A stretch of DNA of 64,000 nucleotides from Paracoccus aminovorans (GTDB lineage Bacteria; Pseudomonadota; Alphaproteobacteria; Rhodobacterales; Rhodobacteraceae). Location of the stretch: contig NZ_LN832559.1 in the NCBI RefSeq assembly GCF_900005615.1, positions 2,557,001-2,621,000 on the forward strand, read 5' to 3'. Shown piece after piece: positions 1-64,000 of this stretch (position 1 is the stretch's first letter; the number at the start of each line of letters is the position of its first letter). The notes under the pieces were generated by a model. That model saw only the letters and a program-made list of their open reading frames with translations. It ran no database searches and had not been told where the DNA came from. The translations under genes were made by a program, and so were the position numbers.

Positions 1-1039
1 CCAGCGTCGCAAGGCCGGCCGAGAGAGAGGTCGGGTTCGAGTTATAGGCGTCGTCGATCAGCCGGACGCCGGCCAGATCCTCGACCGCGCCCCGGCCCAG
101 CGGCGGGTTCCAGTCCGCAAGATGCTTCGCCGCCGCGGCCAGATCGGCTCCGGCGGCCGACAGCGCGGCCAGCACGCCGACCGCATTCATCACGAAATGC
201 GTGCCGGCGGTGGCGAGGGTTAGATCCACCGTCTCGCCCAGGATGCGGGCGCGGACCCGGGTGGCGCCGTCCACTGTCTCGGCCTTGACGGGCTTCGCCA
301 TGCCATGCTGGCCGAAACCGATCACCAGCGCCCCCGCCGCATCGGCGCAGTCGCGCAGGATCTGCGTCACCGCCAGGTCCTCGGGGATGATGGCATGGCC
401 GGCGGGTTCCAGGCCGGCAAAGATCGCGCCCTTTTCGCGGGCGATGCCCTCGATGGCGCCGAAGGCTTCCAGATGCGCCGCTGCGACCGTGGTGATCATC
501 GCGACATGCGGGCGGGCAAGGCGCGCCAGCGGCGCGATCTCGCCGGGGTGGTTCATGCCGATCTCGATGATGGCGAAATCGGTGTCTTCCGGCATCCGCG
601 CCAGCGTCAGCGGAACGCCCCAGTGGTTGTTGTAGCTGGCCTCGGCGGCGTGGATATTGCCCTGCTCCGCCAGCGCGATGCGGGCCATTTCCTTGGTCGA
701 GGTCTTGCCGACCGAGCCGGTGATGGCGATGACCCTGCCCTGCATCCGGGCGCGGCCGGCGCGGCCAAGATCCCCCAGCGCGGCCAGCACATCGGGGACG
801 ACCAGCAGCGGCGCGTTATCGGCCACGCCCTCGGGGATGCGGCTGACCAGCGCCGCGGCGGCGCCCTTGTCCAGCGCCCGGGCGACGAAGTCATGGCCGT
901 CGCGCACATCCTTCAGCGCCACGAACAGGTCGCCCGGCTGCAGGGTGCGGGTGTCGATGGACACGCCCGTGATCACAAAATCGCGGGTGGCGCGGCCGCC
1001 AGTGGCCCGCGCAGCGGCGTCAGAGGTCCAGAGCGTCAT
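1..1039 (-). CDS. murF: UDP-N-acetylmuramoyl-tripeptide--D-alanyl-D-alanine ligase (partial, C-terminus outside window)
   Basis: Cytoplasmic ATP-dependent ligase that adds D-Ala-D-Ala to the UDP-MurNAc-tripeptide, the last cytoplasmic step of peptidoglycan precursor assembly. About 346 N-terminal residues are in the window and the gene runs off the left edge. Translation on the minus strand shows the Mur-ligase P-loop TGSVGKTSTK at residues 107-116, then NNHWGVPLTLA and IGMNHPGEI, all typical of MurF. The ATG at 1039 overlaps the murE stop as ATGA, giving translational coupling, and fixes the start. It is the most distal dcw gene seen here; mraY and murD would be expected beyond the edge. Confidence 0.95.
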   Translation of the reverse strand, partial: MTLWTSDAAARATGGRATRDFVITGVSIDTRTLQPGDLFVALKDVRDGHDFVARALDKGAAAALVSRIPEGVADNAPLLVVPDVLAALGDLGRAGRARMQGRVIAITGSVGKTSTKEMARIALAEQGNIHAAEASYNNHWGVPLTLARMPEDTDFAIIEIGMNHPGEIAPLARLARPHVAMITTVAAAHLEAFGAIEGIAREKGAIFAGLEPAGHAIIPEDLAVTQILRDCADAAGALVIGFGQHGMAKPVKAETVDGATRVRARILGETVDLTLATAGTHFVMNAVGVLAALSAAGADLAAAAKHLADWNPPLGRGAVEDLAGVRLIDDAYNSNPTSLSAGLATL

Positions 1040-2535
1040 ATCTTGCCATCCAGCGCAGCGACGGCGACCGAGGCTTGTTCCGCATCATCGAAGGGATAGA
1101 CGTCGCTTCCGATGATCTGGCCGGTCTCGTGGCCCTTGCCGGCGATCAGCAGCGCGTCGCCGGGTTGCAGGGCATCGACGCCGCGCAGGATCGCCTCGGC
1201 GCGGTCGCCGATCTCGACCGCATCGGGGCCGGCGCCGGCCATGACCTCGGCCCGGATCGCGGCCGGATCCTCGGAGCGGGGATTGTCGTCGGTGACATAG
1301 ACCACGTCGGCAAAGGCGCGCGCCGCCTCGCCCATCAGCGGGCGCTTGAGTCGGTCACGGTCGCCGCCGGCGCCGAAGACCACGACGATGCGCCCCATGA
1401 CATGCGGGCGCAGCGATTGCAGGGCCGAGGCCAGCGCCCCGGGCTTGTGGCTGTAATCGACGAAGACCGCCGCGCCATTGTCGCGCACCGCGGCCAGTTC
1501 CATGCGGCCGCGCACGGTGGTCAGGCCCGGCAGGGTCTCGATCACCCGGGCGGGCTCATCGCCGGCGGCGATGGCGAGGCCGGCGGCGGCCAGCACGTTC
1601 TCGGCTTGGAAGCCGCCGATCAGCGCCAGCCGGACCAGATGCGCCTGGCCGTGCCAGGAAAAGCGCAGGTCCTGCCCGGTCGCATCATAGCGCTGGCCCA
1701 GGATGCGCAGGTCGGCGCCCTCGGCCTTGCCGATGGTGGTCAGGTCCAGGCCACGTTCGCGCGCGATCTGCGCCATCTGTCGGCCGCGCGGGTCGTCGAC
1801 ATTGACCACCGCAGCAGAGCCTTCGTCCAGGATATGGTTGAAAAGCAGGGCCTTGGCGGCGAAATACTCGTCGAAGTTCTTGTGATAGTCCAGGTGGTCC
1901 TGGCTGAAATTGGTAAAGGCACCGGCCTTGAGCCGCACCCCGTCCAGCCGGCGCTGGTCGAGCCCGTGGCTCGATGCCTCCATCGCGGCATGGGTGACGC
2001 CCTCGGCGGCGGCCTCGGCCAGCACGCGGTGCAGGGTGATGGGCTCGGGCGTGGTATGGGCCAGCTTCGCCTGGTAATCGCCCTGCACGCCCATGGTGCC
2101 CAGGCTGATCGCCTTGTGCCCCAGCGCCTGCCAGATCTGCCGGGTGAAGGTGGCGACCGAGGTCTTGCCCGAGGTGCCGGTGACGGCGACCATGGTCTCG
2201 GGTTGGGCGGCGAACCACAGCGCGGCGGCGCCGGCCAGCGCGGCGCGCGGATCCTCGGCCACGACCAGCGCCGCATCCGCGCCGGCCAGTTCGGCCGCCG
2301 CGATCTCGGCGCCCTTGCGGTCGGTCAGGATCGCGCCCGCGCCCTGGCGCAAGGCGTATCGGATGAACTCGCCGCCATGCGTGGCCGAGCCCGGCAGCGC
2401 GGCGAACAGATGGCCGGGCCGAACCTGCCGCGAATCGACGGACAGTCCCGTCACCTGGGGGTCGCGCCCCTTGTCCCCCCGAAGCCCCAGAAGGGACAGC
2501 CGCATCACCCGTTCGGTCACGGAACCTCCGCTCAT
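1036..2535 (-). CDS. murE: UDP-N-acetylmuramoyl-L-alanyl-D-glutamate--2,6-diaminopimelate ligase
   Basis: Adds the third stem-peptide residue to UDP-MurNAc-L-Ala-D-Glu using ATP, in the cytoplasm. The 499-residue length is normal for the family. The ATP-binding loop TGTSGKTS is at residues 119-126, MEASSHGL near 185-192, and DNPR at 417-420 followed by SEDP; DNPR marks specificity for meso-diaminopimelate rather than lysine, as expected in a Gram-negative. The start ATG shares one base with the ftsI stop (TGATG) and the stop overlaps murF, so the gene sits mid-operon in the dcw cluster. Confidence 0.97.
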   Translation of the reverse strand: MSGGSVTERVMRLSLLGLRGDKGRDPQVTGLSVDSRQVRPGHLFAALPGSATHGGEFIRYALRQGAGAILTDRKGAEIAAAELAGADAALVVAEDPRAALAGAAALWFAAQPETMVAVTGTSGKTSVATFTRQIWQALGHKAISLGTMGVQGDYQAKLAHTTPEPITLHRVLAEAAAEGVTHAAMEASSHGLDQRRLDGVRLKAGAFTNFSQDHLDYHKNFDEYFAAKALLFNHILDEGSAAVVNVDDPRGRQMAQIARERGLDLTTIGKAEGADLRILGQRYDATGQDLRFSWHGQAHLVRLALIGGFQAENVLAAAGLAIAAGDEPARVIETLPGLTTVRGRMELAAVRDNGAAVFVDYSHKPGALASALQSLRPHVMGRIVVVFGAGGDRDRLKRPLMGEAARAFADVVYVTDDNPRSEDPAAIRAEVMAGAGPDAVEIGDRAEAILRGVDALQPGDALLIAGKGHETGQIIGSDVYPFDDAEQASVAVAALDGKI

Positions 2536-4340
2536 CAGTTCGAGACGAGCTTTAGCCCATCGGGCAAAGGCCGTTCAACCGTCGGCAATTCCGATTCGGT
2601 GGCCGGGCGCAGACCCAGCAGCGGCGCGACGCGGCGGATCACCTCGGCCGCGACCGGGGCCGAGGTCGCCCCCGCCGTGCGGCTTTCGCCGCCCGCGCCC
2701 ATGGCCGAGGGCTCGTCCAGCGACAGCACCAGCACATAGCGCGGATTGCTGGCCGGGAAGACCGAGGCGAAGGTCGAGACCACCTTGTTGCCGTAATAGC
2801 CGCCGGTCGGGCGCGGCTTGTCGGCGGTGCCGGTCTTGCCCGCGACCTCGTAGCCCTCGACATTGGCGCTGCGGCCGCTGCCGCGGACCACCACCTGGCG
2901 CAGCATCTGCACGGCGATGCGCGCGGCCTCGGGCGACAGCACCTGCTCGCCCGCGCGCCGGCTGCGGTCGTAGATCAGCGTCGGCGTCACCCGCTTGCCG
3001 CCATTGGCGACGGTGGCATAGGCGGTGGCCAGGTGCAGCGGACTGGCCGCCAGGCCATGGCCGAAGGCCACGGTGGCCGAGGTCACCGCCGGCCAGCGCT
3101 TGGGCACCAGCGGCTTGCCGGTGGGCGCCTCGCTCATCTCGATCAGCGTCGGCTCGAAAAAGCCCAGCTTCTGCAGGAAATCCTTCTGCCGCTCGGCGCC
3201 CAGCAGCTGGGCCACGCGGACGGTGCCGACGTTCGAGGACTTCACGATGATGTCGGTGACCGAAAGCGTGCCGTAGTTGTGGCCCCGGAACTCGTTGATC
3301 AGGTATTTGCCGATCCGCATCGGCGCCTTGGCGTTGATCATCGTGGTCGGGCTGACCAGCTTCAGGTCCACGGCCTGCGCCACCGGGAAGATCTTGAAGG
3401 TCGAACCCAGCTCGTACTGGCCCTGCACCGCGCGGTTGAACAGCGGGCTGTCCGAGGGATCGCCCTTCAGCAACGGCCGCGGCCGGTCGTTGGGGTCGAA
3501 ATCGGGCAGGCTGGCCATGGCGACGATCTCGCCGGTGCCGACCTCCATCAGGATGCCGGTGGCGCCCTTGGCGTTCATCACCCGCATGCCGTTCGACAGC
3601 ACCTCCTCCATCGCCGCCTGCACGGTCAGGTCCAGCGACAGCGTCAGCGGCGCGCCGTCGTTGGCCGGGTCGCGCAGCCAGTGGTCGAATGCCTTCTCGA
3701 CGCCGGCGACGCCCACCACCTCGGCGCTGGCCACATCCTCCTTGCCGAAGGTGGCGCCGCCCAGGATGTGGCTGGCGATGCGGCCGTTCGGATAAAGCCG
3801 CATCTCGCGCGGGCCGAACAGCAGCCCCGGCTCGCCGATGTCGTGGACGGCCTGCATCTGCTCGGGGCTGATCTTCTTCTTGATCCAGACGAAGGTGCGC
3901 TTGCCGGTGAAATCCTTGCGCAGCCTTTCGCGGTCGAGATCGGGAAAGATCTTGACCAGCGCCTTGGCCGCGCTCTCGGGATCGACCATCTGATGGGGAT
4001 GGGCGTAAAGCGAATGCGTCAGCAGGTTCGTCGCCAGCACCCGGCCGTGGCGATCGATGATGTCGGCGCGCTGCGAGATGATCTGCGCGCCCGCGGCCTG
4101 CACCCGCGGCTCGGCCGGATGGGACGAGGCCAGCACGCCCATCTTGAGACCCACCGCGCCAAAGGCGACCGCGAAGGCGCAGGACATGAAGAACAGCCGG
4201 GTCCGGGCGCCGCCGCGCGCCTTTTCCTGGATCGCGGCATGCCTCTGGGCGCGGTTCTCGGCCTCGATGGCATCCGGATTCTCGCCTTTTTCGCGGGCGC
4301 GAAGGATGCGGGCCAGCGGGCGCAGCGGGGTGCGGATCAT
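2535..4340 (-). CDS. ftsI: Septal peptidoglycan transpeptidase FtsI (penicillin-binding protein 3)
   Basis: Class B penicillin-binding protein that cross-links septal peptidoglycan with FtsW in the divisome. I place the start at the ATG at 4340, which overlaps the ftsL stop as ATGA, giving 601 residues; the open frame reaches further upstream but only into ftsL. There is a cytoplasmic basic N-terminus, one membrane segment around residues 49-67, the PBP dimerisation region, then the transpeptidase motifs STFK (catalytic Ser313 to Lys316), SSN (368-370) and KTG (502-504). All active-site motifs are intact. Confidence 0.96.
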   Translation of the reverse strand: MIRTPLRPLARILRAREKGENPDAIEAENRAQRHAAIQEKARGGARTRLFFMSCAFAVAFGAVGLKMGVLASSHPAEPRVQAAGAQIISQRADIIDRHGRVLATNLLTHSLYAHPHQMVDPESAAKALVKIFPDLDRERLRKDFTGKRTFVWIKKKISPEQMQAVHDIGEPGLLFGPREMRLYPNGRIASHILGGATFGKEDVASAEVVGVAGVEKAFDHWLRDPANDGAPLTLSLDLTVQAAMEEVLSNGMRVMNAKGATGILMEVGTGEIVAMASLPDFDPNDRPRPLLKGDPSDSPLFNRAVQGQYELGSTFKIFPVAQAVDLKLVSPTTMINAKAPMRIGKYLINEFRGHNYGTLSVTDIIVKSSNVGTVRVAQLLGAERQKDFLQKLGFFEPTLIEMSEAPTGKPLVPKRWPAVTSATVAFGHGLAASPLHLATAYATVANGGKRVTPTLIYDRSRRAGEQVLSPEAARIAVQMLRQVVVRGSGRSANVEGYEVAGKTGTADKPRPTGGYYGNKVVSTFASVFPASNPRYVLVLSLDEPSAMGAGGESRTAGATSAPVAAEVIRRVAPLLGLRPATESELPTVERPLPDGLKLVSN

Positions 4341-4714
4341 GGCGTGCTCTCCTGTGGTCGGCGCGGCGGATAGCCGGCGGGTCGTTCGGTCGGAATATCG
4401 GCGCCGGGCGGCGGCTCGGGGGCTTTCGGCGTGGGGAAAGCCACCTGCCCCACGTCCACGAACTGGTCCGAGCCGAAGGGCACCAGCTTCAGCTTGTCGA
4501 AATTCAGGTCCACCAGCTGGCGCAGGCGCCCGGGCCGGTTCAGATAGGCCCATTCGGCGCGCAGGACGCCCAGGTCCTCGCGCAGTCGGCCGATCTGGCG
4601 CTGGATGTCGGACATCTCGCTGATCGCGGATTGGGTGCGGTAATTCTCGCGATAGGCCCAGAAGGCCAGGCCCATGACGACCAGCGTGGTCAGCAGATAC
4701 AGCACCGAGCGCAT
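4337..4714 (-). CDS. ftsL: Cell division protein FtsL
   Basis: Small bitopic divisome protein that with FtsB/FtsQ controls FtsWI activity. The 125-residue product has a membrane segment right after the start (about residues 4-19), then a coiled-coil stretch (ISEMSDIQRQIGRLREDL) and the AYLNRPGRLRQL motif characteristic of alphaproteobacterial FtsL. A GTG precedes the ATG by one codon; I prefer the ATG at 4714 because it overlaps the rsmH stop as TGATG. It lies between rsmH and ftsI as usual, which supports an assignment that sequence similarity alone would leave weak. Confidence 0.88.
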   Translation of the reverse strand: MRSVLYLLTTLVVMGLAFWAYRENYRTQSAISEMSDIQRQIGRLREDLGVLRAEWAYLNRPGRLRQLVDLNFDKLKLVPFGSDQFVDVGQVAFPTPKAPEPPPGADIPTERPAGYPPRRPQESTP

Positions 4715-5682
4715 CACGCCCCCCTTTCGTCGAGGCGGGGCAGGCCCAGCGCCTCGGGATCGACGCGGCCGGCCGGCGATTCGGTGCGGATGCCGACCCG
4801 CAACAGGGCCGAGCGCGAACGCGGGTTCACCGCCAGCTCCTGCTCGTCCGGGCCGATGGCGCGGCGGAAGGGCAGCGTAAAGGCGGCCTCGGTCCGTTGG
4901 GTTTCGGGCGCATAGCGGCTGCCGCCGCCGGCGCTGTTCGAGCGCGCCTGCATGAAGCGCTTGACGATGCGGTCCTCAAGCGAATGGAAGCTGACAACGG
5001 CCAGCTTGCCGCCCGGCCGCAGCGCGCGCTCTGCCGCCGCCAGCCCGGCGACCAGCTGGCCGAATTCGTCGTTGACCCAGATGCGGATCGCCTGGAAGGC
5101 GCGGGTCGAGGGGTGGCTTTGCCCCGGCTTGGCGCGCGGCAGGCAGCCGGCGACGATGTCGGACAGTTGCCCGGTGCGGCTCAGCGGCCGCGCCGCCACG
5201 ATGGCCTTGGCGATGCGGCGCGAGGCGCGCTCCTCGCCGTAAAGGTAAAGCACGTCGGCGATGACCTGCTCGGGCGCGGTGTTCAGCAGATCGGCCGCCG
5301 TCGGCCCGTCGCCGCCCATGCGCATGTCCAAGGGGCCGTCGCGCAGGAACGAGAACCCGCGCTCGGGCTGGTCGAGCTGCATCGAGCTGACGCCCAGGTC
5401 CAGCACCACGCCGTCGACCGGCCCGCCGGCCAGCGTGTCGAGGTCCGAGAAGGTGCCCTGAACCAGCCGCAGCCGGTCGCCGTATTCGCCGGCCCAGACC
5501 GCGGCCATGCGGAAGACGCTGGGATCGCGGTCGATGCCGATGACCTGCGTGGCGCCCTGCTCCAGCAGGCCGCGGGCATAGCCGCCCGCGCCGAAGGTGC
5601 CGTCGACCCAGGTGCCCCCGACAGGCGCAACGGCCCGCAACAGCGGGCCAAGCAGGACGGGGATATGCGGATCGGGCACCAT
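4714..5682 (-). CDS. rsmH: 16S rRNA (cytosine(1402)-N(4))-methyltransferase
   Basis: Methylates N4 of C1402 in the 16S rRNA P site using S-adenosylmethionine (also called MraW). The 322 residues hold the family blocks DGTFGAGG (27-34), [10 protein letters not shown] (95-104), RGFSF (108-112) and DGPLDMRM (115-122). The ATG at 5682 directly follows the mraZ stop and has an exceptionally strong ribosome binding site 5 nt upstream. That site is perfectly complementary over ten bases to the loop motif of the RNA array at 8549-9042, suggesting this junction could be a target of translational control. Confidence 0.96.
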
Positions 5683-5697
5683 CTATCCCTCCTCCCT
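5683..5697 (-). promoter_or_regulatory. Very strong rsmH Shine-Dalgarno site, antisense to the CcsR-like loop motif
   Basis: On the minus strand 5697-5688 reads AGGGAGGAGG, placed 5 nt before the rsmH ATG. Its exact complement CCTCCTCCCT occurs in the loops of the stem-loop array at 8549-9042. The ribosome binding site is certain; the RNA interaction is an inference from complementarity. Confidence 0.7.
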
Positions 5698-6201
5698 CGC
5701 GCCTTCCCTGGCCGCCGGGGCCAGCAGCGACAGCGGATCGGCGCCGGGCTCCAGATCGGGGACGCGGGCTTCCAGCGCGCGCTCTTCCTCGGCATAGGCT
5801 TCGGGGGTCCAGACCTTCAGGCTGTCGCCGGCCGAGATGAAGAAGGCGCTGTCGGTCAGGCCGATCTTCTCGCGCAGCTTCTGCGGCAGGACCAGGCGGC
5901 CGTCGCCGTCGATCTCGGCCTCGTCGGCATGGCCCTGATAGATGTTTTCCAGCAGGTTGCGCTCGGCCGAGCCGCGCGGCATCCTGGCGATGCCGTCCTC
6001 GATCTCTTCCATGGCGTCGATGGTGAAGAGTTGCAGCCAGTTCCAGTTGCGGGTGCCGTAGACGATGACCAGTTGCGCACGCTTGCCGGCCTGCCAGTCG
6101 GGATCGGAGGCTTCAAAGACGCGGCGGAACTTGGCCGGGATGGAAACGCGGCCCTTCGCGTCCACCTTGACCTCTTCCGACCCTCTGAACCGGCGTGCCA
6201 A
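5683..6201 (-). CDS. mraZ: Transcriptional regulator MraZ
   Basis: AbrB-fold DNA-binding protein that usually represses its own dcw operon. The 172-residue product has the two MraZ/SpoVT-like repeats: DAKGRVSIPAKFR near residues 14-26 and DGDGRLVLPQKLR around 100-112. The start is a TTG at 6201, chosen because an AGGAGG ribosome binding site lies 8 nt upstream and the family's N-terminus begins there. It is first in the dcw cluster, and its leader carries repeated TGGGA-type motifs (6476-6500, 6649-6663) that resemble MraZ boxes, so autoregulation is likely. Confidence 0.95.
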   Translation of the reverse strand: MARRFRGSEEVKVDAKGRVSIPAKFRRVFEASDPDWQAGKRAQLVIVYGTRNWNWLQLFTIDAMEEIEDGIARMPRGSAERNLLENIYQGHADEAEIDGDGRLVLPQKLREKIGLTDSAFFISAGDSLKVWTPEAYAEEERALEARVPDLEPGADPLSLLAPAAREGAREEG

Positions 6202-6228
6202 CGGCGCGCCCTCCTTTCACTGTCCCGG

Positions 6229-6251
6229 CCTTTTCGGTTTGCCCGAAAAGG
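6229..6251 (-). other. Hairpin in the mraZ leader, next to the TTG start
   Basis: A 9-bp perfect inverted repeat (6229-6237 with 6243-6251, 5-nt loop) lies about 30 nt upstream of the mraZ start on the transcript. Its 5' arm overlaps the pyrimidine tract that follows the larger hairpin at 6256-6289, so the two structures may influence one another. Confidence 0.5.
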
Positions 6252-6470
6252 AAAGGGCGGATCGGGCTGCTGCCACTGCCCGATCCGCCGCCCTCGTTCC
6301 CATCTCTGGGCCCCGTAGTTTCGGGGATCGCGCCCTGCGTTCCGCGCCACCTGGGGGAGGTGCTGCTCGCGCGCCGCAGAGGCCGTTTTCGGAAGCGGGT
6401 TGCCTGTATGAAGCCTGCTTGTCGCCTTGGGGTCTTGCTGCCCCTCATGCCCGTCTCCGTGAGGAAGGGA
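6250..6470 (-). ncRNA. UpsM-like leader RNA of the dcw cluster (prematurely terminated mraZ 5' UTR)
   Basis: The mraZ leader contains no gene on this strand but ends in a strong hairpin, 6256-6267 paired with 6278-6289, followed on the minus strand by CTTTCCTTTTC. In Rhodobacter sphaeroides the same location produces UpsM, an abundant sRNA of about 200 nt made by premature termination of the dcw transcript. Position, length to the AT-rich stretch near 6480-6490 and the terminator-like 3' end match that model. I infer homology by position; I could not compare primary sequence. The 5' end is approximate. Confidence 0.55.
6256..6289 (-). terminator. Terminator-like hairpin upstream of mraZ
   Basis: Perfect 12-bp stem (6256-6267 with 6278-6289) and 10-nt loop, followed on the minus strand by a pyrimidine tract with four consecutive T residues. 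It would end transcripts before mraZ and so act as an attenuator of the dcw operon. Confidence 0.65.
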
Positions 6471-6475
6471 TGCCA

Positions 6476-6500
6476 TGGGAATTTATGGGAGGCAATGGAT
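6476..6500. promoter_or_regulatory. Candidate MraZ boxes (three TGG-repeats at 10-bp period) near the dcw promoter
   Basis: On the plus strand TGGGA, TGGGA and TGGAT occur at 6476, 6486 and 6496, each separated by 5 nt. MraZ of Escherichia coli binds TGGGN repeats with 5-nt spacers, so spacing and core fit. The block overlaps the AT-rich CATAAAT on the minus strand that could be a -10 element for the mraZ transcript. It is oriented opposite to mraZ, which is the main uncertainty. Confidence 0.45.
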
Positions 6501-6648
6501 TTCTGGCCGGACGCGATGGGATCGGCGGCGCTCCGCGTGTGAACGCGGCGCGAACAAATTCACACCGCCGCGATTCGTCGGGAAGGTATCGGGGGTAGAG
6601 ACTGCCGCGACCACTACATCTGGTATTTCTACAACTGTGGCAAATAAA

Positions 6649-6663
6649 TCCCAGGAATTCCCA
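6649..6663 (-). promoter_or_regulatory. Second pair of MraZ-box-like repeats
   Basis: On the minus strand TGGGA-N5-TGGGA lies at 6663-6649, about 450 bp upstream of mraZ and in the same orientation as the gene. It mirrors the block at 6476-6500. The third position of the 10-bp ladder (TTGCC) does not match. Confidence 0.35.
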
Positions 6664-6843
6664 GAATCGACATCGGCGCCCGCAAGGGGCGCCGATTCCG
6701 CCGCAAGCGGCTCTCTGTCTCTGCGTAGTTCTGCCTATATCACGGGGCCTCACGGCGCGGTGATTCGTAGCCGAGCCCGTTTTCCCGTGAATTCCCGGTC
6801 CACGTTCCCGCGCTTTCCCAGACGCGGGACGCCGGCCGCAGAA

Positions 6844-7953
6844 TCAGGCCATGCCGCCGCCGATCATCCGATCGGCCAGTCTGGCGAAGGCATCGGCCAC
6901 CGGCCCCTCGCCGGCCGCGACGGGCGTGCCGGCATCCCCGGCCAGCCGCACCTCGAGGTTCAGGGGAATCTCGCCCAGGAAGGGCAGGTTCAGCTTGGCG
7001 GCCTCGGCCGCGACGCCGCCATGGCCGAAGAGATGCGCCTCGTGTCCGCAATTCGGGCAGATATAGGTGGACATGTTCTCGACCAGCCCCAGCACCGGGG
7101 TCTTGAGCTTGTCGAACATGTCGATGGCGCGGCGGGCGTCGATCAGCGCCACGTCCTGCGGCGTCGAGACGATGATCGCCCCCGTCACCTGCGCCTTCTG
7201 GCACAGCGACAGCTGCACGTCCCCGGTTCCGGGCGGCAGATCCACAAGCAGCACGTCCAACTCGCCCCATTTCACCTGGTTCAGCATCTGCTGCAACGCG
7301 CCCATCAGCATCGGGCCGCGCCAGACCACGGCCTCGCCTTCCTTCATCATCAGCCCCAGCGACATGACGGTGACGCCATGGGCGTGCAGCGGCTGGATCA
7401 TCTCGCCGTCGTTGGTCAGGCGCTGCCCGCCCAAGCCCAGCATCCGCGGCTGCGAGGGACCGTATATATCGGCGTCCAGCAACCCGACCCGGCGCCCCTT
7501 GCGCGCCAGCGCCACGGCGAGGTTCGAGGTCAGGGTCGATTTCCCCACCCCGCCCTTGCCCGAGCCGATGGCGACGATCCGGGCCACGCCGCTGACCGGC
7601 GCCGGCCCGGCCTGGGGCGTCGGATGGCGGCCGATGGTCAGATTCGGCGGCGGCGCCGCGGCGGCACCCGAGCGGGCCGTGACCTGCGGCTGCGCCCCGC
7701 GCGGCCCGGCGGGGGCGGTGGTGACGATCTGCACCTTCTCGACCCCCGGCAGGGCCGACAGCAGGCGCTGCGCCTCGGCCTCGACGGGCGCCAATTCGCG
7801 CGCGCCGGCGGCGTCGGCCGCCTCGATGACGAATCGGACCACGCCCGATTCCACGTTCAGAGCCCGCACCATATCGCGCGAAACCAGGGTTCCACCCCCG
7901 GGGAGCGCGATCCGCGCCAGCTCGTCGAGCACACGTTCCCGTGAAATCGTCAT
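6844..7953 (-). CDS. apbC: Iron-sulfur cluster carrier protein ApbC/Mrp, P-loop ATPase
   Basis: MinD-type ATPase that carries and transfers Fe-S clusters in the cytoplasm. From the ATG at 7953 it has 369 residues: an N-terminal MIP18/DUF59 domain (about 1-85), an Ala/Pro-rich linker, then the deviant Walker A GSGKGGVGKST at about 130-140, the DLPPGTGD motif and a CPNCGH pair that would hold the bridging cluster. An upstream extension of the open frame lacks any family similarity and I leave it out. The neighbours (dcw cluster and a stress RNA locus) are not functionally related. Confidence 0.93.
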   Translation of the reverse strand: MTISRERVLDELARIALPGGGTLVSRDMVRALNVESGVVRFVIEAADAAGARELAPVEAEAQRLLSALPGVEKVQIVTTAPAGPRGAQPQVTARSGAAAAPPPNLTIGRHPTPQAGPAPVSGVARIVAIGSGKGGVGKSTLTSNLAVALARKGRRVGLLDADIYGPSQPRMLGLGGQRLTNDGEMIQPLHAHGVTVMSLGLMMKEGEAVVWRGPMLMGALQQMLNQVKWGELDVLLVDLPPGTGDVQLSLCQKAQVTGAIIVSTPQDVALIDARRAIDMFDKLKTPVLGLVENMSTYICPNCGHEAHLFGHGGVAAEAAKLNLPFLGEIPLNLEVRLAGDAGTPVAAGEGPVADAFARLADRMIGGGMA

Positions 7954-8305
7954 GGCAACCCCCTTTTGCAGCCGCGGCAGAATGGCAATTCGGGCCGGGC
8001 TCGGCAAGCAGGGACAAACGCACATTCAGACCTAAGTGGCTGTGACCCCGCGTAAAATACGACCATTCCGCTCGCGCATCGCCGCCAACCTTGTAAAAAT
8101 GGCTGAAAATTTTAAGAAATATTAACGATTTGCGACAGGGTTCCCTGATCAGCCATGCCGTTTCTGCATAGCAGCATAGCGCCATCGTGCATTGTGCAGT
8201 TGCAGCAAACGCGCCATGTTGGCTCTAACAGCGCACCGGGCAAGACCGCAAAGCGAAAGCAAGCGAACCCCGACGCGCCATCCGCAAGACGAAAGAGTGT
8301 ATGAA
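7954..8305. other. Divergent intergenic region between apbC and the DUF1127/CcsR-like operon
   Basis: This 352-bp stretch holds no convincing gene. Bases 8088-8130 are clearly AT-rich against the surroundings and probably include the apbC promoter region or an upstream element. The right half leads into the DUF1127 transcript. Confidence 0.5.
8191..8220 (+). promoter_or_regulatory. Possible heat-shock-sigma (RpoH-type) promoter for the DUF1127/CcsR-like operon
   Basis: ATTG at 8191-8194 and CCATGTT at 8214-8220 resemble the CTTG ... CCATNT pattern of alphaproteobacterial RpoH promoters, with a spacer of 19 nt. The homologous operon in Rhodobacter sphaeroides is RpoHI/RpoHII-dependent. The match is partial and the call rests mostly on that analogy. 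Confidence 0.3.
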
Positions 8306-8533
8306 ATGGCTGTTCTCGATCTGATTCATGGCGGTGTCCACCGCAATACGGCCGGCAACGGCTCGATCGCGAAATTCGTGGCCGCTATCCGTGAGACCCT
8401 GGCCCGCCGTTCGGTGTATCGCCAGACCCTGCGCGAGCTGAACCAACTGTCCAACCGCGATCTGGCCGACCTCGGCCTGCACCGCGCCAACATCCCCAGC
8501 GTGGCCCGCCAGGCCGCCTACGGGACCAGATAA
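8306..8533 (+). CDS. DUF1127 family small protein (CcaF1-like)
   Basis: A 75-residue basic protein whose C-terminal half (RQTLRELNQLSNRDLADLGL, about residues 40-59) is the DUF1127 signature. In Rhodobacter sphaeroides the equivalent gene encodes CcaF1, a small RNA-binding protein co-transcribed with four CcsR RNAs and induced under oxidative and heat stress. The same arrangement is seen here: the stem-loop array starts 16 nt after the stop codon. I choose the ATG at 8306 because the family begins with MAVLD-like sequence; upstream in-frame codons lack similarity. Confidence 0.9.
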   Translation: MAVLDLIHGGVHRNTAGNGSIAKFVAAIRETLARRSVYRQTLRELNQLSNRDLADLGLHRANIPSVARQAAYGTR

Positions 8534-8548
8534 AGGCATAGAACACCC

Positions 8549-8617
8549 GACCCACTCCTCCTCCCTTGGGTCCGGGTTCAGGCGGCATCCTCCCTCCTCC
8601 TCCCTGAGGATGCCGCC
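8549..8617 (+). ncRNA. CcsR-like unit 1
   Basis: Short hairpin 8549-8554/8567-8572 (GACCCA/TGGGTC) and long perfect 12-bp hairpin 8581-8592/8606-8617. Both loops carry CTCCTCCCT. This unit follows the DUF1127 stop codon and lacks the ATACG linker seen before later units. Confidence 0.85.
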
Positions 8618-8630
8618 GATCAGATACGAT

Positions 8631-8696
8631 GAAGCCCCCTCCTCCCTGGGCTTCGCGTTCCGGCGGCTCCCTCTCCTCCTCCCTGGGGATGCCGCC
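8631..8696 (+). ncRNA. CcsR-like unit 2
   Basis: Short hairpin 8631-8637/8648-8654 (GAAGCCC/GGGCTTC) and longer interrupted hairpin within 8662-8696 (GGCGGC/GCCGCC outer stem). Both loops carry CTCCTCCCT. The ATACG linker lies just upstream. Confidence 0.85.
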
Positions 8697-8706
8697 ACCC
8701 CATACG

Positions 8707-8778
8707 GCGGGTCCCCTCCTCCTCCCTGGGTCCCGCGGTTCCGGCGGCCGCCTCTCTCCTCCTCCCGGAGGCGCCGCC
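8707..8778 (+). ncRNA. CcsR-like unit 3
   Basis: Hairpin 8707-8715/8728-8736 with one T-T mismatch, then an interrupted hairpin within 8743-8778 whose stem has one bulged C. Both loops carry the CCTCC repeat; the second loop ends in CTCCTCCC rather than CTCCTCCCT. The ATACG linker is upstream. Confidence 0.82.
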
Positions 8779-8791
8779 AAACCGATACGGC

Positions 8792-8861
8792 GAAGCCCCT
8801 CCTCCTCCCTGGGCTTCCCGGTTCCGGCGGCACCCCTCTCCTCCTCCCTGGGGGTGCCGCC
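8792..8861 (+). ncRNA. CcsR-like unit 4
   Basis: Short hairpin 8792-8798/8811-8817 uses the same GAAGCCC/GGGCTTC stem as unit 2, which suggests a recent duplication. The long hairpin 8826-8836/8851-8861 has an 11-bp stem. An extra GCAA-tetraloop hairpin without the motif (8866-8872/8877-8883) separates it from unit 5. Confidence 0.85.
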
Positions 8862-8891
8862 AAAATGCCGCCGCAAGGCGGCACGGAATAC

Positions 8892-8960
8892 GATGGTCCT
8901 CTCCTCCTCCCTGGGACCGTCGGATCGCGGTAATGGCGTCCTCCTCCCTGCCATTGCCGC
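8892..8960 (+). ncRNA. CcsR-like unit 5
   Basis: Hairpin 8892-8899/8914-8921 with one G-U pair, and hairpin 8927-8937/8950-8960 (11 bp with one G-U pair). Both loops carry CTCCTCCCT. The joining linker is GGATC rather than GTTCC. Confidence 0.82.
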
Positions 8961-8971
8961 ACCCCATACGC

Positions 8972-9042
8972 GGCCCCTCCTCCTCCCTGGGCCAGCGTTG
9001 CGCGGCGGTGCCCCCTCCTCCTCCCTGGGCACCGCCGCTTTT
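8972..9042 (+). ncRNA. CcsR-like unit 6
   Basis: Short 5-bp hairpin 8972-8976/8989-8993 and the terminal perfect 12-bp hairpin 9002-9013/9027-9038 followed by TTTT. Both loops carry CTCCTCCCT, and the last hairpin doubles as the array terminator. Confidence 0.85.
9002..9042 (+). terminator. Terminator of the CcsR-like array
   Basis: A perfect 12-bp GC-rich stem, 13-nt loop and TTTTCATTT tail. It separates the array from rlmJ, which begins 32 nt later. Confidence 0.8.
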
Positions 9043-9073
9043 CATTTCCGGGGTCGGGGTATAGGGGGAAATC

Positions 9074-9841
9074 ATGTTGTCCTATCAGCACGCCTATCAC
9101 GCCGGGAACCTGGCGGACCTGCACAAGCATGCGCTGCTGGCGTCGATGCTGGCCTATCTGACCGCCAAGCCGAAGCAGCTGTCCTATCTGGAAACCCATG
9201 CCGGGCGCGGGCTTTACGACCTGGCCGGCGCGGAATCGGAAAAGACGGGCGAGGCGGCGGCCGGCATCACCCGCGCGCTGTCCGAAAACTGGCTGCCGGC
9301 GGATCACCCCTTGCGGCAGGCGCTGGACGCGGTGCGCGCCCGCCACGGCGCCAACGCCTATCCCGGCTCGCCGCTGATCGCGCGGCATTTCCTGCGTCCG
9401 GGCGACGAGGCGCATCTGGCGGAACTGCACCCGGCCGAGCACCAGGCTCTGGCCCGGGTCGCCGGTTTCGCGCATCTGCACCGGCAGGACGGCTTCCAGA
9501 TGGCGCAGGCGATATGTCCGCCCACGCCGCGGCGGGGGCTACTGCTGATCGATCCCAGCTATGAGGTCAAGGCGGACTATGACGCCATTCCGCCCCAGAT
9601 CGCCAAGCTGGCGCGCAAGTGGAACGTGGGCGTGATCGCGCTATGGTATCCGGTGCTGACCGACCTGCGCCACGCGGCGATGGTCGAGACCCTGCGGCGC
9701 GATCATCCCGAAGCGCTGGTTTCGGAGGTGCGGTTCCCGCCGGCCCGACCGGGACACGGCATGGTCGGCTCGGGCATGGTCGTGCTGAACCCGCCCTACG
9801 GGCTGGACGAGGAAGCCCGGCGAATCGCGGCACTGTTCTAG
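9074..9841 (+). CDS. rlmJ: 23S rRNA (adenine(2030)-N(6))-methyltransferase RlmJ
   Basis: SAM-dependent enzyme that N6-methylates A2030 of 23S rRNA. The 255-residue protein begins with MLSYQHAYHAGNLADLHKH, the RlmJ signature, and contains LLLIDPSYE around residues 157-165, the catalytic DPxY motif of N6-adenine methyltransferases. It is slightly shorter than the roughly 280-residue Escherichia coli enzyme. The start ATG follows a GGGGGA ribosome binding site. It lies just beyond the array terminator, so it probably has its own promoter or depends on read-through. Confidence 0.93.
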   Translation: MLSYQHAYHAGNLADLHKHALLASMLAYLTAKPKQLSYLETHAGRGLYDLAGAESEKTGEAAAGITRALSENWLPADHPLRQALDAVRARHGANAYPGSPLIARHFLRPGDEAHLAELHPAEHQALARVAGFAHLHRQDGFQMAQAICPPTPRRGLLLIDPSYEVKADYDAIPPQIAKLARKWNVGVIALWYPVLTDLRHAAMVETLRRDHPEALVSEVRFPPARPGHGMVGSGMVVLNPPYGLDEEARRIAALF

Positions 9842-9975
9842 CAGGCCGCCGAAAAATCACCGCGAGCGGTGCACGCTCGGCCATAAACAGAAACTTCGTC
9901 TCGAATCGTCTGAAAATGTTCTGGTCCCGGCGGGCCCTTGTCAGGCCAAGAGCGATTTTCCGTCCCGGCAAGCGC

Positions 9976-10689
9976 TCAGAACATTTTTTCAGCAGCGTTC
10001 TGGGGCTGCGGGGGAGGACCCGCCCTGTCCGCCTGTTCCCCCGGGCTAACCGCGCCGGAAAGAAGCCGGCCAGCGGCCAAGGCCGCGGCAAGGCGACGGT
10101 CCAGGGCGTCCTCGGGACCCCGCCCCCCCGGCCGGAAGCGCAGGCGAAAGGCGGCGAGCCGCGCCGGGTGGTCCGGATAGCCGATGCGGGTCAGGCTTTC
10201 GGCCAGCGGCCGGTCCTCGCCCGCCGGGCCGGGCCAGATCGCCAGGCCTTGCAGGGCCAGGCGCCGCCAGTCGAAGCGGGGACCGGGGTCGATCTTGCGC
10301 CCGGGCGCCAGGTCGGAATGGGCGATCACGCCCTCGGGGCCGATCGACCAGCGCGCCAGGATGCCGCGCAGCAGCCGCTCCAGCGCCGCCATCTGCGGCT
10401 CGGGAAAGGGCCTGTCGCCGGGGTTGGCCAGCTCGATGCCGATGCTGCGGGAATTCACGTCGTCGCACCCCTGCCAGGACCCCGCGCCGGCATGCCAGGC
10501 GCGGCGGTCTTCGGGAACCAGCGCCTCGGTGGCGCCGGCCTCGTCGATCAGCCAGTGCGCGCTGACCTCGGTCGCGGGGTCGCAAAGCCGGGCGCGGGCC
10601 GCGGGCGCGTCCGCCATGCCGGTGTAATGGATCACCACCAGCGCGGGGGTCTGCCCGCGCCGGTCGCCGTGATTGGGCGACAGGCTCAA
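9976..10689 (-). CDS. ampD: N-acetylmuramoyl-L-alanine amidase AmpD (anhydro-muropeptide recycling)
   Basis: Cytoplasmic zinc amidase that cleaves 1,6-anhydro-MurNAc-peptides during cell-wall recycling. Key features are the first metal ligand in VVIHYTGM (near residue 20), HAG in the centre and IAHSDLAPGRKIDPGPRFDW, the AmpD-specific block with the remaining ligands. There is no signal peptide. The start is uncertain: I choose the TTG at 10689, which overlaps the upstream lipoprotein stop (TTGA) and places the family's N-terminus correctly, giving 237 residues. No ATG or GTG lies close by in frame. Confidence 0.85.
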   Translation of the reverse strand: MSLSPNHGDRRGQTPALVVIHYTGMADAPAARARLCDPATEVSAHWLIDEAGATEALVPEDRRAWHAGAGSWQGCDDVNSRSIGIELANPGDRPFPEPQMAALERLLRGILARWSIGPEGVIAHSDLAPGRKIDPGPRFDWRRLALQGLAIWPGPAGEDRPLAESLTRIGYPDHPARLAAFRLRFRPGGRGPEDALDRRLAAALAAGRLLSGAVSPGEQADRAGPPPQPQNAAEKMF

Positions 10690-11246
10690 AGCCGGGATTG
10701 ACGATAGGGGCGCGGGTCCCAGCCGCAGACGAAGCCGTCGCCGTCCGGGTCCAGCCCGCGCGGGTCGATCACCGGCCCGCCGGCGGCGATGAAGGCGGTC
10801 TGCGCCGCGTTCACGCTGGGAAACGCCAGGCAGGCCCGCGCCGCCGCATTGGCCGAAACACCCGAGCGCGGGTATTTCGTCTGGCCCGGGTTCTGGCTTT
10901 CCTGATGCGCATAGCGCACCAGCACCGGCGTCGCGCCGCTGGCCGCAACCGGCGCCGCCGTCGCTGGCCGGGCCGTCACTGGCCGGGTCGTCACGGTCAT
11001 CTGACCGGGCTTTTTCGCGGGCACCCCGGCAATCTCGGCGGCAGTCGGCGCCCGCACCGGCAGTTGCACCGGAATCGCGTCCGGAACCGGGCCGCGGCCG
11101 TGCAGCGCCTGCTCGCGCTGCTGCAGATATTCCGCATAGCGCGAGCCGTTGTGCATGGCGCTGTAATTCGGGTTCCAGCCCGTGTTCTCGCCGCAGGCAG
11201 CCAGCGCCAGCAGCGGGGCAAGGCCCAGGATCGCCAGGTTCCGCAT
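10686..11246 (-). CDS. Lipoprotein with C-terminal excalibur-like calcium-binding motif
   Basis: Predicted envelope lipoprotein of 186 residues. The start at 11246 gives a signal peptide ending in the lipobox LALAAC with the lipidated Cys at 18, and a GGGAGA ribosome binding site lies upstream. The middle is Pro/Ala-rich and disordered. The C-terminus (DPDGDGFVCGWDP) matches the short excalibur-type calcium-binding motif DxDxDGxxCE. It is 24 bp downstream of gatA and overlaps ampD. The function is unknown; a role near the cell wall is suggested only by the ampD coupling. Confidence 0.75.
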   Translation of the reverse strand: MRNLAILGLAPLLALAACGENTGWNPNYSAMHNGSRYAEYLQQREQALHGRGPVPDAIPVQLPVRAPTAAEIAGVPAKKPGQMTVTTRPVTARPATAAPVAASGATPVLVRYAHQESQNPGQTKYPRSGVSANAAARACLAFPSVNAAQTAFIAAGGPVIDPRGLDPDGDGFVCGWDPRPYRQSRL

Positions 11247-11269
11247 CGGTCTCTCCCGTTTGAAGCCGG

Positions 11270-12751
11270 TCACCACCAGCGCGAGGGTTTCGCCGCGAAG
11301 CCTGCCGCAGATTCGAGGCTCTGCGCAAGGTTCAACAGATTGCCCTCGTCCCAGGGCCGCCCGATCAGCTGCATCCCAAGCGGCAGGCCCTGCCCGTCCA
11401 GCCCGACCGGCACCGAGATCCCGGGCAGCCCGGCCAGGTTCACCGTCACGGTGAAGACGTCGTTGAGATACATCTCGACCGGGTCCTTGCCCGCCATCTC
11501 GCCCAGGCCGAAGGCGGCGCTGGGGGTGGCGGGGGTCAGGATGGCGTCGATGCCCTCGGCGAAGGCTTGGTCGAAGTCGCGCTTGATCAGCGCGCGGACC
11601 TTGCGAGCGCGGTTGTAATAGGCGTCGTAGAAACCCGCCGACAGCACATAGGTGCCGACCATGATGCGGCGCTGCACCTCGGGGCCGAACCCCTCGGCGC
11701 GGGTCTTTTCATACATCTCGACAATGCCGTCGCCGGCGCCCAGCTTGGCGCGGCGGCCGTAGCGCACCCCGTCATAGCGCGCCAGGTTCGAGGAGGCCTC
11801 GGCCGGGGCGATGACGTAATAGGCCGGCAGCGCATATCTTGTATGCGGCAGGCTGATGTCTACAATTTCCGCGCCGGCATCGCGCAGCATCTCGGCCGCT
11901 TGACGCCAAAGCGCGTCGATCTGGTCCGACAGGCCCTCCATGCGGTATTCGCGTGGGATGCCGATCCTGCGGCCGCGGATGTCGCCGGTCAGCGCGGCCT
12001 CGTAATCGGGCACCTCACGCTCGGCACTGGTCGAATCCTTGGGATCGACCGAGGCCATGGCGCCCAGCATGATCGCCGCATCGCGCACCGATTTCGTCAT
12101 CGGCCCGGCTTGGTCCAGCGAGCTGGCGAAAGCGATCACGCCCCAGCGGCTGACCCGGCCATAGGTCGGCTTCAGCCCGACGATGCCGGTAAAGGCCGCG
12201 GGCTGGCGGATCGAGCCGCCGGTGTCGGTTCCGGTCGCAGCCAGGCACAGATCCGCCGCCACCGCCGCCGCCGACCCGCCGGACGAGCCGCCGGGCGTCA
12301 GCTGACGGTCGTCCACCTTCCACGGGTTGACGACCGGGCCGTAGCAGGCGCTTTCGTTCGAGGAACCCATGGCGAATTCGTCCATGCTGAGCTTGCCCAG
12401 CATGACCGCGCCCGCGTCCCACAGATTCTGCGTCACCGTCGATTCATATTGCGGCAGAAAGCCGTCGAGGATGCGGCTGGCCGCCTGCGAGGGCACGCCC
12501 TTGGTGCAGAACAGGTCCTTGATGCCCAGAGGAATCCCGCACATGGCGGGCGCGTCGCCGGCCGCCAGCCGCTTGTCGGCATCGGCGGCCATCGCGCGCG
12601 CCTGGTCGGGCGTGCCATGGCTATAGGCGTTCAACGCGCCGGCGGCCTCGATGGCGTCCAGGCAGGCCCCGGTCAGCTCGGCCGCGGTGAAATCGCCCTT
12701 GCGCAGCCCGTCGCGGGCGGCCGAGATGGTCAGTTCGTTCAGCGCGCTCAT
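11270..12751 (-). CDS. gatA: Asp-tRNA(Asn)/Glu-tRNA(Gln) amidotransferase subunit A
   Basis: Glutaminase subunit of GatCAB, which converts misacylated Glu-tRNA(Gln) and Asp-tRNA(Asn) to the correct amides. The 493 residues carry the amidase signature, including [10 protein letters not shown] (catalytic Lys, about residue 78) and [13 protein letters not shown] (the Ser-cisSer pair). The ATG overlaps the gatC stop as ATGA, so the two subunits are translationally coupled. gatB is not in the window, as is common in this group where it lies apart. Confidence 0.96.
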
Positions 12752-13035
12752 TCCACCACCTTCGGTACGGCAAAGAAGCCCTCGCGCGCGTCGGGCGCGT
12801 TCTTCAGGATCAGGTCCTGCATCTCGCCGTCGGTGACGATATCCTGGCGGCGCTTGAGACGCATGGGCTCGACGCCGGTCATCGGCTCGACGCCATCGAC
12901 ATCGACCTCGTTCAGCTGTTCCATGAAATGCAGGATGCCGTTCAATTCCTGCGCCAATGCGGGCAGGTCGGCGTCCTTGACCGCAATCCGCGCCAGATGC
13001 GCGACCTTGCGGGCTTCGTCCTCGGTGATCGCCAT
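12748..13035 (-). CDS. gatC: Asp-tRNA(Asn)/Glu-tRNA(Gln) amidotransferase subunit C
   Basis: Small 95-residue subunit that wraps around GatA and stabilises GatAB. The start [17 protein letters not shown] and C-terminal [24 protein letters not shown] are typical of the family; the open frame extends upstream but without similarity. It overlaps gatA by 4 bp, and is divergent from the hydrolase gene at 13166. Confidence 0.96.
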
Positions 13036-13165
13036 GAGAGGCTCCTTTCGCTTGGCCGAGGGTTTACCGCCGCCGCCCGAAGGGGGCAAGCACCAGCGCA
13101 GGCGGAACTTTACCCGCGCGGCCCGGCTTGGCAGGATGCGCGCACCCAGCAGAAGGAGCCTTCGC

Positions 13166-13870
13166 ATGAAACTGACCTGGCTTGGCCATTCCGGCTTTCG
13201 GCTTGAAATCGAGCAGGCGGTGATCCTGATCGACCCCTGGCTGTCGGGCAACCCGATGTTCCCGCAGGACCGCCGCGCCGAGGCCATCGCCGGCGCCACC
13301 CATGTCCTGATCACCCATGGCCACGGCGACCATACCGGCGACACCCTGGCCATCGCGCGCGAGCTGAAGATCCCGGTGGTGGGCATCTACGACCTGATCT
13401 CGACCTGGCAGATGCATCAGGGGATCGAGGGGATCGGCTACAACAAGGGCGGCACCGTCGATCTGGGCGGGGCCAAGGTGACGATGGTGAACGCCAGCCA
13501 TTCCTCGTCCATGGAGGGCAACGAGGGCCCGATCTATGCCGGCCACGAATCGGGCTACATGATCGCGGGCGAAGGCCATGTGATCTATGTCTCGGGCGAC
13601 ACCGACATCATGGCCGACATGGCCTGGATGGGCGAATATCACCGCCCGGACATCGGCATCCTCTGCGCCGGCGGGCATTTCACCATGGACATGCAGCGCG
13701 CGGCCTGGGCGGCGCGCAAGTATTTCGACTTCAGGACCGTGATCCCCTGCCATTACCGCACCTTCCCGCTGCTGGCGCAGAACGCGGAAGAGTTGAAGGC
13801 CGCCCTGCCCGGCGTCGAGGTGATCGAACCCGAGGTGATGCAGCCGATCCCGATCCCGGCCCGGGGCTAG
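13166..13870 (+). CDS. Metal-dependent hydrolase of the metallo-beta-lactamase fold (UPF0173)
   Basis: A 234-residue cytoplasmic protein starting MKLTWLGHSGFRLE, with the metal motif HGHGDHTGD at about residues 51-59, VSGDTD further on and a late PCHY histidine, together the ligand set of UPF0173 proteins. The start is supported by AGAAGGAG 8 nt upstream. The substrate is not known for this family. It is divergent from gatCA, with a 130-bp shared promoter region. Confidence 0.9.
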   Translation: MKLTWLGHSGFRLEIEQAVILIDPWLSGNPMFPQDRRAEAIAGATHVLITHGHGDHTGDTLAIARELKIPVVGIYDLISTWQMHQGIEGIGYNKGGTVDLGGAKVTMVNASHSSSMEGNEGPIYAGHESGYMIAGEGHVIYVSGDTDIMADMAWMGEYHRPDIGILCAGGHFTMDMQRAAWAARKYFDFRTVIPCHYRTFPLLAQNAEELKAALPGVEVIEPEVMQPIPIPARG

Positions 13871-13886
13871 CCGCGTCGGGGGGCGG

Positions 13887-14648
13887 TCACAGGCCTGTCG
13901 GCTCGCGCGGGGCGAAGATCTCGACCAGCAGCGGATGGCAGCGGGCGCCGCGCCCCGAGGGACCGGCGCCGCAATCGCCGCCCGGACAGGCAGAAAGCGC
14001 ACAGATCAGCTCGATCTCGGCCAGGAATTCGACATGGTCGCCGGGCTGCACCGGGCTGGGTTTGGTGAAATAGCGGCCGGTATCGCGGGTGAAGCCGCTG
14101 CATCGGAACAGGTGCAGCACATCCTGCGCCGGCAGCGCGACCGTCGCCGGCTCCTGCGCCGCTGGGGCTTTGCGCCCGCGTCCCGGCAGGGGCTGGGCGC
14201 CGCAGCAGGGCCCGGTCACGTCATGGACCGAGCCGCCCTGCGGATCGATCCCATACCAGTCCAGCGTATCGCCGGTGACGGTGGCCAGCGGGCGCGGAAT
14301 CGGGCAACCCGACCACAGGCGATGGCCGCGGGTCAGGTGCATCCCGTGACGCGCCCGGGTCCGGTCGGCGCACAGCCGTTTCCGCGGATCCTCGGCCGAC
14401 CACAGGTTCAGGTCGCCCACCTGCGCGCCGTGCAGGCTGGTGACGCGGAAAAAATGCTGTGCCGGAATGTGAAAGCGACGCTCGTCCCCTGCCGGCACCA
14501 GGCATTCGCCGGTCTTGCGCACCATTCCCCGGGCAGCCGCCAGCGCGGCAAGGTCGGGTTCGGGGGCGGCAGCGTTGTCCTGCGGAGGGCCGACCTCCGG
14601 CGACGGGGTTCGGTCTTGGACGGCGTCGAGGGCGATCTTGCGGCTCAT
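13887..14648 (-). CDS. DUF1989 (urea carboxylase-associated) family protein
   Basis: A 253-residue soluble protein. The central region (VPAGDERRFHIPAQHFFRV, VGDLNLW, GCPIPR) and the C-terminal CALSACPGGD with following Cys residues match DUF1989 proteins found beside urea carboxylase or aminomethyltransferase genes. No urea carboxylase gene lies nearby here, so the role is open. The stop lies 16 bp from the convergent hydrolase stop. Confidence 0.75.
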   Translation of the reverse strand: MSRKIALDAVQDRTPSPEVGPPQDNAAAPEPDLAALAAARGMVRKTGECLVPAGDERRFHIPAQHFFRVTSLHGAQVGDLNLWSAEDPRKRLCADRTRARHGMHLTRGHRLWSGCPIPRPLATVTGDTLDWYGIDPQGGSVHDVTGPCCGAQPLPGRGRKAPAAQEPATVALPAQDVLHLFRCSGFTRDTGRYFTKPSPVQPGDHVEFLAEIELICALSACPGGDCGAGPSGRGARCHPLLVEIFAPREPTGL

Positions 14649-14781
14649 CGTCCCGATCCTACCCGTTCGCCGCCGCTTGGCAACGCGCCGGATCGCCGCA
14701 GCACCGCGGCCGCCCCGGAAATGCGAGGCGCGGCCCGCAAGCCGCGCCGAGTGACCCTGGACGGGCGAGGGACCGCGAATG

Positions 14782-14940
14782 TCACGCGGCCAGGCGGCTG
14801 TCGGCTTTTTCCAACGGCATCGGATCGAAGCTGAAATAGCCGTACATCTGTTCCAGAACGGCCAGCGCCTGCTGTTTGGCCGCGACCCCGGCAGAACGCA
14901 GCGCGGCGGGGCGGTTCTTGCTGTCAGCGTTGGTTGTCAT
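14782..14940 (-). CDS. Hypothetical 52-residue protein downstream of sdhB
   Basis: Short ORF starting MTTNADSKNRPAALRSAG, with EQMYGYFSFDP in the middle and ending in SRLAA. A GGAG ribosome binding site sits about 8 nt upstream of the ATG at 14940, the codon choice is G+C-rich at third positions like its neighbours, and the strand matches the sdh operon, so I think it is real. It lies beyond the terminator-like hairpin at 14987-15026. It has no signal or membrane segment and I do not recognise the family. Confidence 0.6.
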   Translation of the reverse strand: MTTNADSKNRPAALRSAGVAAKQQALAVLEQMYGYFSFDPMPLEKADSRLAA

Positions 14941-14986
14941 CTTTTGTCTCCAGAGTAGACATCAGTTGCTCCCCGCAGAAAAGATA

Positions 14987-15026
14987 ACGCCGCACCGCAG
15001 AAAAATCCAGTTCTGCGACGCGGCGT
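14987..15026 (-). terminator. Terminator of the sdh operon
   Basis: A 16-bp inverted repeat (14987-15002 with 15011-15026, two mismatches, 8-nt loop) lies 43 bp after sdhB. On the minus strand it is followed by TATCTTTTC. Confidence 0.7.
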
Positions 15027-15068
15027 CATTCGTATGCGATGGCATACCGGCCATGACCTGCATGCAGG

Positions 15069-15851
15069 TCAGACGATGCGGTCCACCATCATGTGCTTGA
15101 TCGAGGCGATGGCTTTGGCCGGGTTCAGCCCCTTCGGGCAGGTGTTGGTGCAGTTCATGATGGTGTGGCAGCGATACAGCTTGAACGGGTCCTCAAGCGA
15201 ATCCAGCCGCTCGCCCGTCGCCTCGTCGCGCGAATCGATGATCCAGCGATAGGCGTGCAGCAGCGCGGCCGGCCCCAGGTAGCGGTCGCCGTTCCACCAG
15301 TAGCTGGGACAGGCGGTCGAGCACGACGCGCACATCACGCATTCATAAAGCCCGTCCAGCTTCTTGCGGTCCTCGATCGACTGGCGCCATTCCTTGTCGG
15401 GGGTCGGTGTCTCGGTGATCAGATAGGGCTGCACCGAGGCGTGCTGGGCATAGAAATGCGTCAGGTCGGGGATCAGGTCCTTGACCACCGGCATATGCGG
15501 CAGCGGATAGATGTTCACGTCCTTGGAGGTCACCTCGTCGATGCCGAAGATGCAGGCGAGATGGTTGCCGCCGTCGATGTTCATCGCGCAGGAACCGCAG
15601 ATGCCCTCGCGGCACGAGCGGCGGAAAGTCAGGGTCGGGTCGATCTCGTTCTTGATCTTTATCAGCGCGTCCAGGATCATCGGCCCGCATTTGTCCAGGT
15701 CGATGAAATAGGTGTCGACCCGCGGGTTTTCCCCGGTGTCCGGATCCCAGCGATAGATGTTGAAGCGGCGGACGTTCTTGGCGCCCTCGGGCTTGGGCCA
15801 GGTCTTGCCGACCCGCATGCGGCTGTTCTTGGGAAGGGTAAGTTGGACCAT
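15069..15851 (-). CDS. sdhB: Succinate dehydrogenase iron-sulfur subunit
   Basis: Electron-transfer subunit of complex II on the cytoplasmic face of the membrane. The 260 residues carry the three cluster motifs: [2Fe-2S] Cys80, Cys85, Cys88, Cys100; and the [4Fe-4S]/[3Fe-4S] ligands Cys171, Cys174, Cys177, Cys181, Cys228, Cys234, Cys238. An AGGAG ribosome binding site precedes the ATG at 15851. It is the last gene of the sdh operon, separated from sdhA by two small lipoprotein genes, which is unusual compared with the compact operon of most bacteria. Confidence 0.97.
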
Positions 15852-15923
15852 TGGGTGACTCTCCTGGTGGTCAGTCCGGCATCTTGCGACGGGCCGTCAT
15901 GCGGTTGGCTTGGGCAAAGGGCG

Positions 15924-16232
15924 TCACGTCGCCCTCCAGCCCGGCTGGTCGTAGAGCGGCCGCCGGGGCATCTGGCCCGAGCGGCGCTGCACGCATTCCT
16001 GAAAGACCTGCGACGGATCGCGGCCCATGATATAGTCCGAGGACAGGCCGACCTGAACGAAGCCGCCGCGGGCGCCGTGCGAGCCGACGCCCACGCCCAT
16101 CTCGGTGCGCGGCCCGCGCGCGTCGCGGGCATCGCTCATGCAGGCGCGCTCGGCCTGCTCGACGGGGATCGGCGCGCAAGCCGCCAGTCCCAGCAAGGCC
16201 GGGACCAGAAGCATCTGCGCGCCGCCGCGCAT
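15924..16232 (-). CDS. Small lipoprotein between sdhA and sdhB
   Basis: A 102-residue predicted lipoprotein; start MRGGAQMLLVPALL and lipobox GLAAC with lipidated Cys19. The mature part has further Cys residues (ERACMSD, VFQECV) that could form a disulfide in the periplasm. The ATG shares one base with the stop of the preceding lipoprotein (TGATG), so the pair is translationally coupled. It is not similar to any known complex II subunit that I recognise. A role in envelope biology unrelated to SDH is equally possible. Confidence 0.75.
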   Translation of the reverse strand: MRGGAQMLLVPALLGLAACAPIPVEQAERACMSDARDARGPRTEMGVGVGSHGARGGFVQVGLSSDYIMGRDPSQVFQECVQRRSGQMPRRPLYDQPGWRAT

Positions 16233-16585
16233 CAGGCGGTCCGCTTGGCCGCGGCCGCGGCGCCGGCGATGCATTGCGAGGTCGCCGGACGGCCGACGAT
16301 GGCCGCGACGGCGCCGCTGGCATTGGCGCTGTCGGCGATGCTGGCCAGTTCGGCCGTGGTCGCGTTCGACATCACGCAATCGGTATAGGGCGCGACATTG
16401 GCGCCGGGCAGGCGCCGGGCCATCTCGCGGTTCACGACCACGCGGGCCGAGGAGCGGACGGCCGCATCCGGCGACGGCCCGGCAACCGGCGGCAGCGGAG
16501 CCGGCCCCGGCGCCATGCCCGGGTTCTGGACCACGCAGCCGGACAGGGCCAGCGCGGCGGCGGTAAGGATCAGGGGAAGACGCAT
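16232..16585 (-). CDS. Small lipoprotein immediately downstream of sdhA
   Basis: A 117-residue predicted lipoprotein with signal peptide [17 protein letters not shown] (lipidated Cys17), a Pro/Ala-rich linker, and a mature domain with two Cys residues (TDCVMSN and TSQCIAG). The ATG at 16585 shares a base with the sdhA stop (TGATG), so it is co-translated with sdhA. A TTG directly upstream is a less likely start. Function unknown. Confidence 0.75.
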   Translation of the reverse strand: MRLPLILTAAALALSGCVVQNPGMAPGPAPLPPVAGPSPDAAVRSSARVVVNREMARRLPGANVAPYTDCVMSNATTAELASIADSANASGAVAAIVGRPATSQCIAGAAAAAKRTA

Positions 16586-18387
16586 CAATAAACCCTCGCT
16601 TTGGGTGCGATCTTTTTCAGGTCGATCCCGCCCTCGTCCTGGGTGGTCAGGGGGTCAAGATGAACGGGCCGATAGGCCAGTCTAACATGGTTGCCTTCGA
16701 CCCAGGCAAGCGAGTGCTTGCGCCAGTTGGCATCATCCCGCTCGGGCCAGTCCTCATGCGCATGGGCGCCGCGGCTTTCCTTGCGCGCCTCGGCCGCGAC
16801 GATGGTGGCCAGGGCGTTCGGCATCAGGTTGGTCAGCTCCAGCGTCTCCATCAGGTCGCTGTTCCAGATCAGGCTGCGGTCGGTGACCTTGACGTCGTTC
16901 AGCTTGGCGGCGATCGCCTCCATCTTCTGGGCGCCCTCGGCCAAGGTCTTGTCGGTGCGGAACACCGCCGCGTCGGCCTGCATGGTGCGCTGCATTTCCA
17001 GCCGCAGTTCCGCCGTCGGCACCGAGCCGTTGGCGTTGCGGATGCGGTCGAAGCGGTCGAGGATCGCGTCCACCGCCGGCTTGTTCACCAGCGGGATCGG
17101 CGCGGCGCGGTCGACCACCTCGGCCGCGCGGATCGCCGCGGCCCGGCCGAAGACCACGAGGTCGATCAGCGAGTTCGAGCCCAGACGGTTCGCGCCATGG
17201 ACCGAGGCGCAGCCGGCCTCGCCCACCGCCATCAGGCCGGGGAAGACCGCGTCCGGGTTTTCCTCGGTCGGGTTCAGCACCTCGCCCCAATAGTTGGTCG
17301 GGATGCCGCCCATGTTGTAATGCACGGTCGGCAGGATCGGGATCGGCTCGCGCGTCACATCCACGCCGGCGAAGATGCGGGCGGATTCGCTGATCCCCGG
17401 CAGGCGCTCGGCCAGGCTTTCCGGCGGCAAGTGCTGCAGGTTCAGGAACATGTGGTCCTTGTGCTCGCCCACGCCGCGGCCCTCGCGGATCTCCAGCGTG
17501 ATGCAGCGCGACACCACATCGCGCGAGGCCAGGTCCTTGTAGGTCGGGGCATAGCGTTCCATGAACCGCTCGCCTTCCGAGTTGGTCAGGTAGCCGCCCT
17601 CGCCGCGCGCGCCCTCGGTGATCAGGCAGCCCGAGCCGTAGATGCCGGTCGGGTGGAACTGCACGAATTCCATGTCCTGCAAGGGCAGGCCCGCGCGCGC
17701 CACCATGCCGCCGCCGTCGCCGGTGCAGGTATGGGCCGAGGTCGCGCTGAAATAGGCGCGGCCATAGCCGCCGGTCGCCAGCACCACCATCTTGGCGTTG
17801 AAGACATGCATGGTGCCGTCGTCCAGCTTCCAGCAGACCACGCCGGTGCAGGCGCCGTCGGTGATCACCAGATCCAGCGCGAAATATTCGATGAAGAACT
17901 CGGCCTTTTCCTTCAGCGACTGGCCGTAAAGCGTGTGCAGGATGGCGTGGCCGGTGCGGTCGGCGGCGGCGCAGGTGCGCTGCACCGGCGGGCCCTCGCC
18001 GAATTCGGTGGTGTGGCCGCCGAAGGGGCGCTGGTAGATCTTGCCCTCTTCGGTGCGGCTGAACGGGACGCCGTAATGCTCCAGTTCATAGACCGCCTTC
18101 GGGGCCTCGCGCGCCAGGTATTCCATGGCGTCGGTGTCGCCCAGCCAGTCCGAGCCCTTGACGGTGTCATACATGTGCCACTGCCAGTTGTCGGGGCCCA
18201 TGTTCGACAGGCTGGCGGCGATGCCGCCCTGGGCCGCGACGGTATGCGAGCGGGTCGGGAACACCTTGGTCACGCAGGCGGTGCGCAGCCCCTGCTCGGC
18301 CATGCCCAGCGTCGCGCGCAGGCCCGCGCCGCCGGCGCCGACCACCACGACATCGTAATCATGCGTATGGATCTTGTAATCAGCCAT
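16585..18387 (-). CDS. sdhA: Succinate dehydrogenase flavoprotein subunit
   Basis: Catalytic subunit that oxidises succinate to fumarate and passes electrons through covalently bound FAD. The 600-residue length is standard. Visible motifs are the dinucleotide fold GAGGAG (17-22), [10 protein letters not shown] with His48, the residue that carries the 8-alpha-N3-histidyl FAD, and HPTGIYG with GARGEGG in the substrate site region. It starts 9 bp after the sdhD stop. Confidence 0.98.
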
Positions 18388-18396
18388 GGCGGAACC

Positions 18397-18786
18397 TCAA
18401 AGCACGACGATCGCGCCCAGACCCATGCGGGCCAGCGCGTAGACGGCGCAGGCGACGACCGCCCAGCCGAAGATGACGGAGAAGATGATCGCGCCCTTGC
18501 GCACGGCACCGTGGAAATAGTCGTCGATCATGATGCGGGTGCCCTTGATGAAATGCACCATGCCCACGATGACGAACAGCGCGGTGATCAGCGCCGGCAG
18601 CGGCCGGCCGAAATAGGCGACCAGTTCGGGATGCGGCAGGCCGATGGCGCGGGCGACGACGATCATGAACAGCGGCGTCAGCACGGTCAGCGCGACGGCG
18701 GAAACGGTCATGGCCCAGTGGTGCTGGGTGCCCTCATGGGCGGAACCCAGCCCCTCGGCGGCTTTCAGCGGAGTGATATAGCGCAT
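18397..18786 (-). CDS. sdhD: Succinate dehydrogenase membrane anchor subunit SdhD
   Basis: Hydrophobic 129-residue subunit with three membrane segments (about 27-48, 64-84 and 99-121). It binds quinone with SdhC. The start MRYITPLKAAEGLGSAHEGT is the normal alphaproteobacterial N-terminus; the open frame upstream belongs to sdhC in another frame. The RIMIDDYFHG motif just after the second helix is typical. Confidence 0.93.
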   Translation of the reverse strand: MRYITPLKAAEGLGSAHEGTQHHWAMTVSAVALTVLTPLFMIVVARAIGLPHPELVAYFGRPLPALITALFVIVGMVHFIKGTRIMIDDYFHGAVRKGAIIFSVIFGWAVVACAVYALARMGLGAIVVL

Positions 18787-18797
18787 GGTCCCGGCCC

Positions 18798-19190
18798 TCA
18801 GAAAGCGAAGAAGATGATCAGGGTCAGCACCGCCAGCACCACCGAGCCGGCGATGATCGCCTGGCTGGACTTGCGGGCCTCGTCGATCTCGAGCCCGTAG
18901 CCGGCGTCGTAGAACAGGTGCCGCAGCCCGGCGAGCAGGTGATACCACAGCGCCCACATCGCGCCGGTCAGCACGATGAAGCCCAGCCAGGACCGCACCA
19001 CCCAGTCGGCACAGGCGAAGGCGCCGGGCGAGGTGACGGCGGCGACCAGCCACCAGACGATCAGCAGGATGCCGGCCACCAGCGCGTGGCCGGTGATGCG
19101 GGTCAGGATCGAGGTGATGGCGGCGATGGGCAGGCGATAGACCTGCAGATGCGGCGACAGCGGTCTGTTGCCCCGGTTGACGTCAGCCAT
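18798..19190 (-). CDS. sdhC: Succinate dehydrogenase cytochrome b556 subunit SdhC
   Basis: First gene of the sdh operon. The 130-residue membrane protein has the N-terminal NRPLSPHLQVYRLP signature, three membrane helices and the heme b region YHLLAGLRHLFYD with His84 and His91. A GGAGAG ribosome binding site lies upstream of the ATG at 19190. Regulatory sites for the operon lie in the 19191-19563 gap. Confidence 0.95.
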   Translation of the reverse strand: MADVNRGNRPLSPHLQVYRLPIAAITSILTRITGHALVAGILLIVWWLVAAVTSPGAFACADWVVRSWLGFIVLTGAMWALWYHLLAGLRHLFYDAGYGLEIDEARKSSQAIIAGSVVLAVLTLIIFFAF

Positions 19191-19340
19191 GATGCGCTCT
19201 CCTGCGTTCAGGGGCCCTCGGTGCGCGGCGGCTGGCGGCGAGGGCTGGCCGAGAATTTGGGTCTGTTTCTAGTCGTCTTGTCGCATCTGTCACGGGTCGA
19301 AACCAGATGAAACGCTGAATATCACAAATTTCCGGGCTTT

Positions 19341-19370
19341 GTGATCACGCACTTGGGTCATGTGATCACA
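19341..19370 (-). promoter_or_regulatory. Double GATCAC operator upstream of sdhC (shared with sucC)
   Basis: Two palindromic boxes, GTGATCAC at 19341-19348 and TGTGATCACA at 19361-19370, have GATC centres exactly 21 bp apart. Read toward sdhC the region is NGNGATCACA-N11-NGTGATCACAAANCC, and the same pattern in the same orientation lies upstream of sucC at 24065-24100. The site is about 150-180 bp before the sdhC ATG. Two GATCAC half-turns on one face of the helix suggest cooperative binding of a dimeric regulator, which I cannot name with confidence. Confidence 0.7.
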
Positions 19371-19381
19371 GCCTTGCGCTC

Positions 19382-19393
19382 GCTAGCGCTAAC
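19382..19393. promoter_or_regulatory. LacI-type operator, CceR-like, upstream of sdhC
   Basis: GCTAGCGCTAAC is an imperfect palindrome with the TANCGNTA core of LacI-family operators. CceR, a LacI regulator of central carbon metabolism in Rhodobacter, is a plausible ligand because it controls TCA genes. A weaker relative lies upstream of mdh at 22824-22837. Confidence 0.4.
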
Positions 19394-19563
19394 GGGTGCG
19401 GCGGCCGGCGGCGCCATGCAGAATCTCCTGTAATTCCGTCTGTTTTCCTGGGTTATGGAAATCCGCTTGACGCCGCGCCCTTCCGGTGACAGTTTTCCGC
19501 TGCCCATCGGGCCGTAAGCGTCTCACGTCAGGCAACGCCTGTTGTCGATCGTGAGGATTCATC

Positions 19564-19833
19564 ATGTCCACCATGGGCACTCTCCCTCTTCGCAAACTTC
19601 CTTCCCGCTACGCCGGGATCATCATGCCGCTGCTTCTGTCGGTGCTGATGACCTTTGTCGTCTCGGGCATTTCCACCCTGCGCATCCTCGGACCCGGGAT
19701 GGCCTTCCTGCGGGCCTGGCCCTTCAACTGGGCCATGTCCTGGGCCATCGCCTTCCCGACCCTGCTGGCGGTGCTGCCGATGGTGCGGCGGCTGACCTCG
19801 GCGCTGGTGCAGCCACCGCGGCCGGCAGCCTAG
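19564..19833 (+). CDS. DUF2798 family membrane protein
   Basis: An 89-residue protein with two predicted membrane helices (about 19-39 and 53-74) and the SRYAGIIMPLLLSVLMTFVVS pattern typical of DUF2798. The N-terminus has basic residues that would remain cytoplasmic. The start has a GAGGATTC ribosome binding site. It is transcribed away from sdhCDAB, across a 373-bp gap; function unknown. Confidence 0.8.
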   Translation: MSTMGTLPLRKLPSRYAGIIMPLLLSVLMTFVVSGISTLRILGPGMAFLRAWPFNWAMSWAIAFPTLLAVLPMVRRLTSALVQPPRPAA

Positions 19834-19844
19834 GCCGGGGCCCA

Positions 19845-19865
19845 GGGGCCGCGCGCTGCGGCCCC
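19845..19865. terminator. Hairpin between convergent DUF2798 gene and mch
   Basis: Perfect 8-bp stem GGGGCCGC/GCGGCCCC with a 5-nt loop in the 42-bp gap between two convergent genes. It has no T-tract, so intrinsic termination is uncertain. Confidence 0.35.
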
Positions 19866-19875
19866 GCCCGCCGAC

Positions 19876-20910
19876 TCAGACCGGGATCAGCGCCCAATAG
19901 TCCAGATCCAGCAGAACCTCGGGGGCGTATTTCCCCTCGGCGTTCTTCAGCCTGTGATCGCCCGCACCGCCCTTGTGCGCCACCAGCCGCAGCCGCAGAG
20001 CACCGACCCCCGGCACCGCGGTTTCGGCCTTGTCCAGCACCTCGGACCAGGCGCGGACGGTGTCGCCGGCAAAGCAGGGATTGGCATGGGCGCCGCCGTT
20101 CAACGCCACGATCATCTGCGCATTGGCCAGCCCGTTGAAGGACAGCGCCCGCGCCATCGAAATCACGTGGCCGCCATAGATCAGCCGGCGGCCGTCCTCG
20201 CGCGCGGTCACGTCGAAATGCACCTTGGCGGTGTTCTGCCACAGGCGCGTGGCCAGCATATGCTCGGCCTCCTCGACGGTGACGCCGTCGACATGGTCGA
20301 TGATCTCGCCCACCGCGTAGTCGCCCCAGCGATGCGGCTCGCCCGCCAGATCGAAGTCGTAATCGCTGAAATCCAGCCCCTCGGGGATCACCAGATCGGC
20401 CGGGGCCACGACCCGGGCCAGGTCGGGCACCACCGCTTCGGGCGCCGGGCTGGCGGCGTCGCGCTTGCGGACCATGACCCAGCGGACGAATTCCAGCACC
20501 ACCTCGCCCACCTGGTTGATGCCACGGGTGCGGACATAGAGCACGCCGGACTTGCCGTTCGAGTTCTCCTTGAGGCCGATCACCTCGGATTCCGAACGCA
20601 GCGTATCGCCCGGCCAGACCGGCAGCAGCCAGCGGCCCTCGGCATAGCCCAGATTGGCGATGGCGTTCAGGCTGATGTCGGGGACGGTCTTGCCGAAGAC
20701 GGTGTGAAAGGCGATCAGGTCGTCCATGGGGCTGCCCTCCAGCCCGCAATTCGCCGCGAAATCGTCCGAGGAATACAGCGCGTGCCGCGCCGGATAGAGC
20801 GCGTGGTAAAGCGCGCGCTCGCCCTCGGCCACCGTGCGCGGCACGGCGTGGCGGATCACCTGGCCGATGCGGTAATCCTCGAAGAAGCGGCCCGGATTGG
20901 TCTTGCTCAT
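19876..20910 (-). CDS. mch: Mesaconyl-CoA hydratase (ethylmalonyl-CoA pathway)
   Basis: MaoC-family double hot-dog enzyme that hydrates mesaconyl-C1-CoA to beta-methylmalyl-CoA in the ethylmalonyl-CoA route of acetate assimilation. From the ATG at 20910 it has 344 residues, the length of the Rhodobacter sphaeroides Mch, with two hot-dog halves; the second holds EAEHMLATRLWQNTAKVHFD and IYGGHVISMARALSFNGLAN, typical of Mch. The ATG overlaps the DUF1737 stop as ATGA. The partner mcl2 is upstream in the same operon, which supports the pathway assignment. Confidence 0.9.
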   Translation of the reverse strand: MSKTNPGRFFEDYRIGQVIRHAVPRTVAEGERALYHALYPARHALYSSDDFAANCGLEGSPMDDLIAFHTVFGKTVPDISLNAIANLGYAEGRWLLPVWPGDTLRSESEVIGLKENSNGKSGVLYVRTRGINQVGEVVLEFVRWVMVRKRDAASPAPEAVVPDLARVVAPADLVIPEGLDFSDYDFDLAGEPHRWGDYAVGEIIDHVDGVTVEEAEHMLATRLWQNTAKVHFDVTAREDGRRLIYGGHVISMARALSFNGLANAQMIVALNGGAHANPCFAGDTVRAWSEVLDKAETAVPGVGALRLRLVAHKGGAGDHRLKNAEGKYAPEVLLDLDYWALIPV

Positions 20911-21113
20911 TGTTGTCCCAGTTTCATCTCGGGGTGGTATTCGGCGTCGATCCGTTTGGTGACCGCCTGGGCGCAGCGCATCACGCCGCGCGCGGCGTCG
21001 AAGGCATAGGCGGGGGCGCCGTGCAGTTCCCACCCTTTGGACAGCGCCGCGCTGACCTTGTGGCAGAAGGCCGAGGTGTCATCCTCGGTCAGCAGGCGAT
21101 AGATCACCGGCAT
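20907..21113 (-). CDS. DUF1737 family protein
   Basis: A 68-residue soluble protein starting MPVIYRLLTEDDTSAFCHKV with GWELHGAP in the middle, the DUF1737 pattern. It lies 4 bp after nnrU and overlaps mch by 4 bp, so it belongs to the mcl2-nnrU-DUF1737-mch operon. The function is unknown. Confidence 0.8.
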   Translation of the reverse strand: MPVIYRLLTEDDTSAFCHKVSAALSKGWELHGAPAYAFDAARGVMRCAQAVTKRIDAEYHPEMKLGQQ

Positions 21114-21117
21114 GGCG

Positions 21118-21660
21118 TCAGCCTCCGAACGGGTTGTAGCCCAGCCAGCGATGGATCAGCCCCACCACCAGCAGGACGACCAGGGCGCCGACCACCGCCA
21201 TGACCTCCTTGCGGGCCGGGAACGGGCCGGCGGGCGGAGTCCAGCGCGGCTCGGCGCGGTTGATGACCGCCATCTCGACCAGCGCCCACAGCAGCAGCCC
21301 GCCGAACAGGACGAAGCTGGGCAGGTCGCCGTTCGGCAGCAGATGCGCGAAGGCCCAAAGCGCGAAGCCGGTCAGCTGCGGATGCCGCAGCCGCGCGGTG
21401 ACGCGGGTCTTCATCCCGTCCGCCGCGAACAGATAGAAGGCGACCAGCACCAACAGGTTGTTGATGCCCTTCAGCGGCGCGGTGGCGCCCCACCAATACG
21501 GCCCGTCGGCCAGGCGATAGCCGAAGATCATCAGCAGCACCGACAGGCCCAGCAGCCCGGCCACGCCGCCGCGCCCCAGCCGGGTGCGCAGGCCGGGGGC
21601 CAGCCTTTTGAGCAGATGCGCGGCCCACCACAACGCCACGCCAAGGATCAGGATCAACAT
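21118..21660 (-). CDS. NnrU family membrane protein
   Basis: A 180-residue polytopic protein with about five hydrophobic segments and the LRHPQLTGFALWAFAHLLPNGD core of the NnrU family. NnrU was first described near nitrite/nitric-oxide respiration genes, but members also occur beside central metabolism genes, as here between mcl2 and mch. The ATG at 21660 follows a GGAGGAAG ribosome binding site. I make no claim on nitrogen metabolism. Confidence 0.88.
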   Translation of the reverse strand: MLILILGVALWWAAHLLKRLAPGLRTRLGRGGVAGLLGLSVLLMIFGYRLADGPYWWGATAPLKGINNLLVLVAFYLFAADGMKTRVTARLRHPQLTGFALWAFAHLLPNGDLPSFVLFGGLLLWALVEMAVINRAEPRWTPPAGPFPARKEVMAVVGALVVLLVVGLIHRWLGYNPFGG

Positions 21661-21701
21661 CTGGCTTCCTCCGCTGGATGTGAACGGTTCTCACGGACGC
21701 A

Positions 21702-22553
21702 TCACCCTTCGAGCCGGGCGATCGCCAGCGCGCGGGCCAGGGTCTGGCGGGCGGTGGCGACATGCAGGTTCTCGACGATGCGGCCGTCGACCACGGCCAC
21801 GCCCTGCCCCTGCCGCTGCGCGGCGTCGAAGGCCTCGATCTGGCGGTGGGCCAGCTTGATCTCGTCCTCGGTGGGGGCGAAGGCCCGGTTGGCGATGGCC
21901 AGCTGCGCCGGGTGGATCAGGGTCTTGCCGTCGAAGCCCATGTCGCGGCCCTGCTCGCATTCGGCGCGCAGCCCCTCGTCGTCCTTGAAGGCGTTGAACA
22001 CCCCGTCCACGATCACCTTGCCATGCGCGCGCGCGGCCAGAAGGCACAGGCCGATCCCGGCCATCATCGGCAGACGGTCGGGGCGATAGCGGCTGTTCAG
22101 CTCCTTGGCGAGGTCGTTGGTGCCGACGACCATGCCCTGCAGCCGGGGATGGCCGGCGATGGCCGAGGCGTTCAGCATGCCCTTGGGCGTTTCCATCATC
22201 GCCCACAGCGGCGCGTCGGGGACCAGCGCCGCGACGCGGTCCAGGTCCTCGGGACCCTCGACCTTGGGCACCAGCAGCGCATGGGCGTGCCGGGAAAAGG
22301 TGCGGGCGAAGGCGCGGGCGTCGTCCTCGCCCCATTCGCTGTCCAGGCTGTTGATGCGCACGATCCGGGTGCGGGGGCCGTAATCCTCGCGCAGCGCCCG
22401 GCCCAGCAGGTCGCGGGCCTCTTCCTTTTCCGAGGGGACCACCGCGTCTTCGAGGTCGAAGATGATCGCATCCGCGGCAAGCGCACGGGCCTTTTCCAGC
22501 GCCCGCTCGTTGGACGCCGGAATGTAGAGGACTGAGCGATAGGGTCGGGTCAT
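21702..22553 (-). CDS. mcl2: (3S)-malyl-CoA thioesterase / CitE-like lyase family
   Basis: The 283-residue protein is a HpcH/HpaI-CitE TIM-barrel enzyme: MTRPYRSVLYIPASNERALEKA at the start, FDLEDAV (metal and CoA site), ETPKGMLN and TLIHPAQLAIAN near the end. Length, sequence type and position between mdh and mch match Mcl2 of Rhodobacter sphaeroides, which hydrolyses (3S)-malyl-CoA to malate and CoA in the ethylmalonyl-CoA pathway. A citrate lyase beta-like activity is the alternative. It is first in the operon, divergent from mdh. Confidence 0.85.
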   Translation of the reverse strand: MTRPYRSVLYIPASNERALEKARALAADAIIFDLEDAVVPSEKEEARDLLGRALREDYGPRTRIVRINSLDSEWGEDDARAFARTFSRHAHALLVPKVEGPEDLDRVAALVPDAPLWAMMETPKGMLNASAIAGHPRLQGMVVGTNDLAKELNSRYRPDRLPMMAGIGLCLLAARAHGKVIVDGVFNAFKDDEGLRAECEQGRDMGFDGKTLIHPAQLAIANRAFAPTEDEIKLAHRQIEAFDAAQRQGQGVAVVDGRIVENLHVATARQTLARALAIARLEG

Positions 22554-23900
<1,347 letters not shown>

Positions 23901-23926
23901 TCCCGCGCCGGATCGGAGTTCGAAAG

Positions 23927-23954
23927 CCCCGCGGAGCGATCCGCGGGGTTTTTT
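23927..23954 (+). terminator. Terminator of mdh
   Basis: Perfect 9-bp stem CCCCGCGGA/TCCGCGGGG with GCGA tetraloop (23927-23948) followed by TTTTTT. It is a textbook intrinsic terminator. Confidence 0.92.
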
Positions 23955-24064
23955 CATGTCGCGCCCGGCGCGACCGGCTGATCGCGGTTCAGCGACCGCG
24001 TCCTGCGTGCGCAAGATGGGTGTGCGGCACGCCGACTCTGCTTGCGGTAACAGCCGAGGCATTT

Positions 24065-24094
24065 GCGATCACAGCCTCAAGAGGTGTGATCACA
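24065..24094 (+). promoter_or_regulatory. Double GATCAC operator upstream of sucC (shared with sdhC)
   Basis: GCGATCACA at 24065-24073 and TGTGATCACA at 24085-24094 have GATC centres 21 bp apart, exactly as upstream of sdhC, and are followed by AANCC in both cases. It lies about 107-136 bp before the sucC ATG, in the promoter region. The match in spacing, orientation and flanks is directly visible; co-regulation is inferred. Confidence 0.7.
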
Positions 24095-24200
24095 AATCCG
24101 CAAAAGCGGCCGATTTTACGCAAATCGCGACGCATAATGCTTTGGCCGCCCCGGCGGATGTGCCACAAGCCCGCCAACCGACCACTGCGGGGGAACCCAG

Positions 24201-25394
24201 ATGAATATCCATGAATACCAGGCCAAGGCGCTGCTGCGCCAATACGGCGCGCCGGTCTCGGACGGCCGGGTGGTGACGAAGGCCGACGAGGCCAAGACAG
24301 CCGCGGGCGAGCTGGACGGGCCGCTTTGGGTCGTCAAGGCGCAGATCCACGCCGGCGGCCGCGGCAAGGGCCATTTCAAGGAAGCCGCCGCCGGTGAGAA
24401 GGGCGGCGTCCGCCTGGCGAAATCGGTCAGCGAGGCCGAGGAACTGACCCGCCAGATGCTGGGCCGCACCCTGGTCACACACCAGACCGGCGAGACCGGC
24501 AAGCAGGTGAACCGCATCTATATCGAGGACGGCAGCGACATCGAGCGCGAGCTGTATCTGGCCCTGCTGGTCGACCGCGGCACCTCGCGCGTCAGCTTCG
24601 TCGCCTCGACCGAAGGCGGCATGGACATCGAAGAGGTCGCGGCCTCGACGCCCGAAAAGATCGAGACCTTCAGCGTCGATCCCGCCTCGGGCCTGTCGGA
24701 CTTCCACGGCCGCCGCGTGGCCTTTGCGCTGGGTCTGACCGGCGGCCAGGTCAAGCAATGCGTCCAGCTGGTCCGGAACCTGTATCGCATGTTCATCGAG
24801 AAGGACATGGAGATGCTGGAGATCAACCCGCTGATCGTGATGAAGGACGGCAACCTCAAGGCGCTGGACGCCAAGATGGGCTTCGACAACAACGCGCTTT
24901 ATCGCCAGCCCGACATCATGGCGCTGCGCGACGAGACCGAGGAAGACCCGAAGGAACTGGCCGCGTCGAAGTTCGACCTGAACTACATCGCGCTGGACGG
25001 CGAGATCGGCTGCATGGTGAACGGCGCGGGCCTGGCCATGGCGACCATGGACATCATCAAGCTGTTCGGCGCCGAGCCGGCGAACTTCCTGGACGTCGGC
25101 GGCGGCGCGACCAAGGAAAAGGTCACCGAGGCGTTCAAGATCATCACCTCGGACCCGAACGTGAAGGGCATCCTGGTCAATATCTTCGGCGGCATCATGC
25201 GCTGCGACATCATCGCGGAAGGCATCATCGCCGCCGTGAAAGAGGTCGGCCTGCAAGTCCCGCTGGTCGTGCGTCTGGAAGGCACCAACGTCGAGCTGGG
25301 CAAAGAGATCATCAGCGAGTCGGGCCTGAACGTCATCGCGGCGGACGATCTGTCGGATGCGGCGCAGAAGATCGTGAAAGCGGTGAAGGGCTGA
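24201..25394 (+). CDS. sucC: Succinyl-CoA synthetase (ADP-forming) beta subunit
   Basis: ATP-grasp subunit that binds nucleotide and succinate; with SucD it converts succinyl-CoA to succinate with substrate-level phosphorylation. The 397-residue length is normal. [16 protein letters not shown] begins the protein, HAGGRGKG is the nucleotide-binding loop and [10 protein letters not shown] near the C-terminus binds succinate/phosphohistidine. A GGGGGAAC ribosome binding site precedes the ATG. Unusually, sucD does not follow directly: a 119-codon ORF intervenes. Confidence 0.98.
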
Positions 25395-25399
25395 CCGCA

Positions 25400-25759
25400 A
25401 TGGTTGACAAGTGTTTTCTGCGTACACCATTTGCTGTGACAACCTACCTCAAGGCTTCATCTCAGGAGGAGCCTGCTTCGGACGTCGATTATGCGACGCT
25501 GGAAGAGGCTAGCGCAGCTTTCCATGCAGCAAAGAAGGACCCCAATGTCTTTGCTTATCTTTTAGAAATTGGTGTTTTTGCGGACAACAAAGACAACCTG
25601 AAAGTTGACCATATGGTCTTCGACACCAACGACTTTGACTGGTGGCGAAGCGTTTCACCTCTCAACAGGCTTGGCTCACGCGGATTCGGACGCCCCACAA
25701 ATCACGGGGATTACGCGGTCGAATACAAGCCTGTCGCAGAACTCAACTGGAGGCTTTAA
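25400..25759 (+). CDS. Unrecognised 119-residue protein inserted between sucC and sucD
   Basis: The ORF starts [20 protein letters not shown] 5 bp after the sucC stop and ends at NWRL with TAATG, overlapping the sucD start by one base. Base composition drops to about 50 % G+C (37 % in 25561-25620) against roughly 65 % for its neighbours, and rare A/T-ending codons are used, so it looks acquired. The product is acidic, soluble, with aromatic-rich segments ([11 protein letters not shown]) and no signal peptide. I do not recognise a family. The sucD ribosome binding site lies inside its last codons, so insertion preserved coupling. Confidence 0.75.
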
Positions 25760-26643
25760 TGGCCGTTCTCGTCAACAAAGACACCAAAGTCATCTGCCAG
25801 GGCATCACCGGCTCGCAAGGCACCTTCCACACCGAACAGGCGATCGCCTACGGCACCAAGATGGTCGGCGGCGTGACGCCCGGCAAGGGCGGCAGCGAAC
25901 ACCTGGGCCTGCCGGTCTTCAACTCGGTCCACGAGGCCGTCGCGAAAACCGGCGCCAACGCGACCGCGATCTATGTGCCGCCGCCCTTCGCGGCCGACTC
26001 GATCCTGGAAGCCATCGACGCCGAGATCCCGCTGATCGTCGCCATCACCGAGGGCATCCCGGTCCTCGACATGATGAAGGTCAAGCGCGCGCTGCAAGGT
26101 TCGAAATCGCTGCTGATCGGGCCGAACTGCCCCGGCATCATGACGCCCGACGAATGCAAGATCGGCATCATGCCCGGCAGCATCTTCAAGCGCGGCTCGG
26201 TCGGCGTCGTGTCGCGCTCGGGCACGCTGACCTATGAGGCGGTGAAGCAGACCTCGGACGTGGGCCTCGGCCAGTCCTCGGCCGTCGGCATCGGCGGCGA
26301 CCCGATCAAGGGCATGGAGCATATCGACGTGCTGCGCATGTTCCTGGACGACCCCGAGACCGAGTCGATCATCATGATCGGCGAGATCGGCGGCTCGGCC
26401 GAGGAAGAGGCCGCCGAGTTCCTGGCCGAGCAGAAGCGCAAGGGCAAGTGGAAGCCGACCGCCGGCTTCATCGCCGGCCGCACCGCGCCGAAGGGCCGCC
26501 GCATGGGTCATGCCGGCGCCATCGTCTCGGGCGGCAAGGGCGACGCGGAATCCAAGATCGAGGCCATGAAATCGGCCGGGATCGTGGTCGCCGACAGCCC
26601 GGCAGGCCTGGGCGAAGCCGTGCTGAAGGCTCTCGGCCGGTAA
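25759..26643 (+). CDS. sucD: Succinyl-CoA synthetase (ADP-forming) alpha subunit
   Basis: CoA-binding subunit carrying the phosphohistidine intermediate. The 294-residue protein has the CoA site [11 protein letters not shown] (15-25), GPNCPG (121-126), and the phosphorylated His251 in [10 protein letters not shown]. The start ATG at 25759 follows TGGAGG, which lies within the end of the inserted upstream ORF. Confidence 0.98.
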
Positions 26644-26830
26644 CATCATTGTAAGACTTTTGACTTAGGCGTGGTCCCTGCCTACCTTCGGGGGGCCGCG
26701 CCGAAACCCCCAAGCCAGGTGCCACAGTGGACCGCCCCCGTCGCCAGACCGCTTTTCCGCCCACCCAGGCCCGGCCCTGCCGCCAGCGCGCCGGACAGCG
26801 CCTTTCCCGCCCCGGCGGCCGGAGGCGGGA

Positions 26831-28021
26831 ATGACCCGCCCCCCTGCCCCGCCCGATGGACAGGCTGTGGCGCCCCTGCCGCCGGACTCGCCCGCTCCGA
26901 TCCGGGCCGAAAGCTGGGCACTTTGCGTTGCGACCTATAACCGTGGCGACATGCTGGCCGCTTGCGTGCGCCATGCATTGCAATCGACCCTGCCGCCAAC
27001 GGAGATCGTCATCGTTGATGCCAGCGACGACTGGCAACAGACCCGGAGCGGGATCGAGGCGGTGATCGCGGAAACGCGCGCCTGTTCGCTGCATTACGAG
27101 CCGGCGCGGCGCAAATCCGCCAGCGCGCAGCGCAATCAGGCCATCGCGCTGGCCTCGGCCGACATCCTGTTCCTGATCGACGACGACGCCATGCTGCATC
27201 CCCAGACGGCCGGGCGGATCATGGACTATTACCGCGCCGATTCGCAGCAGCGGATCGTGGCGATTTCCTGCTGCAACACCCCCCTGCAGGCAACGACCGA
27301 AGCGGTCGGCGATCTCAAGCAGACGAACCGGGCCGGGGCGCTGATTTCGGGCCGGCCACCTGCCGTGCAGCGCCTGATCGACGGCTTGCTGCGGCATGCC
27401 CTGATGATCCCGGCCGACCAGCGTTTCGTCCGCTACGACAGCCCCGGCAGGCGCTGGCAGGGCGACACCGCGCTGCCCGAGGGCTTGGGCCGCGTCGATT
27501 TCATCGTCGGCTTCGCCATGACCGTGCGGCGCCGGGTGGCGCTGAGCGAACCCTTCGACGACGGTCTGGTCGGCAGTTCCATCGCCGAGGACCTGGATGC
27601 GAGCTATCGCTATGGCCGCCACGGCGTCCTTGCCTTCGCCCCCGATGCGCCCATTCATCACCTCGAGGCGGCGGCAGGCCGCGACCGGCGCCGGGTGAAC
27701 ACGGCGCTGGCGCTGCTGAACATCGCCTATTTCGTCCGCCGCAACTCGGACCGGCAGAGCCGCGATTTCGCCCGCTACGGCCTGTGGTATCTGCGCATGC
27801 TGCTGGCCGAACTGCCCAAGGACCTGGCCGGCGGCCGCTGGAGCCTGCCGCAGGTGCGCGGCGCCCTGCTGGCCGGGCGCAACCTGCCCGCCCTGCTGCG
27901 CCAGCCGCGGGCCGGGCTGCCGGAATGGTATCAGGACCGACAGACAAGGCTGATGACCGGCGCGCAGCCCGGCCGCGGCCAGAACCACACGACCGCCCCT
28001 GATCCAGGCGCGAACGGATAG
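26831..28021 (+). CDS. Family 2 glycosyltransferase between sucD and sucA
   Basis: A 396-residue predicted inverting glycosyltransferase with a GT-A fold: CVATYNRGDML (about 32-42), VIVDASDD, and FLIDDDAM, whose DDD is the metal-binding DxD. A later AEDLD fits the acceptor/catalytic acid region. The C-terminal region is basic. Such genes normally make cell-surface glycans; its place inside the suc locus, 20 bp before sucA, has no evident metabolic reason. The start is uncertain and there is a proline-rich N-terminus that may be shorter. Confidence 0.8.
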   Translation: MTRPPAPPDGQAVAPLPPDSPAPIRAESWALCVATYNRGDMLAACVRHALQSTLPPTEIVIVDASDDWQQTRSGIEAVIAETRACSLHYEPARRKSASAQRNQAIALASADILFLIDDDAMLHPQTAGRIMDYYRADSQQRIVAISCCNTPLQATTEAVGDLKQTNRAGALISGRPPAVQRLIDGLLRHALMIPADQRFVRYDSPGRRWQGDTALPEGLGRVDFIVGFAMTVRRRVALSEPFDDGLVGSSIAEDLDASYRYGRHGVLAFAPDAPIHHLEAAAGRDRRRVNTALALLNIAYFVRRNSDRQSRDFARYGLWYLRMLLAELPKDLAGGRWSLPQVRGALLAGRNLPALLRQPRAGLPEWYQDRQTRLMTGAQPGRGQNHTTAPDPGANG

Positions 28022-28041
28022 AATTTCCCGGAGGCAATCCA

Positions 28042-31008
28042 ATGAACGACCAATCCCCCAACGCGGCCTTCCACGATTCAAGCTTCCTGCAAGGCCATAA
28101 CGCCGCCTATGTCGAGCAGCTCTACGGCCAGTGGGCGCAGGACCCCTCGGCGGTGGACCAGGCCTGGGATGCGTTTTTCCGCAGCCTCGGCGACGAGGAG
28201 GCCGTGGTCACGCGCGAGGCCAAGGGCGCCAGCTGGCGCCGCGCCGACTGGCCGCCGATGCCGTCCGACGACACCACCGCGGCGCTGACCGGCGAATGGC
28301 CGATGCTGCCCAAGACCGAGGCCAAGGCGGCACTGGACAAGATCGCCGCCAAGGCGGGGGAAAAGGCCGTCAGCCTGACCGACGACCAACTGAAGCGCGC
28401 CGTGCTGGACAGCATCCGCGCCATCATGCTGATCCGCGCCTTCCGGATCCGCGGCCACCTGCATGCCGACCTGGACCCGCTGGGGATGCGCGAGGTGCCG
28501 GCCGACGGCGAACTGGACCCCAAGACCTACGGCTTCACCGAGGCCGACCTGGACCGGCCGATCTTCATCGACAACGTGCTGGGCCTGCAGATCGCCACGG
28601 TCCGCCAGATCACCGACCTGATGCGGCGGACCTATTGCGGCACCTTCGCCATCCAGTTCATGCATATCTCGAACCCCGAGGAAGCCGCCTGGCTGAAAGA
28701 GCGGATCGAGGGCTATGGCAAGGAGATCGCCTTCACCCGCGAAGGCCGTCGCGCCATCCTGAACAAGCTGGTCGAGGCCGAGGGCTTCGAGAAGTTCCTG
28801 CATGTCAAATACATGGGCACCAAGCGCTTCGGCCTTGACGGCGGCGAGGCGCTGATCCCGGCCATGGAGCAGATCATCAAGCGCGGCGGCGCACTGGGCG
28901 TCAAGGACGTGGTCTTCGGCATGCCGCACCGCGGCCGGCTGTCGGTGCTGGCCAACGTGCTGAACAAGCCCTATCGCGCCATCTTCCATGAATTCCAGGG
29001 CGGCAGCTACAAGCCCGAGGACGTGGACGGCTCGGGCGACGTGAAATACCACCTCGGCGCCAGCTCGGACCGCACCTTCGACGACAATACCGTGCACCTG
29101 TCGCTGACCGCAAACCCCAGCCACCTGGAAGCCGTGAACCCGGTGGTGCTGGGCAAGGTCCGCGCCAAGCAGGACCAGTTGTCCGACCAGGCGCATCGCA
29201 CCGCCGTGCTGCCGATCCTGCTGCATGGCGACGCGGCCTTCGCCGGCCAGGGCATTGTCGCGGAATGCTTCCAACTTTCCGGCATCCGCGGCCACCGCAC
29301 CGGCGGCACCATCCATATCGTGGTGAACAACCAGATCGGCTTTACCACGGCGCCGCATTTCAGCCGCACCTCGCCCTATCCGACCGACATCGCGCTGATG
29401 GTCGAGGCGCCGATCTTCCACGTCAACGGCGACGACCCCGAGGCGGTGGTCCATGCCGCCCGTGTGGCGACCGAGTTCCGGCAGAAGTTCCACAAGGACG
29501 TGGTCATCGACATCTTCTGCTATCGCCGCTTCGGTCACAACGAAGGCGACGAGCCGATGTTCACCAACCCGGCGATGTACAAGTCGATCAAGGGCCACAA
29601 GACCACCTTGCAGCTTTATACCGACCGGCTGGTCGCCGACGGCCTGGTTCCCGAGGGCGAGATCGAGGAGATGAAGGCCGCCTTCCAGGCGCATCTGAAC
29701 GAAGAGTTCGAGATCGGCAAGAACTTCAAGCCGAACAAGGCCGACTGGCTGGACGGCAAGTGGTCGGGCCTGGCCGCCGAGGCCGAGGAATACGCCCCCG
29801 GCCAGACCGGCATCGCGCCCGAGACCCTGGCCGAGATCGGCAACGCGCTGACCCGGGTGCCGGACGGGTTCGACCTGCACAAGACGGTGGGCCGGCTTCT
29901 GGACGCCAAGAAGCAGATGTTCGAGACCGGCAAGGGCTTCGACTGGGCGACGGGCGAGGCGCTGGCCTATGGCTCGCTGCTGATCGAAGGCCATCCGGTG
30001 CGGCTGTCGGGTCAGGATTCGACGCGCGGCACCTTCTCGCAGCGCCACTCGGCCTTCATCGACCAGGCCACGGAAGAGCGTTACTATCCGCTGAACCACA
30101 TCCGCGGCGGACAGGCACGCTATGAGGTCACCGACTCGATGCTGTCGGAATATGCGGTGCTGGGCTTCGAATACGGCTATTCGCTGGCCGAGCCGAACAC
30201 GCTGACCCTGTGGGAGGCGCAGTTCGGCGATTTCGCCAACGGCGCGCAGATCATGTTCGACCAGTTCATCAACTCGGGCGAAAAGAAATGGCTGCGCATG
30301 TCGGGCTTGGTGGTGCTGATGCCGCACGGTTACGAAGGCCAGGGGCCGGAACACAGCTCGGCCCGGCTGGAGCGCTGGCTGCAGATGTGCGCCGAGGACA
30401 ACTGGATCGTGGCGAACTGCACCACGCCGGCGAACTATTTCCACATCCTGCGTCGGCAGCTGAAGCGTCCGTTCCGCAAGCCGCTGATCCTGATGACGCC
30501 GAAATCGCTGCTGCGCCACCCGCTGGCGGTGTCGAAGGCCGCGGATTTCACCACCGGATCCAGCTTCCACCGGGTGCTGTGGGATGATGCCCAAAGCGGC
30601 GACGCCCAGCTGGCGCTGAAGCCCGACAACGAGATCCGCCGCGTCGTGGTCTGCTCGGGCAAGGTCTATTACGACCTCTTGCAGGCCCGCGATGCCGCCG
30701 GTGCCGACGATGTCTATATCCTGCGGCTGGAACAGTTCTATCCCTTCCCGGCCCAGGCGATGTCGAAGGAACTGGAGCGGTTCAAGGACGCCGAGGTGGT
30801 TTGGTGCCAGGAAGAGCCCAAGAACATGGGCGGCTGGACCTTCGTCGAGCCGAACATCGAATGGGTGCTGTCGCGCATCGGCGCCAGGCACGGGCGCGCG
30901 CGCTACGTCGGCCGCGCCGCCTCGGCCTCGCCGGCCACCGGCCTCGCCTCGCGCCACAAGGCCGAGCAGGAAGCGCTGGTGAACGAAGCCATCACGGTCG
31001 GTGGCTGA
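28042..31008 (+). CDS. sucA: 2-oxoglutarate dehydrogenase E1 component
   Basis: Thiamine-diphosphate enzyme that decarboxylates 2-oxoglutarate and passes the succinyl group to SucB. The 988-residue length is standard for alphaproteobacteria. Features include the N-terminal E2-binding segment with [28 protein letters not shown] in the ThDP domain, [10 protein letters not shown], the metal-binding region, and [25 protein letters not shown] precedes the ATG by 8 nt. The gene is followed after one base by the sucB ATG. Confidence 0.98.
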
Positions 31009-31009
31009 G

Positions 31010-32554
31010 ATGGCTGTGGAACTTCGCGTCCCCACCTTGGGGGAATCGGTATCCGAGGCGACGGTGGCGACCTGGTTCAAGAAACCGGGCGACCGCGTCG
31101 CCGTCGATGAAATGCTGTGCGAGCTGGAAACCGACAAGGTGACGGTCGAGGTGCCCTCGCCCGTGGCCGGCAAGCTGGCCGAAATCGTCGCGCCCGAAGG
31201 CGCGGTGGTGGCGCCCAACGCCTTGCTGGCGCAGATCATGGAAAAGGGCGATGCGGGCCCCGAGGAAATGTTGCCCAAGACCGATGCGGGCACGAAAGCT
31301 CAGGAAGGACAGAAGAAGATGAGCGGAAAATCCGTCGACGTGATGGTGCCCACCCTGGGCGAAAGCGTGACCGAAGCCACGGTGGCGACCTGGTTCAAGA
31401 AGGTCGGCGACAGCGTCAAGCAGGACGAGATGCTGTGCGAGCTGGAAACCGACAAGGTCTCGGTCGAGGTCCCGGCCCCGGCCGCGGGCGTGCTGGCCGA
31501 AATCCTGGCGCCCGAGGGTGCGACGGTCGAGGCCAGCGCCCGCCTGGCGGTGATCGCCGAGGGCGCGTCCGGCGCCGCCGCCCCCGCCAAGGCCGAGCCC
31601 GAGGCGAAGAAGGCGGCAGCCGTGGAATCGCCCGGCGCCGGCCCCGAGACGCCGAAGCCCCGCGACATCGAGGACGCGCCCTCGGCCAAGAAGGCCATGG
31701 CCGAGGCCGGCATCTCGCGCGATGCGGTCGCCGGCAGCGGCCGCGACGGCCGGGTGATGAAAGAGGACGTGGCCAAGGCCGGCGCCGCGCCGGTCGCGAG
31801 TGCCGCCCCCGCCCCGGCCCAGGCGCCCCGCGCGCCCAGCTCGGCCGAGGATGCGGCGCGCGAGGAGCGGGTCAAGATGACCCGCCTGCGCGCCACCATC
31901 GCCCGCCGGCTGAAGGATGCGCAGAACACCGCCGCGATGCTGACCACCTATAACGAGGTGGACATGAAGGGCATCATGGACCTGCGCAACACCTACAAGG
32001 ACGCCTTCGAGAAGAAGCACAAGGTCAAGCTGGGCTTCATGTCCTTCTTCGTGAAGGCCTGCTGCCACGCGCTGAAGGAGGTGCCCGAGGTCAATGCCGA
32101 GATCGACGGCGGCGACGTGGTCTACAAGCATTTCGTCCACATGGGCGTCGCCGTCGGCACGCCGAACGGGCTGGTGGTGCCGGTGCTGCGCGACGCCGAC
32201 CGCAAGAGCTTCGCCCAGATCGAGAAGGAAATCGCCGAGCTGGGCGCCAAGGGCCGCGACGGCAAGCTGACCATGGCCGAGATGCAGGGCGGCACCTTCA
32301 CCATCTCGAACGGCGGCGTCTATGGCTCGCTGATGTCCTCGCCGATCCTGAACCCACCGCAGTCCGGCATCCTGGGCATGCACAAGATCCAGGATCGCCC
32401 GGTGGTCGTGGACGGCCAGATCGTCATCCGCCCGATGATGTATCTGGCGCTGAGCTACGACCACCGCATCGTCGACGGCAAGGGCGCCGTGACCTTCCTG
32501 GTCCGCGTCAAGGAGGCGCTGGAGGATCCGCGCCGCCTGCTGATGGACCTGTGA
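31010..32554 (+). CDS. sucB: Dihydrolipoyllysine succinyltransferase (E2) with two lipoyl domains
   Basis: Core of the 2-oxoglutarate dehydrogenase complex. The 514 residues hold two lipoyl domains, with the lipoylated lysines at Lys43 and Lys149 in LETDKV motifs, then an Ala/Pro linker, a peripheral subunit-binding domain (about 222-255) and the catalytic domain with His485 and Asp489 in YDHRIVDG. Escherichia coli SucB has one lipoyl domain; duplication is seen in related alphaproteobacteria. An internal ATG at 31319 with AGGAAGGA upstream could yield a single-lipoyl form. Confidence 0.96.
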
Positions 32555-32560
32555 TCCAAG

Positions 32561-32587
32561 GGGCGCGCGGTTTTGCGCCGCGCGCCC
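32561..32587 (+). other. Hairpin after sucB
   Basis: Perfect 10-bp stem GGGCGCGCGG/CCGCGCGCCC with 7-nt TTTTGCG loop, 7 bp after the sucB stop. There is no T-tract, so it may stabilise or process the sucAB mRNA rather than terminate it. Confidence 0.5.
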
Positions 32588-32633
32588 GCCTCCCGGCACG
32601 ATTGCCGGCCCCGGACGTGACGAAAGACCAGCG

Positions 32634-33089
32634 ATGACCAAAGCTCTTGCCGCCCTTGCCCTGATCCTGCCGCTTGCCGCCTGCGGACCCGAACCGGCCC
32701 CGCAGCTGGAGGCGACGAATCTGGTTATGCTGGAGCGCAGCCGCGACGTCCTGATGAAAGGCACGCGCTCCACCACCGAGAACGTGCCGCCCGCCGTCTA
32801 TCGCTTCACCTACAAGATCGCCTGCGTGGCGGACGATCAGGGCGGCACTCCGGATCAGCGCGCCGACCGGCTGATCGCCGCCGCACCCCGCGCCGCGGGT
32901 CAGGTCTATGTGCCGATCGGCTTCGGCTACCTGCGCTCGTTCGAGCTGCGCAAGCTGAACACCGTCGCCGTGCCGCAGACCCGCTGCGAGGTCCGCGACA
33001 TGACCGCCACCCCGGTCGCCAGCGGTCAGGCGGCCTTCGCCGCCGCCGCGCTGCGTCTGAACGCGGTCCAGGAAATGATGGGGCGCTGA
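32634..33089 (+). CDS. Lipoprotein between sucB and lpd
   Basis: A 151-residue predicted lipoprotein: signal peptide MTKALAALALILPLAAC with lipidated Cys17, followed by a mature domain with two Cys residues (YKIACVAD and QTRCEV) that could be disulfide-linked. I do not recognise the family. It is in the sucAB-lpd gene line but lies beyond a hairpin, so co-transcription is plausible but unproven. Confidence 0.75.
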   Translation: MTKALAALALILPLAACGPEPAPQLEATNLVMLERSRDVLMKGTRSTTENVPPAVYRFTYKIACVADDQGGTPDQRADRLIAAAPRAAGQVYVPIGFGYLRSFELRKLNTVAVPQTRCEVRDMTATPVASGQAAFAAAALRLNAVQEMMGR

Positions 33090-33214
33090 AGCCGAACAGC
33101 GGCACCGCAACCGAAACGAACTTCACAGGTTGATCCGAAGGCTGGAAAGACAAACCATGCACGGCATCGGGCGGCCCAATCCCAGCCAGACCACCCCGCC
33201 GCAGGAGAGTTCGA

Positions 33215-33472
33215 ATGTCCCAGATGATTGCCCATTACACCGTCGCCCATTACGCCGCCTTCAAGACCGCCTTCGACAACGACGCCGAAGATCGCGGCAA
33301 TAACGGCCTGTCGCTGCTGCAGCTCTGGCGCGAAAGCGACACCAGCGCCTGGGCATTGTACAATGTCGGCGATGCCAAGGCGGCCAAGGCCTATCTGGAG
33401 GGCGCCGCGGGCGTATTCAACAGCCAGGCCGGCGTCACGAGCACCGAATTCCACTATGTCGAGACCGCCTGA
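33215..33472 (+). CDS. Conserved small protein, possibly with a dimeric alpha/beta-barrel fold
   Basis: An 85-residue protein starting MSQMIAHYTVAHYAAFKTAF, ending STEFHYVETA. The pattern of a short beta strand with HYTVAHY, helix, strand (SAWALYNV), helix (AAKAYL) and final strand is what ABM-like ferredoxin-fold proteins show, but this is only a guess from hydropathy. The start follows an AGGAGAG ribosome binding site. The stop overlaps the MAPEG gene as TGATG. Confidence 0.7.
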   Translation: MSQMIAHYTVAHYAAFKTAFDNDAEDRGNNGLSLLQLWRESDTSAWALYNVGDAKAAKAYLEGAAGVFNSQAGVTSTEFHYVETA

Positions 33473-33864
33473 TGGCGGCCGAGACCACCGCGCTGGCCCT
33501 GGCTGCGCTGCTGCAGGCGGCGCAGATCGGGGTGGCCGCCGCCTCGATGAACCGCGATGTGGGCGCGCGCTGGAACGCCAGCCCCCGCGACACGCAGCCC
33601 GAATTCTCGGTCCTGACCGGGCGGCTGCGCCGCGCGGTCGACAACCATTTCCAGGGGCTGATCCTCTTCACCATCGCCGTGCTGCTGGTGATGCTCTCGG
33701 ACGCCGGCAATGCCCTGACCACGCTTTGCGCCTGGCTCTATCTGCTGGCGCGCATGTTTTACGTCCCCGCCTATGCCTTCGGCTGGTCGCCCTGGCGCTC
33801 GCTGATCTGGGCGGTCGGATTTATCGCCACCATGGTGATGATCGTCACCAGCCTGTTCACATGA
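33472..33864 (+). CDS. MAPEG family membrane protein
   Basis: A 130-residue protein with four hydrophobic segments and the ARWNASPRDTQPEF and RAVDNHFQGL pattern of bacterial MAPEG proteins (membrane-associated proteins in eicosanoid and glutathione metabolism). The bacterial members' substrates are mostly unknown. It overlaps the preceding small gene by one base and ends 42 bp before lpd. Confidence 0.85.
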   Translation: MAAETTALALAALLQAAQIGVAAASMNRDVGARWNASPRDTQPEFSVLTGRLRRAVDNHFQGLILFTIAVLLVMLSDAGNALTTLCAWLYLLARMFYVPAYAFGWSPWRSLIWAVGFIATMVMIVTSLFT

Positions 33865-33906
33865 ACCGCACCGGCGCGAAGCGGCGCCGGGAACAAGGAG
33901 ACCCGA

Positions 33907-35301
33907 ATGTCCACCTATGACCTGATCGTGATCGGCGCCGGCCCCGGCGGCTATGTCTGCGCGATCCGCGCCGCCCAGCTGGGCCTGAAGGTCGCCTGCG
34001 TCGAGGGGCGCGAGACGCTGGGCGGAACCTGCCTGAACGTCGGCTGCATCCCGTCCAAGGCGCTGCTGCACGCCAGCCACATGCTGCACGAGACGCATGA
34101 GAACTTCGCCAGGATGGGCCTGGTGAACGCCCATGTCGAGGTCGATTGGGACAAGATGCAGGGCTACAAGGCCGAGACGGTCGGCGGCAACACCAAGGGC
34201 ATCGAGTTCCTGTTCAAGAAGAACAAGATCGACTGGCTGAAGGGCTGGGCCAGCATCGAGGCGCCCGGCAAGGTCAAGGTCGGCGACACCACGCATGAGA
34301 CGAAGAACATCGTCATCGCCACCGGCTCGGAACCCGCCAGCCTGAAGGAGGTCGAGGTCGACAATGCCGCCGGCGTGGTGGTCGATTCCACCGGCGCGCT
34401 GGCGCTGCCGAAGATCCCGAAGTCGATGGTGGTGATCGGCGCCGGCGTGATCGGGCTGGAGCTCGGCTCGGTCTATGCGCGGCTTGGCGCCGAGGTGACG
34501 GTGGTCGAATTCCTGGACGTCATCACCCCCGGCATGGACGGCGAGGTGCAGAAGCAGTTCCAGAAGATCCTGGCCAAGCAGGGGCTGAAATTCGTCCTTG
34601 GTGCCGCCGTATCCGAGGTCGAGGTCGAAAACGGCCTGGCCGAGGTCGAATACACGCTGCGCAAGGACGACAGCAAGCACGAGATCAAGGCCGAATGCGT
34701 TCTGGTCGCCACCGGCCGCCGGCCCTATGTCGCGGGCCTCGGCCTCGACGCGGTGGGCGTGGCGCTGACCGATCGCGGCTTCGTCCAGGTGGACAAGAAC
34801 TGGCAGACCAATGTCCCCGGCATCTACGCCATCGGCGACGCGGTGCCCGGCCCGATGCTGGCCCACAAGGCCGAGGACGAGGGCATGGCGGTCGCCGAGG
34901 TCATCGCCGGCAAGCACGGCCATGTGAACTACGACGTGATCCCTGGCGTGATCTACACCACGCCCGAGGTCGCCAGCGTCGGCCTGACCGAGGAAGCCGC
35001 CAGGGAAACCGGCCGCAAGATCAAGGTCGGCAAGTTCCCCTTCATGGGCAATGCCCGCGCCAAGGCGCTGTTCCAGGCCGACGGCTTCGTCAAGCTGATC
35101 GCCGATGCCGATACCGACCGGGTGCTGGGCTGCCACATCATCGGCCCGAACGCCGGCGAGATGATCCACGAGGTCTGCGTGGCGATGGAATTCGGCGCCT
35201 CGGCCCAGGACATCGCCCTGACCTGCCACGCGCATCCGACCTGCTCGGAAGCGGTGCGCGAAGCGGCGCTGGCCTGCGGCGACGGCGCGATTCACGCCTG
35301 A
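33907..35301 (+). CDS. lpd: Dihydrolipoyl dehydrogenase (E3)
   Basis: FAD enzyme that reoxidises lipoyl groups of the 2-oxo acid dehydrogenase complexes with NAD. The 464 residues carry [10 protein letters not shown] (10-19), the redox pair Cys42/Cys47 in [12 protein letters not shown], the second Rossmann motif [18 protein letters not shown] and the C-terminal catalytic HAHPTCSEA. An AAGGAGA ribosome binding site precedes it. It is the last suc gene and is followed by a strong terminator. Confidence 0.98.
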
Positions 35302-35353
35302 TCGGCGGATCGCCACCGAAACCGCCGCCGCACTGCGGCGAGAATCCGCCGAT

Positions 35354-35384
35354 GGGCCGCCCCAAGCCGGGCGGCCCGCTCTTT
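35354..35384 (+). terminator. Terminator after lpd
   Basis: Perfect 9-bp stem GGGCCGCCC/GGGCGGCCC (35354-35362, 35369-35377), 6-nt loop and GCTCTTTTG tail. It ends the sucAB-lpd transcript. Confidence 0.85.
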
Positions 35385-35446
35385 TGAATTCCCCGACTCT
35401 CGTGCCTGTGGCTAATCCTTTGGTCAACCACAAGACGAGGGCAGTG

Positions 35447-35941
35447 ATGAAATCCTTGATCGGGCTTTTGGCCCTGAGCGGCGTTCTGGCCGTCAGTGCC
35501 TGCGGCGACAACCGGGTCGATCCCGACCGCCGCTATCTGGTCGAGCCGCGCGCCACCGCCGCCGAGACCGTCGGCCTGCACGCCAACGAAACGCCGGAAC
35601 TGCGCCGCCTGATCAACAAATACGCCGCCGAGTATCAGGTTCCCGTCGATCTGGTGCATCGCGTCATCATCCGCGAATCGCGCCACCGCCCCGGCGCCCG
35701 TAACGGCCCCTATTACGGGCTGATGCAGATGCTGCCGGCCACCGCGCGCGGCATGGGCTACCAGGGCGGCGCCTCGGGCCTGCTGGATGCCGAGACCAAC
35801 CTGAAATACGGCGTCAAATACCTGCGCGGCGCCTATATGGTCGCCGGCGGCAATTACGACAATGCCGTGAAATGGTATTCGCGCGGCTATTACTACGAGG
35901 CCAAGAAGAAGGGCCTGCTGGAAGAAACCGGCCTGCGCTGA
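35447..35941 (+). CDS. Lytic transglycosylase, SLT domain lipoprotein
   Basis: Predicted outer-membrane lipoprotein of 164 residues: signal peptide with lipobox AVSAC (Cys19) and one soluble lytic transglycosylase domain containing IIRESRHRPGARN (catalytic Glu in RES) and YYGLMQMLPATARGMGY. It would cut glycan strands with 1,6-anhydro ring formation, the product later recycled by AmpD. I choose ATG 35447 since it begins the signal peptide. An intrinsic terminator follows. Confidence 0.88.
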   Translation: MKSLIGLLALSGVLAVSACGDNRVDPDRRYLVEPRATAAETVGLHANETPELRRLINKYAAEYQVPVDLVHRVIIRESRHRPGARNGPYYGLMQMLPATARGMGYQGGASGLLDAETNLKYGVKYLRGAYMVAGGNYDNAVKWYSRGYYYEAKKKGLLEETGLR

Positions 35942-35965
35942 AGGCAGCCCGACCCGACCGACTGG

Positions 35966-35988
35966 GCCCGCCGCAAGGCGGGCTTTTT
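35966..35988 (+). terminator. Terminator after the lytic transglycosylase gene
   Basis: GCCCGCC-GCAA-GGCGGGC followed by TTTTT. Perfect 7-bp stem with GNRA tetraloop. Confidence 0.9.
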
Positions 35989-36062
35989 CGTTGCGGGTTG
36001 CGATCCGCGCTTCGGAACGCAATCGACCCCTGCAACCTGCCAAGGCCCGAGTCCGGCCTGCG

Positions 36063-36350
36063 CTAGCCGATCCCTCCCCTGCGTCGTGCATGGGCCTTGG
36101 CTGCCAGCGCATCTGACGCGTTCAATCGAAGCGGCAGGCGGGCAGCGCGTGCCACCTCTGCCCGGGTCACGCCGATATCGTCCAGAATCTGGTCGTCCAG
36201 GCGGAGCAGGTTCAGGAACGCATCGCGCCTCTCCCTGTCCCGACGATTGGTTTCAAACCGACCCCGCAGCCGTGCCATCGCGGCGCGCAAGGCAGTCCCG
36301 ATCCACGGACTGCGCAAGGGCGGGTTCATGGTGCAGATTTCCTTGGCCAT
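36063..36350 (-). CDS. DUF1127 family protein
   Basis: A 95-residue basic protein whose core RRDAFLNLLRLDDQILDDIGVTRAEVARAA (split here over about residues 41-70) is the DUF1127 motif. A perfect AGGAGG ribosome binding site precedes the ATG. Unlike the DUF1127 gene at 8306 it is not followed by anti-Shine-Dalgarno hairpins. It is divergent from a LysR-type regulator with 100 bp between them, so that regulator may control it. Confidence 0.85.
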   Translation of the reverse strand: MAKEICTMNPPLRSPWIGTALRAAMARLRGRFETNRRDRERRDAFLNLLRLDDQILDDIGVTRAEVARAARLPLRLNASDALAAKAHARRRGGIG

Positions 36351-36396
36351 CCTAACCTCCTTTGTTCAGGTCAGGCTGGCATGGCGATATTCTTCA

Positions 36397-36421
36397 ATAC
36401 AGCGCATAGTTCTTAGTGTAT
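36397..36421. promoter_or_regulatory. Possible LysR-type operator in the divergent promoter
   Basis: ATACA at 36397-36401 and TGTAT at 36417-36421 form an inverted repeat with a 15-bp gap between the divergent DUF1127 and LysR genes, where LysR regulators normally bind. Short arms make this tentative. Confidence 0.35.
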
Positions 36422-36450
36422 CATTCAGGAAAATTGATCGCGATGCGCCC

Positions 36451-37323
36451 ATGCAACCACAGCAGAACAACCTTCTTGAGACCGACCTTCTGAAGACATT
36501 CGTGACCATCTCCGAGACCGGGAACTTCACGGTCGCGGCGAAACGGGTGTTCCGAACCCCCTCGGCGGTCAGCATGCAGATCAGGCGGCTTGAGGATCAG
36601 CTGGGCCGCGCCCTGTTCGTCCGGCATCCGCGCCATGTGACGCTGACCGCGGACGGCGAGGCATTTCTCGTGCATGCCAAGGACATCCTGCGCATCAATG
36701 ACGAGGCTCTGTCCCGCTTTCGGGTGCCGCAGCTTGAAGGCCGGGTCCGGTTCGGCGCCCCCGACGATTTCGGCGTGCGCTATCTTCCCGCGATCCTGTC
36801 ACGCTTCGCCGCGACCCATCCCCTTGTCGAGGTCGAGGTCTTTCTGTCGACCAGCGTGAACCTGGCCCGGCGGTTCGAGGCGGCAGAGATCGACATGATC
36901 CTGACCGTCTCGGCCCAATCCGCGCCGGCGCCGGGAGAGGTCATTCATTCGGAGCCACTCGTCTGGGTCGGTGCCCGCGACGGCATGGCGTTCTGCAGGA
37001 CCCCCGTGCCGCTCGCCCTGTCCTCGCATGGATGCCCCTGGCGGGCGGCGGCCCTGGCCGCGCTCGACAAGGCCGGTCGCCGCTACAGGATCGCCTATAC
37101 GTCGGAGGCCGCCGCCGGCCAGCTGGCGGCGGTCATGGCCGATCTGGCGATCGCGCCTTTGCCGGTCAGCCTGGTGGACGAACAGCATCGGCGGCTGACG
37201 GAAAAGGACGGCTTCGGCGCGATCGGTTCCTATCAGCTGAGGCTTCAGAAAAACCCCGATATCGGCTCGGCGGCGCAGGCTTTCGCGGATCATGTGCGCG
37301 AGAGCTTTGGCCGGCACGAATGA
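36451..37323 (+). CDS. LysR family transcriptional regulator
   Basis: A 290-residue regulator with an N-terminal winged helix (LLKTFVTISETGNFTVAAKRV, SAVSMQIRRLEDQLG, about residues 11-55) and a C-terminal periplasmic-binding-like effector domain. I choose ATG 36451 since the helix-turn-helix then begins near residue 10 as in the family. LrhA-like members have a similar N-terminus (TDLLKTFVTI). Its target is probably the divergent DUF1127 gene; the effector is unknown. Confidence 0.88.
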   Translation: MQPQQNNLLETDLLKTFVTISETGNFTVAAKRVFRTPSAVSMQIRRLEDQLGRALFVRHPRHVTLTADGEAFLVHAKDILRINDEALSRFRVPQLEGRVRFGAPDDFGVRYLPAILSRFAATHPLVEVEVFLSTSVNLARRFEAAEIDMILTVSAQSAPAPGEVIHSEPLVWVGARDGMAFCRTPVPLALSSHGCPWRAAALAALDKAGRRYRIAYTSEAAAGQLAAVMADLAIAPLPVSLVDEQHRRLTEKDGFGAIGSYQLRLQKNPDIGSAAQAFADHVRESFGRHE

Positions 37324-37339
37324 CCGGGCGCAAAGCCCC

Positions 37340-37783
37340 CTATCCCAGCCGCCGCTGATACCGGATGAAGGGCGAGCGTTGCGCAACCCGGTCGTAAAGC
37401 ATCCGCCCCGGATAATTGTCCTCGGCCGTCAGCCAATAGACGAAGGGCACGCCCCGGGCATCCGCCGCCGCATAGACCGCCTCGATCAGCGCCCGCGCCA
37501 CGCCCCGGCCGCGCGCCTGCGGGTCGGTGAACAGATCCTGCAGATAGCACACGCCCTCGTCCCGCCACAGGTTCGGGTGAAAGACGTAATGCACCAGCCC
37601 CAGCAGCCGCGCGCCATCGGCATGGACAAGCCCGTGGAAATCCCCTGCCTGGCCCGACAACAACCGCGCAAAAGCCTTGTCATAGAACCCGGCCGGACGG
37701 TCGTGAAAGCCGTAGAACGCCTGGTAGCCCTGGTAGAGCCGCTGCCATTCCAGCCGGTCCTCGGGGCGCAGCTCGCGGATCAT
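37340..37783 (-). CDS. GNAT family N-acetyltransferase
   Basis: A 147-residue acetyl-CoA-dependent transferase with the GNAT fold; the CoA-binding loop QARGRGVARALIE (about 89-101) matches the R/Q-x-x-G-x-G/A motif. The LQDLFTDPQARGRGV pattern is like aminoglycoside/polyamine-type acetyltransferases, but the substrate cannot be read. It follows the MoxR-type ATPase gene by 10 bp on the same strand. Confidence 0.88.
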   Translation of the reverse strand: MIRELRPEDRLEWQRLYQGYQAFYGFHDRPAGFYDKAFARLLSGQAGDFHGLVHADGARLLGLVHYVFHPNLWRDEGVCYLQDLFTDPQARGRGVARALIEAVYAAADARGVPFVYWLTAEDNYPGRMLYDRVAQRSPFIRYQRRLG

Positions 37784-37793
37784 CGCCGCCCCT

Positions 37794-38633
37794 TCAGCGC
37801 TGGCGACGGGCCATGAAGGCCAGCCGCTCGAACAACGCCACGTCCTGTTCGTTCTTCAAGAGCGCGCCATGCAGCCTGGGCAGCATCTCGCCCGCCGGGC
37901 GGGCCAGATCCTCGGGCGACAGGTCCTCGGCCAGGATCAGCTTCAGCCAATCCAGAAGCTCGCTGGTCGAGGGCTTCTTCTTCAGCCCCTGAACCTCGCG
38001 CAGGTCGAAGAACTGGCGCAAGGCCTCGTCCAGCAGCCGCGGCTTCAGCCCCGGATGATGCACCGCGACGATCTTCTTCAGCGTCTCGGCGTCGGGAAAG
38101 CGGATGTAGTGGAAGAAGCAGCGCCGCAGGAACGCGTCCGGCAGCTCCTTTTCATTGTTCGAGGTGATGATGACCACCGGCCGATGCCGGGCCACCACCG
38201 TCTCGCCGGTCTCGTAGACATGGAACTCCATGCGGTCGAGTTCCTGCAGCAGGTCGTTCGGGAACTCGATGTCGGCCTTGTCGATCTCGTCGATCAGCAG
38301 AACGACCTTGCCGGTCGCCTCGAAGGCCTGCCACAGCTTGCCCTTGCGGATGTAATTGGCGATGTCGTGGACGCGCGCCTCGCCCAGCTGGCTGTCGCGC
38401 AGGCGCGAGACGGCGTCGTATTCGTAAAGCCCCTGCTGCGCCCGCGTGGTGGATTTCACGTTCCATTCCAGCATCGGCAGGCCCAGGCTGGCGGCGACCT
38501 GCCGGGCCAGTTCGGTCTTGCCTGTGCCCGGCTCGCCCTTGACCAGCAGCGGCCGCTCCAGCGTGATCGCCGCGTTCACCGCCATCGCCAGGTCCGGCGG
38601 CGCCACATAGGTCTCGGTCGAGGAAAACTGCAT
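37794..38633 (-). CDS. MoxR family AAA+ ATPase
   Basis: A 279-residue AAA+ protein: Walker A GEPGTGKT (33-40), Walker B VLLIDEIDKAD (about 96-106), and sensor motif IITSNNEKELPDAFLRRC. MoxR ATPases act as chaperones that insert metals or assemble complexes, generally with a von Willebrand A protein encoded next door. No VWA gene is adjacent here; downstream is a GNAT gene. It resembles the CoxD subclass. Confidence 0.9.
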   Translation of the reverse strand: MQFSSTETYVAPPDLAMAVNAAITLERPLLVKGEPGTGKTELARQVAASLGLPMLEWNVKSTTRAQQGLYEYDAVSRLRDSQLGEARVHDIANYIRKGKLWQAFEATGKVVLLIDEIDKADIEFPNDLLQELDRMEFHVYETGETVVARHRPVVIITSNNEKELPDAFLRRCFFHYIRFPDAETLKKIVAVHHPGLKPRLLDEALRQFFDLREVQGLKKKPSTSELLDWLKLILAEDLSPEDLARPAGEMLPRLHGALLKNEQDVALFERLAFMARRQR

Positions 38634-38795
38634 CCGCCTGTCCTTTGGCCTTGGGTCCCGGCGAAACTAGCCAGCGCCCCGCCCCTTCGCAAGCCGCGGC
38701 ACAACCTGACCGAAAGGGCTAGTGACAATCGCTCTGCCATACTTTATGCGGGCGCCAAGGATCGGGCATCCAGTCGCCCGGCTCCCGGAGGAACG

Positions 38796-39218
38796 ATGAA
38801 AGCCCAGACCTTTCTGCCCGAAGATTATCGGCCCGCCGAAGACGAACCATTCATGAATGAGCGGCAGCTCGAATATTTCCGCCGCAAGCTGATCGCCTGG
38901 AAGCAGGAGCTTTTGGACCAATCCGCCGAGACGCTGGAGGGCCTGCAGGACAGCGCCCGCAACGTCCCGGACCTGGCCGACCGCGCCTCCGAGGAAACTG
39001 ACCGTTCGCTGGAACTGCGCACCCGCGACCGCCAGCGCAAGCTGGTCAGCAAGATCGACAGCGCGCTGCGCCGCATCGAGACCGGCGAATACGGCTATTG
39101 CGAGATGACCGGGGAACCGATCAGCCTCAAGCGCCTCGACGCCCGCCCGATCGCCACCATGACGCTGGAAGCGCAGGAACGGCACGAGCGGCGCGAGCGC
39201 GTGCATCGCGACGACTGA
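38796..39218 (+). CDS. dksA: RNA polymerase-binding transcription factor DksA (zinc-finger-degenerate)
   Basis: Binds the secondary channel of RNA polymerase and works with ppGpp in the stringent response. The 140-residue protein has the coiled coil with the tip motif DLADRA, where Asp62 and Ala64 match the essential Asp74/Ala76 of Escherichia coli. The C-terminal zinc-finger region retains a single cysteine (Cys102); the other three ligand positions are Thr, Ala and Thr, so it probably folds without zinc. GGAGGAAC precedes the ATG. Confidence 0.92.
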   Translation: MKAQTFLPEDYRPAEDEPFMNERQLEYFRRKLIAWKQELLDQSAETLEGLQDSARNVPDLADRASEETDRSLELRTRDRQRKLVSKIDSALRRIETGEYGYCEMTGEPISLKRLDARPIATMTLEAQERHERRERVHRDD

Positions 39219-39261
39219 TCCACGGCCCCCGACGGGGGCCGCCTTCGCAAAGCGGGTCGCC

Positions 39262-40383
39262 ATGTCCGTTCCCAGCCAGGCCCCCATCACCATCGTCGGC
39301 GCCGGCATCGCCGGCCTGACTGCCGCCTGCGCGCTGGCGCAGCGCGGCTTTGCCGTCACCGTGCTGGAACGCGCGGGCCAGCTGCGCGAGGTCGGCGCCG
39401 GCCTGCAGATCTCGCCCAACGCGGTGCGGGTGCTGGAGGCGCTGGGGCTCTGGCCGCGCTTCCGGGCGATCTCGGTCGCCTCTGAACGGGTCGAGCTCGC
39501 CGATTCCATGGGCCGCCCGGTGGCCCGGCTGGATCTCGCGCGCTATCGGCCCAAGGACCGTTTCCGGCTGGTGCACCGCGCGCGGCTGGTGGCGCTGCTG
39601 GAACAGGCCGCGCGCGAGGCCGGCGTCCGCATCGAACTGGGCCATGAGGTGACCGACCTGCCCGAGGTGCCGCTGCTGATCGGCGCCGACGGGGTCAAAA
39701 GCCGGCTGCGCCCGCTGCTGAACGGGATCGAGACGCCCTTCTTCACCGGCCAGACCGCATGGCGCGCGCTGATCCCGGCCGAGCCCGACCCGACGCCCGC
39801 CGCCCAGGTGTTCATGGGCCCGGGCCGGCATCTGGTCAGCTACCCCCTGGGCAACGGCCAGCGCAATATCGTCGCGGTCCTGGAACGTCCCGACTGGCAC
39901 GACGAAGGCTGGTCGATCCCCGGCGATCCTGCGGAACTCCGCGCCGCCTTCGCCCGCTTCGGCGGCCCGGTGCCCGGATGGCTGGCGCAGGTCGATGAGG
40001 TCGGTCAATGGGGCCTCTTCCGCCACCCGGTCGCCGCGCATTGGCAGGACGGCACGCGGGCGCTGATCGGCGACGCCGCGCATCCGACCCTGCCCTTCCT
40101 CGCGCAAGGCGCGGTCATGGCGATCGAGGATGCCTGGACCCTTGCCGCCTGCCTCGCCGCCGATCCGGACCAGGCCGCGGCCCTGGCCCGCTTCGAGGCC
40201 CTGCGCAAGCCCCGCTGCCAGCGCATCATCGAGGCGGCCAATGCCAATGCCCGCAACTACCACCTGCGCGGCCCGACCCGGGCGGTGGCCCATGCCGGAC
40301 TGCGCGCGGTCAACAGGCTGGCGCCGACCCGGCTGATCGAGCGTTTCGCCTGGCTCTACGACCACGACCCCACAGCGCTCTGA
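39262..40383 (+). CDS. FAD-dependent monooxygenase (salicylate/6-hydroxynicotinate hydroxylase-like)
   Basis: A 373-residue group A flavoprotein monooxygenase with GAGIAGLTAA (FAD Rossmann, 14-23), LIGADGVKSRLRP (the DG motif) and ALIGDAAHPTLPFLAQGA (the GD motif that holds the ribityl chain). The family hydroxylates aromatic compounds with NAD(P)H and O2, but the substrate cannot be told from the sequence. No aromatic pathway genes are near. It follows dksA by 43 bp on the same strand. Confidence 0.88.
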   Translation: MSVPSQAPITIVGAGIAGLTAACALAQRGFAVTVLERAGQLREVGAGLQISPNAVRVLEALGLWPRFRAISVASERVELADSMGRPVARLDLARYRPKDRFRLVHRARLVALLEQAAREAGVRIELGHEVTDLPEVPLLIGADGVKSRLRPLLNGIETPFFTGQTAWRALIPAEPDPTPAAQVFMGPGRHLVSYPLGNGQRNIVAVLERPDWHDEGWSIPGDPAELRAAFARFGGPVPGWLAQVDEVGQWGLFRHPVAAHWQDGTRALIGDAAHPTLPFLAQGAVMAIEDAWTLAACLAADPDQAAALARFEALRKPRCQRIIEAANANARNYHLRGPTRAVAHAGLRAVNRLAPTRLIERFAWLYDHDPTAL

Positions 40384-40384
40384 C

Positions 40385-40407
40385 GACTTTCCGTTTTCCA
40401 AATACCC
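40385..40407. repeat. 23-bp repeat, copy 1
   Basis: A 23-bp sequence (GACTTTCCGTTTTCCAAATA + CCC) lies 1 bp after the monooxygenase stop in a convergent gap with glmM. An identical copy lies at 63681-63703, also in a convergent gap. It is more AT-rich than its surroundings. Confidence 0.8.
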
Positions 40408-40456
40408 AACGCCAAGGCCGCCGCTCTGGCGACGGCCCCGACAAGGGCGCGGCGGC

Positions 40457-41800
40457 TCAGGCCGCCCGCTCCACCGCCGCGACGATGCCGTCCACCACCT
40501 CGCGCAGCACCGCCTCGTCCTCGGCCTCGGCCATGACCCGGATCAGCGGTTCGGTGCCCGACTTGCGGATCAGAACCCGGCCCTGCCCGTCCAGCCGGGC
40601 CTCGGCGCGGGCGATCTCGGCCTTGACCGCATCGACCGACAGCGGATCGGCACCCTGCGCATAACGCACGTTCTTCAGCATCTGCGGCACCGGCTCGAAC
40701 TGCGCCACCAGGTCCGACGCCTGCCGGCCGCTGTCCGCCATCGCCGCCAGGAACTGCAAGCCGGCGATCAGCCCGTCGCCGGTGGTGGCGTAGTCGGTCA
40801 TCACGATATGGCCCGACTGCTCGCCGCCCAGGTTGAACCCCTGGCCGCGCATGCGCTCGACCACGTAGCGGTCGCCGACGGCGGTGCGCTCCAGCCGCAA
40901 GCCGCGCCCTTGCAGGAAGCGCTCCAGCCCCAGGTTCGACATCACCGTCGCGACCAGGGCGCCGCCGCGCAGGCGGCCCTGCTCGGCCCAGCGGCCGGCC
41001 AGCAGCGCCATGATCTGGTCGCCGTCCGCCACCTGGCCCTTTTCGTCGATGATCATCACCCGGTCGGCGTCGCCGTCCAGGCTGATGCCGATGTCGGCGC
41101 CATGCTCCAGCACCGCCCGGGCGCAGGTGTCGGGATGGGTCGAGCCGACGCCGTCGTTGATGTTGTGGCCGTTGGGGCTGACCCCCAGCGGGATCACCTC
41201 GGCGCCCAGTTCCCACAGCACGTCCGGCGCGGCACGATAGGCGGCGCCGTTCGCGCAATCGACCACGACCTTCAGCCCCTCCAGCCGCTGGCCGGCCGGG
41301 AAGGTGGTCTTGGCATATTCAACATAGCGCCCGCGCCCGTCGTCGATGCGCTTGGCGCGGCCGATGTTCTGCGGCTGCGCGGGCTGGATCTCTCCGGCGA
41401 CGATGCTCTCGATCTCGGCCTCGGCCTCGTCGGAAAGCTTGAAGCCGTCGGGGCCGAAGAACTTGATGCCGTTGTCATGCGCCGGGTTATGGCTGGCCGA
41501 GATCATGATGCCCACATCCGCCCGCATCGAGCGCGTGAGGAACCCCACCGCCGGCGTCGGCACCGGACCCAGCAGCAGCACGTTCATGCCGGTCGAGGTC
41601 AGCCCGGCGGTCAGCGCGTTCTCCAGCATATAGCCCGACAGCCGGGTGTCCTTGCCGATGACGACGCGGTGGTGATCCTCGCCCTGGCGGCGGAAATAGC
41701 GGCCGGCGGCGGCGCCCAGGCGCAGCGCCATCTCGGCCGTCATCGGATGGGTATTGGCGCGGCCCCGCACTCCGTCGGTGCCGAAAAGTTTCCTGCTCAT
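40457..41800 (-). CDS. glmM: Phosphoglucosamine mutase
   Basis: Converts glucosamine-6-phosphate to glucosamine-1-phosphate for UDP-GlcNAc synthesis. The 447-residue protein starts [13 protein letters not shown] and carries the phosphoserine loop ISASHNP with Ser103 (Ser102 in Escherichia coli), the metal-binding DGDADR and the C-terminal [12 protein letters not shown] phosphate-binding motif. Of two adjacent ATGs I choose 41800, which overlaps the folP stop as TGATG. The folB-folP-glmM order is as in many bacteria. Confidence 0.97.
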
Positions 41801-42768
41801 CATTCCCCCTCGGTCACGGCCCGCCATAGGGCGAGGCCCTGCCTTGTTTGTGCCACGTCATGGACGCGGTGGATTTGTATGCCCTGCGCGATCCCGGCCA
41901 AAGTCACCGCCAGCGTGCCGGGTCCGCGGTCCGCCGCCGCCTCGGCCCCGCCGATGGTGCCGATGAAGCGCTTGCGCGAGATGCCCAGCAGGATGGCGCA
42001 GCCCAGCCCGTGATAGACGGAAATCCGCCGCAGGATGGCCAGATTATGCACCTGGGTCTTGCCGAAACCAATGCCCGGGTCGATCACGATCCTGTCGCGG
42101 GGAATGCCCGCGGCCTCGGCCCGGGCGATGCGCAGGGCCAGGGCATCGTAGACGTCCAGCAGCACGTCGCCATAGCTCGGATTGTCCTGCATGGTTTCGG
42201 GAATGCCCTGCGCATGCATCAGGCAGACCGGCACCCCGCTTTCCGCCACCAGCGCCGCCATGCCCGGATCGAAGTCGAAGCCCGAGACGTCGTTGACCAG
42301 GCCGGCGCCGGCCGCGAGGGCCGCCCGCGCCACCGCCGCCTTGCGCGTATCGACCGAGACCGCGGCCAGCCCTTGCGCCGCGCGGATCGCCGGCACCACG
42401 CGGGCGATCTCTTCGGCAACCGGGATCTCGCGCGCGCCGGGCCGGGTCGATTCGCCGCCGATGTCCAGGATCTCGGCCCCCTGCCCGGCCAGCAGCCGCG
42501 CCTGCTCGGCCCCGTCGTAGCGGCCGCCGTCCGAGAAACTGTCGGGCGTGGCATTGACGATGCCCATCAGCCGCGGGCGGTTCATGGACAGGCCCAGCAG
42601 ATCGGCCCGCGGCGCGGTCAGCGCCGCCAGCACCTCGGGCGGGGCGCTGTCCAGCACGCGCGGCGCCTCGCCGCGGCGCAGCAGTTCGCATTGGGAAAAG
42701 CGCAGCCAGCCGCCGGCCAGTTGCCAGCGCCCGGTTTCGCAGGGGATCGGTCGGAAATAGTCGCTCAT
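41800..42768 (-). CDS. folP: Dihydropteroate synthase
   Basis: Joins p-aminobenzoate to dihydropterin pyrophosphate in folate synthesis; the sulfonamide target. The 322-residue protein has [16 protein letters not shown] (about 68-83), GGESTRPGA and DPGIGFGKT in order, all diagnostic. It carries an N-terminal extension of some 65 residues relative to the usual 280-residue enzyme, a known alphaproteobacterial variant whose role is unclear. It is downstream of folB by 45 bp. Confidence 0.96.
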
Positions 42769-42813
42769 GCCCGAATTCCTAAACCGGCGGGCGGCAAGAT
42801 CAAGCGGAGGACG

Positions 42814-43608
42814 TCACAGACGCGCCGAGGGGATGCGGAAATTCGCCGGCAGCGCCGGCGGCTCGACACCCTCGGGCAGCGCCCAGTCCAGGTGGCTGGC
42901 GCCCAGCCGCTCGGCCAGCCAGATCGCCGCCGCCTGCGGCTCGGCGGCAAGGCCGGCCACGTCGCGCAGCATCCGCGCCGGCGCCCAGACCACGGCCCGG
43001 CCCTCGGTCGCGGCCCAGTCGAGCTCGGTGCGGCTGTCGGCCACGGTCAATCCCAGCCGTCCGGCCAGCGCCCAGGCGGCCTGGTCCAGCGCCAGCAGCG
43101 CGATTTCGCGCGCATTGCCGCCCTGCGGCAGCGGCAGGCCGGGATCGTCGGGCACCAGCGCCACGCCGCCCTCGGGCAGCGACAGTTCGGCGCCGTGAAA
43201 GACGACGCGGATCGGCGCCTGGATCGTCTCGGCCGCGACGCGGGCCTGGCGGCGCACCAGCGTCACGCCCAATGCGCCCGGGATCCGGTCCAGCTTTTCC
43301 ACCGCGACGCGGACCTGGGCCGCGCGCGGATGCGCCAGGATCTGCGCCGCGATCTTTTCCGCCAGCGTCTCCAGCAGGTCGTAGCGGCGATCCGCCAGCC
43401 CCGCCGCCACCGCGCCGGTCAGGATGTCATAGGACAGGATGCGGTCCACCTCGTCGTTCACGCCGACGACATGGGTGGCAAGGTCCACGTCCACGTTGAA
43501 GCGCAGCCGCTGGCGCTGGCCGCGCTCGGTCTGGAAGGCGCCGATCTCGGCCGAGACGATATAATCGCGCAGGTGGATGCGGTCTGGCTGGTCCATGGCG
43601 CCGTTCAT
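42814..43608 (-). CDS. folB: Dihydroneopterin aldolase, two-domain form
   Basis: Produces 6-hydroxymethyl-dihydropterin in folate synthesis. Residues about 8-115 form the FolB tunnelling fold: DYIVSAEIGAFQTERGQRQ, SYDILTGAV and YDLLETLAEKIA with the catalytic Glu/Lys region. The C-terminal half (about 120-264) looks like a second, diverged domain found in Rhodobacterales FolB. Two ATGs (43608, 43596) are possible and neither has a good ribosome binding site; I give the longer. Confidence 0.85.
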   Translation of the reverse strand: MNGAMDQPDRIHLRDYIVSAEIGAFQTERGQRQRLRFNVDVDLATHVVGVNDEVDRILSYDILTGAVAAGLADRRYDLLETLAEKIAAQILAHPRAAQVRVAVEKLDRIPGALGVTLVRRQARVAAETIQAPIRVVFHGAELSLPEGGVALVPDDPGLPLPQGGNAREIALLALDQAAWALAGRLGLTVADSRTELDWAATEGRAVVWAPARMLRDVAGLAAEPQAAAIWLAERLGASHLDWALPEGVEPPALPANFRIPSARL

Positions 43609-43680
43609 GCAGGCAAAACGGCCTCGCCGCAAGGGACGGGGCCGCAGAATTCGCGGAAGCTTTGCGTCAGCCGCGCCGGC

Positions 43681-44217
43681 TCAGTTCGAGGCCATCCGCC
43701 GGTCGGAGCGATAGAAGGTATGGCTGCCGATTCGGATCGTGCGCTCGAAGCGCTTGGTCCACGAGGGCCGCACGCCGCGGGCGTGGAAATAGGTCGCGCC
43801 GTTGGTCAGGGTGCGGGGCGCACCGGCCAGCGCCGCCATGGCGATCTTCTGCACCCGGGCATAGGTGCCCTTTTCGCGGATGCGGGCGCCCTTGTTATAG
43901 GTGAACTGGCCGCGCTGGTTCACCACGCCGCAGACGGTCTTGGGGAAACGCGGATGATCGACGCGGTTCAGGATCACCTCGGCGACGGCCTGCTGGCCGG
44001 CCGAACCCTCGCCGCGGGCCTCGAAATACAGGGCCTCGGACAGGCATTGCAGGTCGCGGGTGCTGATCTGATGGGTGCCGGTCGCGGTGCGGACGGTCTT
44101 GGTCTCATAAGCGGCCTGATGCTGGGCATCGGCCAGCGCCGGAACGGCGGTCAGGGACGAAAGGGCAACGGCAACACACACGGAAACGCGCGCCAGCCAT
44201 GACATTTTGAACGACAT
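43681..44217 (-). CDS. Cell wall hydrolase, SleB family
   Basis: A 178-residue secreted protein with a signal peptide (residues 1-29, ending PALADA) and a single SleB/hydrolase_2 domain: CLSEALYFEARGEG with the catalytic Glu, AEVILNRVDHPRFP and GQFTYNK. It is related to the spore cortex lytic enzymes but is common in non-spore-forming alphaproteobacteria, where it acts on peptidoglycan. Two in-frame ATGs occur within the signal peptide; the start is uncertain by four residues. Confidence 0.88.
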   Translation of the reverse strand: MSFKMSWLARVSVCVAVALSSLTAVPALADAQHQAAYETKTVRTATGTHQISTRDLQCLSEALYFEARGEGSAGQQAVAEVILNRVDHPRFPKTVCGVVNQRGQFTYNKGARIREKGTYARVQKIAMAALAGAPRTLTNGATYFHARGVRPSWTKRFERTIRIGSHTFYRSDRRMASN

Positions 44218-44433
44218 GTTGGTCCTGTTTTCGGTCCGGGCCGGGCCCGGTCAGCTGGATGGGGTCGGACCCGCCGGGGCCCTTGGCTGACCGGTAAAGG
44301 CCCGAAACCGCCGGGGCCGGGAAAGCCCACTTGCGCGTGAGGACCGGGATTCGATTGATTTTACATGATTTTGGCGGAAACCCGCCGACGCCAAAAAGGT
44401 TAACGGGCGAATTCCGGCCAAAAGCGGCCGGTC

Positions 44434-46995
<2,562 letters not shown>

Positions 46996-47320
46996 GGTGG
47001 CGACACATTAGGCACGCGTCCGGCCTTGCTGCAAGTGCGAAGAACGCGCGGCGCGGGTCGGGACTGCGCCCCGGTGCGGCCAGGGTCGCGTTCCCCCGGG
47101 GCATTCGGGATAAAGATGAATGCGCGGGCCCGGGCAGGCATGGGGAAGCCCGCCGCAGGGTGCTGACCGGAACGGGTGAGAATCGGTGTTTCGTCCAGCT
47201 ATTTCTGGGCGAATTGGTGCTGATCACGTTTTTAGGGAATCAGTCGTTCAGCGCCTTCCGGCGGCGATGAATGCGGGCGCAGTGATCCGACCCACAAACC
47301 CAATCCAGAAGGGAGCATCG
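46996..47320. other. Intergenic region between ppdK and IS3 remnant
   Basis: I see no supported gene here. The right part (from about 47180) differs from the ppdK upstream region and probably belongs to the decayed insertion sequence, but its left inverted repeat is not visible. Confidence 0.4.
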
Positions 47321-47944
47321 CTACCGACCGTCACACCGCCGGGCGCGCCTCATAGATCCGAGAACAGAGTGGCCGCCCCGCAGGACCGCACAGCGCGCGA
47401 GACAAGATTGCCGGGGATCGCTTGGGCTCCAGGTCCGAGCTTTGCATTTACGCAGAGCGTCCTGGTGCTCCTGGACGCGGGCGGATATCCGGGTGCCGAC
47501 CCGCTTCAGGCGCTCAGTCCATACGAAGGACGTGAACTGCGCGCCCTGATCCGCGTTCATGATCCCGGGCGCACCGAAGCGGTGCCCGGCCTCGTTCAGC
47601 GCCTCGACGCAGACGTCGGCCTCCAGCAAGATCCGCCACGCCAGTGCCTTGCAGGTGAACCGGTGCATGATCGCCACCAGATAAAGAAAGCCGCGCCGCA
47701 TCGGCAGGCAGGTGATGTCGGCACAGCAGAGCTGACCGGGGCGATCCACGCGCAGCCCACCCAGCAGATAGGGATAGGTCTTGTGCCCCGGCTTGCTGAT
47801 GTTGGGCTGATAGATCGGCATCAAGCGCATGCGCCGCATCAGCCGCCGGATGCGCTTCTGGTTCGACCCATGCCGCTCGTTCCGCGGATGCCAGGTCCCC
47901 TGCTGAACGCCATGAAAGGGTGTCCGGGAACTGCTGCGCCGCAT
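47321..47944 (-). pseudogene. IS3-family transposase orfB, frameshifted and truncated
   Basis: The reading frame contains HGSNQKRIRRLMRRMRLM, ITCLPMRRGFLYLVAIM and NADQGAQFTSFVW, all from the IS3 integrase domain (first Asp in ADITC; the second Asp in NADQG). After TRIS the frame leaves the family, losing the final catalytic Glu segment. No start upstream matches an intact gene. Thus it cannot be active. Confidence 0.85.
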
Positions 47945-47966
47945 CAGCCCGAGGTTCTGCTCCGTC

Positions 47967-48356
47967 TCACCCGCAGGCTCGTGGTAGAACGACGAGCGCG
48001 AGACAGAGAGGCGGCGCCCTGATCGATGGCGCGGGATGATTTCGCTCGATTATCCCGCGCCTCACTTGCCGATCCGCGGCTTGAGCTTTCCGGACAAAAA
48101 GATCGTCGGCGACGGCCAGTTCCCCGATCTTGGCATGCCGCGACCAGATCGTTTCCTCGTCTACCTCCGCCGGCTTTCTGATGCCTCGCCCGAAGATATC
48201 CGCAGCGCCGTCCAGCAGCGATTTCTTCCACTGGCGGACCATCGTCGGGGGTACGCCGTATTCGGCCGCCAGCTCAGACACCGTGCGCTCGCCCTTCACG
48301 GCCTCCAGCGCCAAGCGGGCTTTGCACACCGCGTCATGGTTGCTGCGTTTCCGCAC
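47967..48356 (-). pseudogene. IS3-family transposase orfA, damaged
   Basis: The N-terminal helix-turn-helix region (MRKRSNHDAVCKARLALEAV, SELAAEYGVPPTMVRQWKK) is recognisable, ending near residue 70 with KIGELAVADDLF. After that the frame reads unrelated sequence, so the normal frameshift into orfB is lost. Confidence 0.85.
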
Positions 48357-48508
48357 TCCTGATCGCCTCGTTCCTGGAGAACAGCAAACGTCAGATCGCA
48401 GCTTCCGTCACTCGCCGATTTCAAGGGAGTGGGTCAAACGGATTGGTAAATTGTCCCATCGTCGCTTATTTCGCGGGACACGATAGATGCTTCTTTAACT
48501 GTTTCTGT

Positions 48509-48895
48509 GGGTGTGAAGCACGCGCCCAGTGCCATCCGCGATCATCTTGCCAATGATCGTGCGCGTTCGCAACAAGCAGCGAAAGAGCCATCCCGATCTG
48601 TCCGTCTTCCGTGGATTCCAGGCATCAAGCCGGAGGACACGCCATGAGCGGATCATCGACATCACCCCGAGCGGCTCACGCTTCTTTCCGTGGTCGATAT
48701 CAGGATCGCCACAAGCAGGGATCGGAAGGTCGGGCGGCCAAGCTAACCCGCGTCGTCACAATCGCAGAACGCGATGCGGACAAGAGTCTGAACGGTCTCA
48801 CCCGAACCCTCGTCCCCTCGGGGGACATCTCTCCGCCGCAGCGGATCTCTCAGCCTATGTCAGCCTCCCACGATGCGGATGACCGACTGGCAATC
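48509..48895 (-). ncRNA. Candidate bridge/seek RNA region of the IS1111-like element
   Basis: This 387-bp region between the transposase stop and the left inverted repeat has no gene that I believe. IS1111-type elements encode the recombination-guiding RNA downstream of the transposase, so the RNA should lie here. I have not identified its target-binding or donor-binding loops. Confidence 0.4.
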
Positions 48896-49954
48896 TCATG
48901 CTCCGCCAACTGCGGCGGGGGCCACGACTTGGCTATCGCCCGTCTTCCAGATGAAGACAGTTCCCTCGACCCAGATACGATGCATCAGCACGGACATCCG
49001 GCGCGCAAGCGCGGTAACAGCCCGCTTGTGCCCGCGGTTCTTCACCAGCCGCATGCCCCACGCCTTCAACGACGACCAGCGTTTCACGCGGGTCAGCAAG
49101 ATGTGTGCGGCCTCGTAGAGGGCGGCCCGCGCCATCGCGTCGCCGCTCTTGGAGACGCGCCCGTTCCAGTCGACCTCGCCAGACTGGTAGGCGCGCGGCG
49201 TCAGCCCCAGATGCGCCCCGACCGATTTGGAGCGTCGGAACCGCGACGGCACGTCGATGGTCGCACGATAGGTCAGCGCCACGATCGGGCCGACGCCGGG
49301 AACGGTCATCAGCCGGCGGCACACGTCGTCGTCACGGGCGAAGTCCATCGCCACCTTTTGCAGGTTGGCATATTCGATGGCCAGGGCGCGCCTCGCGGTC
49401 AGCATCGGATTGAGCGCCCGCATCAGCATCGCACGGCCCCCGGCGAGTTCCAGAACGCGCGCTTCGAAGTTGCGCTTGGATACCACGCCCATCTTCATAC
49501 CGAAGCTTCGCAGCATGCCTCTGATCGCCAGCTCGATATCCATCAGCTTGCGCACCAGCGTCTGTCTAGCAACCAGCAGGAAGCGCAGCTCCTGTGCGGT
49601 CTGCGTCTTCACATGCACGGCGCGGAACCAGCCGGTGCGCATGATGTTGGCGATCCCGCGCGCATCGTTGCGGTCGGTCTTGTTCGGCATGGCCGACAGC
49701 GCCGCCTTGGCGTGCCGCGTCTCGATGCACACGACCGGCAGACTGGCTTCGGCCATGCCGCCGTAAAGCCATTGCGACGGAGCGCCGGCTTCAAGGCCGA
49801 TCCGCTTCATCACCATGCCGCACTGCTCGAAGAACGCAACGAGGTCGCCCGGTTCGGAAGCAACCTTCGCCTCCTTCATCACGGCCCCATCAGCATCCAC
49901 GATGCAGATGCTCGTCATCTCAAGGGAAACATCCAGTCCTGCAAAATAGTCCAT
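48896..49954 (-). CDS. IS110-family (IS1111-like) transposase
   Basis: A 352-residue DEDD recombinase. The N-terminal RuvC-like domain has Asp8 (GLDVS), Glu55 (EAGA), Asp94 and Asp97 (NKTDRNDARG), the four catalytic residues. The C-terminal Tnp2 region contains TVPGVGPIVALTYRA and AHLGLTPRAYQSGEVDWNGRVSKSGD, including the nucleophilic serine region. The frame is intact, so the element may be active. The ATG at 49954 aligns with the family N-terminus; an upstream extension is ignored. Confidence 0.93.
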   Translation of the reverse strand: MDYFAGLDVSLEMTSICIVDADGAVMKEAKVASEPGDLVAFFEQCGMVMKRIGLEAGAPSQWLYGGMAEASLPVVCIETRHAKAALSAMPNKTDRNDARGIANIMRTGWFRAVHVKTQTAQELRFLLVARQTLVRKLMDIELAIRGMLRSFGMKMGVVSKRNFEARVLELAGGRAMLMRALNPMLTARRALAIEYANLQKVAMDFARDDDVCRRLMTVPGVGPIVALTYRATIDVPSRFRRSKSVGAHLGLTPRAYQSGEVDWNGRVSKSGDAMARAALYEAAHILLTRVKRWSSLKAWGMRLVKNRGHKRAVTALARRMSVLMHRIWVEGTVFIWKTGDSQVVAPAAVGGA

Positions 49955-50106
49955 CGTCTCTCTCCATTCCGGTTGGTGGTGGCCCGGCAAAAGCCGGTCA
50001 GATCACCGTTCACGGTATGGCAAGAGGCGCTTTCTCCACACGCGACGAGAACAGAAACAGTTACCCCAGATAACTTTATGATCTCAAGGCGGGAAACGGC
50101 AATGGA

Positions 50107-50180
50107 TGGAGCGGGTGATGGGAATCGAACCCACGTATTCAGCTTGGAAGGCTGCTGCTCTACCATTGAGCTACACCCGC
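50107..50180 (-). tRNA. tRNA-Gly (anticodon TCC)
   Basis: On the minus strand a full cloverleaf: acceptor GCGGGTG/CACCCGC, anticodon loop CTTCCAA giving TCC, T-arm with GGTTCGATTCC, discriminator T and an encoded CCA. It reads GGA glycine codons. It sits between the IS1111-like element and trkH. Confidence 0.97.
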
Positions 50181-50266
50181 GTCGGCAATCTCTATAGGCG
50201 GGGACGGGCGGTCGCGCAAGCGGCGCGCGCTTGACGCTTGCCATGCGTCGCGGCAAGCAGGGCGGC

Positions 50267-51715
50267 ATGATCGATGTCCGTCCCGTGGCCAATATCGTCG
50301 GCAAGCTCGTCGTCACGCTGGGGGCGGCGATGGCGCTGCCGATGCTGGTCGACTGGTGGCACGGCGACCCGCATTGGCAGATCTTCCTGGAATGCGGACT
50401 GCTGACCATGCTGGCCGGCGGCATCGTCGCGCTGGCCACCGCCCAGGCCGACAAGTCGCTGAGCATCCACCAGGTCTTTCTGCTGACCGCGATGCTGTGG
50501 CTGGTGGTGCCGGTGGCGGGGGCCCTGCCCTTCATCCTGGGCGCGCCGCATGTCGGCTTCACCGACGCCTATTTCGAGGCGATGTCGGGCGTGACCACCA
50601 CCGGCACCACCGCCTTTCCCGCGCTCGACGGCCTGCCCAAGGGCACCAATCTGTGGCGGGCCTTCCTGAACTGGGCAGGGGGCCTGGGGATCATCGTCGT
50701 CGCCATGATCTTCCTGCCGGTGATGAAGGTCGGCGGCATGCAGTTCTTTCGCTCGGAGGGGTTCGACACCCTGGGCAAGATCCTGCCCCGCGCCTTCGAC
50801 ATCGCGCGCGAGATGACCGGGGTCTATCTCGCCATGACCGCATCCTGCATGGTGGTCTATATCCTGCTGGGCATGACGGGTTTCGACGCGCTGGTGCTGG
50901 CGTTGTCCACCTGCTCGACCGGCGGGTTCTCGAATTACGATGCCAGTTTCGCGCCCTTCATCGGGCCGGCGGAATATGCGGCGGCCTTCTTCATGATCCT
51001 GGCCTCGATCCCCTTCATCCGCATGGTGCAGCTGATCCGCGGCTCGGCCGAGCCCCTGTGGCGCGACATCCAGGTCCGGGCCTATCTGCGCTGGACCTTC
51101 TATGCCATCGCGGTGATCGTGCTCTACCGGCTGTTCTGGCTGCAGGCGCAGAACCCGCTGGACGTGATCCGCGAAACCACCTTCAACGTGATCTCGACCT
51201 TTTCCGGCACCGGCTTCGCCTCGACCGACATGATGCAATGGGGGCATTTCCCCTTCGTCATCCTGGTCATCGTCGGGCTGATCGGCGGCTGCACCGGCTC
51301 GACCTCGTGCTCGGTCAAGGTGTTCCGCTATCTGGTGCTGTTCCAGGCGGTCAAGGCGCAGCTGCGGCGGATGCAGTCGCCGCACCGGGTGTTTCCGCTG
51401 CTCTACGGCGGCCGGCCGCTGGAGGAGGACGTGGTCGATTCGGTCATGGCCTTCTTCACCCTGTTCATCCTCAGCTTCGGCCTGCTGATCGTCGGTCTGG
51501 CCCTGACCGGGCTGCACCCCAGGACGGCGCTGACCGGGGCCTGGACCGCCATCGCCAATGTCGGCGTGATCTGGGGGCCGGAGCTGACGCCGAACGGCGC
51601 CGTCACCGACCTGCCCGGCGCGGCCAAGTGGCTGATGATTCTGGGCATGTATATGGGCCGGCTGGAACTGCTGTCGGTGCTGGTGCTGTTCCTGCCCCGG
51701 TTCTGGCGCGGCTAG
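50267..51715 (+). CDS. trkH: Potassium uptake protein TrkH
   Basis: Membrane subunit of the Trk K+ channel. The 482-residue protein has the four P-loop repeats of the TrkH family, seen as SGVTTTGTTAF, STCSTGGFSNYD, STFSGTGFAST and IANVGVIWGPE, with about ten membrane segments. The start MIDVRPVANIVG fits the family; an ATG 24 bp upstream is possible. The stop TAG shares three bases with the stop of the opposing gene (CTAG). Confidence 0.95.
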   Translation: MIDVRPVANIVGKLVVTLGAAMALPMLVDWWHGDPHWQIFLECGLLTMLAGGIVALATAQADKSLSIHQVFLLTAMLWLVVPVAGALPFILGAPHVGFTDAYFEAMSGVTTTGTTAFPALDGLPKGTNLWRAFLNWAGGLGIIVVAMIFLPVMKVGGMQFFRSEGFDTLGKILPRAFDIAREMTGVYLAMTASCMVVYILLGMTGFDALVLALSTCSTGGFSNYDASFAPFIGPAEYAAAFFMILASIPFIRMVQLIRGSAEPLWRDIQVRAYLRWTFYAIAVIVLYRLFWLQAQNPLDVIRETTFNVISTFSGTGFASTDMMQWGHFPFVILVIVGLIGGCTGSTSCSVKVFRYLVLFQAVKAQLRRMQSPHRVFPLLYGGRPLEEDVVDSVMAFFTLFILSFGLLIVGLALTGLHPRTALTGAWTAIANVGVIWGPELTPNGAVTDLPGAAKWLMILGMYMGRLELLSVLVLFLPRFWRG

Positions 51716-53205
51716 TCCTGCGGCACCGCCGTCGCGGGGGCGATGGCGGGCGCCTCGGGCTGTGCCTCGCCCGCAGCGGGGGCGAAACGCGCGAGGTTGT
51801 CCGAGATCTCGGCCGCCAGCCGCACCTGGTCCTCGGGGTCCGAAATCGGCCAGATCAGCACGAAGCCCTGGGCGCGGCCGTCCACCACCCGGCCCTCGGC
51901 ATGGCCGATATGGGTCTGGTTGCGGCCGTCGAGGATCACGCTGCCGCGCTCGACCTTGCGCTCCGGCGCCGGCACCCAGCCCAGTGCGGTGACGAGGCCG
52001 GCGATGTCCAGCATCTCCTGCTGGCCGCCGGGCTGCGAAAACAGGATCAGCGCCGCGCCCGAGCCGTCCTTGGGGCCATAGATCGACAGCGCCCGTTCCG
52101 CGCGGTCGAATTGCAGCTTGTCCATCGGCGCGGGCAGCATCAGCCCGGTATGGGCGTCCTGCAGCTGGGTCAGCCCCATCTCGGCCCGCCATGCCTCGCG
52201 CCGGCGGATCAGCTCGGCCATGGCGGTGGCGGTGTCGGGCGAGGCGCGCAGGCGCACGATTTCCTCGGCGATGGCCTTTTGCGTCATCGGCCCGTCCTTG
52301 CCGTCGATGGCGCCCTGATAATGCCCGGCCCAGCGCAGCGCCCGCTGGATCTGCTCCAAGGGTGGCATCGGCACCGGCGCGGCATCCTCGGCCGGGGGCG
52401 CGCCGAGATCAGGCTTGGCGCCGATGATCGCAATCTCTCCCATGTCCTCGCCGGGGGACAGGAAGGCATCCTTGGGCACGGCGCCGGCATTGCGCAGGGC
52501 GCGCAGCCAGGCCTTGCCGGTCACCTCGTCCATCGGGCCGAAGGCGATGGCCGAGCGACCGTTCGGCATGGTCCACAGCCCCGCCTCGGGCAGGGTCTGC
52601 CGCCATTTTTCCAGCATCGCCTCGGCCTTGGCGCGGTCGGGACTGGATTCGAGGCGCAGGAAGAATTGCGCCGGCGGCGGTTCGGCGGCGACCGGGGTTT
52701 CGGCCTGCGGCGCGAGTTCGGGCTCGGCCGATGAGGGCGCGATCGTGGGGGCGTCCTCGCCGGCAAGATCGCCCACCACGGGCTCGGCGGCGTCGGCGGC
52801 CGGATCGGCGGCGGGCGCGGCCGGCGCGAAGGTCGAGGCGCTGCCGGGCGTGGCCGCGGGCTCGGGCGCAGTCGGGGCGGTCGCGGTTGCGCCAATGCGC
52901 GTCAGGTCGCGCCCCTCGGCCGTCGAAAGGAAGCTGTCGCCAGGCACCTTGTTCTCGGCCTTCAGCTGCTCCAGCCGCGCGGCGGCCGCTTCGCGCGGCA
53001 TCGGGCCCAGCGCGATCGCCACCCAGTCGCTGCCGGCCGGGAAGGTCACCACGTCGGGAAATTGCGCGCCCCAGGCGGCGGCGGTCTGAGCGGCGGCCTC
53101 GGCGCCGCGCTTGGCCTCGATACGGATCACCACATCCTCGGCCAAAGCGGGCCATGCCCCGACAAGCGGCAGCGCCGCACCGATGACCCAAGCAAAGCGC
53201 CGCAT
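51712..53205 (-). CDS. Periplasmic repeat protein with SPOR-like and peptidoglycan-binding-like segments
   Basis: A 497-residue predicted secreted protein: signal peptide to about residue 22 (AWPALAED), then two similar SPOR-like halves (WVAIALGPMPREAAAARLEQLKA and SAIAFGPMDEVTGKAWLRALRN), an Ala/Pro/Glu-rich linker (about 105-175), then a segment like PG_binding_1 (IQRALRWAGHYQGAIDGKDG, split across residues 275-300) and a C-terminal domain I do not recognise. It may bind denuded glycan or peptidoglycan; this is an inference from the repeats. Confidence 0.75.
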   Translation of the reverse strand: MRRFAWVIGAALPLVGAWPALAEDVVIRIEAKRGAEAAAQTAAAWGAQFPDVVTFPAGSDWVAIALGPMPREAAAARLEQLKAENKVPGDSFLSTAEGRDLTRIGATATAPTAPEPAATPGSASTFAPAAPAADPAADAAEPVVGDLAGEDAPTIAPSSAEPELAPQAETPVAAEPPPAQFFLRLESSPDRAKAEAMLEKWRQTLPEAGLWTMPNGRSAIAFGPMDEVTGKAWLRALRNAGAVPKDAFLSPGEDMGEIAIIGAKPDLGAPPAEDAAPVPMPPLEQIQRALRWAGHYQGAIDGKDGPMTQKAIAEEIVRLRASPDTATAMAELIRRREAWRAEMGLTQLQDAHTGLMLPAPMDKLQFDRAERALSIYGPKDGSGAALILFSQPGGQQEMLDIAGLVTALGWVPAPERKVERGSVILDGRNQTHIGHAEGRVVDGRAQGFVLIWPISDPEDQVRLAAEISDNLARFAPAAGEAQPEAPAIAPATAVPQD

Positions 53206-53291
53206 CGAACCGTCCCTCTCATTGACCCTGCGCCGCCCTCTGCCTAGAAGGCGGCTGACCTTTCCTGCCAGTTATGCCGAAGGAAACCGCG

Positions 53292-54254
53292 ATGACCAGC
53301 CCCCAGGACAATCAGACGGCGAAACCCGTCTGCTTCCAGGACGTGATCCTGCGGCTGCAATCCTATTGGGCGGCCCAGGGCTGCGCGGTGTTGCAGCCCT
53401 ATGACATGGAGGTCGGCGCCGGCACCTTCCACCCGGCGACGACGCTGCGCAGCCTGGGCGCCCGGCCTTGGGCCGCGGCCTATGTCCAGCCCTCGCGCCG
53501 CCCGACCGACGGCCGCTACGGCGAGAACCCGAACCGGCTGCAGCACTATTACCAATACCAGGTCATCATCAAACCCTCGCCGGCGAACCTGCAAGAGCTG
53601 TATCTGGGCAGCCTCAAGGCCATCGGCCTCGACCCGATGATCCACGACGTGCGCTTCGTCGAGGACGATTGGGAATCCCCGACGCTGGGCGCCTGGGGTC
53701 TGGGCTGGGAGGTCTGGTGCGACGGCATGGAAGTCAGCCAGTTCACCTATTTCCAGCAGGTCGGCGGCCACGACTGCCGACCCGTTTCGGGCGAACTGAC
53801 CTATGGTCTGGAACGGCTGGCGATGTATGTGCTGGGGGTCGAGCATGTCATGGACATGCCCTTCAACCGCCCCGACAGCCCGATCCCGCTGAGCTATGGC
53901 GACATCTTCCGCCAGGCCGAGCGCGAATATTCGCGCTGGAACTTCGACCAGGCCGATACCGACACGCTGTTGCAACATTTCAAGGACGCCGAGGCGGAAT
54001 GCGACCGCATCCTTTCCGCCTCGGAAACCGACGGCGCCGGCCGCACGATCCCGATGGCGCATCCGGCCTATGACCAGGCGATCAAGGCCAGCCACCTGTT
54101 CAACCTGCTGGATGCGCGCGGCGTGATCTCGGTCACCGAGCGCCAAGCCTATATCGCCCGCGTCCGCGCGCTGGCGAAACGCTGCGCCGACCTGTTCGTG
54201 ACCACCTCCGCGGCCACGGGCGAGCCGCTGCCCGCCTTCCCCGCCGGAGCCTGA
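53292..54254 (+). CDS. glyQ: Glycine--tRNA ligase alpha subunit
   Basis: Catalytic subunit of the heterotetrameric class II glycyl-tRNA synthetase. The 320 residues include [33 protein letters not shown] (motif 2 region), [19 protein letters not shown] and [22 protein letters not shown], typical of GlyQ. The start ATG at 53292 has AAGGA 8 nt upstream; an earlier in-frame ATG is less likely. Confidence 0.97.
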
Positions 54255-54258
54255 GACG

Positions 54259-54720
54259 GTGAGCGGCAAGGTCATCGCGATCTTCTTCGCCCTGCTGGTG
54301 CTGGTCGCCGGCGCCGGCATGTATTACCTGCAGGTCTATCACTATTACCGCGAAGTGACCGACCCGCCGCAAGGCATCGCGCTGGCCGGCGGGCAGCTGC
54401 TGCCGGTCCGCGACTATCGCGGCATCTATTCGGTCAGCTCGCCGCTCGCCGACCGCGCCTGCTTTGTCACCGACGCCCGCGCCGCCGAGGGCGCGCAGAC
54501 CTACGCCGCCCCCACGCCGCTGATCCCGCCGCGCTGGTTCGACTGCTTCGACCCGGCCGCGCTGACCGAGGACCTCGCGGCCGGGCGCGCCACCGCCTAT
54601 CTGGGCCAGCACGATGTGGCGCCCAAGATCGACAGCGTCATCGCCGTCTATCCCGACGGCCGCGCCTATGAATGGCGCCAGCTGAACGAAGAAGCCGAAG
54701 AGAAAAGGACCATCGACTGA
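54259..54720 (+). CDS. Membrane-anchored DUF6446-like protein between glyQ and glyS
   Basis: A 153-residue protein with one N-terminal membrane helix (IAIFFALLVLVAGAGMYYLQ, about 5-24) and a periplasmic or extracytoplasmic domain with two Cys residues (DRACFVTD and WFDCFD) likely to form a disulfide. It starts with GTG 5 bp after glyQ and overlaps glyS by TGATG. The gene sits in glyQS operons of Rhodobacterales; the family name is from memory and the function is unknown. Confidence 0.75.
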   Translation: MSGKVIAIFFALLVLVAGAGMYYLQVYHYYREVTDPPQGIALAGGQLLPVRDYRGIYSVSSPLADRACFVTDARAAEGAQTYAAPTPLIPPRWFDCFDPAALTEDLAAGRATAYLGQHDVAPKIDSVIAVYPDGRAYEWRQLNEEAEEKRTID

Positions 54721-56996
54721 TGCCCGACCTGCTGATCGAACTCTTTTCGGAAGAAATCCCAGCCCGGATGCAGGCCCGCGCCCGCGAGGACCTGAAGAAA
54801 CTCGTCACCGACGGGCTGGTCGAGGCCGGGCTGACCTATGCCAGCGCCGGCACCTTCTCGACCCCGCGCCGCCTGGTCCTGACCGTCGAGGGCCTGACCG
54901 CCCACAGCCCGACCACGCGCGAGGAACGCAAGGGTCCCCGCACCGACGCCCCCGACGCGGCGCTGCAAGGCTTCCTGCGCTCGACCGGCCTGACCAGGGA
55001 CCAGCTCGAAGCCCGCGACGACAAGAAGGGCCAGGTCTGGTTCGCCGTGATCCAGAAGCCCGGCCGCCCGGCGTCCGAGATCGTGGCCGAGGTGCTGGAA
55101 GCCACCATCCGCAACTTCCCCTGGCCGAAATCCATGCGCTGGGGCGCGGGCTCGCTGCGCTGGGTCCGCCCGCTGCATTCGATCCTATGCCTGCTCTCGG
55201 ACGAATCCGGCGCCGCGGTGGTGCCGCTGGAGATCGAGGGCATCGCCGCCGGCAACAGCACCCGCGGCCACCGCTTCATGGCCCCCGACGCCTTCACCGT
55301 CTCGGGTTTCGACGACTATGCGGCCAAGCTGCGCCGCGCCAAGGTCATGCTGGACCCGGCCGAACGCGAGGCCGCGATCCGGCAAGAGGCCGCGAACCTC
55401 GCCTTCGCCCGCGGCTGGGAAATCGTGCCCGACGACGCCCTGCTGACCGAGATCGCCGGCCTGGTCGAATGGCCCGTGCCGCTGATGGGCGCCATCGAGG
55501 ACCGTTTCCTGACGCTGCCGCCCGAGGTGCTGCAAACCTCGATGAAGGAGCACCAGAAGTTCTTCTCGGCCCGCAATCCCAAGACCGGCCGCATCGAGGG
55601 CTTTGTGACGGTGGCGAACATCGAAACCCCGGACCATGGCGAGACGATCCTGAAGGGCAACCAGCGCGTACTGGCGGCCCGCCTCTCGGACGCGGCCTTC
55701 TTCTGGGAAAACGACCTGCGCGAGGCGCGGGCGGGGATGGGCGACTGGGCCGAGGGGCTGAAATCCGTCACCTTCCAGAGCAAACTCGGCTCGCAAGCCG
55801 ACCGCATCGCCCGCATCGCCGCGCTGGCGCGCGAGATCGCGCCGCTGGTCGGGGTGGATCCGGATCAGGCCGAGGAAACCGCGAAGATCGCGAAACTCGA
55901 CCTGCGCTCGGCCATGGTCGGCGAGTTCCCCGAGTTGCAAGGCACGATGGGTCGCTATTACGCGCTGGAGGCCGGCAAGGATACGGCGGTGGCCGACGCC
56001 GCCCGCGACCACTATTCGCCTTTGGGGCCGTCCGACGCCGTGCCCACCGCCCCTGTCTCGGTCGCGGTGGCGCTGGCCGACAAGCTGGATACGCTGACCG
56101 GCTTCTGGGCCATCGACGAGAAACCCACGGGCTCGAAAGACCCCTTCGCGCTCCGCCGCGCCGCGCTGGGGGTGATCCGGCTGTTGCTGGGGAATGGGGC
56201 GCGGATCAGCTTGGCCGAAATATTCAGCGGCTCCATAAAAAATACTGCTTACTCGTTGGCAGACAGCCATTTGCTGGCTGTGTCAAAAGTTTCCAAAGAT
56301 GGAAGCCGCACTCTGACACTGAAGAAAGATGCGGAGGCGATTAAAGCCCTGCGTTTCATGTTTGACCGCGAAACGCTTGACCGAGCCATTGCGAATGGCG
56401 ACCTCGCATGTGTCGAGGTTGGGCAATATACTGTAGCCGAGAAAAACTGGTTGCCTCTTCAAGCACTAACCTCCGACCTCCTCACCTTCTTCCACGACCG
56501 CCTGAAAGTCTATCTGCGCGACCAAGGCATCCGCCACGACATCATCGACGCCGTCATCGCCATGCCCGGCAATGACGACCTCGTGCTGCTGGTCAACCGC
56601 GCCACGGCGCTGAACGACGTGCTGAAGACCGAGGACGGCACCAACCTGTTGCAAGGGCTCAAGCGCGCCGGCAACATTCTCGCCCAGGCCGAAGAGAAAG
56701 ACGGTGTCGAATACAGCTTCGGCGCCGACCCGAAATTCGCCGAGACCGAGCAGGAACGCGCCCTCTTCGCCGCCCTCGACCGCGCCGAACCCGCGATCCG
56801 CGAGGCCGTCCGGCTTGAGGATTTCCAGGCCGCAACCCAAGGCATCGCCAGCCTGCGGGCGCCCATCGACGCCTTCTTCGAGGCGGTGCAGATCAACACC
56901 GACAACCAGATCGCCCGCCGCAACCGCCTGAACCTGCTGTCGCGCATCCGCGAGGCAGGCCGCCTCGTCGCCGATTTCAGCCGCATCGAGGGCTGA
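54720..56996 (+). CDS. glyS: Glycine--tRNA ligase beta subunit, with an in-frame low-G+C insertion
   Basis: Partner of GlyQ that binds tRNA. At 758 residues it is some 70 longer than the Escherichia coli subunit. Conserved parts include [14 protein letters not shown] at the start, the HD-type region and the C-terminal [15 protein letters not shown]. The extra sequence is at about residues 499-584 (bases 56215-56472), where G+C falls to about 50 % and codon choice changes abruptly, yet the frame stays open. The rest of the gene uses normal codons. Confidence 0.93.
56215..56472 (+). other. Low-G+C in-frame insertion inside glyS
   Basis: About 258 bp encoding residues around 499-584. It is rich in Lys, Ser and Thr ([15 protein letters not shown]) and joins flanking GlyS sequence without a frameshift. 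The boundaries are estimated from composition. Mobile-element repeats at its ends are not visible. Confidence 0.65.
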
Positions 56997-57040
56997 TCCC
57001 GCGCGGCGCGGCAGTCGCCGGCGCACACCCTGAACAGGCC

Positions 57041-57068
57041 GAAAACCCCATGTTCCCCTGGGGTTTTC
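57041..57068 (+). terminator. Terminator of glyS
   Basis: Perfect 9-bp stem GAAAACCCC/GGGGTTTTC with a 10-nt loop; the T-tract is part of the 3' arm and the A-tract on the 5' side makes it usable from both strands. Confidence 0.8.
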
Positions 57069-57175
57069 CGGCTTGCGACCGCCGCCGCCACGCGCCCGCG
57101 CCGCGCAACGCGCGCAGGACTTTCCATCGCCCCCCATCGCGGCTAGACAGGGCGGCGATCACGAAGGACGCACCC

Positions 57176-58894
57176 ATGGCCCGGCATCTCATCACCTCGG
57201 CGATCCCCTATATCAACGGGATCAAGCACCTCGGCAACCTCGTCGGCTCGCAGCTTCCGGCCGACCTCTATGCCCGCTACCTGCGCGCCCGCGAACATGA
57301 GGTGATGTTCATCTGCGCCACCGACGAACACGGCACCCCGGCCGAACTGGCCGCCGCCAAGGCCGGCAAGCCGGTGCCGGTCTATTGCGCGGAAATGCAT
57401 GACGTCCAGGCGGACATCGCCTGCGACTTCGGCCTGTCTTTCGACCATTTCGGCCGCTCTTCCAGCGAACGCAACCACGTTCTGACCCAGCATTTCGCCG
57501 GCAAGCTGGACGAGAACGGCTGGATCTCCGAGGTCGAGGAAAAGCAGGTCTACTCCATCGACGACGGCCGCTTCCTGCCCGACCGCTATATCGAGGGCAC
57601 TTGCCCGAACTGCGGCTACGACAAGGCCCGCGGCGACCAGTGCGAGAACTGCACCAAGCAGCTCGACCCCACCGACCTGATCGAGCCGCGCTCGGCGATC
57701 AGCGGCAGCACCAATCTGGAAGTGCGGGCGACCAAGCACCTTTACCTGCGCCAGCGCGCGCTGAAGGACCGGATCGCGGCCTGGATCGACAGCAAGACCG
57801 ACTGGCCGATCCTGACCACCTCGATCGCGCGGAAATGGCTGAACGACGGCGACGGGCTGCAGGACCGGGGCATCACCCGCGACCTCGATTGGGGCATCCC
57901 GGTGAAGAAGGGCGACCAGCCCTGGCCGGGGATGGAGGGCAAGGTCTTCTACGTCTGGTTCGATGCGCCCATCGAATATATCGCCGCCACCGCCGAGGGC
58001 ACCGACAAGGCCGGCCTGCCCGACAGCGCCTGGCGCCGCTGGTGGCGCCTGGACGAGGGCGCCGAGGACGTGACCTATACCCAGTTCATGGGCAAGGACA
58101 ACGTGCCCTTCCACACGCTCAGCTTCCCGGCCACCATCATCGGCTCGGGCGAGCCCTGGAAGCTGGTCGATTACATCAAGTCCTTCAACTACCTGACCTA
58201 TGACGGCGGCCAGTTCTCGACCAGCCAAGGCCGCGGCGTGTTCATGGACCAGGCGCTGTCGATCCTGCCCGCCGATTACTGGCGCTGGTGGCTGCTGTCC
58301 CACGCCCCCGAATCCGGCGACAGCGAGTTCACCTGGGACAATTTCCAGCAGTCGGTCAACAAGGACCTGGCCGACGTGCTGGGCAATTTCGTCAGCCGCA
58401 TCACCAAATTCTGCCGCAGCAAGTTCGGCGAGACCATCCCCGCAGGCGGCAGCTACGGCCCCGAGGAGGAGGCGCTGATCGAGGCGCTGACCACCCGCAT
58501 CCGCGCCTATGAAGGCTTCATGGACCATACCGAGATCCGCAAATCCGCCGCCGAGTTGCGCGCGATCTGGGTGCTCGGCAACGAATACCTGCAATCCGCC
58601 GCGCCCTGGTCCACCTTCAAGACCGACCCGGTCAAGGCCGCGATGCAGGTCCGTCTGGGCCTGAACCTGATCCGGCTCTATGCCGTGCTCTCTGCGCCCT
58701 TCATCCCCTTCGCCTCCGATGCGATGCTGGCGGCGATGCGCACCGAGGACCGCAGCTGGCCCGACGATGTCCGCGCCGCACTGGCGGCGCTGCCCGCCGG
58801 GCATGGCTTCGCCGTGCCCGAGGTGCTTTTCGCCAAGATCGCCGACGAAAGCCGCGACGAATGGCAGCAGCGCTTCCAGGGGATCCGGAGCTGA
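57176..58894 (+). CDS. metG: Methionine--tRNA ligase
   Basis: Class I synthetase charging tRNA-Met. The 572 residues include [11 protein letters not shown] (HIGH-type motif), [10 protein letters not shown], the zinc-binding [17 protein letters not shown], and [10 protein letters not shown], the KMSKS position, in which lysine is replaced. This corresponds to the MetG2-like family found in many alphaproteobacteria, which is shorter at the C-terminus and lacks the tRNA-binding EMAP-like domain. It follows the glyS terminator. Confidence 0.95.
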
Positions 58895-58928
58895 CCCTGC
58901 GCGTTGAAGCCCGGACGCAGGAGAACGC

Positions 58929-59849
58929 ATGACCCATTGCATCCTTATCGGCGCCCCGGTGGACGAAGGCCAAAGGCGGCCCGGCTGCCTGATGGGGCCG
59001 GCGGCCTATCGCGTGGCCGGGCTGGCCTCGACCCTCGCGGCCCTGGGCCATACCGTCGAGGACCGCGGCGACGTCGCCCCGGCGCCCGGCCGCGACCAGG
59101 CTTGCGCCAACCCCGCCGTGCATCACCTGCCCGAGATCGTGGCCTGGACCGAGGCCCTGGCCGCCGCCGGTGCCACCGCGATGGAGGACGGCCTGCCGAT
59201 CTTCCTGGGCGGCGACCATGCCCTGGCGCTGGGAACGCTCGCCGGCGTCGCGGCCCACGCCCACGCGGCCGGCCGGCCGCAATTCGTGCTGTGGCTGGAC
59301 GCGCATGCCGATTTCCACACCCTCGAGACCAGCGTGTCCGGCAACCTGCACGGCACGCCCATGGCCTATGCCGCCGGCCGGCCGGGCTTCGATCCCTTCC
59401 CACCTTTCCCGGCGCCGATCCCGGCCGAGAACATCTGCATGTTCGGCATCCGCTCGGTCGATCCTGCCGAACTCTCGGCGCTGCGGGAAACCGAGATCAC
59501 CGTCAACGACATGCGCGTTCTGGACGAGCATGGCATCGTCGCGCCGCTGCGCGCATTCCTTGACCGGGTGCGCGCAGCGCAGGGGCTGCTGCATGTCTCG
59601 CTGGACGTGGACTTCCTGGACCCGTCGCTCGCGCCCGCGGTCGGCACCACCGTTCCCGGCGGCACCACCTTCCGCGAGGCGCATCTGGTCTGCGAATTGC
59701 TGCATGATTCCGGGCTGATGACCTCGCTGGACCTGGTCGAGTTGAACCCCTTTCTGGACGAACGCGGCCGCACGGCCAAGCTGATGGTGGATCTGGTCGG
59801 CTCGCTGATGGGGCGCAAGGTGTTCGACCGTCCGACGCGCAGCTACTGA
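58929..59849 (+). CDS. rocF: Arginase
   Basis: Mn-dependent ureohydrolase that splits arginine to ornithine and urea. The 306-residue protein has the three metal motifs in order: GGDHALALG (about 95-103), DAHADFHT (near 125-132) and SLDVDFLDP (near 215-223). The sequence after each motif and the start MTHCILIGAPVDEGQRRPGC are arginase-like rather than agmatinase-like. An AGGAGAAC ribosome binding site precedes the ATG. Confidence 0.92.
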   Translation: MTHCILIGAPVDEGQRRPGCLMGPAAYRVAGLASTLAALGHTVEDRGDVAPAPGRDQACANPAVHHLPEIVAWTEALAAAGATAMEDGLPIFLGGDHALALGTLAGVAAHAHAAGRPQFVLWLDAHADFHTLETSVSGNLHGTPMAYAAGRPGFDPFPPFPAPIPAENICMFGIRSVDPAELSALRETEITVNDMRVLDEHGIVAPLRAFLDRVRAAQGLLHVSLDVDFLDPSLAPAVGTTVPGGTTFREAHLVCELLHDSGLMTSLDLVELNPFLDERGRTAKLMVDLVGSLMGRKVFDRPTRSY

Positions 59850-59889
59850 GGCTTGCCAATCGCGCCTCCGCCCGCTAGCCAATCCCGGC

Positions 59890-59927
59890 GCGGGCGTGGC
59901 GGAATGGTAGACGCATGGGACTTAGGA
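59890..59927 (+). pseudogene. Broken 5' half of a tRNA-Leu (anticodon TAG)
   Basis: GCGGGCG acceptor strand, TG, a complete D-arm (GCG...CGC), then the 5' strand of the anticodon stem TGGGA and loop CTTAGGA with anticodon TAG. The 3' half (expected TCCCA and the T-arm) is absent; after 59927 the sequence turns to AGTCTTTTTTC. The break lies exactly at the anticodon loop, as in some integrase attachment sites. Confidence 0.7.
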
Positions 59928-60084
59928 AGTCTTTTTTCTACCACGCTGCAAAATAGTTTGCGGAAGGGAATTGAGTGGTTTTTCAATGCGCTATGGGCGC
60001 GAGGTGAGGAAGGCGGAAATAGGCTGATCTGGCTCCAGGGGCTGCGTAGGAGCAGAGACCAAGGGCGAGAATCGGCGGCCAAGG

Positions 60085-60385
60085 GCGGACGTGGCGAAAT
60101 CGGTAGACGCAGCAGACTTTAGAATTGGAGTGCCCGCGGGGAAATCCGCGGAGTAGAACCGCTCAAAGTCGGGGAACGCTAAAGGGCATCTGCCCTATGC
60201 CAATCCCGAGCCAAGCCCCTCGTCGGGGAAGGTGTAGAGACTGGACGGGCGGCGCCTAAAGCCTTCGGGCCACGGCGAAGGGACAGTCCAGACCACGAAC
60301 GTCGAAAGGCGGCGGCGAAAGTCGAAGTGGTACGAAAATCTGCTTCTCTGTGAGAGTACGGGTTCGAGTCCCGTCGTCCGCACCA
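60085..60385 (+). tRNA. tRNA-Leu (anticodon TAA) interrupted by a group I intron
   Basis: Exons 60085-60119 and 60335-60385 join to an 86-nt leucine tRNA: acceptor GCGGACG/CGTCCGC, D-arm, anticodon stem GCAGA/TCTGC, loop CTTAAAA, long variable arm, T-arm with GGTTCGAGTCC, and encoded CCA. The interruption lies after U34 of the anticodon, exactly where group I introns sit in cyanobacterial tRNA-Leu(UAA). Confidence 0.93.
60120..60334 (+). other. Group I intron (tRNA-Leu type), 215 nt
   Basis: The core elements match the tRNA-Leu intron of cyanobacteria: CAATCCCGAGCCAAGCCCC (Q, 60201-60219), GGTGTAGAGACTGGACGGG (R, near 60231-60249) and GGACAGTCCAGACC (S, 60281-60294), with the 3' splice site after the terminal G at 60334. 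There is no homing endonuclease gene. It should self-splice. Group I introns in tRNA genes of alphaproteobacteria are known for tRNA-Arg; the tRNA-Leu case is characteristic of cyanobacteria and plastids. Confidence 0.9.
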
Positions 60386-60390
60386 TCATA

Positions 60391-60730
60391 TTAGTCGCTC
60401 GGCAATCCGACAGAGACGTATCGAGAGTGCTCGTACTGACGACCCTGTAGTTCGCTCTTGCTCCTGAACTGCCGTCTATAGCTTGCAGGCGAGATCGAGA
60501 ACGCCCGGGTGAAATGCTGGCGCAGGGAAACCGCCGAACCGAATCCCGCCATCTCCGCCACATGTCCCGCCGCCGCACCATTTCGGTTGAATCCGCCCAG
60601 TATCTGAGCATCCCTGCATCGTCCGGCTGGCGCGCTTTGCGGAGAGGATTCGGCAAGAGAGGCATCCTTCCTGCCGGGCACGCTTGTGCCCCGACGCGCC
60701 TCGGCCGCAGCTTTCTCAACCGGCTTTCCG
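60391..60730 (-). pseudogene. AraC/GlxA-type regulator remnant (C-terminal helix-turn-helix)
   Basis: The last part of an open frame reads VAEMAGFGSAVSLRQHFTRAF and SPASYRRQFRS, the second helix-turn-helix of AraC-family regulators of the GlxA type. Upstream, the first helix-turn-helix and the DJ-1-like domain are not in frame; fragments that could belong to them are scattered over 60500-61040 in other frames. The 5' boundary is arbitrary. It probably decayed after the tRNA locus was disturbed. Confidence 0.6.
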
Positions 60731-61171
60731 CGATCGGTTCTGGACTGTAGCTCATCCCCATCGCCCGCTGCCCGCCCGCCTCTTGCGCAGGCTGCGGCAA
60801 ACCGCATAGTCCAGGGAATCGGAACCGGCCGCCGCCGCCATCCCACACTATTGTCGAATAGGCTTGCTGCGCCCTCCGGAGCCAACGCACGGCCAGAGAC
60901 GAGATCGCAGGCAGCCATCGCGAAATGGCCGCCCGCGATCGCAGAAAGAGGGGAGGAAAAACGCACCGGTTCGCCTTCCCTTGCGCCCCGGAAAGCCCTC
61001 ACCACCACGCTTGGACGATCCGGGATTCGCTTCCCTCTCACGGCATCCCCTGCTTACCGCGCCTCTCGATTCGTCGCAAATGTCAACCGAGGCCGATTTT
61101 AAACAAATCTCCTTGGTTCGCTGCTTCCGCTCGGCTAGGTTCGCGCCGAAAATCGAACCCAGGAGAATGTG
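60731..61171. other. Decayed region between AraC remnant and DUF4170 gene
   Basis: No intact gene is supported in this stretch. Any ORF here is broken relative to known families. The final 60 bp contain a -35/-10-like pair (TTGGTT and TAGGTT near 61112-61142) likely to drive the DUF4170-waaA-lpxK operon. Confidence 0.45.
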
Positions 61172-61417
61172 ATGGCGCAGCGCCTGCACCTCGTTTTCGG
61201 CGGCGAACTGGTCGATCCCGGCCGCACCGAGTTCCGCGACACCAAGGACATCCATATCGTCGGCGTCTTTCCCGACTATGCCCAGGCCCATGCCGCCTGG
61301 AAGGCCGAATCGCAGCGCACCGTGGACAGCGCCCATACCCGCTATTTCATCGCCCACCTGCATCGGCTGCGCGACGAGGAACGCGAGGTCAGCCCGACCG
61401 AGGAACTGGGCGGCTAG
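61172..61417 (+). CDS. DUF4170 family protein
   Basis: An 81-residue soluble protein starting [21 protein letters not shown], with [20 protein letters not shown] in the middle, the DUF4170 pattern. AGGAG lies 6 nt before the ATG; the preceding GTG is less likely. The gene is upstream of waaA and lpxK, suggesting a link to lipid A/Kdo synthesis, but no function is known. Confidence 0.85.
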
Positions 61418-61435
61418 GCCCGACCGCTGAGCGCG

Positions 61436-62668
61436 ATGCATCCCTCCAAGGCGACCGCCTCGCTGGCGCTGTGGCTGCATCTGCGCCGCCGTGCGGCGCT
61501 GGCCGGCCCTGCGGCCGAACCCTTCGCCTCACCGCCGGGCGAAGGGCCTTTGCTGATCGTGCACCTGTCCGAGCGCGCCGAGGAGCCTCCGCCGCTGGCA
61601 GCACTGCTGCGGGCGATGCTGGGGCTGCGGCCGGGGCTGCGCTTCGCCTTCACCGGCACGCCGCCGGCGCCCGGGACGCTGCCCCGCGATCTTGCCGCCG
61701 TTGCCCTGCCCCGGCCCGCCGACCCGGTGACGGCCCGGGCGCTGATCCAGGCCCTGACGCCGCAGGCTCTGCTGATCCTGGGCGATCAGTTGCCAGCCTC
61801 GCTGATCACCGTGGCGGCGGATACCGGGCTGCCGGTGATCCTGGCCGAGGCGCGGCTGGTGGCCTATACTCGGCGCGGCTCCTGGCGGGGGGCGATCAAT
61901 CGCGGGCTGATGGGCCGCATCACCCGCATCCTGGCGCCCGATCTGACCGCGGGCGCCGCCGCCCGCCAACTGGGCGCGCGCCCCGAACAGATCGAACTGA
62001 CCGGCCCGGTGACCGAGACCCGCCCGCCGCTTGCCGCCAACGAGGCCGAGCGCCGGGCACTGGCGCATATCCTGGCCGGCCGGCACATCTGGCTGGCCGC
62101 CAGCCCCACCCTGCCCGAGGCGCGGGCCGCCCTGGCCGCGCATCAGGCGACGCTGCACCACAACCACCGGGCGCTTCTGATCCTCGCCGGCCTGTCGCCC
62201 GGCCTGCTGCCCGAGATCCTGGCCGAGGTCGAAACCCTGGGTCTGGCCGCCGTGCTACGCTCCGAGGACGACGACCCCGCATCCGACGACCATGTCCTGA
62301 TCGCCGAAGAGGACCACGAGATGGGCCTGTGGTATCGCCTGGCCCCGGTCTGCTTCATGGGCGGCACGCTGCTGCCCGGCCCCGGCGCCGCGCCGCGCCA
62401 CCCGTTCGAGCCGGCGGCCTTGGGATCGGCCATCATCCACGGCCCGCTGACCGAGGCGCATGCGCCGGAATGGGTGCAGCTGGACGGCGCCTCGGCGGCG
62501 CGGCTGGTGACGGATGCGGCGGGACTGTCGCGGGCGGTGGCCGACCTCTCGGCCCCGGACCAGGCGGCCATGCTGGCCGGCAATGCCTGGTCGGTCAGCA
62601 CCGGCGGCGCCGCCGTGCTGCGCCGGATCGCCGATACGGTGATCGAAGCGATGGAGACTCGCGCATGA
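61436..62668 (+). CDS. waaA: 3-deoxy-D-manno-octulosonic acid transferase-like protein
   Basis: Kdo transferases of this family add Kdo to lipid IVA on the inner membrane. The 410-residue product has the C-terminal [23 protein letters not shown] motif of the family, CFMGG and the [13 protein letters not shown] middle block. The N-terminus lacks the usual membrane anchor, and the VGE and ESELWP motifs have become LSE and GDQLP, so the sequence is diverged even though key positions partly remain. Overlap with lpxK (ATGA) supports the lipid A role. Confidence 0.85.
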
Positions 62669-63654
62669 GCCGCCGCGCCCCGGATTTCTGGTTCCGCCGG
62701 CCCGGCGCCAAGGCGCGGCTGCTGGCGCCGCTGAGTGCGCTCTATGCCGCCGCCACCGCCCGCCGGCTGGCCCGCGGTCAGCGCGCGAAACTGCCGGTGC
62801 CGGTGATCTGCATCGGCAACCTGAACGCCGGCGGCACCGGCAAGACCCCGACCGCCATCATGCTGGCGCAGCTTCTGCAAGCGCGGGGCATCGCGGTGCA
62901 TATCGTCTCGCGCGGCTATGGCGGCCGCGAGAAGGGGCCGTTGCGGGTGGACGAAATGCGCCACAAGGCGGCGCAGACCGGCGACGAGCCCTTGCTGATG
63001 GCGGCTTTCGCACCGGTCTGGGTCGCCGACGACCGGCTGGCCGGAGCGCAGGCCGCCGTCGCGGCCGGCGCAGAGGCGGTGCTGCTGGACGACGGCTTCC
63101 AGGATCCGGCACTGGCCCATGACCTGTCGCTGGTGGTGGTCGATGCGGCCAAGGGCTTCGGCAACGGGCTGTGCCTGCCGGCCGGCCCTCTGCGCGAGCC
63201 GGTGGACCGCGGCCTTGCCCGCGCCGACCTGCTCCTGTCGATCGGAGAGCCCGCCGCGCAAGCCGCCTTCGCCGCCGCCTGGGGGCAGCGCCTTTCCCTG
63301 CCGCACCTGACCGGCCGGCTCGCACCGCTGCAGACCGGCATGGACTGGCAGGGCCAGCGCGTCATGGCCTTCGCCGGCATCGGCCATCCCGAGAAATTCT
63401 TTGCCACCCTGCGCGGCCTCGGCGCCGAGGTGGTCCGGGCCGAGGCGCTCGAGGATCACCAGCCCTTCACCCCGCAACTGCTGACCCGGCTCGAGGCCGA
63501 ATCGCGGCTGGTGGGCGCGCAGATGGTGACCACGGAAAAGGACGCCGCCCGCCTGCCGCGCAGCTTCCGGCCCAAGGTGCTGGCGCTGCCGGTGCGGCTG
63601 CAACTGGACGATCCCGCGCCGCTGCTCGACCGGCTGGCGGCGCTGAAGCTCTAG
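62665..63654 (+). CDS. lpxK: Tetraacyldisaccharide 4'-kinase
   Basis: Phosphorylates the 4' position of the lipid A disaccharide at the inner membrane. The 329-residue protein contains the P-loop [12 protein letters not shown] (about 52-63), [15 protein letters not shown] (catalytic Asp region) and TTEKDAAR, all LpxK signatures. It overlaps waaA by ATGA. A terminator follows. Confidence 0.96.
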
Positions 63655-63660
63655 AAAGCA

Positions 63661-63694
63661 GAAAGCCCCGGCGTGACCGGGACTTTCCGTTTTC
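63661..63694 (+). terminator. Terminator between lpxK and the DsbA-like gene
   Basis: Stem GAAAG-CCCGG/CCGGG-CTTTC with one C-A mismatch and a CGTGA loop, then CGTTTTCC. The convergent position suggests bidirectional use. The right arm overlaps the 23-bp repeat. Confidence 0.65.
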
Positions 63695-63703
63695 CAAATA
63701 CCC
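63681..63703. repeat. 23-bp repeat, copy 2
   Basis: Identical to 40385-40407, again in a convergent intergenic gap directly after a plus-strand gene. Confidence 0.8.
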
Positions 63704-63725
63704 CTGCGGCGCTGCCGCCAGGCGC

Positions 63726-64000
63726 TCAGCCCTTGGCGGCCAGCTTGGCGTCGATGATCTTCTTCATCTCGTCCCAAGGCTGGTTCGAGACCTTCTCGCC
63801 GTCGATGACGAAGCTGGGCGTGCCCTCGACCTTGTCGGCGGTGGCATGGGTCTGGAAGGTCGCGACCAGGTCCGCGACCTTCTGCTTGTCGTTCCAGCAG
63901 GCGTCCATCTGCTCGGGCGTCATGCCGGCCTTGGCACCGACCTTGCGCAGGTTGGCCGAGATGTCGTCCATGGTCTTGGCATCCAGCCAGGTCTTCTGCC
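63726..64000 (-). CDS. DsbA-like thiol:disulfide interchange protein (N-terminus outside window)
   Basis: Only the C-terminal 90 residues or so are in the window. GTPSFVIDG contains the cis-proline of the thioredoxin/DsbA fold, and MTPEQMDACWNDKQ plus VATFQTHATADKVEG are typical of DsbA-family proteins of Rhodobacterales (DSBA_4-type). The active-site CxxC lies outside the window, so its type cannot be judged. Confidence 0.85.
   Translation of the reverse strand, partial: QKTWLDAKTMDDISANLRKVGAKAGMTPEQMDACWNDKQKVADLVATFQTHATADKVEGTPSFVIDGEKVSNQPWDEMKKIIDAKLAAKG

Follow-up and report, generated by a model that had tools for sequence, protein, structure and literature searches.

Behind a short DUF1127 gene of Paracoccus aminovorans, a species of a well-studied genus of denitrifiers, lies a run of hairpins with one recurrent loop, which raises the question of what kind of RNA locus this is, whether its size is exceptional and in what steps it grows. 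We analysed a 64,000-nucleotide stretch of the genome (the window, whose numbering is used throughout). The DUF1127 gene (8306-8533, plus strand) encodes a 75-residue, CcaF1-like protein (PF06568, E 1.2e-13), and 12 nt past its stop codon begins an array of twelve hairpins with CTCCTCCC loops (8546-9038, plus strand) grouped as six pairs, here called units. Among named DUF1127 relatives, those nearest to this gene are from Paracoccus. The initial annotation had described twelve hairpins in six pairs behind a DUF1127 gene, and the motif scan, the predicted fold and the PF06568 match bear this out; the twelve-hairpin array is thereby confirmed.

Unit 1 (8546-8619) consists of hairpins at 8546-8575 and 8578-8619, both with the CTCCTCCC loop, unit 2 (8626-8696) of hairpins at 8626-8658 and 8662-8696, unit 3 (8707-8778) of hairpins at 8707-8736 and 8743-8778, unit 4 (8788-8861) of hairpins at 8788-8820 and 8826-8861, unit 5 (8888-8960) of hairpins at 8888-8925 and 8927-8960 and unit 6 (8968-9038), which is strongly conserved within the genus, of hairpins at 8968-8998 and 9002-9038, all on the plus strand. 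A thirteenth hairpin on the same strand, without the motif (TGCCGCC-GCAA-GGCGGCA, 8866-8883), marks the boundary between units 4 and 5. The window has 13 copies of the CTCCTCCC motif where 3.58 would be expected, none of 100 shuffles reaches 13, and 12 of the 13 copies start within 8558-9018 on the plus strand. Read directly, the loop sequence is CTCCTCCCT in 11 of the 12 hairpins and CTCCTCCCG in the loop at 8759. All twelve motifs fell in hairpin loops in an unconstrained fold of 8534-9050 and also in a stem scan (single-hairpin folds were made with the motif forced open), and in a longer fold (8531-9070) hairpins 2 and 4, whose arms are similar, merged into one long-range pairing. The 517-nt array folded at -266.7 kcal/mol against a shuffle mean of -196.2, about 70 kcal/mol worse (z -13.8), with 0 of 100 shuffles reaching the array value. 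The last hairpin of unit 6, probably the transcription end, is followed by TTTTCATTT and then by rlmJ (9074-9841, PF04378). A simple scan of 8020-9100, in which the terminator rule takes only loops of 3-8, called neither promoters nor terminators. Minus-strand open frames span the array.

Searches with Rfam models addressed the nature of these units. At a lowered threshold, the CcsR1 model (RF02791) gave five full-length matches (1-83) in the register of the pairs, namely over unit 1 (8540-8621, E 5.9e-10), unit 2 (8623-8700), unit 3 (8702-8782), unit 4 (8784-8866, E 2.8e-10) and unit 5 (8886-8965), all below cut-off, with 27.9-47.4 bits (E 1.7e-4 to 2.8e-10) against a gathering score of 65.3; unit 6 gave no CcsR1 match at E<=1. 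Because these matches coincide with units 1-5, the hairpin pairs agree with the units of a known RNA, and because the scores lie below the gathering score we name this a CcsR-type locus and not a member of Rfam CcsR1. Weak matches below cut-off also came from 6C, ar7 and a Streptomyces RNA, so weak matches alone are no proof of membership. The ar14 model (RF02344) matched 8884-9003, spanning unit 5 and half of unit 6, with 63 bits and thus above its gathering score of 58.8. Across the genus, CcsR1 was matched at E<=0.001 in 123 of 125 genomes (above cut-off in one of the 125) and ar14 in 120 of 125.

The arrangement of the locus points the same way. As in CcsR loci, the RNAs follow a short DUF1127 gene directly, on the same strand, and each unit has two hairpins with CCUCCUCCC loops; as in cuckoo RNAs, adjacent hairpins share a constant loop motif on variable but paired stems. 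The stretch matched by ar14 is not a stand-alone RNA, since it sits inside a twelve-hairpin array behind DUF1127, and the simple scan of 8020-9100 found no ar14-type promoter of its own inside the array. By its sequence features, the array is classified as a Paracoccus CcaF1-CcsR-type (cuckoo/CIN1) locus, of a known kind and ordinary size. The CcsR/cuckoo assignment of the initial annotation therefore stands, on the DUF1127 linkage, the loops, the CcsR1 register and the ar14 match above cut-off.

In Rhodobacter sphaeroides, as here, a DUF1127 gene (ccaF1, RSP_6037) is followed by two-hairpin RNAs with CCUCCUCCC loops, CcsR1-4, which the available parts of the literature describe as derived from the ccaF1 3' UTR and matured by RNase E together with CcaF1 (PMC8625941, PMC10253847, PMC7866481, PMC8307010). 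The unit borders found here agree with the Rfam CcsR1 model, through which the comparison was made. The Paracoccus array differs in having six units instead of four, with diverged stems and Rfam scores below cut-off, AUACG at the boundary where the CcsR1 consensus has GUUUC, an extra motif-less hairpin and an upstream VtlR-box-like element, whereas a figure legend assigns an RpoHI/RpoHII promoter to R. sphaeroides. Cuckoo RNAs or CIN1 (Reinkensmeier and Giegerich 2015, as cited in the accessible text of PMC10253847, PMC4504443, PMC10746234 and PMC7143759) are said there to combine a conserved loop with unconserved stems, to be linked to short DUF1127 proteins and to have two to four hairpins per RNA, compared with twelve in one array here. 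The ar14/NfeR1 RNA of Sinorhizobium meliloti (RF02344) has the same loops and the same mode of structure; excerpts of the respective papers describe it as having three hairpins in 123 nt and a sigma-70 promoter of its own (PMC10746234), with loops that are equally acting anti-Shine-Dalgarno motifs (PMC10746234, PMC7143759), and an earlier survey, likewise available in part, lists three- and four-hairpin RNAs with the same loop as well as a relative from R. sphaeroides with two hairpins (PMC3927594). A search of the accessible literature gave no paper on CcsR-type RNAs in Paracoccus, array sizes may already stand in the 2015 cuckoo paper, and the main text of a P. denitrificans sRNA survey (PMC5107571) contains none of the terms Rfam, ar14, DUF, Shine or CUCC.

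Taken as a whole, the locus is best explained, with a probability that we put at about 0.8, as a CcsR-type locus that is cut into anti-Shine-Dalgarno sRNAs and copied pair-wise. The DUF1127 gene and the array would form one transcript under stress, and the array part would be cut at the unit borders by RNase E, probably with the help of the DUF1127 protein, into about six CcsR-like sRNAs of 70-85 nt. Through its two CCUCCUCCC loops, each such RNA would base-pair with many mRNAs at their Shine-Dalgarno sequences and reduce translation of these mRNAs under stress. Transcription, cutting, targeting and stress control are likely by analogy with the R. sphaeroides and S. meliloti literature. The hairpin pair would be the functional and heritable unit, gained and lost mostly as whole pairs and often as blocks of two or three, with selection keeping every loop and every stem. 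The anatomy and family match described above, like the conservation, stem compensation, pair register and copy-number distribution that follow, are direct observations.

Array size was compared across the genus with arrays taken from 82 of 125 genomes; DUF1127-linked arrays were counted in 75, and ten stretches without a recognised DUF1127 gene were dropped from the counts. By strict motif count, these 75 arrays held 7 (one array), 8 (16), 9 (one), 10 (15), 11 (one), 12 (22), 13 (two), 14 (14), 16 (two) or 20 motifs (one), so that twelve is the commonest number (22 of 75) in a range of 7-20. The initial annotation had regarded six units and twelve sites as a notable expansion and had proposed a tabulation of copy number in Paracoccus and other Rhodobacterales; this tabulation does not sustain the claim, since twelve is the modal size and larger arrays occur elsewhere in the Rhodobacterales. 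A Loktanella atrilutea locus has 23 motifs, and in another genus the whole-genome count of motif pairs goes up to 19. Of 390 genomes sampled across the order, 372 had one or more close motif pairs, irrespective of location; a reversed-motif control of these counts was not used as a null because the reversed motif occurs inside CCCCTCCTCCTCCC loops and so counts array hairpins too. Some species have several DUF1127-array loci, for example P. acridae with three (14, 4 and 4 motifs). The eight-motif array of one genome (G002) has no DUF1127 gene next to it, and three of the ten dropped stretches (G011, G024 and G084) hold three-motif arrays away from the single DUF1127 match of their genome, which recall the three-hairpin form of ar14; such unlinked arrays speak against the reading given above.

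Within and between arrays, the loops stay nearly the same and most of the stems drift. Units 2 and 4 of the window share the first-hairpin stem GAAGCCC/GGGCTTC, as had been noted initially, and are 0.84 identical, the highest identity within the array, equalled by the neighbouring units 3 and 4. Over 843 real sites the contiguous stem averaged 8.07 pairs, a mean that dropped to 4.37 when the right flank was taken from another hairpin of the same array and to 5.45 when it came from the same position in another species. The second-last hairpin says little on compensation because it is nearly invariant (5.35 vs 5.03). When the last two units of 69 arrays were aligned, 11 of 26 predicted pairs had both partners changed in one or more sequences. 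The near-constant loops and divergent stems of the initial annotation are thus found again, with stems that diverged yet stayed compensated, and its proposal of growth by copying with selection on the loops agrees with the copying described below and with the constant loops; the counter-case that it had named, an array with no compensatory stem changes, fails because the stems carry such changes.

The unit of growth can be approached from the motif counts and from the positions of similar units. The motif number is even in 70 of the 75 DUF1127-linked genus arrays, and four of the five odd arrays show a gap of 77-85 nt, which suggests the loss of the motif from a single hairpin. Array counts are non-independent events, the species being related; by parsimony on the DUF1127 tree, copy number changed 27 times, or 23 times with the five odd arrays set to even by hand. 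Units at least 90% alike formed 44 pairs in 20 of the 70 even arrays, 28 of them at a distance of two units, nine at three and seven at four or six, and none adjacent; permuting the unit order gave a mean of 11.7 adjacent like pairs, and none of 2000 permutations gave zero. At 85% identity four pairs were neighbours (equally few in 1 of 2000 permutations), and at 80% the neighbour effect was weak (31 adjacent pairs vs 39.3 expected; equally few in 76 of 2000). Outside the genus, near-identical hairpins (>=87%), taken from named-locus arrays of at least six motifs and from seven further large arrays, lay at an even distance in 117 of 122 cases and at an odd distance in 5. Copying thus mostly keeps the pair register and often involves two or three pairs together. 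All five odd-distance cases come from Kandeliimicrobium roseum (L098, 2645-3404), where most motifs are about 120 nt apart. Evenness of the count was rejected as a rule outside the genus, the 64 named other loci comprising 31 even, 28 odd and five without a motif; the pair rule is visible there in the even spacing of near-identical hairpins alone.

Judged from these patterns, arrays seem to grow mostly in whole pairs, and the pair organisation proposed initially is supported by the even counts, the spacing of like units and the CcsR1 register. New here are the even counts, the like units that are never adjacent and the even-distance hairpins, and pair- or block-wise growth is worth following. 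In the largest genus array, with 20 motifs (G063, L150), near-identical units stand at every second place; it consists of two-unit blocks copied several times.

The borders of the units carry marks of their own. The recurring ATACG linkers of the initial annotation were found in all five between-unit linkers, at 8624-8628 (units 1/2), 8702-8706 (2/3), 8785-8789 (3/4), 8888-8892 (4/5) and 8966-8970 (5/6), all on the plus strand; ATACG is not purely a linker, because in the final unit its last three letters join the stem of the odd hairpin, pairing with CGT on the opposite side. In the 70 even genus arrays it occupied 178 of 325 between-unit gaps vs 7 of 395 within-unit gaps. As a general signal of the family it was discarded, being weak outside the genus (20 of 335 gaps vs 7.8 expected by shuffling). 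Gaps in the genus measure 25-35 nt within units and either 29-43 nt or at least 51 nt between them. The 90 long gaps (>=51 nt), found in 54 of the 70 even arrays, are all at even positions; by pattern, 71 of the 90 contain a hairpin-like sequence without the motif, and 51 contain ATAGCC. The motif-less hairpin is a marker of some unit boundaries.

Twelve nearly identical loops on one RNA, 8-20 motifs in 74 of the 75 genus arrays (7 in the other) and loops that hardly vary while most stems drift would also suit an array that acts mainly uncut, as a multivalent clamp or sponge for many Shine-Dalgarno sites or for a protein such as the DUF1127 protein or Hfq, its valency being set by copy number. 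We regard such a mode of action as unlikely, given that ATACG is concentrated at the unit borders, that copy number shifts mostly by pairs and not by single loops and that, according to the parts available of three papers, RNase E cuts the R. sphaeroides CcsR RNAs apart (PMC8625941, PMC10253847, PMC7866481).

The position of the array behind its gene bears on a further reading. The first CTCCTCC core (last register) lies 21-27 nt past the DUF1127 stop codon in 66 of the 75 genus loci and 18-28 nt past it in 49 of the 59 named other loci having a motif, and in 59 of the 75 genus arrays the last hairpin has a T-rich stretch within 42 nt downstream. A first hairpin at so nearly fixed and short a distance from the stop codon, together with the T-rich stretch, could mean that the array serves mainly to stabilise or terminate the DUF1127 mRNA at its 3' end; for this role one or two hairpins should presumably be enough and constant loops in every copy would not be needed, and the terminator scan called no site at the locus, so that we consider it very improbable. 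A neutral GC-rich repeat tract, of the sort that slippage makes grow and with a copy number that differs among species (by parsimony, 23 to 27 changes), can practically be dismissed in view of the stem compensation, the loop conserved in every unit, the presence of a close motif pair in 372 of the 390 genomes of the order and the fixed place behind DUF1127 in most loci.

The variation in size matters because the copy number of anti-Shine-Dalgarno RNAs differs by species behind the same gene, which offers a natural dose series and raises the question of whether the number of like sRNA copies sets the strength of the stress response. The pair rule is in turn a simple, testable statement on what is visible to selection when a regulatory RNA is repeated. 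Tentatively, and with more doubt than confidence, the array might be a dosage device counted in two-hairpin RNAs, in which duplications or losses survive only if they keep the pair register, mostly as blocks of two or three RNAs. The identity of each unit within its block would then matter, alternate RNAs would not be interchangeable, and a motif-less hairpin at some boundaries would help to separate the blocks.

Putative targets were sought in the P. aminovorans genome, where 20 places have GGGAGGAG 3-10 nt before an ATG, compared with 4 places for the reversed pattern; among the 20, one site is counted twice and another place is the opposite strand of the array itself. The set contains rsmH in the window, narL (L246, above the cut-off of the NarL model) and the response regulator L242, all to be taken as candidates rather than established targets. 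The rsmH (mraW) leader (5680-5696, minus strand) is perfectly complementary to the array loop over eight bases. The L242 leader fits the loop, and its gene lies beside that of a NosP-like sensor (below cut-off). We had presumed L242 to be FlhR; FlhR was dropped as a target, since the model searches did not confirm this identity (the best NCBIfam model was ErdR, below cut-off). A presumed 16S 3'-end pattern (anti-Shine-Dalgarno tail) had 0 matches in the genome.

Upstream of the DUF1127 gene, about 140 nt before its start, lies a conserved element, TGCATAGCAGCATAG (8165-8179, plus strand), that resembles the Brucella VtlR box with 3 mismatches (motif string from PMC12595884). Closer to the gene lies a conserved, promoter-like block (TTGTGCA ... 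CCATGTT, 8192-8220, plus strand) of presumed promoter role, in which a sigma-70 scan called no promoter. With up to 3 mismatches allowed, VtlR-like sites were found upstream in 48 of the 75 genus loci and in 46 of the 64 named other loci, compared with 1 of 74 controls, and 93 of the 94 sites had one orientation. Such a site also precedes 9 of 31 array-less DUF1127 paralogues, and the element seems tied to the control of DUF1127 genes and not just to the array. Simple heat-shock-type patterns in the upstream region were not above shuffled sequence. An element like the Rhizobiales VtlR/LsrB box stands before Rhodobacterales DUF1127 genes, though LsrB is stated to be unique to Rhizobiales in the accessible part of one paper; the corresponding part of another describes the trxB-vtlR arrangement as well conserved in Alphaproteobacteria. 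VtlR/LsrB was set aside as the regulator, no LysR gene being seen by eye beside trxB in the P. aminovorans genome.

The leaders of the DUF1127 genes were themselves weak partners of the loop. None of the 75 array-linked leaders has GGAG (0 of 75), which 50 of 134 genes annotated on P. denitrificans plasmids do have, and the array-linked leaders paired with the loop at a median of -4.1 vs -7.0 kcal/mol. Self-immunity, in which the gene would escape its own loops, was rejected as an explanation, as the array-less paralogues also lack GGAG (0 of 31, at any candidate ATG), these 31 being mostly the best-scoring 30 of a longer list, with the window gene at 36063-36350 (L121) left out; the weak site is common to these DUF1127 genes, so self-immunity is not specifically supported. 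That array-less window paralogue (36063-36350, minus strand) has a strong AAAGGAGG site, unlike most DUF1127 genes read, and GGAGG occurs in two array-less DUF1127 genes, this one and one from Nioella (L064).
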